Shown: positions 1 through 64,000 of the stretch, piece after piece | Position numbering within the stretch: position 1 is the first letter of the stretch | How the letters are laid out: every line of letters starts with the position of its first letter | DNA from: Polytrichum commune | Taxonomy: Eukaryota > Streptophyta > Polytrichopsida > Polytrichales > Polytrichaceae | Assembly (NCBI GenBank): GCA_950295325.1 | Contig: OX485803.1 | Location: 1,860,001 to 1,924,000, forward strand | Direction of reading: 5' to 3' | DNA: 64,000 nt | Notes under the pieces: model-generated | Database searches by the model: none | Told to the model about the DNA's origin: nothing | The model's input: the letters and a program-made list of their open reading frames with translations, nothing else | Position numbers and translations under genes: made by a program

Positions 1-540
1 TCTGCTTTTACCAAGATGTTGCTTCATCATGCATACCTTAGTGGTTCCCAAGGTGAAGTTAACCCAATTAAGAAAAAAAAGAAAAGAAACGTGTGATGGT
101 TTGGCGTTCTCCTGGTTCAGGTGTCATAGTGGCACCCATTGCCAAGGTAAGTGGGTTGAGCTTGTCTGGCTTTGCACCCACTTCTAGTAGGATAGGAAAC
201 ACGTAATTAACAAACTTAAATGGCTACATGCACAAACTAATATCTCATTACTCATTGTTAAAGTGGATATTGTCTTCTCAATAAATGGTCATCTAGCTCC
301 CCCCCACCCCACCCCAAAAAGAAAAAAAATTGACAATTGAACCTAGAACAATTAACATGTTTTGAGCACGTAGTCCAATCTTTATCAAACACATGTTTTT
401 GCAGCTTCATTCTTAGATCCACACCTAATCATACGCCACTCATAAGTAGGTAAAGCAGGCTAAACTTCAGACAACATTGAAATAATCTCGTTTTTTTTTT
501 TGAAAGCGGAGGGTTAGAAAAAGAAATATGCACACATCGT
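1..540. other. Intergenic, nothing recognised
   Basis: AT-rich sequence with short A, T and C runs. No open frame with family similarity, no RNA gene and no terminal-repeat element was seen here. Confidence 0.5.
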
Positions 541-743
541 GAAACCCTTGGGCCTCAACAAATGCACATGGAGAACCGACTGCTAGTCACAGAAAAACCG
601 GTTGTGTTTGAGCGCAATGACTGGTGCATTCCAATCGAAGACTTTAAGGAAACTACCAATCCCATTCAGAGGAATTCACAAGACAACATTCCTCGATTTA
701 GGAAAGGAACACCAAAAGATGTCAACACGTAGCTTGGAACCAA
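541..743 (+). repeat. Diverged upstream relative of the 237-bp repeat array
   Basis: This stretch contains eroded versions of the phrases that make up the array starting at 744, for example 'gagaacc' followed by 'accggtt' and 'aaactaccaatc', then 'gatgtcaacacgtagcttgg'. The order matches the array unit, but blocks are missing. It reads as an older, partly deleted unit at the left edge of the array. Confidence 0.5.
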
Positions 744-1405
744 TGATTGGGGAGAACCGGCAGTTAATTACAAATGAACAACCGAAAATTACCAATCGTT
801 TTTGAGGAATTTATAGAATATACCCCAAATTTAACAAAGGCAAACCGGAGGATGTCAACATGTGACGGGTTGGACTAGCAAACATTAGGATCTCAACCAA
901 TTATGCCCAAAACATCTCCCCGGTCACTGCTTGGAACCAATGATCGGGGAGAACCGGCAATTACTTATGGATGAACCGGTTGAGTTTGAGAAATAATCGG
1001 TTGAAGTTCAGAACTTCATGCAAATTACCGATCATTTTGGAGGAATTTATAGAATATACCCCAATTTATGAAAGGAAAAAACTGGAGGATGTCAACGTGT
1101 GACCGGCTGGACTAGCAAACATTAGGATCTCAACCGATTATGCCCAAAACATCTCCCCGATCACCACTTGGAACCAATGATCGGGGAGAACCGGCAATTA
1201 CTTACAAATGAACCGGTTGAGTTTGAGAAATAACCGGTTGAAGTTCAAAACTTCAGGAGAATTACCGATCATTTTGGAGGAATTTATAGAATATAACCCC
1301 AATTCATTAAAGGCAAACACCGGAGGATGTCAACATGTGACCGGTTGGACTTGCAAAACACTAGGATCTCAACCGCCGATTATGCCCAAAACATCTCCCC
1401 GGTCA
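744..1405 (+). repeat. Head-to-tail array of three copies of a small inverted-repeat element
   Basis: Three units occupy 744-926, 941-1163 and 1178-1405. Each opens with TGATYGGGGAGA and closes with its inverse, TCTCCCCGRTCA, so each is a small terminal-inverted-repeat (MITE-like) element of about 223 bp; the first carries an internal deletion. The units are separated by a 14-base spacer of the form YNCTTGGAACCAA. The spacer is repeated too, so the period is about 237 bp. A single copy without the array lies at 36222-36441. The short open frames across the units are not genes. Confidence 0.85.
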
Positions 1406-2015
1406 CCGCTTGGAACCACTAACAGGGATCTCGATTGAGGATGCCCCAAATAAAATCTCACTGGACACCGGAAACCCTCGACCCCTTTGTCCGGAACCTC
1501 GAGCCTTTTCACAAGCGGGCCCCACCATCCCCCCCTTCCCTTCCCCCTTTCAAAGGAACCCAAGTGTCCAAAACTCGCACCACATGCCCCGTTTAATTAA
1601 GCCACGATGGCCAAGGGAGGGAGGCATGAAAGACGGCTAGGGCAGGGTATCGGCAATAAAGAACTCTCAATCCACGGGTCGGAAATAGACCGAGGGTGGG
1701 AAACCCCACATGGTGGTGCCCCCCCAACAGCTGTGCCCATTTGTAAGTTAGTTTGTGGAGTGGAGGTGTTGGCCCTTCCGAACGCACCCTCGACGCAAAA
1801 ATAGGAGATGCATCAATGCGCTCGGATATGGAGCGATTTCGTTTTAGGATGGACCCATGTTCCGGGTCTAGTTCTAGTGGGTGCTTATATATATATGTAT
1901 GTATGTATGGTATGCTATAAGTGGGTACATCTAGAATGGATAGTATAATAAATAGCCTTCACTAAGAAAATAACCCTACACCCATCATATTCTCCCCTCT
2001 TCCCCTCCCCCCCTC
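1406..2015. other. Intergenic, nothing recognised
   Basis: The part up to about 1860 is less AT-rich than its surroundings, followed by a TA/TATG microsatellite near 1886-1910. Short open frames on both strands show no recognisable family. Confidence 0.4.
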
Positions 2016-3745
2016 CAGTGTATATGTTTGACAAAGTTTTTGCAAGTTTTCCTCTTTTGACACAAAAAAACTTGCACAAAAAAAAATGCACGTCAATTGA
2101 CACGCACAATCTAGAAATTGACACGTACTGTGACTTGTGAAGAAAAAAACCACACGTCAATTGACACACTAGAAATTGAAATGACACATGTTATTTGAGT
2201 ACTATAAAGTGGAACTCAAGTATCCAGAAGACATAACCCATAACAGTAGGAGAACTTCCTACACTCACTCACATACTTAAGTTAAACTTTGCTCTTGCAA
2301 TCTCCTTTGTAACCTGGAGCTAAGACGGTGATCGGAGAGCGAGACTAACTAGGAACATGGCAAGGCAAATGTTTGTATCACCGTGGTGCTTGCACATCCT
2401 CCACTCCATATGAGTTTTTTCTTGCTTCCAACCAATGTGAGTTTTTCTTGCTTTCAACCAAAGTTGTTTTGAGCAATTCCCTTTGAATCGCAAAGCTCCC
2501 TTGTTGAAAGCATCTGAATCCCTTTGAGCTTTCTTGGAGCTGGAGAGGCTTCTTATTGCAAAAATGACGCAAAAGTGGCACGAAGATGAGCACATGCTTT
2601 CGGTTAGGTTTGAATGTAGCGCACTTTATTCTAGAGTGAATTGTTTTGTTGGGATAATTAACCTGTAATTATGAAGTTGTGATTGTGTGGTTGCTTTCCA
2701 CTTTCCCTGCCTCTCTGGAAACACCTGGAAACAATTAATTCCCAACGATAATCAATATTCTTTCTTGTAACAACCTTTTGTTGGCCAACACACTAGAAAT
2801 GTTTCTATATTTCATAATTCCAGTTCAGATACCTATATCAAACCTCACCAATTGAACAACTTTTTATTCTTTTTCTTTACCACTAAATGATATAATATGC
2901 TTCAAGAGGATATCGGTTGATATTGATTGTTCAGCAGATAGGTAGATAGATAAATAGATACATTCAACTAGAATCAAGCAAAGGGAGGAGCATATGTAAT
3001 TGCGAGCCTTAGAGCCTCCGTAATGAAGTGCAAGAGAGTCACCCACGTTGATCACCTTTGAGAGTTTCTGTTCGTAATTATCCAAGCGATGATAGTGACC
3101 GAATCACAAATACCGAATTGTGGCTCGAAAGGATATTGTTGAAGTTTCAATACATTGAAGAAGAGAGTGACATGTGTAAGGGAGAACTCTAGCTTGGAAT
3201 TTACGGAAACACTTCGACATGAGTGTGAGAACAAAACAATATTTGAGGCTTGGCGCATATGTGGTAGCAATTTGGAATGGCACACAAATTGGCCTAAACT
3301 TATGCAACTTTGGCAAAAAATTATACTCATTCCATCAAGTATAGCTATTTGTGAGAGAGGATTTTCCAAACAAAATGCAATCAAAAGCCACTTGCGCAAT
3401 AGGTTGAACTTGAAGACCATTGATGCGCGCTCTTATGCGGGTTTCTCTTTGTGGGCTTGAAGTGGATGCAATGGATTGGGCTACCATCTTCAACATTTGG
3501 AGAAACATGCGAGACCGAAGGATACTTACGCTCGATTGATAGTTTTTTTTTGTTACAAATCAAGTTTTTTTTATTATTATTCAAAAGATTAGTTTTCTAA
3601 AATATTGTGTAAACCAAAAATTGAGGTGACATTTTGGAATAAAATGTAGATGTCAATTGACATTCATTTTTGTTTTTGAAAACGTCATGTGACACTTTGG
3701 ATTTGAAGATGAACGTCACATGAAATTTGTCAAACATACACACTG
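2016..3745 (+). mobile_element. Non-autonomous hAT transposon with intact ends and 8-bp target duplication
   Basis: The left end reads CAGTGTATATGTTTGACAAA and the right end is its inverse with one mismatch (CAGTGTGTATG...). CAG/CTG-type termini are typical of hAT elements. The flanking octamers are identical: CCCCCCTC at 2008-2015 and again at 3746-3753, the 8-bp target duplication expected of hAT. Subterminal regions contain repeated 'gtcaattgacac' motifs at both ends. Inside lies only a fragment of a transposase gene (3155-3540), so this is a 1730-bp deletion derivative that would need a transposase supplied from elsewhere. The perfect target duplication and near-perfect ends suggest a fairly recent insertion. 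Confidence 0.9.
3155..3540 (+). pseudogene. hAT transposase C-terminal fragment (zf862-like), frameshifted
   Basis: The frame starting at 3155 gives a peptide with the hAT C-terminal dimerisation signature: 'WPKLMQLWQK', 'IPSSIAICERGFSKQNAIKS' and 'HLRNRLNLKT'. This resembles plant proteins annotated as zinc finger protein 862-like, which are hAT-derived. Near 3420 the frame leaves the family sequence, and a shifted frame continues with 'ALMRVSLCGLEVDAMDW' and 'FNIWRNMRDRRI', so an indel has broken the gene. The BED zinc finger and catalytic core are absent. It lies inside the inverted-repeat element 2016-3745 and is its only coding remnant. Confidence 0.85.
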
Positions 3746-3830
3746 CCCCCCTCTCATCCCCTAAGGAAAATATATGGAGGCTCTAGTAGTTAGGATACCT
3801 CCCTAGGTGACCACCTTCAATAGGATGCAG

Positions 3831-3906
3831 TAGCACTTGTCCTATGGTCCTACTCAGTAAACCTGCTCCATGTTCATATAGGAGCTCGCGGCTATGATCA
3901 AGGTGA

Positions 3907-3941
<35 letters not shown>

Positions 3942-3945
3942 TGAT
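3831..3945 (+). repeat. Short dispersed repeat ending in a (CT)n microsatellite
   Basis: The phrases 'cacttgtcctat', 'gttcatatagga' and 'cggctatgatcaaggtgatctc' recur in the same order at 60838-60945. Both copies run directly into a CT-rich microsatellite (here about 3906-3940). The shared order indicates one repeat family carrying its own microsatellite tail. Confidence 0.65.
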
Positions 3946-5390
3946 ATCTGGTTCAAGGAGCTCCACCCAAATTTCCTGCGGGCTGCCCGTCGAAAAAGGA
4001 AATAATAGTATAAAAGTACGAGTACAGACTGAGATAAACATCTCTGACAAGTCTCGCATCAGGTGTGAAGTGGCTCCTAACAGTAGACAGTGCTAGATTT
4101 CTCCATAGACTAGCTCCTGAAGTGATGGTGCAGATGGACGTAGTGACTCTTATGAGCAGTTGAGGAGTCTGCTTGTGTCTGCGATAGATTTTTCCCAGGT
4201 CCATTGTACTTAACGAGGGAAGAACACAGCACATATTCATACTGAGTGTAGTACAGCTCTGAATTGCCATTTTTCTACACCAATCAAAGATCCCGAAAAA
4301 TTAACAGGATGAACAAGAGTAGTTCGTCTCAGGAGGATTTCAAGGTGTGAATCCAGGAAACTGATGAGAATGCAATGACTACACCTGAAATGGAGTATAA
4401 TTACAAGGGATAGTCAGTCTTGAGCTTAACAAATATGACCAATTCTTGATTCAAGATTGTGTGTTAAGAGTATGATATTTACTTCATATATTTCCAAGGA
4501 GGTGATATAGCCTTGTTGACATCGATGACAAGTAAGAGGTCTGTTGACACCTGTTGTACGCTCTACTAACATACTTCTTGGTAATTGTGGGGAGCATGGG
4601 CACAGGTGAGGACCTCTTCTACAAGTGCTGAGCACCTTGCGAAGAAATTGTCCACTCATTCAATCTTTCTTGACACTTCTCTTTGAAACCCAGAAAAATT
4701 GATCATGAGTATTATCTTACTTGATAAACTACTGTTTACATACTCTATAAACTGATTGATTCCTGCAAAGGCTAACCGACATAGAGCAGGCAGGAACTAT
4801 GAAAGAATGGCAAATATTCATAAACATCGGTGAAGTTTTGACGTGACTTCCCTGCTGTGCCTGTGTTTACTGAACTATCTGACATACTGTCCATATGTGG
4901 TAACAGTAAATTGATGAAATAAGAACACTATTCTTCGGATTGGAGTAAAGTCTCATGAGTACTATGTAAAACGTCTATGCTGAATACTGACCAGATGAGA
5001 GGAGAGTAGGAGAATGTCCCTCTGAGGACATATTGTATAAGTATATTCAAACTACATATACTTCTAATGATTATTTTGGGAAATGATCTATTACTGCATA
5101 ATAATGAAGAGGTGACTGTAAGAATGGATGTTACTATGAAGTGTTCTTATGAACACATATACAGGTCTATCTCGTATATTCCTGTTAAATTTTATGGAAA
5201 AATCTCTTATGAATCACTTAAGTTTAGTTATGAGTCAACTCAGTACTCTTATTCTTCTGATAAGAAAGAAGACATACTGGGAGGCTGGTTATATGGGACG
5301 TCTGCAAGATCTCTTTGATGACTCTATACTTTATGATATATGGAGTTGCTCTGCTTGATTATTGAGACCACATAATAACTTATTGACTAA
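3946..5390. other. Decayed sequence of unknown origin with a coding-like patch
   Basis: No family was recognised. On the + strand, 5067-5318 is open for 83 codons and rich in Tyr/Ser codons ('YRSISYIPVKFYGK', 'SYESTQYSYSSDKKED'). The surrounding text is broken by stops in all frames. Together with 5925-6400 it may be one decayed protein-coding element interrupted by the insertion at 5391-5924. No reverse transcriptase, integrase or transposase motif was found. Confidence 0.35.
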
Positions 5391-5924
5391 TGCCCCCTTC
5401 CCACCTGACTTTAGTTAAGACCCAAAGTATTTCCTAAAAACCGGGTAAAGCTCCCTCGGTTATAGGGGAGGCATCCGACTATCCCAATGCACCTACAAGA
5501 GCTTGCTCCGGAGATTTTCAAGTAGGTTTTAGTTAAGTAGCTTTCACACATGTTCATGGTTTTATCTACCAAGCAATGAATGTTGGGTAGTTTTTGTCCC
5601 ATCCCCAAATGCCTTACTACTCACCTATCTTACCATCGGTTTTTGTTAATGGAGCTCCTCGTGCCCTCATAGCTAAGACTAAAAAGCCACCAATCACAAG
5701 GGTGGGAGGCGACACTTTTAAAGTTCTTATATTCTTGCCTCATGTTTAGGTACCGATGGGAGGGTCGGTGGTTGAGGCTTAAAACCTCCACTTTTAAGCC
5801 ATGCCACATCATTTGCCACCTAGGCTCGGCACTAAAAAGAGCCGTATGTGTGAACCCTAGATAACTAAAACCGCTTTTAGACTAAAACTACTTCTAACTA
5901 ATGTCAGGTGGGAATGCCCCATAA
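5391..5924. mobile_element. Inverted-repeat element, about 530 bp, no coding capacity
   Basis: The left end has TTCCCACCTGACTTTAGTTA; the right end, read on the other strand, has TTCCCACCTGACATTAGTTA, giving inverted termini of about 20 bp with one mismatch. The outermost bases (GCCCCC versus GGGGCA) do not pair, so exact ends and target duplication could not be set. The interior has no meaningful open frame. Confidence 0.7.
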
Positions 5925-6400
5925 GGCTGTTATATCCTGGTTAAATGAGTTATAACTGGAAGAGGGTATTTAGTATAATACTCGAAAAGGGATTATATCA
6001 TACTACAGTACTCTATGATCCCGGAGGATCCTGTCATGTACACTACGTGACTAATGATCGGGGGTGAAATGACCTTACATCAGACCCAGCATATTCTAAT
6101 ACCTGTTGAGGAATTAGAAGACTATATGCATTTGGGTGGTATGAGTGTTGGATATGTACATTCTGTTGATAAGGCACTGACCTTATGAGGGATATGGGTA
6201 CAGGAATACTCACTGGGCTAGTTGAGTAATAAAGGATTCATTCCTTAACAAGTCGTATACAATCACATCTATGCATACTGAAGAATATATGAATCAGTAC
6301 TCGGAAATATGGAATATTATACCTGGAAATTATCAAGACCCTGGTCTATCAGGGATGTATGTTGTCAATTTTCTTACATAACATGACTTGACATTAGGTG
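5925..6400. other. Continuation of the decayed unknown sequence
   Basis: A short + strand frame around 6069-6190 ('MTLHQTQHILIPVEELED', 'MHLGGMSVGYVHSVDKAL') has coding-like composition and then hits a stop. No family similarity is recognised. It probably belongs with 3946-5390. Confidence 0.3.
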
Positions 6401-8205
6401 TAACATGACCTAATGTAACAAGAATGTAATCCAGACAAGATTAGTCAGCTCTCGTGTACCACTTGAACACAAATGGAATTTTCTTCACACAATCACAAAA
6501 ACACTTGTGTTTCTTTTACATTTTCCATATTAAACACGTAAGGAGATGAGTTCCAATTTTGCACATGTTTCTACAATAGACCTTTGTTTTTATTATGCCT
6601 ACATATGTACATGAAAATACATATAGCATATGTTGAAATATATGGAGATTGGGGTTGTAACCCCATGCACCAAAATGATTGCTTGTCACCAACTCCTTTG
6701 AGGTTGAAACTCACACTTTAGCTCAAAACTAGGACAAGTCGAGAAGTATGGCCCTATAAATCTAAATTTGAAAATCCACACACACACACACACACACACA
6801 CAAACAAACAATAGTACATGTACATAGAGAGAATAAGTAATATAGCTTGAAAAAGTTGAAATTTGATTTCAAATGCTAAAAGAAGATGTAAGAAGGTCGC
6901 TCCCTCACGATTCAATTCAACATATTATCTAGACAACACTTCCCATTGGGAATGTAGTAAAAAAATTGTCCATGTATATTTATTGTTCATTCGTAAACAA
7001 ATAACTTCAGTCGGGTGGTTCATAATCTCCATACCAATTTAAGTGTTAGTTTTCCTTAAGATGCAAACACTCAAGCTCTACATAATACAATGAAATTAGC
7101 GTTTTTGACCTCCATAGTGGCAAGTGTTGTGAACACGCACCCAATGTAGATGGTAGTCAACTCATAAGCAAAAAGAAAGTGGAAAGGCCATTGCACTTTA
7201 GAAGTAAAGTCGGACGGTAATTTTGTTCATTTGCTATTACTGGGTTTGTACTTGTAGAATCTTTCACGCACATGTATATTGCATTCCACGATCACCAAAA
7301 TGCTCTCCCCTTCATACTATTTGTAAACCAAATAAAATATAGTAAAATAATTATACAAATTTCCTTATTTGTCCCTTTGACCTTCAAATGTAAATTGGCC
7401 CCAAACCCCATAAATTCCCATGTGGAATATTCCATAATGGATTATGGATGAATGTCGTCGAGAGTAGTGACCACACAAATGTTATGTTCTATTGCTAATT
7501 ACCTTGGTGATCTTATCCATCACATTACGCATACAATTAGGGCATATTTACACTAAAGGCATTAGGCCATGGTTCTTAAGTGATCATGGTATCCCTATTT
7601 TTGGCATGAGAGCATAGAGAAGTTTATGGGTTGTAGTCTAAATATTTTGAAGGTAACAAGCCCTTGGGTAGAGCCCAAATCCCCATGCACACATTCCTTC
7701 GTGCCTACCTACAAGAGTTGTCTTGACTTCCCCCCCCCCCAACCACCCTGGCCAACATTATCCATACATATCATGTGAAATTCCATGTAGATTTTTCATT
7801 CACTAAAAATCTTATGGGTTGGAGTCCAAAACTACCGTTGTGTAAACCTAAAGCATAGACCCGTGACACTTTCTATCATTCAAGGTTTCTCAAGAGCCAC
7901 TACCTAATGACTTTCATGTCAACAAGCCCCTTAGAAGATGCTAGTTACACATTGCCTACTACTGGCTAACATCCATGTAAAACTTGAAGAACAATAACGT
8001 AACTTGGATCTACTTGTATATATATATATATATAAATAAGTTGTTTTGATCCTATAATTATTATTGGAGACCCTCAATTAGTCCAATGCCAATCCAATCA
8101 AGAAGGACAACCACATGGCATGCCTAATAGGGGACACATTTTTATTATAACTTTAACATGTATGTCATGAATCCCAAATTCTATCACATGCTCCCATAAA
8201 TCGAA

Positions 8206-8259
<54 letters not shown>

Positions 8260-9135
8260 TGGCTTGAAGTTGAATCTCGTGACCAAATCCCAATTTTAAA
8301 TATAAAAATAGTCTTGTGGGTTAGATCTACATCAAACTTGGGTGAGTGGGCTAAAATGTAAGGCTGAGAGCTTGTAATATGTAAAGTCACCCCAAGTTTT
8401 CTTAAGGTTTAAACTTCCATGCTAAAAGAGCGATGCCAAGCTATAAACAATAGGTTTGGCATAAAAGGATGGGTGGGTCAAGCTAACCTTGTGTAGGTTG
8501 ACCTATGATTTAGAGTGACAAGTCCCATGGGCGAACCCTAATTTAGATACGTTTTCTTAAAGTTTTGGGAATGAAATAGGAGAACCAAGAAGTTTCACCC
8601 AAAATTTAAGAACTAGGCTCCTTGCATACACTAACAAGCCAATGAGCTCGAGCAATAGAGAAGACTCTTAGACATGGACCAAACTCCTCGTTTCGTCTCT
8701 CCTTGAGGAACGTTACGAATAGTTCTATTTAACAAAGCAAAGTTTAAGCCCTGAACTAAATGAGAACATAATAACACATTCTTTAGTTTGATTTAGAGAG
8801 GAGTGGAATGTTTGTGCAATGTTCAAAGTAGTATTCTACGTAGTCGAAAGTAAGGAACCCAACTTTTTGATATTCGTTATATTAGTTTAAAATATTGAAC
8901 GTAATCACCAACTCTTTTGCTCACTTGATACAAACATTTCAAAAGAAAACAAGCGAGACTTAATGCTCGGAACTCGACAATGCATTTTTCTTGGATTGGT
9001 ATGTAGAATTATCCTTAAAATATTGGGATATAGAATGAAACACAAGAAGAAAAAATGAAAGTTTCAACGTATTTCTATTCTTGCATACCTTGCCTCTCCC
9101 ATTTTGATACCTAAATGTATAAACATATGATTATG

Positions 9136-9170
<35 letters not shown>

Positions 9171-9300
9171 CTCTTATCCTCAACCTCACCGAAGATTAGT
9201 CCCGATTGTAATTGTATTTTGTTTTTCTTCAAAACATATAAAATCTATTGAAAAATAAAATCTTGAAAGCTGGAAGATTGATGAACCTAGCATGTCTATA
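6401..9300. other. Intergenic, microsatellites only
   Basis: No gene or element with clear ends was seen. Simple repeats are (CA)n at about 6777-6802, a run of 11 C at 7730-7740, (TA)n near 8018-8033, (AG)n at 8207-8256 and (AT)n at 9138-9166. The two reverse-strand frames over the (AG)n tract are artefacts of the repeat. Confidence 0.6.
8207..8256. repeat. (AG)n microsatellite, about 50 bp
   Basis: About 25 uninterrupted AG units. The serine/leucine-rich reverse frames across it are a by-product of the repeat. Confidence 0.95.
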
Positions 9301-10687
9301 TCTCGAGTATTTGGTGAAGTTGGAAAAACTCTAGCTACTTAACACACCAAAGACAAGATGCACCTCGAAACATCGAATGGTTGCTCCCGACGTACTTTTA
9401 AGTAAGTAAGTTATAACTCCAAAGAGTACCATAGCAAGACGCCACGTCAGTGTCACTTCCTCAGGAGCATGACGGGCGACGACGGGTAATGCAGGGCAAT
9501 GACGGGCATGGTCACTCAGGTTAACTAGGGTCGCCTTCATTTTTTCCTTTTGTCTCCTCTTCCATCGCTCGCTTTCCTCCGGAGCGCTTGGCCGCCATGT
9601 AGGTGCGCTTCTCTTGATCCTCAAGCCATTCCTGACACCTTTCTTGGTTGCTTGACGATGTTGAGAGAACAGACTTTCTGAAAATTTGACGCCGGTTGAA
9701 ACTTTTGTGGCCAGATTTGAGTGTCTGATCGCCATACTGGTCATCCTGTATTGGAACAAGCATTTTGAGGTGGCTTGATGTCTAAGAAGAACGATTTCTA
9801 TGCAATTCTCTCAGTGTTATTTAGCGGGATCAATCTGTTCTGTTATGGTTAGATGTGAGCACTTGGGAGTGTTTAGAATGGCGTCATGTGTTCCCGTAAC
9901 CACTTGATGATGACCTTTTATAAAGAATCTTTAAAGTTATTGGAGGTTTCGACTCCGGATTAACACACTGGATGTTAAAGATTGGTCGCATGAATTGGTG
10001 TAAGCATTCTATGGTAGCTCAATTTCTCAAGATTCCTTTGAGAGGTTTGGACCCCGGATCTGGAGCTTTGCTCCTGCAATGTGAGCGGTATGAGTGTGAG
10101 CATTGGACCCATGCATTGGCATTGGTGTCTAAGCATCTTGTAGTGAGTTGATTTTGATGTTGAGAGAGGCCTTCGTGAAGTTTTGGATATATTTGGAGAA
10201 GGATCCCGTATTTCTGGCGAGATTTGTGTGTTTTGGTAGACTGGATCTCCATGTTTTGTCGAGGAGTGATGAGTGCTGTGGTTGTAATTTCCCATCGGTG
10301 CTTATTAGTCTCTGGTTAAGCATGCTGTATATATACAATGACCTCATGATCCGGTTTCGAAGTTGGCGCGCACCAGTATTTTGAATGCGATTTAGGAGGG
10401 GAGGGTCCTGACGATGCTGTGGGGCATAGTGTTCTCACGCATTTCACGCCGACATTTGAGGAGTATAGATCAGGCTCGGGTAGATGTAGGGGAATACTGA
10501 CTCTGAACTGTCTCGATCAAGAGCGATTAGGATTAGCATATGCGAGGGACGAGGATTAGTATGTGATGTTCTGTTGCCTGGTCCTGGGACTTACACGGCG
10601 GCTCCTTGTGATGCAGTTGCGGGAATTAGCGAGATGTGGTCGGATCTTGCATTTTCTTCCGGACCGGCTTTGAAGGAAGATCTCACG
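9301..10687 (+). promoter_or_regulatory. Upstream region and likely 5' leader exon of the OVATE gene
   Basis: Composition becomes more G/C-rich than the preceding intergenic DNA. A short imperfect repeat of GACGGGCAATG-like units lies at about 9470-9510. The 3' end of this stretch (to 10687) is followed by a consensus donor, so at least its last part is probably a transcribed leader exon. The transcription start cannot be placed from sequence. Reverse-strand frames of up to 142 codons here have no recognised family. Confidence 0.4.
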
Positions 10688-10941
10688 GTAAGCATGCATT
10701 GATTTTTTGACGTATATTTTATAACTTGAGATTCAGCTGGAAAGCCCCAACACTCGATAATATGTAGTTCTGATGAAGGTCAATTGAAAGAGCACCTTCT
10801 TATCAACAGTGCCTTCTTGTCCAATATTCATTATAGTGCACAACCATTAACTAAGATACAATTCTATATCTAAACGTCCTAGGATTCTTGAGGCGCGCAA
10901 AATTTGAACAGGGTAAAATAAACTAAGGTACATTTTTGCAG
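10688..10941 (+). other. Probable intron in the OVATE gene 5' leader
   Basis: The donor CACG|GTAAGC at 10687/10688 and acceptor TTTTTGCAG|GG at 10941/10942 fit plant consensus. The 254-bp piece between them is AT-rich relative to its flanks. It lies wholly upstream of the start codon, because the OVATE frame is closed by a TGA at 11061. Introns in 5' leaders often raise expression in plants; that role here is inference. Confidence 0.55.
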
Positions 10942-11117
10942 GGATACCAAGTGTTTCACTTCGTGAATGACATTGGATTCGGAGAGGCTTCAACGAACCT
11001 GTTGATCGAAGGACTTTCGATGGACGCTAATTTTGACCTGGCGCTTTCTTGATCAGATTGTGAGCTTCACATGATGAACTAGAAGTTGACAGTATTGGAA
11101 TCTGTCAATTGGGGGTT

Positions 11118-13346
11118 ATGATGGGGAAGTCAATGGTGATGCCGATGGCACCCCCGGAGAAGCCAAAGGCGGGCCTCTTGGAGGCAGTGTTGCCCAGCGT
11201 ATGGTTTCTCAAGCTGAAGTCCATGCGGAAGAAACCCATTCGGGCACTGAAAGATGTACCGGACAGCAGCGAGCCTGTAATAGCAGACTCTGCTCCATTT
11301 CTCCCCAAGAGCATCGAGAATTGCTACAGGAGTCCAGTGATGTCATCAGAGATGTGTGTCTTCACTCCCCTTCAAACTCCACCAACCATAACACTGGGTG
11401 AGCATGCCCTTATTGTCAGTCCTGGTTCGGATAGGGGAGCTTACAGAGGATTTCGTAGCATGTCTTCACCACCGAGGAAATCATCCAGCTTCATGCTTCC
11501 GGGTGTCACTACAATAGCGGTGACTGATCCAGTGGTCTCCAGTGTGACCACTACAACTGCCACGAGCTCTATCTTCTCCAGGTGCACATACAGGTCCACC
11601 ATCTTCTCATCTTTGAGAAACTTGTGCAAGCTCGTGGGTGATGAGCCCATGGTGGTGAAAGGAAGCTCCACGGATTCCTTCCGCAAATCTGCATCCCCAA
11701 CTATGAGGACATGGTTTTTAGCTGGATGTGGGAGCATTCCGCGGACACGGGCACGGCATAGGAGTATGGATCTGGAGAAAGAGTCAGGGTTGATTGAGCT
11801 CGATGCAAATACTGGTCTGGAATGCATAGAGACATCTGCACCGGGGGTAACTCCATCGACATGGCCGAAGAAAAGAGCTGATTCATGGTCGGGGGGTCAT
11901 CCATCCACATGGAGCGTTGACCTCACAAATGATGAAGTTGTGAAGAAACAAGTGGTGGTGAAGAAGAAGAGGGAACCGAAGGCTGGAGTGTTGATGACTA
12001 AAATCTCTGACCATTCCAAGTCACCATCCAAGCCGGCGAAACCCACTCTTGGGCACCTATTCGCCAAAGCTTCGGAAACTGATTCACCCACTAAAATCTT
12101 CCCGGAAAGCGAGGAGCCTTTCGAGGATGATGAGATCATTCATGGTGAGAATAATCTTAAGCAGAATAATGCTCACGCTCCTCCATGGAGGTCACCTTCT
12201 TTTGGTAGTGGTGGTGACAGTCCCTTCAGGGCCCCATCGGATGTTGGATTATCCGAGGGTGGTAAAGGATTGCCTTTATCAGATTCCGAGCCTACACATG
12301 AGGAGCTCGATAAGGGTAACATCTCCGACAGCCAAAGTGTACTGAGGGCGAAGGTTCTGGCAGCCGAACGCCTCCGGGAAGGCTCAAAGTCATGGAGGGA
12401 GCAGCGAATCATGATTGAGAAGAACAAGGAAGAAGAAGCAACAAGGCTACTAGCATCTCTGGATGAAGCTCTGGAGCAACACAACTTACAAAAGCTACTT
12501 GAGGACGAAGAAGATAGTGACAATGGATGTGATTCCAGGAGCGGTAGCCCTAGGTTTGAAGTCCATAATTATCCTGTGTTTGAGAGTTTCCTTGAATCTT
12601 CTGCCAAGGCATGGGGTATCGACTTCCCCACACTTAGAATTGATGATGGCAAGACATCGGGATCCATCAGTGATAAGAGCAGGGAGCTTCATTGCATCAC
12701 AGTGCATACATCCGTAGAGGATCATGCAAATGAAGAACCCATCAGAGAGCAACAGTCACACGGACGTGCAGAAAGAGGAAGAGATGCATCCCGAGGTGTG
12801 AGACTGAGTGCTGCCCCCAATAAGGTACGAAAATCCAAGCGTTTTGTAGAGAAGGAAGTTCCAAAGAGGAGATCACCATCGAGAAGACCCGCCACCGCCA
12901 AGGAAACTCGCGAAGAGAGAACCCACCATCCACAACGGGAAGAGAGCATGATTGACCCAGACCTACATGACGAGTTTAACAATGCAAGGAAGAAACTGAA
13001 CGATGCTCGAAAGCGAAGCAAGCAGCGGAGGTCGAAGCAAGTTGCCTCGGTGCCTGATGTTTCTCCAACTCCACCTCCACCTCCACCTGTTGCTGAAAAG
13101 AAACCTCAACCACATGCAGGTGTGGTGAAGGAGAGAGTGGCTGTTGTGGTGGAAAGCTCCTATGATCCTTATAACGATTTCCGTGAGTCCATGATTGAGA
13201 TGATTGTAGATCAAGACATTCGGGAGACCGGTGATTTGGAGGAGCTTTTGCAGTGCTACCTTTCTCTTAATGAGGCTGAGTACCATAACGTCATTGTTGA
13301 TGTCTTTACGGATGTGTGGCATGAACTCTTTAAGAGCAACGGTTAA
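11118..13346 (+). CDS. OVATE family protein (transcriptional regulator), 742 aa, intronless
   Basis: The C-terminus (residues 680-742) is a clear OVATE (DUF623) domain: 'DPYNDFRESMIEMIVDQDI', then 'GDLEELLQCYLSLN' and 'VIVDVFTDVWHELF'. Near the N-terminus, 'LPSVWFLKLKSMRKK' (25-39) resembles the conserved N-terminal segment of OFPs. Between them lie a Glu/Arg-rich predicted coiled coil (about 409-470), a basic stretch 'ARKKLNDARKRSKQRRSKQ' (about 624-645) that could be a nuclear signal, and a proline run (about 650-660). OFPs are plant-specific regulators that bind TALE homeodomain proteins and control organ shape and secondary wall growth; most are 150-450 residues, so this one is long. The frame is open upstream to 11064, but the first ATG is at 11118 (a second follows at once). 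A single exon fits the family. Assignment is firm; the partner and target are inferred. Confidence 0.93.
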   Translation: MMGKSMVMPMAPPEKPKAGLLEAVLPSVWFLKLKSMRKKPIRALKDVPDSSEPVIADSAPFLPKSIENCYRSPVMSSEMCVFTPLQTPPTITLGEHALIVSPGSDRGAYRGFRSMSSPPRKSSSFMLPGVTTIAVTDPVVSSVTTTTATSSIFSRCTYRSTIFSSLRNLCKLVGDEPMVVKGSSTDSFRKSASPTMRTWFLAGCGSIPRTRARHRSMDLEKESGLIELDANTGLECIETSAPGVTPSTWPKKRADSWSGGHPSTWSVDLTNDEVVKKQVVVKKKREPKAGVLMTKISDHSKSPSKPAKPTLGHLFAKASETDSPTKIFPESEEPFEDDEIIHGENNLKQNNAHAPPWRSPSFGSGGDSPFRAPSDVGLSEGGKGLPLSDSEPTHEELDKGNISDSQSVLRAKVLAAERLREGSKSWREQRIMIEKNKEEEATRLLASLDEALEQHNLQKLLEDEEDSDNGCDSRSGSPRFEVHNYPVFESFLESSAKAWGIDFPTLRIDDGKTSGSISDKSRELHCITVHTSVEDHANEEPIREQQSHGRAERGRDASRGVRLSAAPNKVRKSKRFVEKEVPKRRSPSRRPATAKETREERTHHPQREESMIDPDLHDEFNNARKKLNDARKRSKQRRSKQVASVPDVSPTPPPPPPVAEKKPQPHAGVVKERVAVVVESSYDPYNDFRESMIEMIVDQDIRETGDLEELLQCYLSLNEAEYHNVIVDVFTDVWHELFKSNG

Positions 13347-15455
13347 TGGAATCTCAATATGAGTTTCACATGCACCTTGGGCATGATGGTCACACACGTC
13401 GAAGCGGTCATGTACTCTTGACACATGAAGAAGCCACTTGATTACTACTAGTGGAGTTGTTGCTTCTGTGCAACATGACCCTCGCCCCTCTACATACATG
13501 GGCTTTTTGGGATATCTCAGGTGAATGCGCAGTCTTCCAAGATTATTCTACTGTTACCGGAGGGGATATTTTGAAGGCTGTGGGATGCCGACTCTTCGCG
13601 AATTGTACCATACACATGAAGCGTAGTCATGTGAGATTTCTCAATCTTGCACTGGTGAAGCAATTTGCAGTGCTGAGTTGTGTGTCAGCTGTGAAATTAG
13701 AAATACAAAGGAGAGATGACAATGAAGCCCTTACTTCTTGGGCTTGAACAGAATGACGAATAAACAGTTAGGATTAGGCAGGTGTTACACACACCTGTGG
13801 TGGAAGCAAAATATGTCACTTTCAGAGTAGGATACAATAAACCTCGGCGAATTCACCACCCGCCGCCATCGTCTATGTAGATGCATCATCATCCAATGAC
13901 CTGATGCATCTCCTTGCAGATTGATGACCTTCAAGCCAGGTACACATCCCTGTTCCTCGAGACAATTTTAAGAAGCATAGAACCATTCTTTCATTTGTAT
14001 TTGACATGGCTTACAGATCGTTTGGTTCACAACTTGACATGGCTCAATAAAGTTTTTTGGTAGGCCTGCTCTCCAATCTTAATTTGTTGCTTCCGTGCAC
14101 GTCAAATCACTTCACAACCATTATTTGATTACTTCACGGTGTTTATTAAATGAGTGTGGAATGTGGGTTGTGTTTCAGGTATTCACATGACTGCGACAGG
14201 CCTCTGCTTCCGTTCAAAACTGTGTGTACAACATTGTCCACGTTGGTGAACCAGAGCAGACTTGTAGATACTTTTGTTACAGTTGAGTTCAGGGTGCAAG
14301 GTGAATAGCTGGGCAGAGCAGGAAAACCGCAGAGGTTAGGCTAACTTAGAGTAAACCGTAGCATACCAAGTCATCCCTAGTACTGAAATGCTAGTTACAA
14401 ATAGACACTTTCTCTGGGCGCTTTTCAGACCACACCAGGTATACTGAAGAAGTGAAAAATTCACACAGCAGTAACGGTCTATTTCCACTCCTTTGGAGTT
14501 TAGGATTTCCTCAATAGCAAGCAAGTTTTAGAACCTCAAGTAGTGAAACTTCAGTGAATCATAAGACAAGCTACTGTATGCTGCTGGACACTTATATTTT
14601 GCTCTAAAATGTTTCATTACGATGCACACGCTTCGGAATCCACATACTGTTACTCTTACAGAAGGAAAGTATCATAAGAAACAGGGAATGTGAAGGGAGG
14701 AAATTTGGTTGCCCAAAAACCTCTTCTTTTTTCTGATGATGCTTTGAGCAGACGCAGTGCCTGTGATTAATAAGGTCGAGGATTCAGTTGCCCCCGAAGC
14801 AAGAAACTGTTAATCTTAGCTCACTTCCATGATTGACACTTTGATCTCACTCTCATCGGTGCAAAAGCAACGTAGATATACTAACTACTGAATTGCTACC
14901 AAGAACAACTTGAATGATTGCTACTGATATTTCGTGCTCAACGTTTTCAAAGAATATGAAGATTGGCTTGACTATGTGATGACTTTAATTTGATATGATA
15001 AGTATCTTGAAGAAAAGAAAATTTACATATAAACGAGCTGTTTCAACTCAAAACCTAGAATCTCCACATTAGAAAGGGTTAGTTATAGAACAACAAGTCT
15101 TCGTTTTCTCAAGTAGAAGGTGCATATGATTCAAAAAGATGGGCTAAACCTTACGGGACAGTTTATTTTGATACAAACCGTCAATGTTTACAATTGAAAT
15201 GCTTCACATATGCCTCTTGGATGAAAGGATCACCTCATTTTCTCCCTTATGTGACAGATCTTGCTGAAAATTCCATGTTGTACGCTGATGTGCAGGAAAA
15301 AGCTGGTTTGATTAAGGCCATCATTGGATAATGGAACTCTGCAGTCTCACTGGATCATCAGCAGCGATTGAAACATGTGAGCCAGCTTTGGCTGTGTCTT
15401 GAATTCCTGGAAAAACCATGTTGATACATCTCCCAGACTTGATTGAACTAGATGG
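13347..15455. other. Space between the convergent OVATE and DUF1990 genes
   Basis: This should contain the 3' untranslated regions of both genes, which point towards each other. No additional gene or element was recognised. The 98-codon + strand frame at 13451-13747 looks like OVATE 3' UTR: it has no family match and starts about 100 bases after the stop. Confidence 0.5.
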
Positions 15456-17680
15456 TTACTGTTTGGTTAACTCTTGCTCCTTGGCAGCTTCCACTGCTCT
15501 CATCATCGCTGCTGTGGAATGCTTAGCAAACATCTTCTGCTGAAACCGCACGATTGGGTATCCTGCAACTGATAAGAAGTGTGCTGGCTTAGAGAATGAC
15601 AGAATCTCGTACCACACCGAGTCGTCGTCCCTCCACTCCACCCCAAACCTCTCCTCTCCGGCCTGAGTGCAACAAACAGAGCAAAATGAGGTATTATGCC
15701 TCTCAAAACAACCTTTCAGAGCATTGCATTATTTCTTTCAGTACAACGGACTAGATTCAGATAGACAACTTCAAGACCAGAATGTGGGCCAGCAAGGTGC
15801 CTCTTCTGAAAGCAATACCTTCTCAAAACAACCTCCTAGAGCATTGCATTATTCCCTTCAGTACAATGGACTAGATTTAGATTGACGACTTCAAGACCAG
15901 AATGTCATACCAGCAAGTGGTCTTGCAATGTGCTGCTTTTGAAATAAGAACCTTCTCAAAACAACCTCTCAGAGCATTGCATTTATTTTGTTCTGTAGGA
16001 CGGACTAGATTCAGATTGATAACTTCAAGACTAGAATGTGCTGCCAGCAAGTGGCCATGTAATGTGCCCCTCCTGAAAGCAGTATCTTCTCAAAACAACC
16101 TCTCAAACCATTGCATTATTTCTTTTCAATGCGATGGACTAGGTTCAGATTGACAACTTTAAGACTAGAATGTTGTACCAGCATATGGCCTTGCAATATG
16201 CCCTTTCCGAAAGCACTACATTTTCAAAACAACCTCTCCAACCATTATTTCTTTCAATACAATGGACCAGATTCAGATTGATAACTTCAAGACCATATTG
16301 TCATACAAGCAAGTGGCCTTGCAATGTGCTTCTTCTGAAGTCAGTACCTTCTCAAGACAACCTCTCAGAGCATTGAATCATTTCTTTCAATATAATGGAC
16401 TAGACTCAGATTGACAACTTCAAGACGAGAATATGGTACCAGCAAGTGGCCTTGCAATGTGCCGCTTCCAAAAGCGAAAGCAGCCTGGTTTGGGTCGATT
16501 GTGGAGAGCGCCTTGGAAACCATGCAAGTCGGCGGCTCCTTGGAATCCACATACAAGACCTGAAGTGGGTTCATGATCCAGGTTGCTACTTCATGGGCGC
16601 ATACACAGAACTTTGTGCCTTCCGTAATGGGGGTGCGCGCTTCCACGGATGCCCATGGTAGCTGAAAATGGCTGCACAAACACCTTAGCTTAATAAAATG
16701 TGTGCAAATTCCTGTAACAAATGGCTGCACAATGGTGTAGACGAATAAATGTCTACACCAAAAAACCACAAAATAGGAATCATGACGATGAGCCAATTCA
16801 GAGATCTTGGAGTTACATACTCAATCTAAAATAAAAGAAGCAAATTAACAAGAACAAGAATGACATAGAAAGCAAACAAACATGCAGCAATAGCCAAATG
16901 GTGGCAAGCCATTTGACCACAGGCCCATCCACAATAATCTGCCACCTTCCACAAAATCTCCAACAGTGGATCCTAGTCTTGAGGTTCAGCTATATCTCTG
17001 ACGTACTGGGGAACTCAAGCAAATTGCTGTTTAGCATGTGTACAACTCCACAATTTCAACACAAGGTAATCAAGAGCGAACAAGCTAAGACAATTCACAG
17101 AAGTAGAAAGATCTAAGCTTGTCAGGTTTTTTTTTTTAAAATTATTATTATTATTTTAATGTGAGCACCATATCTGTGCTAAAAATGGTGCAGATAAAAA
17201 AAAATTAGAATAAAAATGGGTAGAATGCCATCTTTTCATAATTCGGACACATGGTCAATTAGGTACTGTAGAATTGAAGCAAAAGAGTACCCCCAGCTTT
17301 GCAACAACTTCTTTCCTTCCACAAACACTTCACGCCCAGACCCCAGCCTCACGCTGGCATGGTTGATTGCATATCCATCCTTCTTGAATTTCTCGGCCTT
17401 TTCGGTTAACAAAGGCGACTCTCGTGTCGCCTCCTTGAATTTAATGTCATAGTTGAAGTCACCCTCTCTGTCAAAAAATGGCACACAGGATCAGCTTCTG
17501 GGAGGAAAAGAATTGTGGCAGGCAATTCGTCTCTGAGCTTGCAAGCAAAACTGAGAAAAACAGTGAAAGAACATCTAGCAGAATTTGAATTTGGTGAGGT
17601 TGCAGAGTATTTTACTTGCAGCGAGCAAGGAAGTGTGCTTGCTCCTTCTCTGATGGCCGGTTCCACGACAGGCAGATCAT
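15456..17680 (-). CDS. UPF0548 / DUF1990 family protein, four exons, 226 aa
   Basis: Exons on the minus strand: 17616-17680 (ATG at 17680), 17291-17467, 16440-16671 and 15456-15662 (TAA at 15456-15458); they sum to 681 bases and stay in phase. The protein starts 'MICLSWNRPSEKEQ', then shows the DUF1990 landmarks in order: 'GDFNYDIKFKEAT', 'NHASVRLGSG', 'LLQSWGHFQLPW', 'GTKFCVCAHEV', 'PLQVLYV', 'FGSGTLQGHLLAGEERF', 'VWYEILSFSKPAHFLS' and 'GYPIVRFQQKMFAKHS'. This follows plant UPF0548 proteins such as Arabidopsis At2g17695. The biochemical function is unknown; related bacterial proteins also carry the domain. There is no signal peptide or membrane segment. The second exon's acceptor was chosen at 16671/16672 because only that site keeps phase and gives the family's W-HF-motif. 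The last intron is unusual (see 15700-16485). Confidence 0.92.
15700..16485 (-). repeat. Tandem repeat in DUF1990 intron 3 built from the end of exon 3
   Basis: Six units of about 119-136 bp start near 15700, 15819, 15952, 16086, 16220 and 16348. On the minus strand each unit carries a copy of the sequence that, in the unit nearest 16440, is the true 3' end of the third coding exon (coding GTLQGHLL) plus its 5' splice site. The copies keep much of GCACATTGCAAGGCCACTTG. At the position of the real donor, three of the five intronic copies still have GT (units at 15819, 16086 and 16220), one has GC (15952) and one is lost (15700). The array therefore began as a duplication across an exon-intron boundary. 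Confidence 0.85.
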
Positions 17681-18890
17681 TCTATCCTTCCTTTACTTGG
17701 TTATCATCCACCCCCTGCGCAGAACCCACTATTAGGAAACAGAACAAGGAATTCGAGTCACGCATGGCAAGAGCGGATTCTACTCAGCAAGAGGAACTCT
17801 TCAACGGAGTAAATCTCTAACCCCAGATGTTGAAACCCTAACCCCAGCTATTAAAACCTCGTGATCTTCAACAGTGCCCCTGAAGCTCATCACTTGCTTC
17901 TCCATTGAGGGTTTGATATCATGGCTCAAATTGAGTCTCGAATAAAGAGAACTTGTCATGATTGGCCTCTCCATATTTTCTGATCAAAACCCCACACTCA
18001 TCTTCATCCTAGAAGCTCTTGTAATTACTTCTACAGCCAGAAGCATTGATTCTTCAAGCGAGCGAATGCTGCGAAAACCTAAACCCAGGTAGTGACTCCC
18101 TTTCAGCTTCAAAACTGACTTGCTTCTCCGTGGAAGGTGTGAATTGGCTCATGATCCTCGAATTAGCAAAAAATTGTCTGACATAGCCCACTTCCAAGGG
18201 ACTCAAACAAACACAAAAACTAACCGTCCAGACAGAATCAAACTTCGCATGAGACACTAAGGAGTAATCTGCTCCCAGAGGCTTCAGAAACTATTCCACC
18301 TTCATCCTATCTTTGTGATTATATCTTTGAAAAGACACATCATTTCTGATGACCATTTGAGACAGGTTCATAGTGATTCGTCAAGCGAGCATGTCTGAAA
18401 CCTGAACCCTTCTGAGCTTCCTGGAAGCCCATTATTTGTTTCTCCATGAAGTCCATGAATTTATGGCTCATGTTGATCCTTGAATTGAGAGAAATCCGTC
18501 CGACGTAGCCCACATCCAAGAGAAACCAATATTGAAGCAGCCATACACAAGAAAAATTAACATAGGGTTCAAAATGGCCTTGAATCAAATTACTTCAACA
18601 TTTCTCCGAAACGAACAACAATTCTTCAAGTCGGTGAAACAAAAGACAGAATCAAACTCAACGTTTAATAAGTCTAAGGAGTGGTCTGCTCCAGGAACAA
18701 AATCTGTTCCGCCTTCCTCTTATGTTGATGATTGTATCTTCGAACAGGCGCATAATTTCTTTGAAAAGCATTTGCGACGAATTCACAAGCATGTAAGATG
18801 CATCACCTTCGAATCAGGCTGGATCAAAGGATTTTGCAATCTAGAGCTCAAGAAGGAAGAATTTCGGAAGCTGTTTGTACTGCATGCACT
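17681..18890. repeat. Degenerate tandem repeats upstream of the DUF1990 gene
   Basis: Recurring phrases show three partial units: 'acttgcttctccattg' near 17892, 'acttgcttctccgtgg' near 18117 and 'tttgtttctccatgaag' near 18436. The pairs 'cttcaagcgagcgaatg'/'cgtcaagcgagcatg' and two copies of 'agacagaatcaaact' (about 18232 and 18645), each followed by 'aaggagt', support this. Spacing varies from about 230 to 410 bp. The 148-codon + strand frame at 18532-18978 crosses the repeats and then a microsatellite, and is unlikely to be a gene. Confidence 0.6.
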
Positions 18891-18900
18891 ACGAACTTTT

Positions 18901-18962
18901 CATCCATCCATCTATCTATGTATCTATCTATCTATCTATCTATCCATTCATCCATCCGTCTT
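18901..18962. repeat. (ATCT)n / (ATCC)n microsatellite
   Basis: Tetranucleotide repeat of mixed ATCC and ATCT units. Confidence 0.9.
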
Positions 18963-18994
18963 GGCCATTCTCTCCTAATGACTTTTTCAAGATC

Positions 18995-19212
18995 TACACT
19001 AAAAATGATTTAGTGTGACTTACTGTTCGGAGTTACATGTTCCTATATCTTTTTACTATCGATGTATTTTTTGCCAAGTAAAGATGTTATTGTTCTATAG
19101 TGTCCAAACAACCAATTTGACCATGGTTGGTAAAAAATGAGATGCATAGTAGACAATTATAGCATTGTGTAATTCCAAATAATAAGTCACACTAAACATC
19201 ATTTTTAGTGTA
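18995..19212. mobile_element. MITE, 218 bp, TA-flanked CAC ends
   Basis: The left end TACACTAAAAATGATTTAGT continues with GTGACTTA; the right end is its inverse, TACACTAAAAATGATGTTTA then GTGTGACTTA. TA lies at both edges, suggesting a 2-bp target duplication. Internal phrases 'ttctatagtgtccaaacaac' and 'gcattgtgtaa' are shared with the element at 52489-52707, which has nearly the same length. Confidence 0.85.
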
Positions 19213-19500
19213 GTGCCTAAGTACGGGTCTGTGTTGTCTCAGCCCTTTCCACATATGCATATGACACATCATTTTGATCAGGAATAAGGCCGATGTCCTT
19301 ATTCTTGTTTTCTTGAACTTTTACAGTTTTGCGAGACAAACTAAGGGAGTGCCTCCAAAATTTACATATTCCAGCTTCATTCACAACAAGCTACTGTAGT
19401 AGCATGTGTGCTAAGAGGCTCTACATTCACGCATGGTCATCGAGATGGCGTTTATATCTATTTATCAACAAGTTCTGAACACCATGCATAAGTACTAGTC
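19213..19500. other. Short intergenic stretch, nothing recognised
   Basis: No feature was seen between the MITE and the LINE fragment. Confidence 0.4.
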
Positions 19501-20130
19501 TGTGGAAAAGTAAGAATTAATGTTGCCACACATGATGAAGTCATGTCCAATATTGGTGTTAAACAAGGAAATCCCCTTTCTCCCACACTATTCGTCATAT
19601 ACATTGATGAACTTGAGACATATTTGGACAAGATCAATTCTTTATTCAACACAATGCTTACCATCCTCTTTTACATGATGATGTTATCTTGCTTTCCAAA
19701 TCAAGGAAGGCTTACTGAGACTCCTCAAGAAAGTACTTCAATTTCACATTTCTTTTTACCTTGATGTCAATAAGTCTGAGACTCAAATTATGTGCCTTGC
19801 TTAAACAAAAGGAATTTCAACCAAGAGGGATTTTACCTAACCCACGACCAAATAGACTTAATTCATGAGTTTAATTACTTTGGGATTGATTTCTACTCAC
19901 ATGGCTACTTTGAGCCATCATGTCGAAGCAACAACTTACATGTATGAATTTTTTGATGGCCACCTTGAAGAAAGAAGTTGTAGTTGGAGTCACACGTTGG
20001 AACCTCAAATCACATTAACAAAAATCTTCACATCTTCTAGCTTTTACACATGATGCAAAGATATGGGGAAGAGACTCAGAGAAACTCATTGGAAGGCTTT
20101 GATATTTTTATTGTTGAATAGACCCCCACG
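19501..20130 (+). pseudogene. LINE-type reverse transcriptase fragment, many frameshifts
   Basis: Across shifting + strand frames one reads 'GVKQGNPLSPTLFVIYIDEL', then 'LLHDDVILLSKSRKAY' (the F/YADD-region motif, altered to HDD), 'DVNKSETQIMCL', 'FNYFGIDFYSHGYFEPS' and pieces resembling the thumb region downstream. This is the order of a non-LTR retrotransposon reverse transcriptase. Frameshifts, stops and the damaged catalytic YADD motif show the copy is dead. No endonuclease or poly(A) tail was identified. Confidence 0.85.
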
Positions 20131-20180
20131 GGGCCTCTCTCAAAATGAGAAACCATCATGCAGCTACTTCACGTCTTCAT

Positions 20181-20200
20181 CCCCCCCCCCCCCCCCCCCC
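20181..20200. repeat. Run of 20 C
   Basis: Uninterrupted homopolymer following 'cttcat'. Its exact length may be unreliable in the assembly. Confidence 0.9.
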
Positions 20201-20770
20201 ACCCACTCAACATCTAGATATTAATGTTTCAAGATTAGATAGGTGCAAGTGTCATTCAATTTCGTCTTGATTCGAAGGAGAACAATGCTCCATAATTTTT
20301 TTAAAGCTCATAGGTTAATAAGACTTAAAGGAGGAAGTTGATTCTTTATGCCCGTGGGTGTTGCCCATTGCAAGGTTAGAATCATTAGTAATGTGAGCAA
20401 CACCCCAAACCAACATGTTTCAAAAATAATGTCTACTTTTCATACATTATTTACACTGAGGCATGTGTCATGTAAAACCTACTATAATGTGAGATTGCAT
20501 GCATTTTTTCAAATGACGTTAAAGATGTCAATATTGTGACAAAGACTTCTAGCAATTCATGGCGGTTCTTGTTTCTACTATGACGCACACCTAACGATAG
20601 ATTCTTGCAACGTTTTCATAAAAGCTTCATGGTGTTGGAGCATCGCCCATGATCATTATGTGATTTTTGGTTTTTACTCACTAAAAAGTATTCTATGTAG
20701 TATTTGTGGCTCGTTATAGAAATGTGTGGCTTGTGATTGGAGGTGCCCAATATTGAAAACATGGGAAAGG

Positions 20771-21151
20771 TACACTAAATACGACATTTAGTGTCACCAA
20801 TTCTAATTGTCTTGCTCAATACTAATTGTAAACCGCGGTGTAGTGCCACCAACACTACATGTTAAGCCAATATTATTTGTCATTCCTTGTAAACGTTTGG
20901 GGGGATTATAGGTTTACAGTGTTGCAATGATTGCCACTTACCAAGTGATATTTCATCCAAATTTCAATCATCCATGACAATATTTCATCACAAGTTGCCG
21001 ACTAGAGAATGTAGGGTTTCAGCCAATGAACGAACTCATCCATCACCCATGACAATATTCGTTCACTTCCAGTATTCACAAGAAGTGTCATCCAAAAAGT
21101 TCCCATACCGACATAAAATACCATGCGGCACTAAATATCATAACTAGTGTA
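20771..21151 (+). mobile_element. MITE family A, copy 1 (381 bp)
   Basis: The left end TACACTAAATACGACATTTA (then GTGTCACC) and the inverse of the right end TACACTAGTTATGATATTTA (then GTGCCGC) form the termini, flanked by TA. Each end is itself a small palindrome: ACACTAAAT, five bases, ATTTAGTGT. Internal phrases such as 'catgacaatattt' and 'catccatcacccatgac' recur in copies at 23000, 49365 and 58215. Confidence 0.88.
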
Positions 21152-21229
21152 GCTTATGTGGCAGTAGACCAATTGCATGCCAACATGTGGCATCGGTGGA
21201 AGGCACCCTCGACCTCTCTCGCATGCAAG

Positions 21230-21697
21230 TACACTCTAAACTCCGTAGTATCACACCTGTGGCAACCAAAGTGCACGTGATATTACGGAGTTTTGTAGTG
21301 TTAACATGGATGCATGATACTATAGAACTAGTGTAGCATGTGACACTATGGAATAACACAAAGTGCAACATTTTAATGGTGTGGTGTGGTCCACTCCACT
21401 TGACCTTCCCAGACGATGTGGCATAATGCATGCACCAATATTCAACAAGTGGCATAAGAAGAAGAAGTAGAAAAAGAATAAGAAGGTGACACTCCACATA
21501 TTGACACATGGCGCAATGCAAAGATGTGGGTTGACTTCTTTGGTGATTTACATTGATGACAAAAAATCATGATATAAGGGAGAAAAATGTGACAATAAGG
21601 AGTGAGATTTGAACTACGAACATCCATTCCCTAGGGTTTTGGGATATTAGAGAGTGAGTGACATTATGGGGGTTGATATTACGGAGTTTAGGGTGTA
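21230..21697 (+). mobile_element. MITE family B, copy 1 (468 bp)
   Basis: The left end TACACTCTAAACTCCGTAGT and the inverse of the right end TACACCCTAAACTCCGTAAT match over more than 20 bases, with TA at both edges. The interior is 'aagaag'-rich and shows a second internal copy of the end motif ('gatattacggagtttt' near 21280). No coding capacity. Confidence 0.88.
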
Positions 21698-22283
21698 GAC
21701 GATGAGATGCATGGAAGTTACAGAAATGCCGATGTCTGAGACTGAAGGCTCTGTGCTCTGTAGAATGCTGCTTATATGGTCGGGAAAAAACTTGAGAATT
21801 GAAGTGAGCAAAAGGCTGAGTGGCAATTGGTTCATCATCCCTGGAGTGTCACATGTGATAGATCGAAGAAGGAGAATTCACAAACACAAACATCTAGGTT
21901 GATGACGTGTGAGTTGAATCATCGGTTAATAAATCGTTATGTAGATGTTGAGCTAGCACCAAAAGTTGGCGTTAAAACTAGAAGGGTACTTGAGGGCCAC
22001 TTCACACACAAGCCAAGAGCCGCGACCATGAAATTGTGAGAGCCCAAAAGAAAGTGAGTTAAGGTTGTCCCAACACACCTCCAAAATCATGTAGTGTGGT
22101 CATGGATTCTCAAGTGCAGTGTGAAGCCATATGTGACTGGGCCCTCAACCAAATGCTAATTACAATGAATTTTTATTCATGCGGGTTTTCACACATGATA
22201 AAAAAATGGATTGATGTAGCCATGATATATGGGCATGCAAAGTCATCTGAAAATTAACCTCTTGACATTCTACAACTCTGTAG
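21698..22283. other. Unique core between mirror-image MITE pairs
   Basis: This 586-bp segment shows no relation to the MITEs on either side. It contains + strand frames of 66 codons (21702-21902) and 70 codons (21827-22039) without recognised family. It could be a captured host fragment or simply the space between two independent insertions. Confidence 0.5.
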
Positions 22284-22764
22284 TACATCCTAAACTCCGT
22301 AATATCAACCTCCATAATGTCACACACTCTCTAATATCCCAAAACCCTAGGGAACGATGTTCATAGTTCAAATCTCAATCCTTATTGTCACATCTCTCTC
22401 CCTTATATCACAAAATTTGTCAACAATGCAAACCACCAAAGAAGTCAACTCACACCTTCGCATTGTGCCATGTGTCAACATGTGGAGTGTCATCTTCTTC
22501 TTCTTCTTCTTCTCATGCCACTTGTTGAATGTTGGTGCACGCGTCCATCACATCGCCCATGAAGGTCGAGTGGAGTGGACCACACTAGCATAGGTAATAG
22601 GAGAACGAATTCAAATTGTCCTCACATCTCCTTTGTGTTATTCCATAATGTCACATGCTACACTAACTCTACAGTATCACACATCCATGTTAACGTTACA
22701 AAACTCCGTAATATCACGTGCACTTTGGTTGCCACAGCTGTGATACTACGGAGTTTAGAGTGTA
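22284..22764 (-). mobile_element. MITE family B, copy 2 (481 bp), inverted
   Basis: This is the reverse-orientation relative of 21230-21697: it opens with TACATCCTAAACTCCGTAAT and closes with the inverse of TACACTCTAAACTCCGTAGT. The (CTT)n stretch near 22495-22515 mirrors the (AAG)n of copy 1. Confidence 0.88.
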
Positions 22765-22999
22765 CTACATTCAACAACTTGGCCTCTAGCTAGAAAACTT
22801 CTCTGCTTTCAAACTGTGCGATGACACCCCGAAATTGCAAAGCCCTAAGAGATTGCCACTTGGTAAGCACTTGTGACACAAAGTTGGAGCAACAAAAGGA
22901 GATCGATCGATCGATTGAGCCACAATGTTGTGGGAATAGTGACATTGCTCAACGAAGAATGACTGAGAAGCATCAAACTTGTTGTGAGCTGAATTAGGG

Positions 23000-23371
23000 C
23001 ACTGAATGTGATATTTATTGTCATATGGTATTCAATGTCACTATGGTAACTTTTCGGATGACACTTCTTTTGAATAAGTGAACAAATATTGTCATGGGTG
23101 ATGGATGAGTTCATCCATTGGCCAAAACCCTACCTTCTCTTGTCAGCCACTTGTGATGAAATATTGTCATGGATGATTGAAGCTCGGATTAAACATCACG
23201 TGGTAAGTGCCAGTAATTGCAACACTGTAAATCTATAATCCCCCAAAAGTTTACAAGGAGTGACAAATAATGTTGGGTTAAGATTAGTGTCGGTGACACT
23301 ATACCACGGGTTATAAGTAGTAGTGAGTAAAACAATTAGAATTGGTGACACTAAATGTTGTATTTAGTGTA
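23000..23371 (-). mobile_element. MITE family A, copy 2 (372 bp), inverted
   Basis: Reverse-orientation relative of 20771-21151. The right end reads GACACTAAATGTTGTATTTA then GTGTA. The left end is eroded (CACTGAATGTGATATTTATT). The internal order of phrases matches copy 1 read backwards. Confidence 0.85.
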
Positions 23372-25038
23372 TATGTTAGGGAATGCATGGTAGAACATGT
23401 AGTTGTGGGCAATGTTGTGGAGTGATGCCAACCCAAGACTTGACATTAGCAATGGTGAAAAACTTTCACAGTAGGGTGAAATGAAGGTTTGAAGGGTGCA
23501 AAGCTCCCCCCATCACTGGTGATATTCCATTGACATCAAGGATGGTATGAAAGTTCCAAGTTCATTGGAATGCACCCTTTGGCAATCAAAGGGTTAAGAA
23601 ATTCGTGAGAATACATATGGTGACTCACGTTAAAGTGTGCTCACCAACATCCTACCATATATTGCTAACATAATTTGGAGAAATTTCCATGAAAATATAT
23701 GCATTTAAGCTAGCTTAAGGTCTCCAACAGAGTCTAGTGCACCTACTCTCCTCTTGGATAGTCAATCAAGCAACCACACATACTCGACACTTGATTAAAC
23801 AATGATTTAATACCTAACACAAAGCAACAATCATTTGGAAGGCATCCGAGGAGCTACCATAGTGGGAATCCATGACATCTCAACAACAACAAAAATCACA
23901 TTCGATCCTCTCAAGCAAGCTTTCTAATCCAAGAATGGAACTCTTTCCAACTCACAAGAAAGAAATTAGACTTCCTTCACCTCAAGGACTTTCTCAACTA
24001 TGCATGCAAAGCATACTTGAAACAACCCTTGCCACCGCCTCAATGCAAACTAATTGTTGCTTATTGCACTTCAAATTAGAGACTTGCAATTGAAATTGAC
24101 CACTGGGTGCCTATCTCAATCCCTATAAATAAATATTATGCACCACTTTTACTCTCACAATGTAATTAGATTTTCAAAATAGGCTCGAAACGTGCCATGA
24201 CCATTGAATAACTCATATACCTTCAATGAGCATGTTTGTCACGAACTCTAGTGAATTGTCCCATGTCTAATATTCCTCCCAATTTAGCATAGGTACATTA
24301 TGACCAAAGGCTTTGCGTGCTTTGATCAATTGACTCGCTGAGAATCCACCAGCGTACTGCAGGATGGAGGCAAAAAACCTCCTCACCTATGTATGTTTTG
24401 ATACACAAAATAACTCGCTCGAGGCATGGGAATTTTCATTCTTGCACCAATCGCTCATTATACATGTGAACCTTCTCAATGGCTAGGTTTCCGATGGCTT
24501 CAATTGGCTATAAAACTGGGGTTTCTTACTGCATACTGAGCAGGCAAGATGATCATTCTAACATTGCCTCTATACATTTACAAGATCAAACACACATGTG
24601 TTTAACAAAGTGAGCCATATGGCCTTATTATACACTAGTAAGGTGATGCGAAACAGGTTTTGAGGGTTCTGCATCTAATTGAAAGGTGTGAGTGTAAACG
24701 AAACTCTGTAGGGAACTTCTTTCATAAATATTAACATAGACACAAACAAATTTCAGTTCAATGGTCACCTCAAAAGCCACATGCAAAGTGGGGTTCATTC
24801 ACTCTCTCTTGCTGAGCCATGACTTTGAATGGCTTAGGTATGTTACAGAGAGAAGGTTGCCACACAGATTGGCAGACACCTAATCTAACTTTGTAGCCTC
24901 CACAAAAAAATCGATTCGAAAAACATAAATCATGCTATTCAACCACGAAGGACAATTTGAATCTAAACGTCTATTGGATTGGCTATTTTGGGTTACTCAT
25001 CATCCTAGTATGTGCATACAGAAATAGCATGAAGGAGT
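23372..25038. other. Intergenic, nothing recognised
   Basis: No gene, RNA gene or inverted-repeat element was identified. The 73-codon + strand frame at 23872-24093 has no family similarity. Confidence 0.5.
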
Positions 25039-25040
25039 TA

Positions 25041-25284
25041 CACTAGAGGTAAATTTGTCCATCATAACCAACCTTTGCAACTTGTTCACTGCAAAAGATG
25101 GCAAGAAAATGCATGAATAAATTTTGGGTTGTTAGCCGGAGGTTTTTGGTTGCCAACTGTTCAAAAACTGCAACCAACAACCTCCGGCTCACAACCAAAT
25201 CAATTTATTTATGCATTTTCTCGCCATCAAGTGCAATGCATAAGTCGCAAAGGATGGTTGTAATGGACAAGTTTTCTTTTAGTG
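25041..25284. mobile_element. Foldback MITE, near-complete palindrome of 244 bp
   Basis: Almost the whole element pairs with itself. 'aaatttgtccatcataacca' near 25051 matches the inverse of 'tggttgtaatggacaagttt' near 25256. 'gatggcaagaaaatgcat' (from 25097) matches the inverse of 'atgcattttctcgccatc' (to 25228). 'agccggaggtt' matches the inverse of 'aacctccggct'. The central loop is about 15 bases. The ends are TA-CACTAGAGG and, inverted, TAACACTAAAAG. The 109-codon frame across it is a by-product. A partial copy lies near 47085-47204. Confidence 0.85.
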
Positions 25285-25554
25285 TTAGGAAGTGTTCCCC
25301 GATGACGTTGTGTGTTTCAATCCGATGTATATGGGTCAATCCGAGTCATAGCCATCTTAAGCATAACTTTGAATGGCTTCGGTATGTTATATTGAGAAGG
25401 TTGCTACACAAATTGGCAGAAATCTAATTAAACTTTGTAACTTCCACTTGTAAATTGCTTTGAGAGACCACTACCAAGACAACCTTTATTGAGGTTAATT
25501 AATAGACTTGGACATACTTCTTAGTGAAGTGGGTTGAAGCGTTGATCATTCGTG

Positions 25555-26310
25555 ACCAACTGCTCATCTAAGTGGACAACACTTCTAACAACTCCCATGC
25601 GCTTATCTATTGATGCAAAGAACAATAGGTCTTCAAGTTTGGTTCATGTCTTTGAAATATGTCCATGGACAAACCTATTATGGACTAGATAACCATCAAG
25701 AGGAGAGTGAATGACGAGCCACGGAAGTGGCAAGTCATCCAGCTCCTCAAGCTAGTTATTGGTCATAATTGGTATGCTCATGGATGATAAGTCATGTGTG
25801 TGGATAGAAAACGCAAAATGTTGTTGGAAGTGCCCTCCACTTAGATGAGTGACCTATTGTGAGATGTATAATTGGCTTGAGAAGGTGGATGCCTTGTTGC
25901 TCCTTCAACTAGTCATCCATCTTCCTCTCACCAATTATGTAGTCAACTAATGACTTGGGTAGGCTTAAGGAAGAACATGCTTATAAATGAAGTATGGTGA
26001 AGTATTCATAACCCATAATCAGTCACTCATCCAAGTGGCAAGCACTTTTGGCAACTCCCATGTGCTTATCTATCTTCATCCATTAGGTCTTCAATTTCTA
26101 TCAATGAACATACCAAGTACGCCCCATAAACGGTTTGAGTAGGTGGAAGACTTGTCATGTGGACACACTGCTCTCACTTGTTATGGACTATATAACCAAT
26201 GACTGGAGAATGGGTGACGAGTTGTGGGAGTAGCGAGTCTTCTTCCTACTCGAGTTGGTCACCGGTCATAACCAATCAGCTCATGGACATGATCGGGGAA
26301 TTATGTATGA
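25555..26310 (+). repeat. Two degenerate direct repeats, period about 465 bp
   Basis: The phrases 'ctcatctaagtggacaacac', 'aactcccatgcgcttatcta', 'ttatggactagataacca' and 'ggtcataattggtatgctca' near 25560-25780 recur, with changes, in the same order at about 26030-26290. No coding frame is preserved. Confidence 0.65.
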
Positions 26311-26459
26311 TGTATGGTGCCTCCATGGATGAAAATTGTGATGAGTTTTGCTAACCCATCTATTAGCTCTTTTGCTTTTGTATGAGCAATTGGCTAAACA
26401 ATTTTCCATGACCAGGTCATGTAGTTGACAAAGTAGTAGTGGATGTAGTTGCAAGCTTC

Positions 26460-26830
26460 CTTAAGGCTTGCGGGTGTTATTCACTTACTTTTCTTGATTG
26501 CACACCTATATTTGATTGATGTGAGGTTAGGTGAGGATCAAAGAACAAACACCATAACATATACATGCTCAAAAGAGATTAAACTATGTCTTCAAATTTT
26601 ATCAACTACTCCACATTCAATAGTTGACATAATTGGGAGGACCTATGGATTCATTTAAAGAATCAACGAATTCTCATAGCCATTACCAAGTCAAGGGAGG
26701 TCCACTTTTCAATCTGGTTTTTGTTGGTATTTGCTGGTGCAACACAAATTTGATCAATAGAATATGGAGAACAAGAAACACGAACCGAATGACACCCGCA
26801 CATGGCCTTACAACCCCACAAGGTTGACAC
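26460..26830 (+). repeat. Dispersed repeat family F, copy 1
   Basis: 'agagattaaactatgtcttc', 'aattgggaggacctatg' and 'ggaggtccacttttcaat' also occur in order at 34675-34970 and, more weakly, at 61445-61600. Terminal structure is not visible, so the class is unknown. Confidence 0.65.
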
Positions 26831-27640
26831 GTGGGCACTTGATACACATGGGACTTTAAGCGTTTTATGTTCACACGGCAATGTAGAAGATCGCCGTTGA
26901 AATCATGTCTTAGCTTGGCAAAAAGGGAGTTGAAGCAACACCCATAGTAGTATTGAGGGCTCTAGTATTTTCTTCTTATAGAAATCAAGAGCATTTTGAT
27001 TGTTGAGATTAGGTTGTGAAAACTAATGATGGCATAATCCAAAGAGTGCCAAATCCAATTTTTGACTTGTGTTGCCTTCTTGGTGGTTGAAATATTGCTT
27101 TTGAGGTAACTTTTTTCCCTCTGGACCTCCACATGTGAGTTTAGCCCATGTACAAAAGAAGAATTCACTTTTGAAGTATATGTACTATGATTCCTTAGGC
27201 TTTCTTGGGGCACATGTCAAATATGAGTTGCTTTGAGAAATTTATTACCTAGAAAACATGTTTCTCAAGCACTCAAACTTGAAAGGTAGATAAGAATATG
27301 CATATATTAGAAACAAATAATATTCATTTTCAAATTTTTGGGTCAAATTTAACTCTAATTGAAGCAATCCACATTTACTTGCTGATGCCAAAATTTCTCT
27401 AACATATTTTAAGATGTGCCCTAAAAACCCAGATGTCACCATGTTTTTGATGCATAAAAAAACAAAAAAACAAAAAAATCCTTTAAATGATTTAATTTTG
27501 GACCAAATAATACAACTTGACAAGTCTGGCTACCTAATTTTTGCTATTTTTACTTAAGACAAAGTTTGTGGACCTAATAAAAAATGTGCAAAAAGCCAGA
27601 TATGAGCCTTATGGTCCTTTAGGGGTACATAATAACACAA
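26831..27640. other. Intergenic; upstream flank of SmD2
   Basis: AT-rich, with no recognised gene. The SmD2 promoter should lie in or just after its 3' part; no unambiguous TATA box was identified. Confidence 0.4.
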
Positions 27641-27891
27641 ATGAAAATGGTGGACTCCTTGGGAAACAAGTTTGAGCTTCCATGTCGTTCCAAATCTACC
27701 AATCCTAGTATCTTCGTATTCCGCTCATTTTCTGTCTCCCCCGTTTGTTTCTTCGCCTGCACCCCGCTCTTGTGTTTTCCCTCTTCTTCTTGCTGCTGCT
27801 GCTACGGATTCCTTGCGACGGCCACTAAGCTAGACTCCAACTCGCCGCCGAAACTTCCCTTTGAATCCCTCTGCTTCCAGCGACCGTCAGA

Positions 27892-29493
27892 ATGAGGTAA
27901 GTCTCCGAGCTTGCTGTTGATTTTTTTACCCGTCTTTGGACCCCTCTTTGTCTCAACTAACGACAAGCAGGTTCAATTCTTAGTTCGGTGCCCCAGTTCC
28001 AGTTTCATTACCTCCATGCGAGCCACTTTTCCATGTTGAGTTTTCGCTCCTCCCACAGCTGTGTTGGGAGTGCTCTTTTGGCTACAGGTGGCTTTTTTTT
28101 TTCCCCTTCTGTGTTAGGGTTTGGAACCATGTCTGTCGTAAACAATAATGGGCAGGTTCAATCGTTGTTTCGTTGGCCTATATCTATCTCCACCACTCGA
28201 GCCTCCTTTGTAATCGTAGATTTCGTTTTCCCCACAGCTACGTTGGGAATGCATTTTTGGCTACAGGTGGTGAGGGTTTTGTACAGTGCGTTTCTTCGAG
28301 GGTTTTAGGGTTTAGTGTAATATGCACGTTATCATCGAGTTTGCATTTATTCTGAGTAGGATGTGCAAGTAGTAGTCTAATACTTGAATGGCTCTAGTAA
28401 TTTATTTGAACTTACTGATGAGTGGAATGGGTTCTTGATGTTGCAGTGCCAGGCCAATGGAAGAGGATACGGTAAAGTCTCTGTCTTGCATGTGATTGTT
28501 TCTTCTGTGATTGTTTCTTACAAAGATGATTACCACTTGCTATAAAATTATAGGCAAAAACGAATGTTTAGAACTCAGCATTGTTGTGACTTTTGTGGCG
28601 TTGTTGGTTGCCTGCCGGAGTGGGAACAAGTTTTTAGAAACTCATCATTTGTCTTGCTTGTACAGGAGAAAACAGAGGAGGAGGAGTTCGCCACTGGACC
28701 GTTGTCTGTGCTGACTATGTCTGTGAGGAACAATACTCAGGTAAGTTTAAATTTAGTCTGTACACTTTAAGAGCGGTTAGCATGTCACATTTCATGAGTT
28801 ATCTGCAGTGCTGCAAGCATTCTGTAGGTTGGAAGGCTGAACCATGATAATATAGTCATGCTGGGATGCACGAGTGATCTTTTCAGAATGTGCTTGATTC
28901 TTTTTCTGAAGTTGATGTGGAGAATTTAGGGTTCTGTGGTCATGTAATTTTTTTATTTTTTAGTTTTTTGATTGCTCTATGTGGGGATTTTCATCGAACT
29001 AAGCACTTCCAGTTGACAAAGATAACGAAAATGTGGATTTGCCAGGTTCTAATCAATTGCCGAAACAACAAGAAATTGCTTGGGCGGGTGAAGGCTTTTG
29101 ACCGGCATTGCAACATGGTCCTAGAAAATGTGAAGGAAATGTGGACAGAGGTCAGTTCTTATAGCTTAAATTTGCCCATATTGACAATGTTTATACTGAG
29201 ACCTTGCTTTAATATGAATAGCTTTGGAGGACCCCTGGTCAGATCTTAGTATATCTTAATTGATTATTATGAAACCACCTATTCTTTTTGAAGTCCCTGT
29301 CAGCTTGTTCAGGTTCTTGCCCTGCGCAAAAGCCAAAATGGAGTAGTGATGTGTGATATTGTGGGTTTGTTGTCAGGTTCCTAAAACTGGAAAAGGCAAG
29401 AAGAAGGCTAAGCCTGTGAACAAGGATCGATTTATCAGCAAGATGTTTTTACGTGGAGATTCTGTCATCATTGTGCTGAGAAACCCAAAATAA
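27892..29493 (+). CDS. SMD2: Small nuclear ribonucleoprotein Sm D2, five exons, 108 aa
   Basis: Coding exons are 27892-27896, 28447-28471, 28666-28740, 29046-29150 and 29377-29493 (TAA at 29491). They sum to 327 bases with all junctions in phase and GT-AG. The product begins '[18 protein letters not shown]', then '[19 protein letters not shown]', '[20 protein letters not shown]', '[14 protein letters not shown]' and ends '[16 protein letters not shown]'. These are the Sm1 and Sm2 motifs of SmD2, nearly identical to Arabidopsis and within the family's usual length. SmD2 is one of seven Sm core proteins that form the ring on U1, U2, U4 and U5 snRNAs for pre-mRNA splicing. The first coding exon holds only ATG AG, so the long intron 1 acts almost as a leader intron. 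The full coding set is intact; this looks like a functional housekeeping gene. Confidence 0.97.
27967..28325 (+). repeat. Tandem duplication with telo-box motifs in SmD2 intron 1
   Basis: Two units start with 'gcaggttcaat' at 27967 and 28152 (period 185 bp). Both contain 'cccacagct', then 'gttgggaatgc' or a close variant, 'ttttggctacaggtgg', and a TTAGGGTTT motif (28114-28122 and 28305-28313). TTAGGGTTT is the reverse of the plant telo-box AAACCCTAA, common near the 5' ends of translation and RNP genes. A regulatory role is inference. Confidence 0.8.
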
Positions 29494-32400
29494 AAACAAT
29501 TTGTATTGAATTTGGTGATTGGAGCATGGTGGATATGGAAGAGGAGCTGTGAGGACTACAAGTGGGCTTCTATTTTTGCAAGTCAGACAGCTCACAGAGG
29601 TGCATGTGTGATAGATGCTGAAATTTTCACAAGGTTTCTTAGTCAGTACCAGTAGGGGCAGTTGAGCTTGCCAAGTCATCCTATTCAATCTGTGGATGTT
29701 GACACACTAATATGTTGTGTGTGTTCCCCAGCTGACATGTCCACAATACAGATCTTGTGATGTGTATCTAGCTTTTTGGATGGATGCAACATCTCAGGCT
29801 GGATATAATTTTATGGTGATGAAATTCTCTTCTCCTTGAACCTGACAGATGTCAATGGGTAACGTTGGATCGATGCCAGAAGATTCATACTAGCAGCTGG
29901 ATGTAGATCTGATTTCCAGAGCACATTCTTTAAGAATGATGTAGCAATTTGCAGCAACAATGCGTCAAATTCTATTTGTGTCATGATTGTTGAGGGTTTG
30001 GAATACTCAGGTCACTATGAGGTGAAGTAGTGAGTTACAACACCTTGTCACCACTGTTGGTAATGTTTCTTCAACTTTTGCATGCAACAATCGTCAAATT
30101 GTTACTCTAGTTGTCAAAGTGGTCTTACACATTTGATTTCATTGGATATTTCTGTTTGACATTCAAATGATGATGACATTCACAATTTCTGTGACAGGTC
30201 AGGAGTCATCTGAACTCTTGTTAGATGCACCAGTCAGTAGGGGTGGTACTGACTGGTGTTCCAAGCAAAGTTCCATAATTTGAATCGAACATTATGTTCT
30301 AATCTCCTCTGTCATTCTTAGTTTTGTGTGTAGGTACATGTCTGCCTTATCGTCAGCATCATAGCACCAGTCAAGCTTGTAAACCACTAATGACTATCAT
30401 TTCAGTTCCTGACAATGCAGCAGGAATGTGGGAAGCTGTGCTTAAAATGGTAACGTTTTTCATTATTTGTTAAGGTCTGGTAGTTTCTAGAGTATCTGGA
30501 GAGCAAGTCGAATCGTTCTGCAGGGATCAGGGGGTTGGATTTCTTAGTGCAAAACTTCAAGAAATGTCACACTTGACATTGCTAGTCGTACTATTGCCAC
30601 CGCAGTGACAGACATTAACTTTCCACACTAAAATATCCATTTAAGAGCAGAGTGAGTCTCTTCACAGCAAGTGTCTAATATATTGATCAAATGAAAAATC
30701 GCAGGATTTACAGTATATAATTTGATAGATAAGAAATAATCAGGTATGTATTATATCCTCCATATGCACATACTGAAAATAAGAGGAAGGAAGAAGGCAA
30801 AATGTTTTCTTCAAGTTGAATAGACAGGCTTCAAATAACCTTCAGTCTGTTCAAGCTGACAGTCCTAGAATAGAGCCCATGACCACCTGTTGTAAAGGGC
30901 CCCTCTACTTTAGTACATCTGGCTCTTTCTTTGGAATGCTTTAAAGTACCTATTGAGATTCTGATTAAGGTCCCAACATACTTCAAGCCGCATCAGTGAA
31001 GCGTTTTGGTGCTTGGATTGCGGTACGCACATTTTAGTTTGCAGCTCAGTGATGTAGCACCTATGTAGGTATTCAATTCTTGGAATCACCTTAACTTATT
31101 TCTCACTTAAGCAATGAATTAGAGCAAGTATACAATAAATATCACTTGCCATACATAATCACTTACCTTCATGCATATGATGATGGAGGTCCAAGGAGTA
31201 GGTTATTACCCAAGTTGATTATATTTCATGTTGAATTGTACATAGACAAAGGAGCACACATCATGAATAATGTGTGATAAAAATATAATTGGAATGGTCA
31301 TATTATGCAATGCATAGTCTAAAGATTCTGTCTAAATATATATTCAAGTTGAAAATAAATGAAATGGTCAAATACAAGGTACCAATTTTAAATGTTGTGG
31401 TGTATTTTAGGAATCAATGTAATATCAACCATAAGTGAGCGCTGAAGGACTTAAGGATTATAATATTTTACTCCATAATTGGTGGAAATGTTTTTTTTAA
31501 TGCATTCCAAAATCAATCACATGAGTGAAACCTAGATTCCCCACAATCACCATTAAGAGCAAATGAGCCAGTGTCATTTGATGATAATTGACCTCATAAG
31601 CTTCTCTATAATGGACCACCTTCCCTTCTCGAGTTGTAGGGTGTTTTATAATGAGGCCACCTTGTTGGACTGCAAGGTAGTCTCAAAATCAAATGAATGA
31701 TAAACTTACCACCTTCCAATATAGGTGCCTCCTATGTAGTCAAGTTAGTATCTATTTGCACATAACAAACTATATGCATATGAGGGATATGCATAACATC
31801 GTTGTCAATTTGGCCACAAACACACCTCATCTTTGTTTCTGGAAAAAAATGAGAAGGATTTGGAAACGACCTCCTACATTTTTTATTTGATTTTGTCTTG
31901 AAAGATGACTCCATAACATGGCATTGGAGTTGATAACCAAATTTACCTTGGCACTTGGCCTTTCTTCATCATTCATGCGAAGATTGCAACGCATACATAT
32001 TTTGAAAATGGTCGTAGTATGTGCAATGTGTTAGTGATTCAAGTGGAAGTCTTCATAACATATCCCTAAGGTTGGGGGCATAGAAGACACCATAAGCCCT
32101 CTTGGGGAAACTAAATACAAACGGTGAGGTTGATGAGATTCATTATCCGCAACCAAGTCGTTAGTTGATATACATTTCTTGGTCGTACAATGTTTATCTC
32201 CTCCTCAATATTTTGTCTTGAAATGTAAACACATGTTTATATATACCTTTTGAAAACCCGAGATAGTCTACTCATGAATTGGTTTCAATCTCAAGATGAG
32301 ATTACTAATTGATTACTTTTCATTTGGAAAACTATACTTGAGAGATTCTAAAAGGTCAGAAACAAAGATAATCCATGTGGTTTTTGAGTTGTCAAGGATG

Positions 32401-33160
32401 TGAGTATTCTTATCCATGTTAAACCAATGAGTGTATTATATTAGATAGGTGCAGTTGCACTCATACTTTCCTTCACTCAATTTCCTTTGCATACATTTTG
32501 CGTCTTTGGTAATATGAGCACGATTCAAGGGAAATACAAGGCTCATGTCAACACAAACCACACGTTTTAAACAAATTGGTTTAGTGACTCGCCATGACCT
32601 CAAACAATAAAACATGATTACATAAGTAATAATAAAACATCATCTTTTTGATATTTTATTTCATTTTGAACGATTAGTAAAGGTAAATGCTTGAAAATTG
32701 ATTTGTCTAAGCTTAATGATGCACAAATGGTCATTTTAGCAGTATAGTAGCATGTGAAGGAGAGTTGCCCGTAGAATAAATGCCCCAACCCTTGCTATTG
32801 CACATTTGAGATTATTGCTACCTCACCTGCCAATCTTGTATCTCCCACCCCCTCTCCTCCCTCACATGAAACAATTGGCATGAGGAGGCAATTTGCATGG
32901 TTGTCGACAACCATGCCATGTTTCCTTGCCTTCCAATGCATGGCCTCACGTACAACCCAAGTTCATAAGCACCCAAAACATAGATTCATGAAACACATTT
33001 GAAAAAAAAGAAAAAAATCAATCCATTCAACATTTTCAAGGTAAAAGGTGAATAAAGAGAAGCCTTTCTGTGATAAAGAATAAAAATTTCAAGAAAGAAA
33101 AGCTAAATAAAAATTCTCATATTCAAGTTTTAAATCCATCTTAACCCTAATATACTTTGG
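29494..33160. other. 3' flank of SmD2 and intergenic DNA
   Basis: The first few hundred bases should be the SmD2 3' UTR. Beyond it no gene, RNA gene or terminal-repeat element was identified; stop codons are dense in all frames. Confidence 0.5.
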
Positions 33161-33164
33161 GCAC

Positions 33165-33710
33165 TGATGCCACAAATCAAAGGCGACAATTTTGCAAGTC
33201 GCTTACAACACTGGGAGGAAAGAAAAATGAATTATAGTGACCATTTTTTTTGGGGTCCACTACTAGCCTCACATTTTTATTTCAAAACCCACTTTGACCC
33301 TCAAATGCCATAAACCATCACCAACAATGTTGAAGGCAATTTTTGACATTGGGAGGAAGCTAAAAAATTTACGGCCATTGGTGGCCATATGTTTTTGGGT
33401 CTCCTACTAGGCTCATATTTTATTTAAAATCCACTTTGACCCCCAAAATTCCATAACCACCAACAACAGTGTTGAGGGTCACTTCCAACATTGGAAGGCA
33501 AAACAAATTGTTTTTTAGCCATTGGTGACCAAGTCAATTTGGGTCCCCTCCTAGCCTCATATGTGTATTTAAAACCCACCTTGACCTCACAAAATGTTTG
33601 GCTAAAAATGCCATAAACCACCATTGGCAATGCTAAGGGTTGCTTCCCATGTTGGGAGGGGAAAGAAAAATTACATGGCCATTGGGAGGGGTGCACTTGA
33701 GGAGAATATA
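33165..33710 (+). repeat. Minisatellite, about four units of 138-159 bp
   Basis: Unit markers 'gccataaaccatcaccaaca', 'tccataaccaccaacaacag' and 'gccataaaccaccattggca' start at about 33308, 33450 and 33609, with a weaker first unit near 33170. Each is followed by 'gttgggagg'-like text, then 'ccattggtg', 'gggtc(c/t)c(c/t)ctag', 'cctcat' and 'cccactttgac'. Short open frames across it are not genes. Confidence 0.8.
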
Positions 33711-34674
33711 TGCGCATGCGCCTATGTCATCCAAACAATCAAAAATCAACAATCAACAAGTTTGGAAGATGTTGGGAGTTTGCACAAATACAAAAGCTTT
33801 GAAGAGTCACCACAAACCCTAGTTGGGATGACCGGCAAAGCCAATCAGGATGCGCAACCCGTCGGGAGCCCTTCCCGCATGTCACCCAACAAATTACATC
33901 CAACTACCATGATACAACCATGATTTGTCATCCAATAATGTTCATCCATAGCATGGGGCCCTAATATACATTTATTTAGTCCCTCACCCTACTAAACCCT
34001 CTGGTATGTTAATTTAAATAGCTTCTTTACATCATCAATTTGTAAACATCCTAAGTTATATATATCATGAAGTTCACCATATAGCTTGAGCTTTGTGACA
34101 AGCATAGGCTTCAAGATTTGTAGGTCACAACTTTAAAATGAACCCTATATTTGCTCTCATAGACTTTTCTAGAATATAGGATTGATCCCCAGGGGTGTTT
34201 CCATTCAAGACCATTGTGAATCCAGAAAAAGAAGGAATGAAGAGGTCATTGATGGAGAGATCAATGAACAAGTGCCCTCTCCACCAAATAGTCATATTAT
34301 TGTGGGTGGAATGGTAGCATAGAAATAATTAGTGTGGGCCACTCTAATTCTCTAGTCAAGATGGATTTAACGTGAGTCCAATACCCGGATCTTCTCCTCA
34401 ATTTTCCTTAAGACTTTTGACCAACACCTTACATATAAAACAATGCAAAAAGTAAAATCACATATGATTTTCTAGAAAGAGCAATCAATGTGGCCCACAC
34501 TTATTATCTACTAGAAATGTAGCAAAGGTTGAAAATTAAAGTGGCCCACATTCATTCTCACTATGAGATTCACCGTGGGCTCTAAAACAATTATTGTGGG
34601 CCCACGATAATAGGACTACTTAGTGTAGTTGCTATGTCTTATATGGGTCCACTACAACCACCTTTGAGTCAAGG
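33711..34674. other. Intergenic, nothing recognised
   Basis: AT-rich, without supported features. Confidence 0.4.
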
Positions 34675-34970
34675 TAGATGGGCCTTAAGTGGTTCATTTT
34701 CTTAACTACTTTCTTAAAACATCATAAAGACATATGCTTAAAAGAGATTGGACTATGTCTTCATATATTAATAACTACTCTACACTCAATAATGAACACA
34801 ATTGGGAGGACTTATGTATCTAGTTCAGAAATCAACAAACATGCACTTTTGATAATCATAACTAAATCAGGGGAGGTCCAATTTTCAATGCTTTTTTTGC
34901 AAATGTTTCATCACATGTTTGCTAATGCAACACGAGTTGTGTTGTGTAGGTCTAATCGGTAGAAGTTGGA
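34675..34970 (+). repeat. Dispersed repeat family F, copy 2
   Basis: Same phrase order as 26460-26830 ('agagattggactatgtcttc', 'aattgggaggacttatg', 'ggggaggtccaattttcaat'). Confidence 0.65.
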
Positions 34971-35070
34971 GAAGATGAAAAATGAACCAAATGAAACCCA
35001 CATACTTTATGTCAATGGACATGTAGACACCACTCAATTACTCATTCAAGTGATGTATAGTGCAGTGTAA

Positions 35071-35466
35071 GGGCCAGTTCACACGGGGTCCCAAGTCTCA
35101 AGTCCCACTCATATTAGGAAGTCCCAACATGGAGGCAAAGTCCCAACTTGTGAGCCTCAAGTAATCACTAAAATATGGTTAATTATCATTAAAGTCATAT
35201 CTTGATTATTTTATACAAAATTATTCGCGAGACTTGGGTTGAGAGTTGGGTCTAGCTTTTTGCTCAACCTAATTCATAACACAAGTCCAAAGCCTCACCT
35301 CCAAACAGTGTTGCCATGTAGACATCCTTGCCATAGTTGGGACTTAGGACTTGGGACCCCATTTGAAGTGATAAGTCCCAACTTCCGTGCTCTCAACGGT
35401 TGAGATTGCATGGATTGACCTCATGTGACTGGGGACTTGGGACTTGGGACTCGTGTGAACCGGCCC
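35071..35466. mobile_element. Tourist-like (PIF/Harbinger) MITE, 396 bp
   Basis: The left end GGGCCAGTTCACACGGGGTC and the inverse of the right end GGGCCGGTTCACACGAGTCC form the termini. Both edges are flanked by TAA (35068-35070 and 35467-35469), the 3-bp target duplication of PIF/Harbinger elements. GGGCC-type ends are typical of Tourist MITEs. Repeated 'gggacttgggact' motifs lie at both subterminal ends. No coding capacity. Confidence 0.88.
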
Positions 35467-35469
35467 TAA

Positions 35470-36221
35470 GCTAGCCAGACCAAACTCCTGTTGAGTTGAT
35501 TAAAAGGGAGTTCAACAATATAACACGTGTCTACATCTGCTTCTTTGCTTCAATTTTCTATGTCATAACTTCATTTGCGTCTGCCTCAATCATCATCATC
35601 CCAGGTGAGCAGTTTCTTCACCCCAGTGATTTATTATTCTCACCAACAATCATAGGGACACTTTTTGAGCTCAGTCGCTATTATCTATGGTTCCTTTTAA
35701 GAATGATGAGACTTAGTTTTTACAGAAGCCCAGTAGTATGAAGAATGTATCAATTCAGTCTCATCGATAGATGCAAACATCATATCTGTAGGTTGAAGAA
35801 TGCATTAGTACAGGGTAGCTCAGGAGTATAGGATGACGAAGGCAAAGATGCGCAGAGGGAAAAATGAATCGTGGATGGCATTTTGAGATTCATTTTACTT
35901 TGATTAGTCAGATCTCTTGTATGGATTATGAAATTCTTGGGCATGGCCTGGCAGCTTTGCTTCAATTCCTTGAATTAGTTACCCCAACTTCTCTTTGGGA
36001 GGACATCTTGCTTCCCCTAAGCCTATCTTTTGGAAACAAGATTTTCAAGTCTCAAAGACGTTCTGCATTACAAATTAGCAGAGAAGCTAAGATGTGTCAT
36101 TACATGTAGTTTCTTAGTTTGTGTCGTCTCACTACTGATGGAAATGCCGCTGGGATTTCCTTGAACCAAAAACACAACACAAGCAGACTGTCAGAAATGG
36201 ACAATAGACAGGATACATCAA
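35470..36221. other. Intergenic, nothing recognised
   Basis: The 81-codon + strand frames at 35496-35741 and 35864-36109 have plausible composition but no recognised family and no splice partner that I could find. Confidence 0.35.
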
Positions 36222-36441
36222 TGATTGGGGAGAACCGGCAGTTAGTTACAAATGAACTGGCTGAGTTTGAGAAATAACCAGTTGAAGCTCAAGACTGTAG
36301 GAAAATTACCGATCATTTTAGAGGAATTTATAGAATATACCCCAATTTAACAAAGGAAAACCGAAGGATGTCAACATGTAACCGGTTGGACTTGCAAACA
36401 CTAGGATCTCAACCAATTATGCCGTAAAATCTCCCCGATCA
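36222..36441 (+). mobile_element. Single copy of the 744-1405 array element
   Basis: It opens with TGATTGGGGAGAACCGGCAG and closes with TCTCCCCGATCA, with the internal order seen in the array (GTTTGAGAAATAACC, GGAATTTATAGAATATACCC, GATGTCAACATG). The array's 14-base spacer is absent here, so the unit is an independent mobile element. Confidence 0.85.
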
Positions 36442-36455
36442 CTGGGGTACATGTT

Positions 36456-36654
36456 CCCAACACCTACCATTGGGGAAGGTGGAAATGCAGATTCTTATGT
36501 AGAACCTGGGCATTATTATTTATAGCTAAATTAACACCTAAATTGAGGTCAGAGACCCCGACCCCAGATTGGTCTTTAAAGATTATTCTAGTATGAATAA
36601 ATAATAAACCTAAAGGGGCAGATTCTGAGTGCACCCTGGATGGTAGGTGTTGGG
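36456..36654. mobile_element. Small inverted-repeat element, about 199 bp
   Basis: A perfect 15-base inverted pair, CCCAACACCTACCAT and ATGGTAGGTGTTGGG, bounds the segment. It lies 14 bases after the previous element. A target duplication was not identified, so insertion is likely but not proven. Confidence 0.6.
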
Positions 36655-38042
36655 ATACGAAATCCCACTGGACACCTTCATGGCATCTACCACAAAGGTC
36701 AATATTTCAAATACCATGAAGTAAGACATAAAAGCTCAATAGAGTAATGCAAAGGGAAATTAGCATGTCTGACATGGATCTGGTGCAAGGTCACTCTATG
36801 GTTGAAGAAATATCAGACATCATGTCTGTCCATCTCAATGTTGCCTCAAGGCATGAAATCGCCACTTGGAAAAGGCACCCAAATTACCATCACAGAAAGG
36901 GGCTATTGTGTTGGAAACATGTTTCTTGAATGTACGTAGACTTCAGGCAATGAAATTCCACATATAGGCCACCATAAATTTGTAGACCATGTTGGAGAAT
37001 TGTAGAGGTAAGATTGCTTCTGCATTAAGTTTTGAAGAATTCAGCATTGCTTAGACTGGCTTTTTAACTTAGCACAATGTCCTATTTTCGCAATGCAAGT
37101 CATCATTGACTAGTTACTGAACAACTGCAATCGAATATTTGTGCACGAAGAGAGAGGCAAGGTGGACAAAAAGATCACCAGCTCCACCAATTTCTAACAC
37201 CACTGGAACTTGTTGGTCTCAGATACTTTTATCCCACAAAAACTTCAAACAGCTTTTTGGTTTGTTTGGACCAGATTTCGAACCTCCGACTTGATTCTGT
37301 CGATTTGTAGCTGCTTGTATTTGCAGTTTGGACAATACAATAGCTTCAAATCCAATGACGGCGCGGCATGTTTAAAGAAAACAAAAGGCATCCCAGAAAA
37401 CTGCATAGGAAGCCGTGAACCCATCATGGCATACATAGTCTGACACTTGGCAGCAATCTGACAATGGAATGTGCGACCTCATGACAACCACATGTGAGTG
37501 GCAGATTAGAACTCACGCTCTGCCATGCAAAAAGCCACTGCAGAGAAATAAACACCAGGAACAAAGTCCAGTACAAAGAGAATAATGCTGTGATAAGAGA
37601 TAACATGCTGTTGAGTTTATTTGACAAAAAGTATACGGGGGAGACTCTCCCCCAGCTCAGATGAATGACGATCTGAGTTTTCGCTAGTGTGACAAAAAGT
37701 AAAATATTCCGAATGGGTAAGAGTGTAGATGTAGGTTCGTCCTATTTGATCTATACTTCAAACCTACCTGCTGAGAGTGCTTCTTCACCGGGTGCGTTGC
37801 CTGAACAAGAAAAAAAATCCCCAAAATCATGCACCGCCATGCTACAGAGACTCACATGCATGACTGCACTTCTTGTTATACAAGGTACATTACTAACACA
37901 GTGGATGGAGGCATCAAGCGAGTTCCAACATGAAAACAAAAATCCCATATTTTGCAGGTTGTAAATTGGCTCTACTTGATTCGAAATTGTGCTCCATCAG
38001 GATGTCTCATGTGCACAGAGAGTACAGGAATTCCCTTTCCCC
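36655..38042. other. Intergenic and 3' flank of the NPH3-like gene
   Basis: No additional gene was recognised. The last part, near 37650-38042, is probably the 3' UTR of the minus-strand NPH3-like gene. The + strand frame at 37689-37964 lies there and has no family. Confidence 0.4.
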
Positions 38043-41000
38043 TCAAGCAAAGCTGTGCCGAATATGTTGTTGTTGTTGTTGTTGTTGTTGTTGTGGTGGT
38101 GGTTGCTGCTGTGGCTGTGGCTGTGGCTGTGGCTTGCTTGTCGCCTTCCCAGCTGCCAGCTCTGGGCTTGCAGAGTCCCGGGACGACTCAGAGCTCGAGA
38201 ACCCCTTGCTCGGGAACAATTTGTTCAGAATTTTCTCTGGCTTGAATGCAGACAACACACCCTTGGCCTTCAATTGCTTGTTGTTGTTGTTGTTGTTGTT
38301 ATCATCCCGTTGCATCATGCTTCGTTCCCTCTCTGCCTCTGCAATCCGCAGTTTCATACTTGCAAGGTCGCCTTTCAACGCACTGAAGTCCTGATGAACT
38401 GTTTCCCAGGTCTCATCTCCCACCGTTGTGGATGGCGCTGTGGTATTGTTGGGATTGCTTGTCGAGTTGGTGGCATTCACCTCCGGTAGGTTGATTTCTT
38501 CCCCATATTCGGGTGGCCGAATGCAGTTGGCAGGCAAGTCACTCAACAGAAGGCCACCATTCACAGCAGTTCGTACTTGCTCAAAGAAGAGCACCTGACA
38601 ATACAAACCTCTTGCCCATAAGTGCACTTGAATTGTGTATTTGAGCTACTTACCCTTAAAGGATGAAGGGGATTCATGTACAGCATATATACATAATTTC
38701 TACGAGGCCCACCAAGTCTTAAAATTCATGTTTTATGTATTTTAAAGGATTGGAACAATATTTAGTACATTATCCTATGTCAAGGAGAAATTTACTATAT
38801 ACTCATACATGACAGTGATGATCAAACTACTATGTATTTCCATTCGAGGGCACTCAGGCTGCATTTAAGCCCAAATCTGCAATAAGGTTTTCAACCGATT
38901 TGAAAAGTGCACTTTCAGAACGAGTTAATTTTAGATAAGGTCAATTTTGACAAAATTGGCTAAAATCGGATGTATGTAGCTCATATACATGTTTTTGTGC
39001 TTAGAGAGGCCATAATGGGCCTCTTGTACGCTTAAGAGTTAACTCTTTCTTCAAGTGCAATTTTTCAAACTAGGCACATAACTCAATGTCATTGAACATA
39101 AATACACGGCCTGGGTGCACATGGATGCAAATACATCTAGTTGGTATGTTGAACATCAGTTTCACGATTAACTATATTTCTGGTTTCTCATTGATATAAG
39201 ATTATGCACTGAATAAAGTTTCCAACCCATGAATGTACAAAATATGAGTTTAAGATTTGGTGAGGCTCAAAGAAATTGTCTATGGGTTGTACATCGAGCC
39301 CTTTGGTCAGTTAAGGGTCAAGAAAGACCCATAAACATGGAACAAGAAGAGCTGGTCAAGTACCAACAATGCAGGAATGTAAATGGTGCAGTACAGATGA
39401 TCACCAACCTGGACTACAACCCGCAAAGGAAGGCGGTCATTCTGGGCAGCGTGCATACAGGCATCCATAGACAACTTCTTGCAATCCATCAGTCTGCAGA
39501 TTTTCTTGCGTTCACTCTTTGTTAGCCCTGGATGTTCCTGCATAGACGATGGAGATATTTAATCATCCCATCCGTAACCCATACATGCGAATTTGTGATT
39601 ACGAGGAAACATAGCAGCAAAACTATGACTCTCCTGAGTCTGTCAGATTGTGTATCACTTGAAAGGCACACAGCACATTGAGCCAGATAATTTTTTGCCA
39701 GGCTAAGTGAGGATTGCAAACCTTGAGGTACATGTCAATGGCGCGGTACAAGTTGTCATGGATGGGTCGTGCAAAATCGGGAACAGATTCCGCAAGCTGC
39801 ATAAACTTGGGCAATGGCAGGTTTGCATCACGGGCAATTTCAGCCAGATATCGGTCGATGAGTTTCGCCACTTTGAGCATGGATGTATTTGTCGCAGAGG
39901 TCAGCCGATGGTGTTGGTGGTGATGGTGGTTGTTTCCACTGAAATCAATATTCTCAACAGAATCTCCTCTTCTGTGGTTTGGCGAGTGAGGCCGTTCCGG
40001 GTTCGGTTCAGGACTTCCAGGTGGACTATGGTTTTGCATCAAATAATGCTCCATGATTCGCATCACTAAATCAACATCATAAATGGCGTCACTCGAATAC
40101 GACAAAGACGGGATCAACAAGTCACACAATGGCGCTTCCTCCAGCTGCAAACCAACGCGGCGAGCGAGCTCCATTCGTGTGGTGGATGATGCATCGAGGA
40201 CGGTGGCTGCCTTGAGTAGCTTCAGCAAGAACGTACACGACGAAGCACCTTTTTCGGATGGCAACAGACTCACAATGGTCTCAAGGAGATGTTTGTTCTT
40301 TGTTGCCATTTCCAAATGCTTGTATGATGTTTCCTCAGTTATCATCCCAGGGTTATCGAGCATGGTGTGTTCTTTCGAAACGCCAGGTAGCCACTTGAGA
40401 GCATACACCTGAATCGCTGCACCCACAAGCTCCTGGCTCATGCCTTTCGCTTTGATTGCTACCATAACCCTCCTGTATAAGTCAATGTCCAGTTCACTTA
40501 TGTCTTCTACCCACCAGTCCTTGGGTGCAGGTGACAACGCCCCACGACCATGAGTTTCATTCCAAGTCGCTGGGCTTGCTTGCTCAATGCCGGAAGCATG
40601 GTGAATCACAGATGACCTAAACTGCCTGGACGATGTGTAGGACCAGTCCACCTTTGCTGGATCTACAGTGGCCTTAGATGAGATTGAATCAATGCATCGC
40701 CCAATTATCTGTTGCAAAATCAGCCAAGTCCTTCCATAAGAAATTCTCCCATTGTTTTCATGCAATAAGGAATGTTTCTTACTGCGGGTTCCTTAAGGAA
40801 AACTCCAGTCAACATGAACTTTTACGACGCAGTTAGGATACAGGTGTGGATGGATTGAGAAGAAAGAGAGTGTGGAGACTAACCTTGATATCTTCAGCCC
40901 AGGGCATGTGTGCTTTGCTGTATTGCAGACAGATTATGGTATCCTTCCAACCGCGCAAGATGGAGGAGTTGAGAAACACGTCAAGTTTGTAGATGAGATT

Positions 41001-42148
41001 GCCCTTCTCCATAGTCTCCGACATTTGGAGATACTCCGCGCCACAGCGCACCTCGCCCACATTGTGGGGACTCAAGGTGATAGTGATACCATAACAGAAC
41101 TTGGCACACATCTCAAAGCAGCCGGCACCCCCTGGAAAGTCACCAATTGTGACCTCTTCACACTCAGACTCTTGCGCTTCTGCAAGAAGTTTGTTGAGAC
41201 ATCCCCATTTTGCCAACAGAGGGAACTTTTAGGCAGCCAACAGAACGAGAGATTACAGTGTCAGAGGAAGCTCTTAAATTTGCAATGGGTGGTCCCCATT
41301 AGTCATACAATCAGGTTACAAGATGTCTGTTTAAAATATTCAATGAAACACGTAAATTTCTCATTGCAACTACTCTTGTTCAGAGAGACAGTTTCCTAGG
41401 TACTCAATAGGCAACAGGCATTGTGGTACCCAAAACGAAAATTGAACTTAAACTCATTATGTGCTATGGCAGTGAAGTGGAATAGTGAATTTCAAGAACT
41501 GCACACAGCTACGAGGTCTCTGGAGCACTTCAAGGACCCCCATGGGACACAAATCACTATTGATGTACATCAAGATATCCTCTGAAACATGTGTTGTACA
41601 TAGAAATGAGTTGGTAGAAGGAGGTAAATCTGTAGCCAGTCTCAATAAAAGTTGAGCATGGACTGAAAGTATGCAAAAGGATGTGAAGGAAGCACTACCT
41701 TGTGCAGATGAAACTTATGGCCGTCGACATCCAAAGTTATATCACTCGGCAGTTCCGAAGCCACAGACCTGCACCATTGCAAAAACTCTCAAGGTCAATC
41801 TCATGATGCAGGCCCAATAAAAGAGGAGCTCCATAATCGAAGAAAAATAAATAAATAAATAATGCAAATCACCAAAAAGGTCGCCACTTTCCACTGTTTT
41901 CAAAGAACCAGTGGGCGCCTCTCGATAATGCATATTTGCAAGGGTAAGTAATGAACTTTCTCGGTGAGGTGGAAGATGTGTGATTCCTACATCTCTCATA
42001 TACATATGCCCAGTCTAGACCGCTGAAGAATACCTATGAATTTGCAAGACAAGAGAACCTCATGATTCACGAGAGCAGATCCAACTTACGTGACATTGCT
42101 CCGGACGACAAAAATATCCGGCTTTGAACCCAATTTCATGAACTTCAT
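38043..42148 (-). CDS. NPH3/RPT2-like BTB-NPH3 protein, six exons, 712 aa
   Basis: Minus-strand exons are 42090-42148 (ATG at 42148), 41699-41768, 40884-41225, 39722-40708, 39409-39537 and 38043-38594; total 2139 bases, all in phase. The start '[14 protein letters not shown]' followed by '[19 protein letters not shown]' and '[12 protein letters not shown]' is a family hallmark. BTB/POZ spans about 27-125. The NPH3 domain runs from about 221 ('[20 protein letters not shown]') to '[17 protein letters not shown]' near 535. A coiled coil lies at about 590-630. The tail has poly-N, poly-Q and ends 'HIRHSFA'. Family members are plasma-membrane-associated CUL3 substrate adaptors acting with phototropins or in auxin-guided organ formation. 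The N-terminus leans towards the NPY/NPH3 type; the exact subgroup is unresolved. The donor after 'HLHK' matches the family's usual intron position. The + strand frames overlapping it are shadows. Confidence 0.94.
38074..38135 (-). repeat. Triplet and hexamer repeats coding for the Q/P-rich tail
   Basis: A (CAA)n tract, read on the minus strand, encodes a run of nine glutamines. Upstream of it in the coding direction, CAGCCA-type hexamers encode PQ repeats. A related tract at 38279-38302 encodes seven asparagines from the same triplet in a different frame. These are length-variable microsatellites inside coding sequence. Confidence 0.85.
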
Positions 42149-44450
42149 TGTAGCTATCCCAGTTAGTCCTGCCCTGTGGTGTGCATCTCTTAGCTCTCCG
42201 TTCCTGTCCTGATGTACATCCAAAGAAGGAGCCCTGCCTTCTCCAAGAGAGAGCTTTCCTTCTGTGTTCCTTGGCCTACCCTACACACAACCCAGCCGCG
42301 CCTGGAAGTCGTTTTTCCTACTCTACAATACGTACAATAGAGGCAATATTGCACAGGTGGACCTACTTCTTCTGCTCCATTGTGCAATGGACCTAATCAC
42401 TTGGGTAAAGGTAGTAGTCTCTTCGAAGACAGAATTTTGGTTGCCTTCAGACTAAGTTAGCAACCTACTATGCTGCTGCACACACTTGACAAATGCTCAT
42501 AGCCTGTACACAAAGTGCCCCACCCAGCTCCCTCCATAGCCACCAATTCCTTGCAGAGAATCGTGATCCTATCCTCTGTCCAGTCCTTTACCACTCGGTG
42601 CTTGCTTGCAGATGATTGCCCTGTCGCATCCTTCAAAAGGAGTCTCTCTCTCTCTCACACACACACACCTTGTGCGCAGGACATAGACACCTCACAGACC
42701 TGTATCTTCTTCCAGAAGGCATGAAATGGTCCAAGGTGTAGCCTAACCCAAAAACTTTTTCAGAGCCCCTGTGTGGGAATTGGGGAAAGAAGTGAGCCAA
42801 GCCAAGGATTATCCTGAAAGAAGAATGGGAGTGTAAGTAAGTACCATGCGACCGAAATGCAGCCCACACAAACAAGCAAGCTCAAGCTCCAGTCAAGGTG
42901 GTCACCCACACAAAGCTCTGATCCAGACGTCTCCGACAGGAAACACATGCGGGGGCACCACCCTTGTCGGCCAGAGGCCAGGAATCTCAGAAAGGTGATG
43001 CACTACTACTACTACTGGTGATGGAGAACTGCGGGAAAAGGGAAAGCAGAGGGGGGGGGGGGGGGGGGGAGGGGAAAGGTAATTCACAAGGCTAGTTAGG
43101 GGAAATGAGAGGATGAAGTGAAGTGATGTGAGGTGAGGAGATGAGTTTGGGTGGCGATCAGAAGCGTGTGTAGTGAGGCTGCAGCATCCACAAGCCTTTG
43201 TGAGTCACCCAAGTGCCCTTCAACCTAACCGAACTGCCGAGACTGCGCCATAGAAACTTTCCAGCGTATCCCCTACACTTGCCACTCGTGCTGTACCACC
43301 ATCCCACTTTCATACTTCTTCAATCAACAACAACTACAACCACCACCACCACCACCACCAGAAGGCAATGTCCACTTGCAACCACAATCCCTCTCTAGCT
43401 CAAGAATTCTGACCCTGTGTCGCATTGAGGGGCCTGCTTCAACCCTAGCATCTCTGCCCCCATCCCATTCATTTGCAAAGTGGGATTGATGAGGTACCAG
43501 CTGTGGAGCTGAAGCACACTCAAAATCACATCAGAATTGCTTCACCCCACATCTGTAAAAGATGAAATAAAATGAAATGAAACGAAAGGAGAGCAGAGCA
43601 GAGGAGATGGGATGGGGAATGGGATGGGAGTACTCTGTTGAGAGCCTGGGAGAAAGCAAAGGAGTGTAAAGTGAAAAGCTTGAGCAGCAGGAGGAGCCAA
43701 AAAAGCATTGAGCAAAAAGCATGAAGCGAAAGAAGATGGATAGAGAGCTTCTTCACCAGCACCAAAACCAGCTCTACACAGACAGGAAGGACAATACAAA
43801 AGTTCCTCACAATGCCATGGCTATGGTGTCTCCTTCACCATCACTGGGTTAAGGTCGCCACAGCCCACCATCATCACCATCACATGCACAAATTCACCAC
43901 ACCCATGGTGGTACACCGCCTGCAGGCCTGCCTGATTCCCACAAAAGCTGCAAAAGGGGCAGAAGAGCAAGTCGCCTGACCTCCAGACAAGACACCCGTT
44001 TAGTAGAACAGGAGTCTTAACCGCAAGAGTCAAGAGCTGGGCGCCATAGCTAATCTCCCCTCCCCCACCACCTACTCCAACACCATCATCATCATATCAC
44101 CAGCAGTGGCAGCAGATTGCAACACAAATCACCGACTGGCCTAATCTCCTCCGCTATCCCACCAACCAACCCATACACACAGAAGAAGAAGACGAAGAAG
44201 GCGAAGAAGAAGAAGAAGACAACCAGCCACCAGACTGCAACTGCTGGCAGAGGCACCCCAAAAGCTTCATCAGCTCCTCCGACTCCGCAACGCAACTGTC
44301 ATGAGACCATCAGCACCTGGTGAGGTGCTAAAAAACAACACTATATCCTAAACTTAACTTCAAAACCCCGGGACAAAAAACAAAGCAAAACAACATCAAA
44401 AGCAGGCCGCTTCACCAACTTCGCCTCCGAAGCTCCCCCCCTTTTCCTGC
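42149..44450 (-). promoter_or_regulatory. Upstream and leader region of the NPH3-like gene, low-complexity
   Basis: This stretch is richer in G/C and simple repeats than the intergenic DNA. It has (CT)n/(CA)n near 42640-42668, a run of 19 G at 43051-43069, (ACC)n near 43340-43360, GAAAT/GAAAG-type repeats near 43560-43590, and (GAA)n near 44180-44220. A possible acceptor ACCACAG|GG lies about 25 bases before the start codon, so the leader may contain an intron. Open frames here are short, overlap on both strands, and follow the repeats. Confidence 0.45.
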
Positions 44451-47084
44451 ACTAGGTAACTTAGAATATTCTTCACAATCTCATATCCTGCCTGTTCCAG
44501 GCCCACTGCAATGAACATCAAAACTTCAAAAAGTTACATCCCTCCCATTTCTGTATTCAAATAGCAATTTTTAAGGAGGAAAAAAAAAACAAGGAAAAAC
44601 TGAAAGCATCACCACAGGCTGACTCCGATGAACCAACCTGCAGTACTCAAGTTAACTTAAGTTAGTAGCAGTGGAAGCAAGAGTGGAATGTGGGTTTTTC
44701 ATAATGTTCTGAGGCCTTAAAGCGTCACATTAAGAAACTTTTCTATTTCTGGAAGGTTGAGTAACTTGGAAAAAATTTCAAAAAAATCCATAGATTAGAA
44801 AATCTATACAGAGTTTACGATAAAATTTTCAAAAAATAATAAATTCGTATGCAACCTACAGAATTTCACAAAGTTGGTCTTAAGGAAAGAGCCTTTTAGT
44901 CTTCACTAGGGGGTTTATTGATGTAGGATTGCTAATTGATAATCACCCCAAAATCAGCCTCATTGTTGGTGAGGACTTTTATTAAATGAAGGTGTTGTCC
45001 CCCTTTTGTGGATCACTTCTTACATCGCCTCGTTGAGCGGATAGATCCCCGGTCAGCCATTGTGATTGGGCAAAGTTGGTGCTTTTCTAAAAGTGTTACT
45101 GCATCCTTCTTACACCACTATTATGAATGGTTGAAGTGGTGTTATTGTAATACTACATATGATTAATCGCTAGTAACAATGACCTACTTGATGGCACCGT
45201 TGCACTCACTTGGTGATGGCTTAAGGATTCGAAATAGGTGTCACCAAAAGTAAGTGTTAGCTCAAGGCCTCAACACCTTATCACACTTGCAACTTTTGTA
45301 CTAACAATCAATGTCATTTATGCACTCAAAACGCAAAAAAAATGGCAAAAAATTTAGTATGTTTATGTTTATGTTTACGTCATTATTATTATTATTATTG
45401 TTATCAAAGTTTTTAAAAAATGTGAGCATTCACAACCTCTTGAGAACCACTAGTATTGTATGTTAGTTAGACAAAATTTTGCAAAAAAAACAAAAAAAAA
45501 TTAAATACTTGGAAATCTCAAATTTCAGTTAAAAAAAGATGTTGTCAAATAAAAGGATTTTTCCTTGTCATTCTTCACAATTTTAAATTTTAAAATGGAT
45601 GGAATCACCCCATGTGCAATATTATTAGTAATGTTTTGGATGAATGTCACATTCTACCCACATGATGTCATCGTATATGAATCATATATGACGGTGTGCG
45701 CCACTTTAGCTACCATAACCAAGTGAGTATACATGCATTGACCCACCACTATCAATGGAACAAGGTTTTTTTTTTTATTAGCAAAAGGAGGTGAAGATTG
45801 ATCTTGGACTCATATCACCGGTTTTTGTTACCATGTGATACACAAAGTGAGGATTCCATAATTGTTTATAGATGTAAGTTACAATTATTTACCATTATTT
45901 TTTTACCTTTGATACCAAACATATATGCATGTACATGTATCGCTTGTAAAAGCTCTGATGACTAGGCGCGTTACCACTAGCACCGGAAATCTTTTAAGTT
46001 AGAATTTATCTAATGCTAACAATGACTTGAATATGTAAAACAATTCTCCTCTTGTGATATCCATCAATTACAAAAAAATCGTGTTGGTTCCATAAGATCA
46101 TCATTGATGTTGCATGTCGATCCCATGCATTCACCTATACACCACTCCAACATGGGTGGAAACCAGCTGTAAAGATCGGAAGTTTCGAATGAGAAATTGG
46201 GCGAAGGAAGAGTGAAGGCGGCAACGCTCATGATTCCCTTTGGACAAGATGTCCGAAATTATTAGAGAACGGGCTAGGCAACAAGAGACTTTCCTTTTGT
46301 CTTTTGTGCTCCACTCGGTTCGCTCTCCCTCGTGGGGGCAAATTATGATCTCATTCCCACAACGGATCGGCGACCTACTCGACGACCCCTTTTTGACCCA
46401 TCAAAGCCCTCCTCCTTCCCTTCCCGTTGGCGTAAGAGCTCCTAAGTTATGAGCACATTTCATCACCCCGAGAGGAGACAACTCAAGCGGCCGAAGGAAA
46501 CATAATTCCGGGTCCCATCATTTAAAGCCATGTGCACTCTCGGCGCTCAACTCTCGAACATTTGGCAACGGGTTTGCAAATGGTCTAAAGTAAAGTGGAT
46601 AACGTGATGATGGTGATCATGCAAAGAGGTTCGTCTAGGTGTTGACGACCTACTTGAACTTGAAGGGTGACATCGGCTTCAGTTTTGAGATCCTTTTTGT
46701 GTATTATATGTTAGCTTTTATATGCTCCCAATCGATACTTGACAACAAACTTTAACAAGAATGATGATGTTTCAATTTTTGCGGTCAAACCTTAATGCCA
46801 CCTAGCACATAACAATTCTAGCTCGCAAACAAGCCTCATGGAGTCTCAAACGTGACCCTTCATCTAACACAAACTTGACTCGTTGCCAATTGGTTTGCAC
46901 AACTCCTCCATGAGATTACCCTAATGTCAAATCTCATAAAAAAGTCTTAAATCTATTTCGCATCCTAACAAATGATTCATGTTTTTTTTTACTATTGTTA
47001 TCTTGGACAAAACTCACCTCCAAGAAGGCTTTAAAATGTAGGTTAAAATTCTATTTTTTAATAGGAGCCAACATTCCAATTTCA
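44451..47084. other. Intergenic, nothing recognised
   Basis: AT-rich with A-runs and an (ATT)n tract near 45381-45400. A less AT-rich patch at 46190-46600 contains a 70-codon frame (46240-46452) without recognised family. Confidence 0.5.
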
Positions 47085-47204
47085 TAACCAAAAACCTCCA
47101 AATGATAACTACAATTATTTAATTATGCATTTTCTCGCCATGAGTTGCAGTGGACAAGTTGCAACAAATGGTTGGAATGGACAAGTTTTCTCCTACATAG
47201 TGTA
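47085..47204 (+). mobile_element. Partial copy of the foldback MITE of 25041
   Basis: 'tatgcattttctcgccat' followed by 'gttgcaacaaatggttgg' and 'aatggacaagttttct' repeats the right arm of the element at 25041-25284. It ends TAGTGTA. The left arm is not recognisable. Confidence 0.7.
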
Positions 47205-48304
47205 GGATGATTTGCCATTCTATCTATCTCTGGTAAGCAATGGATTACTTCAAATTCATGATTTCCACCTAAATTTCCTTGTTGTGTTGGGCAGCCTTCG
47301 CCCTTGGGTTATTAGAATTTGTTGGCGGATATTCGGTACTTTGGCTTTCACAATTTCTTTACAAAAGCTCCGGAGTGTGACTCATCAAGTGTATGGTGAT
47401 TTTGTGAGATAATGGAATTTAGACAACATAATCTCACTGTAAAGCATCGTCCACAAACTTATAAGACGTGCATGAGGGATTAACTAGTGGCTACGACATG
47501 TTCCTAGACGTTTTCTTACTCAAAAAAGGGCTTTAAAGAAGGAAGGTCAAGTGCCAAAGTTGAATCATTGGGATTAAGCACGAGGGAAAACGACAAAATT
47601 GTGTTTCCCAATACTTGGACTAAACCCACTACTTGCCCCCGCACCCTATTACCCCGTCCCTTATTCTCTCGCTTATAACAACATCAATAGCCGTATGCAA
47701 ACAAAAACCCATCCCGTCTACGGCTACGCTCATACAAGGAATTGGTGGCATCCAACATGTCTTACGTGGATTTTATGATTGTCTATGAAGCAACACGCAA
47801 ACACCGGCACGTGTTCATGCAAAGCCTTCTTCCCCGAGACGAAGCCAATTGGGTGAGCTTCCGTTTGTGTTTAGCTTACTATGGTCCATGTGGGCGATTT
47901 GGGACTAACAATTCCCTTAAGAATCTAGCTTTTAGGATCCCATATACACCACTCCTACTACCTACACACAATAGTAAGCCATAAAAATAGACGGAGAATT
48001 GGCTTGAAGATCCTCACAAATCCTTCTCTCGGGGACGGAACTACTAAATTTAACCTCGGTGGGCCGGAAATTGCGACGGTTGTTGAGAGACCCCAAGTAC
48101 TTGTGCAAATGTGGTTTGCGGTCTCTTAGTGTCCAACTTTTGCTCTACTTTCTAGTTGTTTTTTTTCCAACAAGTGGGAATGTGCTCTAGCACTTATGTT
48201 CCAATCGGGAAGTTGGGGCATGTCTCAACCGATGCCCAATGATGCTCAAAGTGTTCCTTGCCAATGGGAATCCACCTTTGTGACCACATAAAGAGGATCA
48301 CACA
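47205..48304. other. Intergenic with an orphan open frame at 47742-47984
   Basis: The + strand frame 47742-47984 encodes 80 residues ('MSYVDFMIVYEATRKHRHVF', 'LLPRDEANWVSFRLCLAYYG') in a locally less AT-rich patch. The composition looks like coding sequence, but no family is recognised and no partner exons were found. It could be an exon relic or part of a decayed element. Confidence 0.35.
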
Positions 48305-48645
48305 TTGGACTGATATTTAAGTAAAATTGAACTTATTCCAAGTCTTGAATCGTAACATGTTGAATTCTACTATAGAAACCTCCGGTAGAATTGTGTGGTA
48401 TAATCCTACAATAGAATATGCATAAGTGATCCTGATAATGTTACAACAATTATATTGATTATATTTCCATTACTTGTCATAAATTTGCACAAATTCAACA
48501 TTTAAAATAATTATTTTTTAGTTATGATTCACATGTATCTCACAAAATTTATGTATATTGGAAGTGTATCGATGGACCTACTGATAGAATTTCAGCAACC
48601 CAAGAGTCCAAATTTTGAGAATATTTACTTAAATACGAGTTATTG
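48305..48645 (+). repeat. Left copy of a widely spaced direct repeat
   Basis: It shares ordered phrases with 50577-50950: 'aagtaaaattgaact', 'aacatgttgaatt', 'tagaatatg', 'catgtatctc', 'ttggaagtgtat' and 'gaatttcagcaaccc'. The pair brackets about 1.9 kb. They might be the ends of a small LTR element, but no primer-binding site or TG...CA ends were confirmed. Confidence 0.6.
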
Positions 48646-49364
48646 CCTTGGGGTTTTCATCACTAAGGTGGTTCTCTTATCTCCATCATCAAATATGTAA
48701 TGTGGTTGAGTCCCATTTAGCTTTATTCTCTTTTATTGGATGTTCTTGTAAAACAAAAGCTTGCCTTTAGCTTACATTGTCATATATTTCAATTCAATGA
48801 TTAATTTAAATTTTTTGTGGTCAAGTCCCAATCTGATAACATTATGAAAAAATGTGTTTATTTTTCATAATGTTATTTTTCAATGTAACAAATCATCAAA
48901 TTAGCATATTTCCATTACTTTAAATAATTCAAGAATATTCCATTGTATCTAAGTAACGTCCCATTTGATGCACCTTATTGACCAACCATAATGGCAAAAC
49001 CTAATTGACAGCTTACTTACCATGTTTGTTGGATTGAAAGGGATGAGGAATAATTTGCCTTTAAGTTTTATTCAAGCAGAGAATCTTGGGATATTGTTTT
49101 CTTGAGGTTGTAAATTACATGCGACATCAAGTTGTCCTCACACCTTAGTCCCCTATTTACTACTCTAACTTGAGGTTAACTCTAAATCCCTAAGCACCAT
49201 TCTCCTCAAAATCGGCCTCAAATCATTGTGTCTAAGAGAGAAAATCTAGGACTCAATCTGCATGTGTTTTTGAGTATCCAACTATACAGATATGATATCG
49301 GCCTTTGTACGAGCTATCCAAAAATATAAAATAAACCGTCCACGTGGCAATGTGAATGAGAAAC

Positions 49365-49707
49365 TACACTAAATTATAATATTTAGTATCACTATGGTAA
49401 CTTTTCGGATGATGCTTCTTATGAATAATTGAATAAATATTGTCATGGATGATGGATGAGTTCATCTATTGGCCAAAAGCCTACCTTCTCTTGTCAGCAA
49501 CTTGTGATGAAATGTTGTCATGGATGATTGAAATTCGAATGAAAAATCACTTGATAAGTGATAGTAATTGTAACACTGTAAATCTATAATCCCACTAAAT
49601 TTCTTTACAAGGAACGACAAATAAAGTTGGCTTAACATTTAGTGTTGGTGACACTGTACTGCGGTTTTAAATTAGAATTGGTGACACTAAATATCATATT
49701 TGGTGTA
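49365..49707 (-). mobile_element. MITE family A, copy 3 (343 bp)
   Basis: Edges TA-CACTAAATTATAATATTT and, inverted at the right, TACACCAAATATGATATTTA. The interior closely follows the copy at 23000-23371 ('ctatggtaacttttcggatg', 'ggatgatggatgagttcatc', 'ctgtaaatctataatccc'). It lacks a short subterminal block present in copies 1 and 2. Confidence 0.88.
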
Positions 49708-50576
49708 GTGCATATGTGAAGAAGGTATAATGGGCGGCGTAAATGATTGAAAACAAACTTTAACCCTACTGACATCATCAAATGGATGACGGGATGAAAC
49801 CCAATTGGGATGAAACTTTTTGCATAAGATTTTCAATTAACTTATGAAATTTCGAGACTTGAAATTTTTATGTTTGCATCAAACGTGATTTTTTGACAAC
49901 CCTTGCAATGTGTAGCACTATGTTTTACATCCAATCTTACATAATATATTTTAAGTAACTTCAAAAACTCCAATTACCAATCCCAACGATAGATATGTGA
50001 AACATAGAATAAACTAAATCCTTGCAATTTTTCATGGCTTTCCAAAGTACATATGAGTGTTGTTTTCCTATCATACACATTTCTTATTGTATCATGAGGA
50101 TTAGTCCAAATCCAATGAAACTTGGGGCGTTGGATGCAAAATGAAATTCATTGATTTTGACATAAATTTCACCTTCATCTCAAAAAGTCAAAGGTCTCAT
50201 TGAAACAAAAACCATGAAAATTTGATCATTTTGGGTCTCTCATGCCCTGATCAAACCAAACTTATGTTCAATTTTGGTTGTGAAATTGATGGAGATTATG
50301 TTGAGAAATAAACGTTGGCCATCATTTTTCACCTTATTGCAGCCGGAGATGTCGACAGATGGTGCCAGAAGTGGTTTGTGTGATCAACTCCTCATGGATT
50401 TAGGGGTTAATTGATTTGACCTTTCAAGACCTTCAATGGAATGAAATTCAAGATTATGCTACCTTTTGTGGAAAGGAGAAATTAGAAAGAATTCTAGTAC
50501 ACACCAATGGTTTCTTCTTTTAAACATGGGCACAATCAAATTATGAATCTTCATCTTGGCACCAAACCACTGTGAT

Positions 50577-50950
50577 AACTAATATTAAAGTAAAATGAAC
50601 TAATTCCAATCCATAATTACAACATGTTGAATTTTATCGTAGGATCCTCCCATAGAGTTGTGTGGGTAGGATGCCTTGATAGAATATGAATAGTTAATTA
50701 TGTGAATGCATTAATAGTTGTTTTGATTATGTTATGAACTTAACATTTTATTATACATATTTAACATCTAAAATAAGTACTTGAATTTTTCTTAATTCCT
50801 TAAAGACAAGTCGTCCAAGTAATCATTGTAGTTTCATGTATCTCCCAAAAAACACGGGTATGTTAGAAGTGTATGGACAAATTTGCCCATAGAATTAAAG
50901 CAACCGAAAATTCCTAATTTTAATAACATGTTCAAATTTACTTGAATGTG
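50577..50950 (+). repeat. Right copy of the widely spaced direct repeat
   Basis: Counterpart of 48305-48645. Divergence between the two is high, so any shared insertion would be old. Confidence 0.6.
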
Positions 50951-52309
50951 AGCTTAATACATTTTAATATGGTGACCACCTTTCAAAAGAAAGGAAATAC
51001 CGGTGCCCATCAAGTTGGCAAGTTGGTATTGGAAAATGGACCTAGTATGTTTCATATCATTTACTTACACATAAATGACAAAAAAAAGGAAGAAAATAAG
51101 AACTGAAACCTCGATATGATGTCAACTGAGAATTGACATGTATGAGAAATGCTTCACCCTTGAACATGGACTCGACTCATATGTACACCCTAGCATAACT
51201 ATCTAGATGATTATGTGTAGAGAAACCCACCGTACATGGGAATCAAACAAAAGCAAATGATAATCAACCATCACAAAGGAAGTGAGGTCCATTTGAATGG
51301 AATGGGGCAACCTTAGCCCCATGTGTATTGGCACAAAATTCTAGAGACAATCTTCCATATTTCCACATAGTAGTAGTATGTACCAACCCGAGTTCCCATA
51401 AAATTGGTTTTCGGACACCACACAATTTGTGTACATGCTTGTTGGAGATGGGAGAGGATGCCAACCAATGAGGAAAAAGCTTTTAATGCACTTTCCACAT
51501 GCCTTCATCATGTCCCATGGTAGCTAAGCTTAACGCATGTCACCCCCCCCCCCCTTTCCGGAAATGTAACCTACAACTTATGGGACTCTCTACACTATAC
51601 ATCCAAAACATAACATTATGCAACACAAAGTCGGGAGGTGGCATGTTCATGGACTTCAACAAGTGACTAGATTCAACAATGTATGTGACCTCCTTGGGAA
51701 ATCTCCAAAAACTTATTTTCGCATAGATTTCCCTATATGTAACTTGGTCCAAAGTAGATTTGTGTAGAGAACTTGATAATTGTTAGGTAGTCTCCACTTG
51801 TAATATAAAGTAATCACTTAAAGTCACTTCTTTCTCACTTTCTCAAGAATGAAAACTTGATGCTTTCTATTCCTCAATTTAAATGATTTTTTATGATCCA
51901 CCCTTTGTCCTTCAATAATAATAATAATAATATGTTTTCTAATCAAAACTGCAAATTATTTACAATATATGCAATTTTAGTATCAATATCATCAATGCCT
52001 TATGTGGGTGATACATGGTAATTCCTTCGCACATAAGGTAGAAGCACTATCACTAACAGTTTGAGCACTATGCTCCTTTATCTAACCCATACAAATCACC
52101 CAATACTTGTATTTTGTTAGGACTAGCATTTATGTAATGAGCACAACAACATCAATATCACAACAATCAAATCATCTTCAAATTCTATAGAAATGTTTAA
52201 AGTCACAAACTCTTTTGACCCTTCACAATCACACCGTCCTCTCCCCCACCACCACCCCAAAATTAATGGATAATGTTGATGTTGTCATTTTGTCTCCTTC
52301 AACAAAATA

Positions 52310-52342
<33 letters not shown>

Positions 52343-52488
52343 CTTTTTTTTGTTTGTCTTCATAGTAATGTAATTAGTGTTCATGTTGATGTACATAATT
52401 ACCTCCTTGGAGGAAAATAGGTGTCTGACAAAATTGGGCACTTCTACCTTATTTTGGCATATCCCAAGACTATTTGTTTGAAACTAAC
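50951..52488. other. Intergenic, nothing recognised
   Basis: Contains a run of 13 C at 51543-51555, (AAT)n near 51917 and (GT)n at 52312-52340. No gene supported. Confidence 0.5.
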
Positions 52489-52707
52489 TACACGGATTAT
52501 CCCAATTAGCGAGTGTTACTATTCAGAGTTATGCAATGCTACAACTATTTGATGAGAATGTAATATTGTAAGAATCAAAGTCATTTATGTTCTATAATGT
52601 CCAAACAACGTATTGAACTTTCGTTTGAAATTGAACTCACGAGTAAGACGTTATTGCATTGTGTAACTTTGAATAGTAACACACACTAATTGGGAATAAT
52701 AAATGTA
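52489..52707. mobile_element. MITE, 219 bp, related to 18995-19212
   Basis: The left end TACACGGATTATCCCAATTA and the inverse of the right end TACATTTATTATTCCCAATTA-like sequence continue as 'tgttactattca(g/a)agtta', giving inverted termini of about 45 bp. TA at both edges. It shares 'gttctataatgtccaaacaa' and 'gcattgtgtaa' with the element at 18995. Confidence 0.82.
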
Positions 52708-52890
52708 GTATAATACACCATGTGTTTAAAATAAACATGGTTATATCTTCTTACAAAGAATGTAGGTTATCATCATAAGAGTTTTACTATGTTTTGCAAA
52801 TATGTTAATGTCTGCTTTTGTTCAAATATTCGTAAAAAAAACCTATAATTGTAAGTAAATGGCAATCCACACTAATTGAAATGGAAAGTG

Positions 52891-53093
52891 TACACTATTT
52901 TGTCTAACGACTGTGGGTTACCAATTAGAGTTACGTATTGCTATAAAATTTTACCGAGGGCACCATCTTTTACCCAAATAACATAAGTAATTAGTATGCA
53001 CACCAAAGAACATGATATAACTTTAGTTGGTAGAAAGTCATAACAACACATCACTCCGAATGGTAACCCACACTAATCAGACAAAATAGTGTA
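52891..53093. mobile_element. MITE, 203 bp, TA-flanked CAC ends
   Basis: The left end TACACTATTTTGTCTAACGA and the inverse of the right end TACACTATTTTGTCTGATTA both continue with 'gtgtgggttacca'-type sequence, with TA edges. The length and 'ggttacc...gagtta' layout echo the 52489 element. Confidence 0.85.
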
Positions 53094-54080
53094 GTTGCAA
53101 GCGTCCTCAAACTAAATCGGCCTCGTTGAGTCTAAATTCGGGCTAGCTATATCGGGATAAGCATAAACACGAAGGAGTCACATGAAGGACCGATGAAGTA
53201 CAAGCTACGGGGGGGGGGGGGGGGGGGTTGATTCTTGCCTACTTTGATTGAGCATACGTTAATGATTTTGGAAGGCACTCGTGAGTCCGTGGCCCATAAA
53301 CCGCTCATCCTTTGTTATTAAGCGATCCCACAAATCTACGCTTGGGATAGATGCGCATATCCTTCAAAGACAAGGGGCAAGTTATATAGGACGGATACTA
53401 CGATAGTTAGTGAGGCCCTACCTAGCGAGGATGATCGTTGATGTCCTTTGGTGATTTATTGAGGAGGTTATGCTTGAGAAAAGCACAACTACCATCATAT
53501 GTGTCCTTCCCCAATTTCATGTTATCCCTTAACCTTTAAAGGCCCGTAGGGCTTGTACAATACGTAGTATAATTGGACGTATACGAGAAGATTCTTGAAC
53601 CATACCCGAATTATATATGTGCATGTTGTACATGGAAAATTAGACCGCACATATTGACGTAGACAAGACGTATTTTCATAGACCTTGGTATTCATCCGCA
53701 TACAAACAAATGCCCTTGGATTTCGAAAGGTTAGGAAAACCATGTTCTGAACTTGTTAACCTTTATCTTGAAGGTGAGGTGACATAGGATGAATGATTTT
53801 CAATGCTCAAATGTCGTTCACATAAAAATGGAAGTCATGTTACGATGCATAGTAAAATCACACCCATGCAATTGAAATCTAAATTTGACATCATGACATG
53901 GCATAACTTCATGTATAGATTTTGATTGCAGGTAGTTTTTTTTTAATATCAAATAATGGCATTAAATATTGAAGGTTGTGTTCCAAAACTCAAACTAACC
54001 CATGTAAACCATAGTGTGAAGGATTGCAAAGGAAAAATATCATCATATGTAGAAATTGTGACCAAAATTACTAGACATTG
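53094..54080. other. Intergenic, nothing recognised
   Basis: Contains a run of 19 G at 53209-53227. The 53240-53500 patch is less AT-rich but shows no recognised family. Confidence 0.4.
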
Positions 54081-54518
54081 TATGTGGGGGGGTCACGGGG
54101 AGGTCACTTCATTGTCAAGTTGACACCACGTGCGGACAAAGTTTGCTACCCCTATATTACATGCCATATATAATTTTAAAATTTATGATATTTTTTCTAC
54201 ATATACATAACCATTGATAGTATCTTTTGTATATATTTTTTGAAATTTTTTAGTCATCTTTATTTTTTTAGTAAATTTTTAAGTTCAATTCTGTGTCATT
54301 CTAGTTAGAAACGGTATGTTTTATGAAAAAAAAAATCATCAAATTTAGTTACCACTTTTAAATATGTCATAGGTACTGTGTATATCTACTCATGAAAAAA
54401 TTTTGATAAAATTTTGACCCATTTTGGTGGTGCAACTTACCAAAAGAAGATTTTTTTTGACCGCACGTGGTGTTCAACTTGACAATGGAGTGATCCCCCC
54501 GTGGGGGGGGGGGGGGTA
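54081..54518. mobile_element. Inverted-repeat element, about 438 bp, G-rich ends
   Basis: Left 'cattgtcaagttgacaccac' plus 'gtgcgg' pairs with right 'ccgcacgtggtgttcaactt' plus 'gacaatgg'. Outside these lie CACGGGG and CCCCGTG with a G run of 7 on the left and 14 on the right. Inverted termini total about 50 bp. Exact edges are blurred by the homopolymers. Confidence 0.78.
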
Positions 54519-54832
54519 TTATGCATTGTATGCTACTATATTTGCATGTTATTTTCAATATGAGTCTCTACTTGAAGAATTTTGCTGGATGGGTAAATAT
54601 TTTCTAAATACAATCACTTGTTTTAAGAAATGATTACAAATCAAGGTAACAACAATAAATTATAAATTTTGTTGTCCCAAGAACCTTTATAGGGCCTTGG
54701 TGACATTTAAAGGAAGTGCTCTTGGGAGGGGGGGGGGGCTTGAAGTTAGTTGGGTATCCTAACACATATTGAATGGGTAATAGGAAAACTAACTCCCTAT
54801 AAAATGTTTGGGTCATGCCAATTTAAGTTCAC

Positions 54833-57566
54833 TACACCGTATATGATATTTAGTGTCACTTACACTATTTGCGAAGGCCTAAACTAGATACCCAGAGGTC
54901 TCAAAATGTCATGTTCTCTAATTGCCAATATGATACCATCTGTCAACATGAGTAACTATTAAGCAAAAAAATGACTTACACTATGATAGTTAGCATAGCA
55001 CATTGATAGCCCACCCATACTTATTGGTGCCGGCTACGAGTGAATGATTCCTATCAGCAGGGGCCACTTTTAGAGTTGGTTTAGCCAATGAGAGCCATTT
55101 GGTTGCAACTAGTGTTGATACTCACCGTTCACTGGTGGTCTGCACCAGTAAATGTGTGTGGGCTATGAGATACTCAGGATGATAAATATGTGGTTAAGTA
55201 TGCAAGGGAAGTATACTATTGAGCATACTAATGACAAGTGTCATTTGTTTACATTCAAGTATGCAAGAGGAAGGTATCCTTGGAGCATAGCAATGCCAAG
55301 TGTCAATTGCCTACACTTTAGGTAACTTTAGACCATTGTTTAACATAGCCATACACCTCGCAACACTATTGAACATACTCATGCCAAGATATTAGTAAGC
55401 ACACTTGAACGTCAAGTTTTATGAGATGACAATAATGACAAAGTTGTTGATCATTAGTGTAGCTTGGCATAGGCCTCAAAATAAGATAAATTGACACTAT
55501 TACGCATGTCACGCTAAACACCATAAATGGTTTAAACCAATTTGGAGATATTTCACCCCAGTTCATAAGTTAATTCAATTCATAAAGATAAACATCTGGA
55601 GTTAATTGAGAAGTTCATAGAAATTTAACGTTTTCACCCTCCCTTCCCCAAGCTCGCCCTCTCCTTCAGTAAGTCTTGTGAACGTCCACTCTTGGGCATC
55701 TAGTGCATTGTATGGAAAGATTCTTGATAAGAATCATGAGATGACAATAATGATGAAGTTGTTGATCATTAGTGTAACCTAGCATAGACCTCAAAATAAA
55801 GTAAAGTGACAATACTACGCATGTGACACTAAATACCATAAACAATTTATGACGATATTTGACCCCGATTCAAAAGATAAATCAACTTAAAAAGATAAAC
55901 ATCCAAGCTCCACAATAGTAATCTAATGTTTTCACCCTCCCTTCCTTGAGCTTGCCCTCTCCTTCGGTAAGTTTTGTGAACATTCACCCTTGGGTGTTTA
56001 GTGCATTGTCCGGAAAGATTTTTGGGCATGATTAGTCAAGATCCTAGTGTTTCCAAGTCCAAACCAATTCCATGTTGTGATGTTTTTGGGTATTTTTGTA
56101 TTAATTTGCAATATATTCCATAGATTCCTCTAAAATGATTGGTAATTTTCCCGAAGTCTTGAACTTGTAACCATGTCACCTGTAACTAGTGGTCGGTTAC
56201 ACTTACCCTATTTTGAAGCGTATGTTAGGTTAATCGATGATTAACAACTTCACCACAAGCGTCGTCTCATGACACTTGGCATTTGAGTGCGCTTAATCTT
56301 GGCATGAGTATGTTCACTAGTGCTATGAGGTGGATGTCCATGTTCCACAATGGTCTACAGTTGACTAAAGTGTACACTGATGACACTTGTCATTAGTATG
56401 CTCAAGAATATCTTCCACTTGCACACAAAAATGCAAGCACGTGACACTTGCCATTAGTAAGCTCAAAAATATCTCCCCCCTTTGCATACTAGAACGCACA
56501 GTCCGGGGAGTTCTGTAGAGAAACCGGCTAATTGCCGAGGTTTCTGGAGGTGGCTCGGATTTTACAAATTTTACCCGGAAGTGGCCTAAAGAGTGCAAAA
56601 TTTATCGGTTGATAGCCCCCATTTCCTAATGTGTTTAGGCAATTAGCCGGCATTTTTTTTTTCATTTATGCAATTTCCGGAAGGTCTAAAGTGTGACCGG
56701 TTTTATATTTTGGTGGTGGATGTGTCATGATCATTTATTCAGTTTTTTTGAATTAATGTGGATTAATTCAATGTGGGCATTCACTCTCCATTTATTGTCA
56801 TCTAAATAGTATCCTTAGCATGATTTGAACCTGGCAAAGCCCCCACAGATTTCTCCGCTCACAGGTTTCACAACTCACAGATTTCATAACTCAGAGAGGC
56901 CGGCTCCCTCACAACTCACACAGGCTTGCAGGTACTACGACGACACAACAACTCTCTCACAGAAGTAACAACAAATTTAGGGTCCAAGGTGCTTGTTTGT
57001 GAAACCGACAACGAAAATGGAATCTCCACTACTACGGAGTCAAAGTTGGTTTAGGGAAGCAAGGGGAGCCCTAAACCACAAGCCACTCTAACCCTAAAGG
57101 GCCTAAACCACAAGCCAACAAGGCATAGTCTCCAACTATGCATAGTATTGAAAACCTTACCTAAAAATATATATATTTGGTCGGTTGCCCGCCGTGAAAA
57201 TAATTTCTCAATCGGCAATTTGCCGTGGATACTCTAGGGCAGCTTGCCGAAATGCCGGCATTTTATTTTTCTAATCGGCCCATTTCCGTAAACCTTCATT
57301 TTCTTCCGGAACCCCTTCCTAAACTTTCCAATTGCATTCGGAAATTCTCAAAATCAACCGGCTAGCTCGTAACTAACTGCTGGCACTACCCGTTCATTGC
57401 TAGAACGCACCACTATCATCTAAAGTATCCCAGTGTGCTACTCTAAATATCACAATGAAGATATTGTTTCGTCAATTAGCGGGCGTGGCACATTGAGACC
57501 TCTAGGCATCTAGTTTAGACCCTTCACAAAATAGTGTACGTGACACCAAATACCATAAACGGTGTA
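54833..57566. mobile_element. Large inverted-repeat element, 2.7 kb, no transposase
   Basis: The left end TACACCGTATATGATATTTA then GTGTCACTTACACTATTT, and the inverse of the right end TACACCGTTTATGGTATTTG then GTGTCACGTACACTATTT, match over about 45 bases. TA lies at both edges. The 'TATGATATTTAGTGTCAC' part is shared with MITE family A. The interior has dense repeats of that end motif (near 55505 and 55825), a tandem duplication (55422-56023), and a fragment related to the 744 array element (56108-56200). No frame above 81 codons and no transposase motif was found. Confidence 0.8.
55422..56023 (+). repeat. Tandem duplication inside the 2.7-kb element
   Basis: Two units of about 300 bp start with 'gagatgacaataatga' (55422 and 55737). 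They run in parallel through 'gttgttgatcattagtgta', 'cctcaaaata', 'cgcatgt(c/g)ac', 'aaagataaacatc', 'gttttcaccctcccttcc' and 'tagtgcattgt'. Confidence 0.85.
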
Positions 57567-58214
57567 GTGGTGGGAAGTAGTAGTACCACTTAGTGTAAGT
57601 AATCCGTTTGGAACCGGGCGAGGAGGGAGGAATGGAGGGAGGGGGAGGGGTTGTTTATAAGATCCCGGAATTTGAAGCGTCGATTCGGGTTTGGCCGGGG
57701 TTGGGAGAGAAGAGAAGAGAAGGGACGGTGTAGTTAAACAGTCCCCATAACTCAATCACCACTTTTGCATGCAAAAATAAAGGCACGTGCAAATGGCAGG
57801 CGGAACATTCCTTCCGCTTTTAGGGATTAAAATAGCTTATACGTCCGTTTGACCGGGAAGAATGTTGGGGTCACACGGACTCACGTCAAAGCCTCCTTCC
57901 TCATTCTCACCATTATTATGATGGATAATGGTGTCCCCCATAAGTTGTCGCGGAAAAAGGCCCGATTGGTGCGTGTTTTAGGGAGCATTTAGCCGTGAGA
58001 AAAATCCACTCCTTGTAGGTGAAGAGGACCTAGTTGTGTCTTCATGGCGAAAGCATGTCATTTCCGGAAGTGGGGCTACTTCGGTTACCTAGCTATCGTA
58101 GTTGGACACCTATGTTTTAGTGATTTGTGGTTAGGTGGGGATCTAAGAAAGGACACTCAAAAGTAAGCGTACGTAAAGTTTTTGGATTGCTAAGATAAGG
58201 TTTTTTGATTTGAA
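57567..58214. other. Intergenic, nothing recognised
   Basis: G/C content is slightly raised between 57600 and 58080, but no gene is supported. The 81-codon reverse frame at 57510-57755 crosses the end of the inverted-repeat element and is not credible. Confidence 0.4.
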
Positions 58215-58611
58215 CTAGGTGGAGTATTTTATTTGGTGTCATGTGGTATTTAATGTCGATGTGGTAACTTTTCTAACGACACTTCCTATGAACAAGTTTT
58301 GCAAATACTAGAATCCCAACTTGCTTTGAGTTCGTTTAAATGTTAATTATTGAAACAAAGTTTAGTATAGTTTGCACCCTAACATTTGATGCAATGAAAT
58401 GTCGTCATGGATGATGTGTTTCGGATAAAAATTCACTTCGTAAGTAACGATATCTGTAACATTGTAAAATTGTAATTCCAAAATGTATTTTACAAGGAAT
58501 GACAAATATTGTTAGGTTTACATTAGTGTTGGTGACACTTCACAAGCAGTTTACAGTCAATATTGAACCAGATGACTAGCGTCGGTGACACTAAATACAA
58601 TATTTAGTGTA
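58215..58611 (-). mobile_element. MITE family A, copy 4, eroded left end
   Basis: The right end GACACTAAATACAATATTTA then GTGTA is intact. Internal phrases 'gtggtatttaatgtcgatgtggtaacttttc', 'gtcgtcatggatgatg' and 'acaaggaatgacaaatattg' follow copies 2 and 3. The left end is degraded and its position approximate. Confidence 0.78.
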
Positions 58612-60837
58612 GTCTTGGTTCGACACAATTGGTGGTGGTGTGTGGGGGGGGGGGGGAGTGTTGTATTATCACTTATGAAAAAGGCAAATCTTCACTTTAA
58701 TGACACGTACAATTTTCACATGATTTTTCTTATCATCTTGTACTAATCACATGTATAATATTGAAGAAGAAAATGTGCGTTGAGGATACTCAAACAAGTT
58801 TCACAGGAGAACTTTTAATGCATGATGGAGGATGGAGGACGGAGGATGAAAAATATGACTGCATTTATTGTATTTAGTATAGTTCATGCAACTTCTTGAA
58901 AAACAATTGTGGATGTAACACATGTTCTTTACACTCTTCAAAACCATTCCTTAATATCAATATACTATATTTTAGAGGGCATTCCATTTCATGATTCTTG
59001 ATTGGTGTCACATGGATTTTAAAATGGGTTTATAAATATTCCTACAAGTCAATGTTGAAACAATGCAATTTTTGTTCATAGGCATGTCTAAACATGTGAA
59101 AGGCTAGCACTAATGTGTGAAAAGCCTTTTACATGTCATTTGTTCCCAAGGTTAGGAGCCTAATTGAATTATTACATGGGGAATACCCGAGGGATGGTGC
59201 ATTTGATCACATGTGCATCAATGCATGTGCAATTTGAACGATAGAATGCACAACATATATACCATGCTCTTTGCGTATTACCATATGGCACCTTGAAGCC
59301 CGTGGTTCATTATTAGAAGTGTATTGAATTATGAGAACATGCTTGACAACTTCTACCTACCAAGAATCTCAATACCAAACAATGATCAATGTTGAGATGA
59401 CATCATTATGATACGGAAAATATCATGGAGCCAAACGATAGAAATATGATAAATACCGTACTTGTTGTGTGTTTACCATTGACGTTTATAAATTCGATCA
59501 AGTTGTACACCCACTTCACGATTTGTAGGCTTCTAGTTGTTGTACCTTACATTATGGGTGTGCATCAATGGATTTTAAGGAAATTTGTCACATTTCATCA
59601 TCTCTTTGCCCCTTGAGAAGTTGCAAAGATGATGCATTGAATCACACCTAATCTAGTTTTGCTAATTAGACCAAGACACGTGTGAACTTTATTGTTTGAT
59701 ATTACCCTTTGATTGCGACACCTTCCATATCTACCTTTGTTGGATGTTGTGAAGGTGTAGAACCCATAGGTATGTAATAGTAGGTGAAATAACATAAATG
59801 GGCTATTCAAGGGTCCGTAACATTACACAAATTCTTGGCTACGTTTTGTGGGATCAAGTATAGCATGAGCATAATCGTGCTTTAATTATAGTATTTAATG
59901 TTTATGGGGAGGACTCGGGTTTTTCAACAAACAACTCTAGTGTTAGAGTTTTTTTTAAATCACATCGTTTTTCTTTGGACAAGAGTTGCTAAGTAATGTT
60001 ATGTCATTCTCATTACACATACCACATTTTGTGTTGTCATAGACTTTGATCCAAAACATGGTTCCATGATGGTCTCCACAACTTTGACTCGAATTTCACA
60101 AGCATGTAACAATGAATCAACTTGGGAGAAACTAAATTTGGTTCCTTACTATATGCATGCTCATTTTTAGGGCAAAGCCACTTGAATCACCAACTTTGTC
60201 TATCCTTGCACCAAAATCATGGGTAGACATATGATATTACAACTAAGAAACAAGCCTTTTTTAATTTTATGGATTCAAATATGTATGCACATTTGTTCAT
60301 CTTTCTTTCTTTCTTTCTTTGGCCCCGAGTTGTTGAACGATGTTCAATACTCTTTACTTAAGTTTTATATTAATGTCTATATGCACATCGCGACTACCTA
60401 AATGTGCGCGCGCGCGCACGCACACACACATGTGTGTGTCTAATAATATATACGTTATAACGATGCAATGCTCATCCAAGGTTTCACCATAATAATACTC
60501 AAATGAAGGTGTATTCTTTGATTTGAGGGTGCCATCTATCCTATCAAAAATTTAAACACAAAATTTCATCAACGCTATCCTCTATGTTGCATAGACTGTT
60601 CACATTTCAGAAGAAAATTTGACAATTTTTTGTTTGATTTATTTTCCTATAATGTTTGCGACTTCCCATTACTATACGGCGATATGATTTAAGCCAATAT
60701 ATCAAAATTTCTCATCAAAACAATGAGATAAAGAATTTCTAAGATAATTGCTTCAAATTTGAAATTGTGAGTAGTTCTTTCAATCATTAATTACATGCAT
60801 GTGATGTTTGATACCACTTCACAACTTCTATTTAGTG

Positions 60838-60945
60838 ACAACACTTGTCCTATAGCCGCACTCTGTCCAGTTCGAGTTCACATATGAACTCACGGCTATG
60901 CTCAAGATGATCTCCCTCCCTCCCTCTCTCCCTCTATCCATTCTC
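60838..60945 (+). repeat. Second copy of the microsatellite-tailed dispersed repeat
   Basis: 'acacttgtcctat', 'gttcacatatgaactc', 'cggctatgctcaagatgatctc' then (CCCT)n/(CT)n, parallel to 3831-3945. Confidence 0.65.
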
Positions 60946-61444
60946 AAAAGCCCTTAAAAACATCATATAATAATTAACACACACACGTATATATATATAT
61001 ATATAAAAGAATGCGCAATACCCCTTCTTCCTTTGAGAGGTAAATAGAATTTATGATCATGTTATCAAGTCCTACAATTAAGCTCAAAAGGGTTTGGCCG
61101 CACACGTTGACCAAGAATTCTCTCGACTTATCAATGGAAGATTGGGCAACATGTCGTATTGGAGAGAGACCAATTGGTAACTCTAGTTTGTTGTAGGCAA
61201 AGCTCTTTCCAATCCATCGTTTTCGATAGAAGTTCATTCCACTTTGACACAATTGACATGTAGTTGCTTGTTGGCCACACCTTCATGTTTTACTGCAATA
61301 TGCTTTCTAAGTGACACTGAGCAGGTTTGTGACCCGGACTATCACTTTTGAAACCAAAAACAATAGAATACGTTTAATGTATCCTCTTTCTACCGTGGCC
61401 ATGAGATTTTGGCATGAGATAGACGTGTCTAAATCAAACTAGCA

Positions 61445-61600
61445 ACAATATGAACACCTATATTTGAGTGGTGTGTGGTTAGGTGTGAATTTAAGAATGG
61501 AGACCCTAAAGACATATGTTCAAAAGAGATCGGACCATATGCTCAAAATTTGTTGATAATTTTAGGCTCAATAGTTAACATGATCCGGGAGGGACCTATA
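61445..61600 (+). repeat. Dispersed repeat family F, weak third copy
   Basis: 'aaaagagatcggaccatatg', 'ctcaatagttaacatgat' and 'gggagggacctatatg' echo 26560-26650. Confidence 0.5.
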
Positions 61601-62063
61601 TGACCACTAAGTATGCACGCAGATCTTCACTTTGATATTGTATAAGATATGTATATGAGCTCCAAAATTTACGAAGCTCATGATTATGGACACAATCTGA
61701 AAGTGCTTATCAATCCACACTCATTGTGTGCTTCATATCCTACAAGAAGTGGGTGCGTAGAAAATAAAAATAAAAAATCCAATGAACATTACCCAGGGAC
61801 GCACTCACTGTAGAGAATCAAAAGCACATAAGTGTGAACTAATGATATTTCCTCCTATATCAACTTACCATGTTCAATTTTTTGGTCTAGATTTAAGGAT
61901 GTTATCTCAATCCTTAACCGATATAAAATGAATCTGACCTTTAGAACTTGAGTGAAAGTTTACCTTAAGTTTTTGTTTTGAAGAATTATTAACACAACAA
62001 TATGACAACACGTAATGGATACATTTTTCTACCACATAAGATGTGCATGAGGTTTACCGTGTA

Positions 62064-62187
62064 CTCCCTCCGTCCCAAAATGATTGTCCTACCCCCTTGG
62101 AGTTTTATGTCCCAAAATGTTTGTCCTACAAACATTTTGGGATAAGAAACTCCGAGGGGCAGGACAATCATTTTGGGACGGAGGGAG
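62064..62187. mobile_element. Complete Stowaway-like MITE, 124 bp
   Basis: The ends are CTCCCTCCGTCCCAAAATGA and its exact inverse, flanked by TA on both sides (62062-62063, 62188-62189). CTCCCTCCGT ends with a TA target duplication are the hallmark of Stowaway MITEs (Tc1/mariner). The interior is also largely palindromic ('caaaatgtttgtcctacaaacattttg'-type arms), so the element folds into one long hairpin. Confidence 0.95.
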
Positions 62188-62189
62188 TA

Positions 62190-64000
62190 CAATTTAAAAA
62201 AATGTTTTGTTCATATCTATTTGTATGTACATGGGTGGGGGGAGGTCAAAACTCCCTGCTCACACCGTTTTGATTCTCTATATTGAGTACACTCTTGGGC
62301 TGGCATATTTGGATATAAATGTTCAAATTCTATTGCCATACTACAAACTTGATTATTAGGGATGTGTCCTTGCTATCTTGCTTGACTAATGGGAGGTATG
62401 AATCTCGGGGTTGGACTCTTCATTGGAAACCTAAATGACCCGCTTGGGTCATTATGAAATAAAACCCCCTATATATGAGAAGTTTATATAGAAGAACAAA
62501 TGTATACACACTAATGGCATGCTAGAATATGAACTCATGTTTATAATAAGCTTTTCAATTTTATGTGATAAATGCCTCAACTACACATGCAAAATAAAAT
62601 CATGAACTGTATAGGCCTTTATTACTTATAAAAACCACTTTCTTTTTCCAATGAGAAAGTCATTGAAGGTTTTCTCGTCCATAGCATGTAACTCAAACAA
62701 ACAAACAAACAAAGACGAGAGCACAATAACTTAGCCACAATTCAAATAGCATAATTGAAGGGACCCCATGAGCGCTTCAAGAGCCTAGAGTTTGTAAATT
62801 TGAAAAAAAAAATGAAAAATGCGAATGCAAACCCTCACAAAAATGGACAAGGTACTCATTGAGGACTATTGCCATATATGACGACAATAAACAAAAACAT
62901 GAATTGAATGAAACTAATACATCTATTGTCAACTTTTTCTCTAACCAGTAGGGGCTCCTTTTGTACATTTAACTTTACCTCAAAATCCTAATAACCTTTC
63001 TAAATGTACGCAGTAAAGAAAATAATACCCCTCCCTTATGTGTTCTATGTACGTCAATGCTTCAAATAAAACCCCTTCCTACATTCATGTTAATTCGTAC
63101 ATTGTATGAAGAGTCCACCATCCAGGGTACAAATCCCACAAGATCATCCAACTATGACCAACTTGATTGACTTTTAATATTCCTCTTTTAAAATCACTAA
63201 AAACCAAACATTGAAGCACCTTATGGTTTAATTTTTGGGTCCATTGTGGTTGTGATCAAACCACGTCAATGATGTGAACCCCCTCCCACCCCTTTTGAAT
63301 GACATGTTGGTACATGGAAAGCCAACAAACCCTCGACAACACTTATGGATCGATGTTTCTTGGAGTCTACTTGAACACAATGTCGAAAGCTATTGTAAGG
63401 CTTGAGAAGGTCATTCCACACACACTTCCAATACCATATGCGATAGAGAAGTTTACTTTGGCACGTTACAAAATAATATTTTGAAACATCTATAGTAATC
63501 CACAAATGCATCTCGGGTCTACTTATAACTTTAGTCTATGCCTATGCGTGAAACCTCTCAAGTAGTATATTGAGGCACAACCTCGTGATTGTTTTATGAA
63601 CTTGGCAATTGTATTATAAATTTCATGATTGGAAAATTGGTTGGTAAGTCCCCAACCTTTTGGCCAAGCTCTTAACCTCACAATGCTTTGGGGGCATTGT
63701 GGGGCGGAAATGGGTCAATGACAAAGGGTCAAGAATTTGTTCATGGATATCAACATATATCCAGTGAAATGGAATTGCCGATGTGAGCATCTTGTGATCT
63801 TTGAAATTCAATATTTTTTAATGTGTTTTTTTGTTTTTTTGGGTCATCCCTAGGTAGATTATACCAATTTTATAGCAGGTGAATGAAGCGGACAATATTG
63901 GCAACTTTTTCTCTCTCTTTTTTCTTTTTTTTTGTTGGTGGAAAAATAACAACTACCTTATTAAATTAATAAAATTTGAAAATAAATAAGGGGAATCTCT
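62190..64000. other. Intergenic, nothing recognised
   Basis: AT-rich, with short A/T runs and (AAAC)n near 62695-62712. No gene, RNA gene or terminal-repeat element was supported. Confidence 0.5.

Follow-up and report, generated by a model that had tools for sequence, protein, structure and literature searches.

The last intron of a DUF1990 gene in Polytrichum commune very probably holds a single-locus minisatellite that arose by tandem duplication of a segment straddling the exon 3/intron 3 boundary, and whose copies have since decayed neutrally, with the exon-proximal donor likely still used. Six head-to-tail units fill most of the intron, and the unit next to the exon contains the actual exon end and the actual donor site. 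The array belongs to an already known kind, the boundary-spanning tandem repeats, to which this locus adds a case. It offers a clear natural example of tandem amplification of a donor site in a gene whose reading frame has stayed intact. Positions below are those of the window, by which we mean the whole stretch of 64,000 nucleotides that was analysed; it lies at positions 1860001-1924000 of its contig, in an assembly of 407.8 Mb in 64 contigs.

The DUF1990 gene

The gene lies on the minus strand and comprises four exons: exon 1 (17616-17680; MICLSWNRPS..., with a presumed start codon), exon 2 (17291-17467), exon 3 (16440-16671; HFQLPWASVEA...FGSGTLQGHLL) and exon 4 (15456-15662; AGEERFGVEW... 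to the stop). Joined, they form an open coding sequence of 681 nt for a protein of 226 residues, in which residues 52-209 match the Pfam profile PF09348 (E 1.8e-38; 132.5 bits against a cut-off of 23), placing the protein in the DUF1990 family. Exon borders are predicted from the open frame, from GT-AG dinucleotides and from homology, through alignment to a bacterial DUF1990 protein. On the same grounds (GT-AG, open frame, bacterial alignment), intron 3 should run from 16439 to 15663, a length of 777 nt in phase 0 that begins GTACCA and ends GCACTCAG; intron 1 measures 148 nt.

Neither a protein search nor a profile search of the assembly found a second DUF1990 gene, so no paralogous intron was available for comparison. 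Four of the five matches in the protein search are the exons of this gene; the fifth, at E 0.50 and containing two stops, we take as chance. The profile search matched this gene alone in the assembly and also one of 14 control genomes, a bacterium. The DUF1990 domain is found in Oep23, an ion channel of the chloroplast outer envelope (At2g17695 in Arabidopsis; PMC4331141), and the word "intron" is absent from the available text of that DUF1990/UPF0548 report. The name Oep23-type, or Oep23-like, would apply to our gene only in the sense of this common domain.

Two long reading frames neighbouring the gene match the Pfam families Ovate and NPH3, both of them land-plant families. A reading frame on the plus strand at 11064-13346 extends for 760 codons from stop to stop, which is long for an Ovate family protein, and has an Ovate domain at its end (PF04844; residues 699-756, E 1e-25). 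No known RNA family was matched in the window at Rfam gathering scores.

Tandem units spanning the exon 3/intron 3 boundary

Tandem Repeats Finder reports an array at 15792-16475 with a period of 134, 5.2 copies, 77% matches and a score of 804. Cut at homologous points, the array spans 15700-16474 and resolves into six units, 113-134 bp long and all read here on the minus strand. An earlier note, made from the letters of the sequence, had described six units in a 777-bp last intron; its number of units and intron length agree with ours, but its unit lengths of 119-136 bp do not. The exon-proximal unit 1 (16341-16474, 134 bp) joins the final 35 nt of exon 3 (16440-16474) to the first 99 nt of intron 3 and contains the real donor, CTG/GTACCA. 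Over the last 24 nt of exon 3, all 24 positions agree with the consensus of units 2-6, and over the last 35 nt 32 positions do so, a match that could not plausibly be due to chance. The self-alignment, which the note had named as a test, bears out its account of the first unit as the true exon end (GTLQGHLL) with its donor, and of the rest as decayed copies that include exon sequence.

Unit 2 (16214-16340, 127 bp) has CTTCAG and GT both at homologous places, which delimit a 28-nt pseudo-exon at 16307-16334 followed by the pseudo-donor CTT/GTATGA at 16306. Unit 3 (16080-16213, 134 bp) carries the pseudo-donor CTG/GTACAA at 16178 and reads CTTTCGG in place of CTTTCAG, and unit 4 (15946-16079, 134 bp) has CTTTCAG, with GC at the donor position, 16044. 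In unit 5 (15813-15945, 133 bp) the pseudo-donor is CTG/GTATGA at 15910 and the exon-like piece is preceded by ATTTCAA. The last unit, unit 6 (15700-15812, 113 bp), has lost 12-13 nt within or next to its exon-derived piece and lacks GT at the donor position, which is occupied by GC or falls in a gap depending on where the deletion is placed. Beyond it lie 37 nt of non-repeated intron (15663-15699) that hold the real acceptor, fall outside the unit alignment and are probably a remnant of the intron as it was before the expansion. Across all 15 pairs, the units are 78.0-85.0% identical, and up to 87.6% if the gap in unit 6 is placed otherwise.

Two other tandem arrays occur in the window, one at 784-1418 (period 237, 2.7 copies, score 1002) and one at 33237-33596 (period 144, 2.5 copies, score 374). 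A 17-nt stretch of unit 4 (16021-16037) shows 88% complementarity to part of intron 2 (16970-16986), probably by chance.

Splice sites and constraint in the copies

We consider it most likely that splicing still proceeds from the exon-proximal donor and that the array is removed as intron, as has been described for the repeats of human factor VII. Five copies of a donor region inside an intron raise the idea that the array works as a modulator of splicing. Copy donors or 28-nt pseudo-exons would then serve as decoys or poison exons and reduce the amount of functional mRNA, possibly under regulation. A GT is retained at the donor position in three of the five copies, with the first intron base at 16306 (unit 2), 16178 (unit 3) and 15910 (unit 5). 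CTTTCAG or CTTCAG precedes the exon-like piece in units 2, 4 and 6, as the earlier note had seen for some copies; the note's count of three donors likewise holds, with positions 6-7 bp away from ours. Both sites stand at homologous places, with CAG and GT 28 nt apart, in unit 2 alone; unit 4 combines CAG with GC, and in unit 5 a GT is paired with a CAG displaced by some bases, so that the pseudo-exon would measure 22 nt.

Inclusion of the pseudo-exon of unit 2 or unit 4 would bring a stop after 191 of 226 residues, and read-through to the donors of units 2, 3 and 5, or retention of the whole intron, would bring one after 182. Use of a copy donor or of either pseudo-exon would thus give a truncated product, probably a non-functional one, which agrees with the note's expectation that decoy donors or pseudo-exons would break the frame; its 28-nt pseudo-exon is complete with both sites in just one of the five copies. 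The modulator reading can also draw on intron 7 of human factor VII, where, with the first donor weakened, downstream cryptic donors are used (PMC6627357).

How strong the copy donors are can be gauged against the U1-complementary 9-nt donor consensus, to which the real donor has 5 matches and those at the homologous positions of units 2, 3, 4 and 5 have 5, 5, 4 and 6. By this measure the pseudo-donor of unit 5 is slightly better than the real donor, which leaves room for some misuse. Among the 3786 GT sites on the window's minus strand, 25% reach 5 matches and 6.8% reach 6; no donor therefore stands out, the real one included. The pseudo-donor of unit 2, moreover, has T as its -1 base. We rejected the idea that the real donor of intron 3 is unusually weak, as the three donors of the gene score 6, 4 and 5 of 9.

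Intron 3 as a whole is not significantly enriched in donor-like sites: 15 of its 53 GT sites have at least 5 of 9 matches, against a shuffle mean of 11.7, and 86 of 500 dinucleotide shuffles have as many. Nor did we find an excess of pseudo-exon-like pairs, counted as CAG...GT 15-60 nt apart with a donor of at least 5 matches; there are six, below the shuffle mean of 8.7, and 394 of 500 shuffles have as many.

Divergence among the five copies also bears on whether their exon-derived part has been retained for a function. In a first alignment, differences in the exon-derived part amounted to 0.232 (35 columns) or 0.216 (24 columns) of compared sites, against 0.170 in the intron part, and 73 of 78 intron blocks of 24 columns were as conserved as the exon-derived core or more so. 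With the gap in unit 6 moved to keep CTTGCTG in register, a more plausible placement, the values become 0.198 (35 columns) and 0.161 (24 columns) against 0.178, with 42 of 78 blocks; without unit 6 they are 0.217 (35 columns) and 0.174 (24-column core) against 0.192. The 24-column core is accordingly slightly less diverged than the intron part in both of these comparisons, and we dropped the notion that the exon-derived part is the more diverged, as that difference is gone once the gap is moved. A fair statement is that exon-derived and intronic parts of the copies appear to decay alike, with no sign of constraint, in a comparison of five copies over 35 columns that has little power against weak constraint and that shifts with the alignment.

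In neither alignment is the exon-derived part clearly better conserved than the intron part, and this, together with the single complete pseudo-exon and the ordinary numbers of donor-like sites and pairs, makes it unlikely that the array is a working splicing modulator; the proposal that it tunes or disrupts splicing finds no support here. A variant would have the copies serve as both reserve and decoy donors, assisting a real donor of modest strength (5 of 9 matches), with a fraction of transcripts taking the donor of unit 5 or the pseudo-exon of unit 2 and the truncated products setting the output of the gene, as a plant counterpart of the factor VII repeats. This we regard as quite improbable. 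Some leak of splicing to the copy sites is possible, and the best reading of the array would be as a relic minisatellite that is probably spliced from its exon-proximal donor.

Origin and age of the array

We propose that a segment of about 134 bp, made of the last ~35 nt of exon 3 and the first ~99 nt of intron 3, was multiplied in tandem by unequal exchange or replication slippage, in events close together in time. Intron 3 would have grown in this way from about 136 to 777 nt, after which the five downstream copies would have decayed neutrally while the exon part of unit 1 was held by coding and splicing constraint. Subtracting units 2-6 (641 bp) from the 777 nt of the intron leaves 136 nt, close to the length of intron 1, and the acceptor and intron tail lie outside the array; a short intron was therefore probably lengthened by multiplication of the segment at its 5' border. 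A duplication across the exon-intron boundary, which is also what the earlier note had suggested, is well supported as the origin, given units that include the exon end in register.

The direction of the process is indicated by a bacterial DUF1990 relative, the one confirmed among 45 pattern stretches in one scan of bacterial and archaeal contigs, which aligns straight across the exon 3/exon 4 junction (GTLPEHAETGEERF with GTLQGHLLAGEERF). The exon sequence therefore predates the array and is the source of the repeats. The breakpoint within the exon can be placed only to within some bases. At the site where the exon has CTTTTGG the copies have CTTTCAG, a difference common to them, which would mean that the first copy was already altered or that the true breakpoint is a few bases farther 5'; just upstream the exon also has CTGCTTTC, which may belong to the junction.

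Tandem duplication can also supply new splice sites, and a duplication across an intron-exon boundary has made a new intron in potato (PMC4974935). That intron 3 itself was created in this manner is very unlikely, however, since its acceptor and 37-nt tail lie outside the array, so that the acceptor did not come from the repeat, and since the unit already holds 99 nt of non-coding sequence after the donor. An ordinary satellite or transposon-derived repeat that was inserted in the intron and resembles the exon end by chance is hardly credible, its tandem structure and satellite-like unit length notwithstanding, given that the unit consensus agrees at all 24 positions with the coding exon end and lines up with the splice site, and given that two DNA searches of the 407.8-Mb assembly, one with 791 bp of the locus and one with the unit consensus (searches that skip very common words and score only the best candidates), found this single locus and no copy elsewhere, as a dispersed satellite would have.

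Boundary duplication followed by decay is also consistent with the relations among the units. Their mean pairwise difference is 0.180, or 0.206 as a Jukes-Cantor distance, and their tree is nearly a star, with internal branches found in 28, 47 and 59% of 200 bootstraps. The 57 variable columns comprise 45 singleton and 12 informative ones, and divergence between units is unrelated to their separation along the array (rho -0.30, p 0.28). The star-like tree and lack of a distance effect fit an expansion within a short time, followed by independent decay without recent homogenisation. At an assumed substitution rate of 5-10 per billion years per site, our guess is that the array is of the order of 10-20 million years old.

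Relation to known boundary-spanning repeats

The closest precedent comes from intron 7 of human factor VII, whose 5' splice site lies in an array of 37-bp repeats. The repeats are several in number and highly homologous; the first holds the real donor, and cryptic donors occur farther downstream in the intron. Repeat number varies there, and the downstream donors are used after a +5 mutation (PMC6627357). In both cases the real donor lies in the first unit, and here GT persists in three of five later copies. The likeness is one of anatomy. Our units differ in being 134 bp long rather than 37, in being 78-85% alike rather than highly homologous, and in lying in a plant-type gene.

An RdRp gene of potato gained a new intron through a tandem duplication across an intron-exon boundary (PMC4974935), and resembles our locus as a plant gene with a duplication of this kind. 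The potato duplication involved the acceptor side and gave rise to an additional intron, whereas in our gene the donor side was multiplied into six units and an intron already present became longer. In human segmental duplications, minisatellite expansion alters gene structures, in some cases at exon-intron boundaries as in our gene (PMC2812944). Those cases are recent paralogs compared with the help of transcripts; ours is one older locus, whose sequence by itself speaks of local duplication and decay and no more. The open-licence literature on boundary-spanning repeats and on intron gain by duplication yielded no earlier report recognisable as this locus. With relatives and RNA, the array could show how fast decoy donors lose function, and how strong the preference for an exon-proximal site is in a plant.

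Further repeats in intron 2

Intron 2 contains repeats of its own beside exon 3. The acceptor of exon 3 with the first exon bases (16666-16679; minus strand TTGTGCAGCCATTT) has an exact 14-nt copy at 16719-16732, 53 nt upstream in the intron. When the 2.4-kb gene region was shuffled 500 times by dinucleotides, an exact 14-mer repeat turned up in 11 of the shuffles, and the copy is suggestive at most of a duplicated acceptor. Adjoining it is a hairpin-like inverted repeat at 16733-16760 (minus strand TGGTGTAGACATTTATTCGTCTACACCA), perhaps the footprint of a small transposon.
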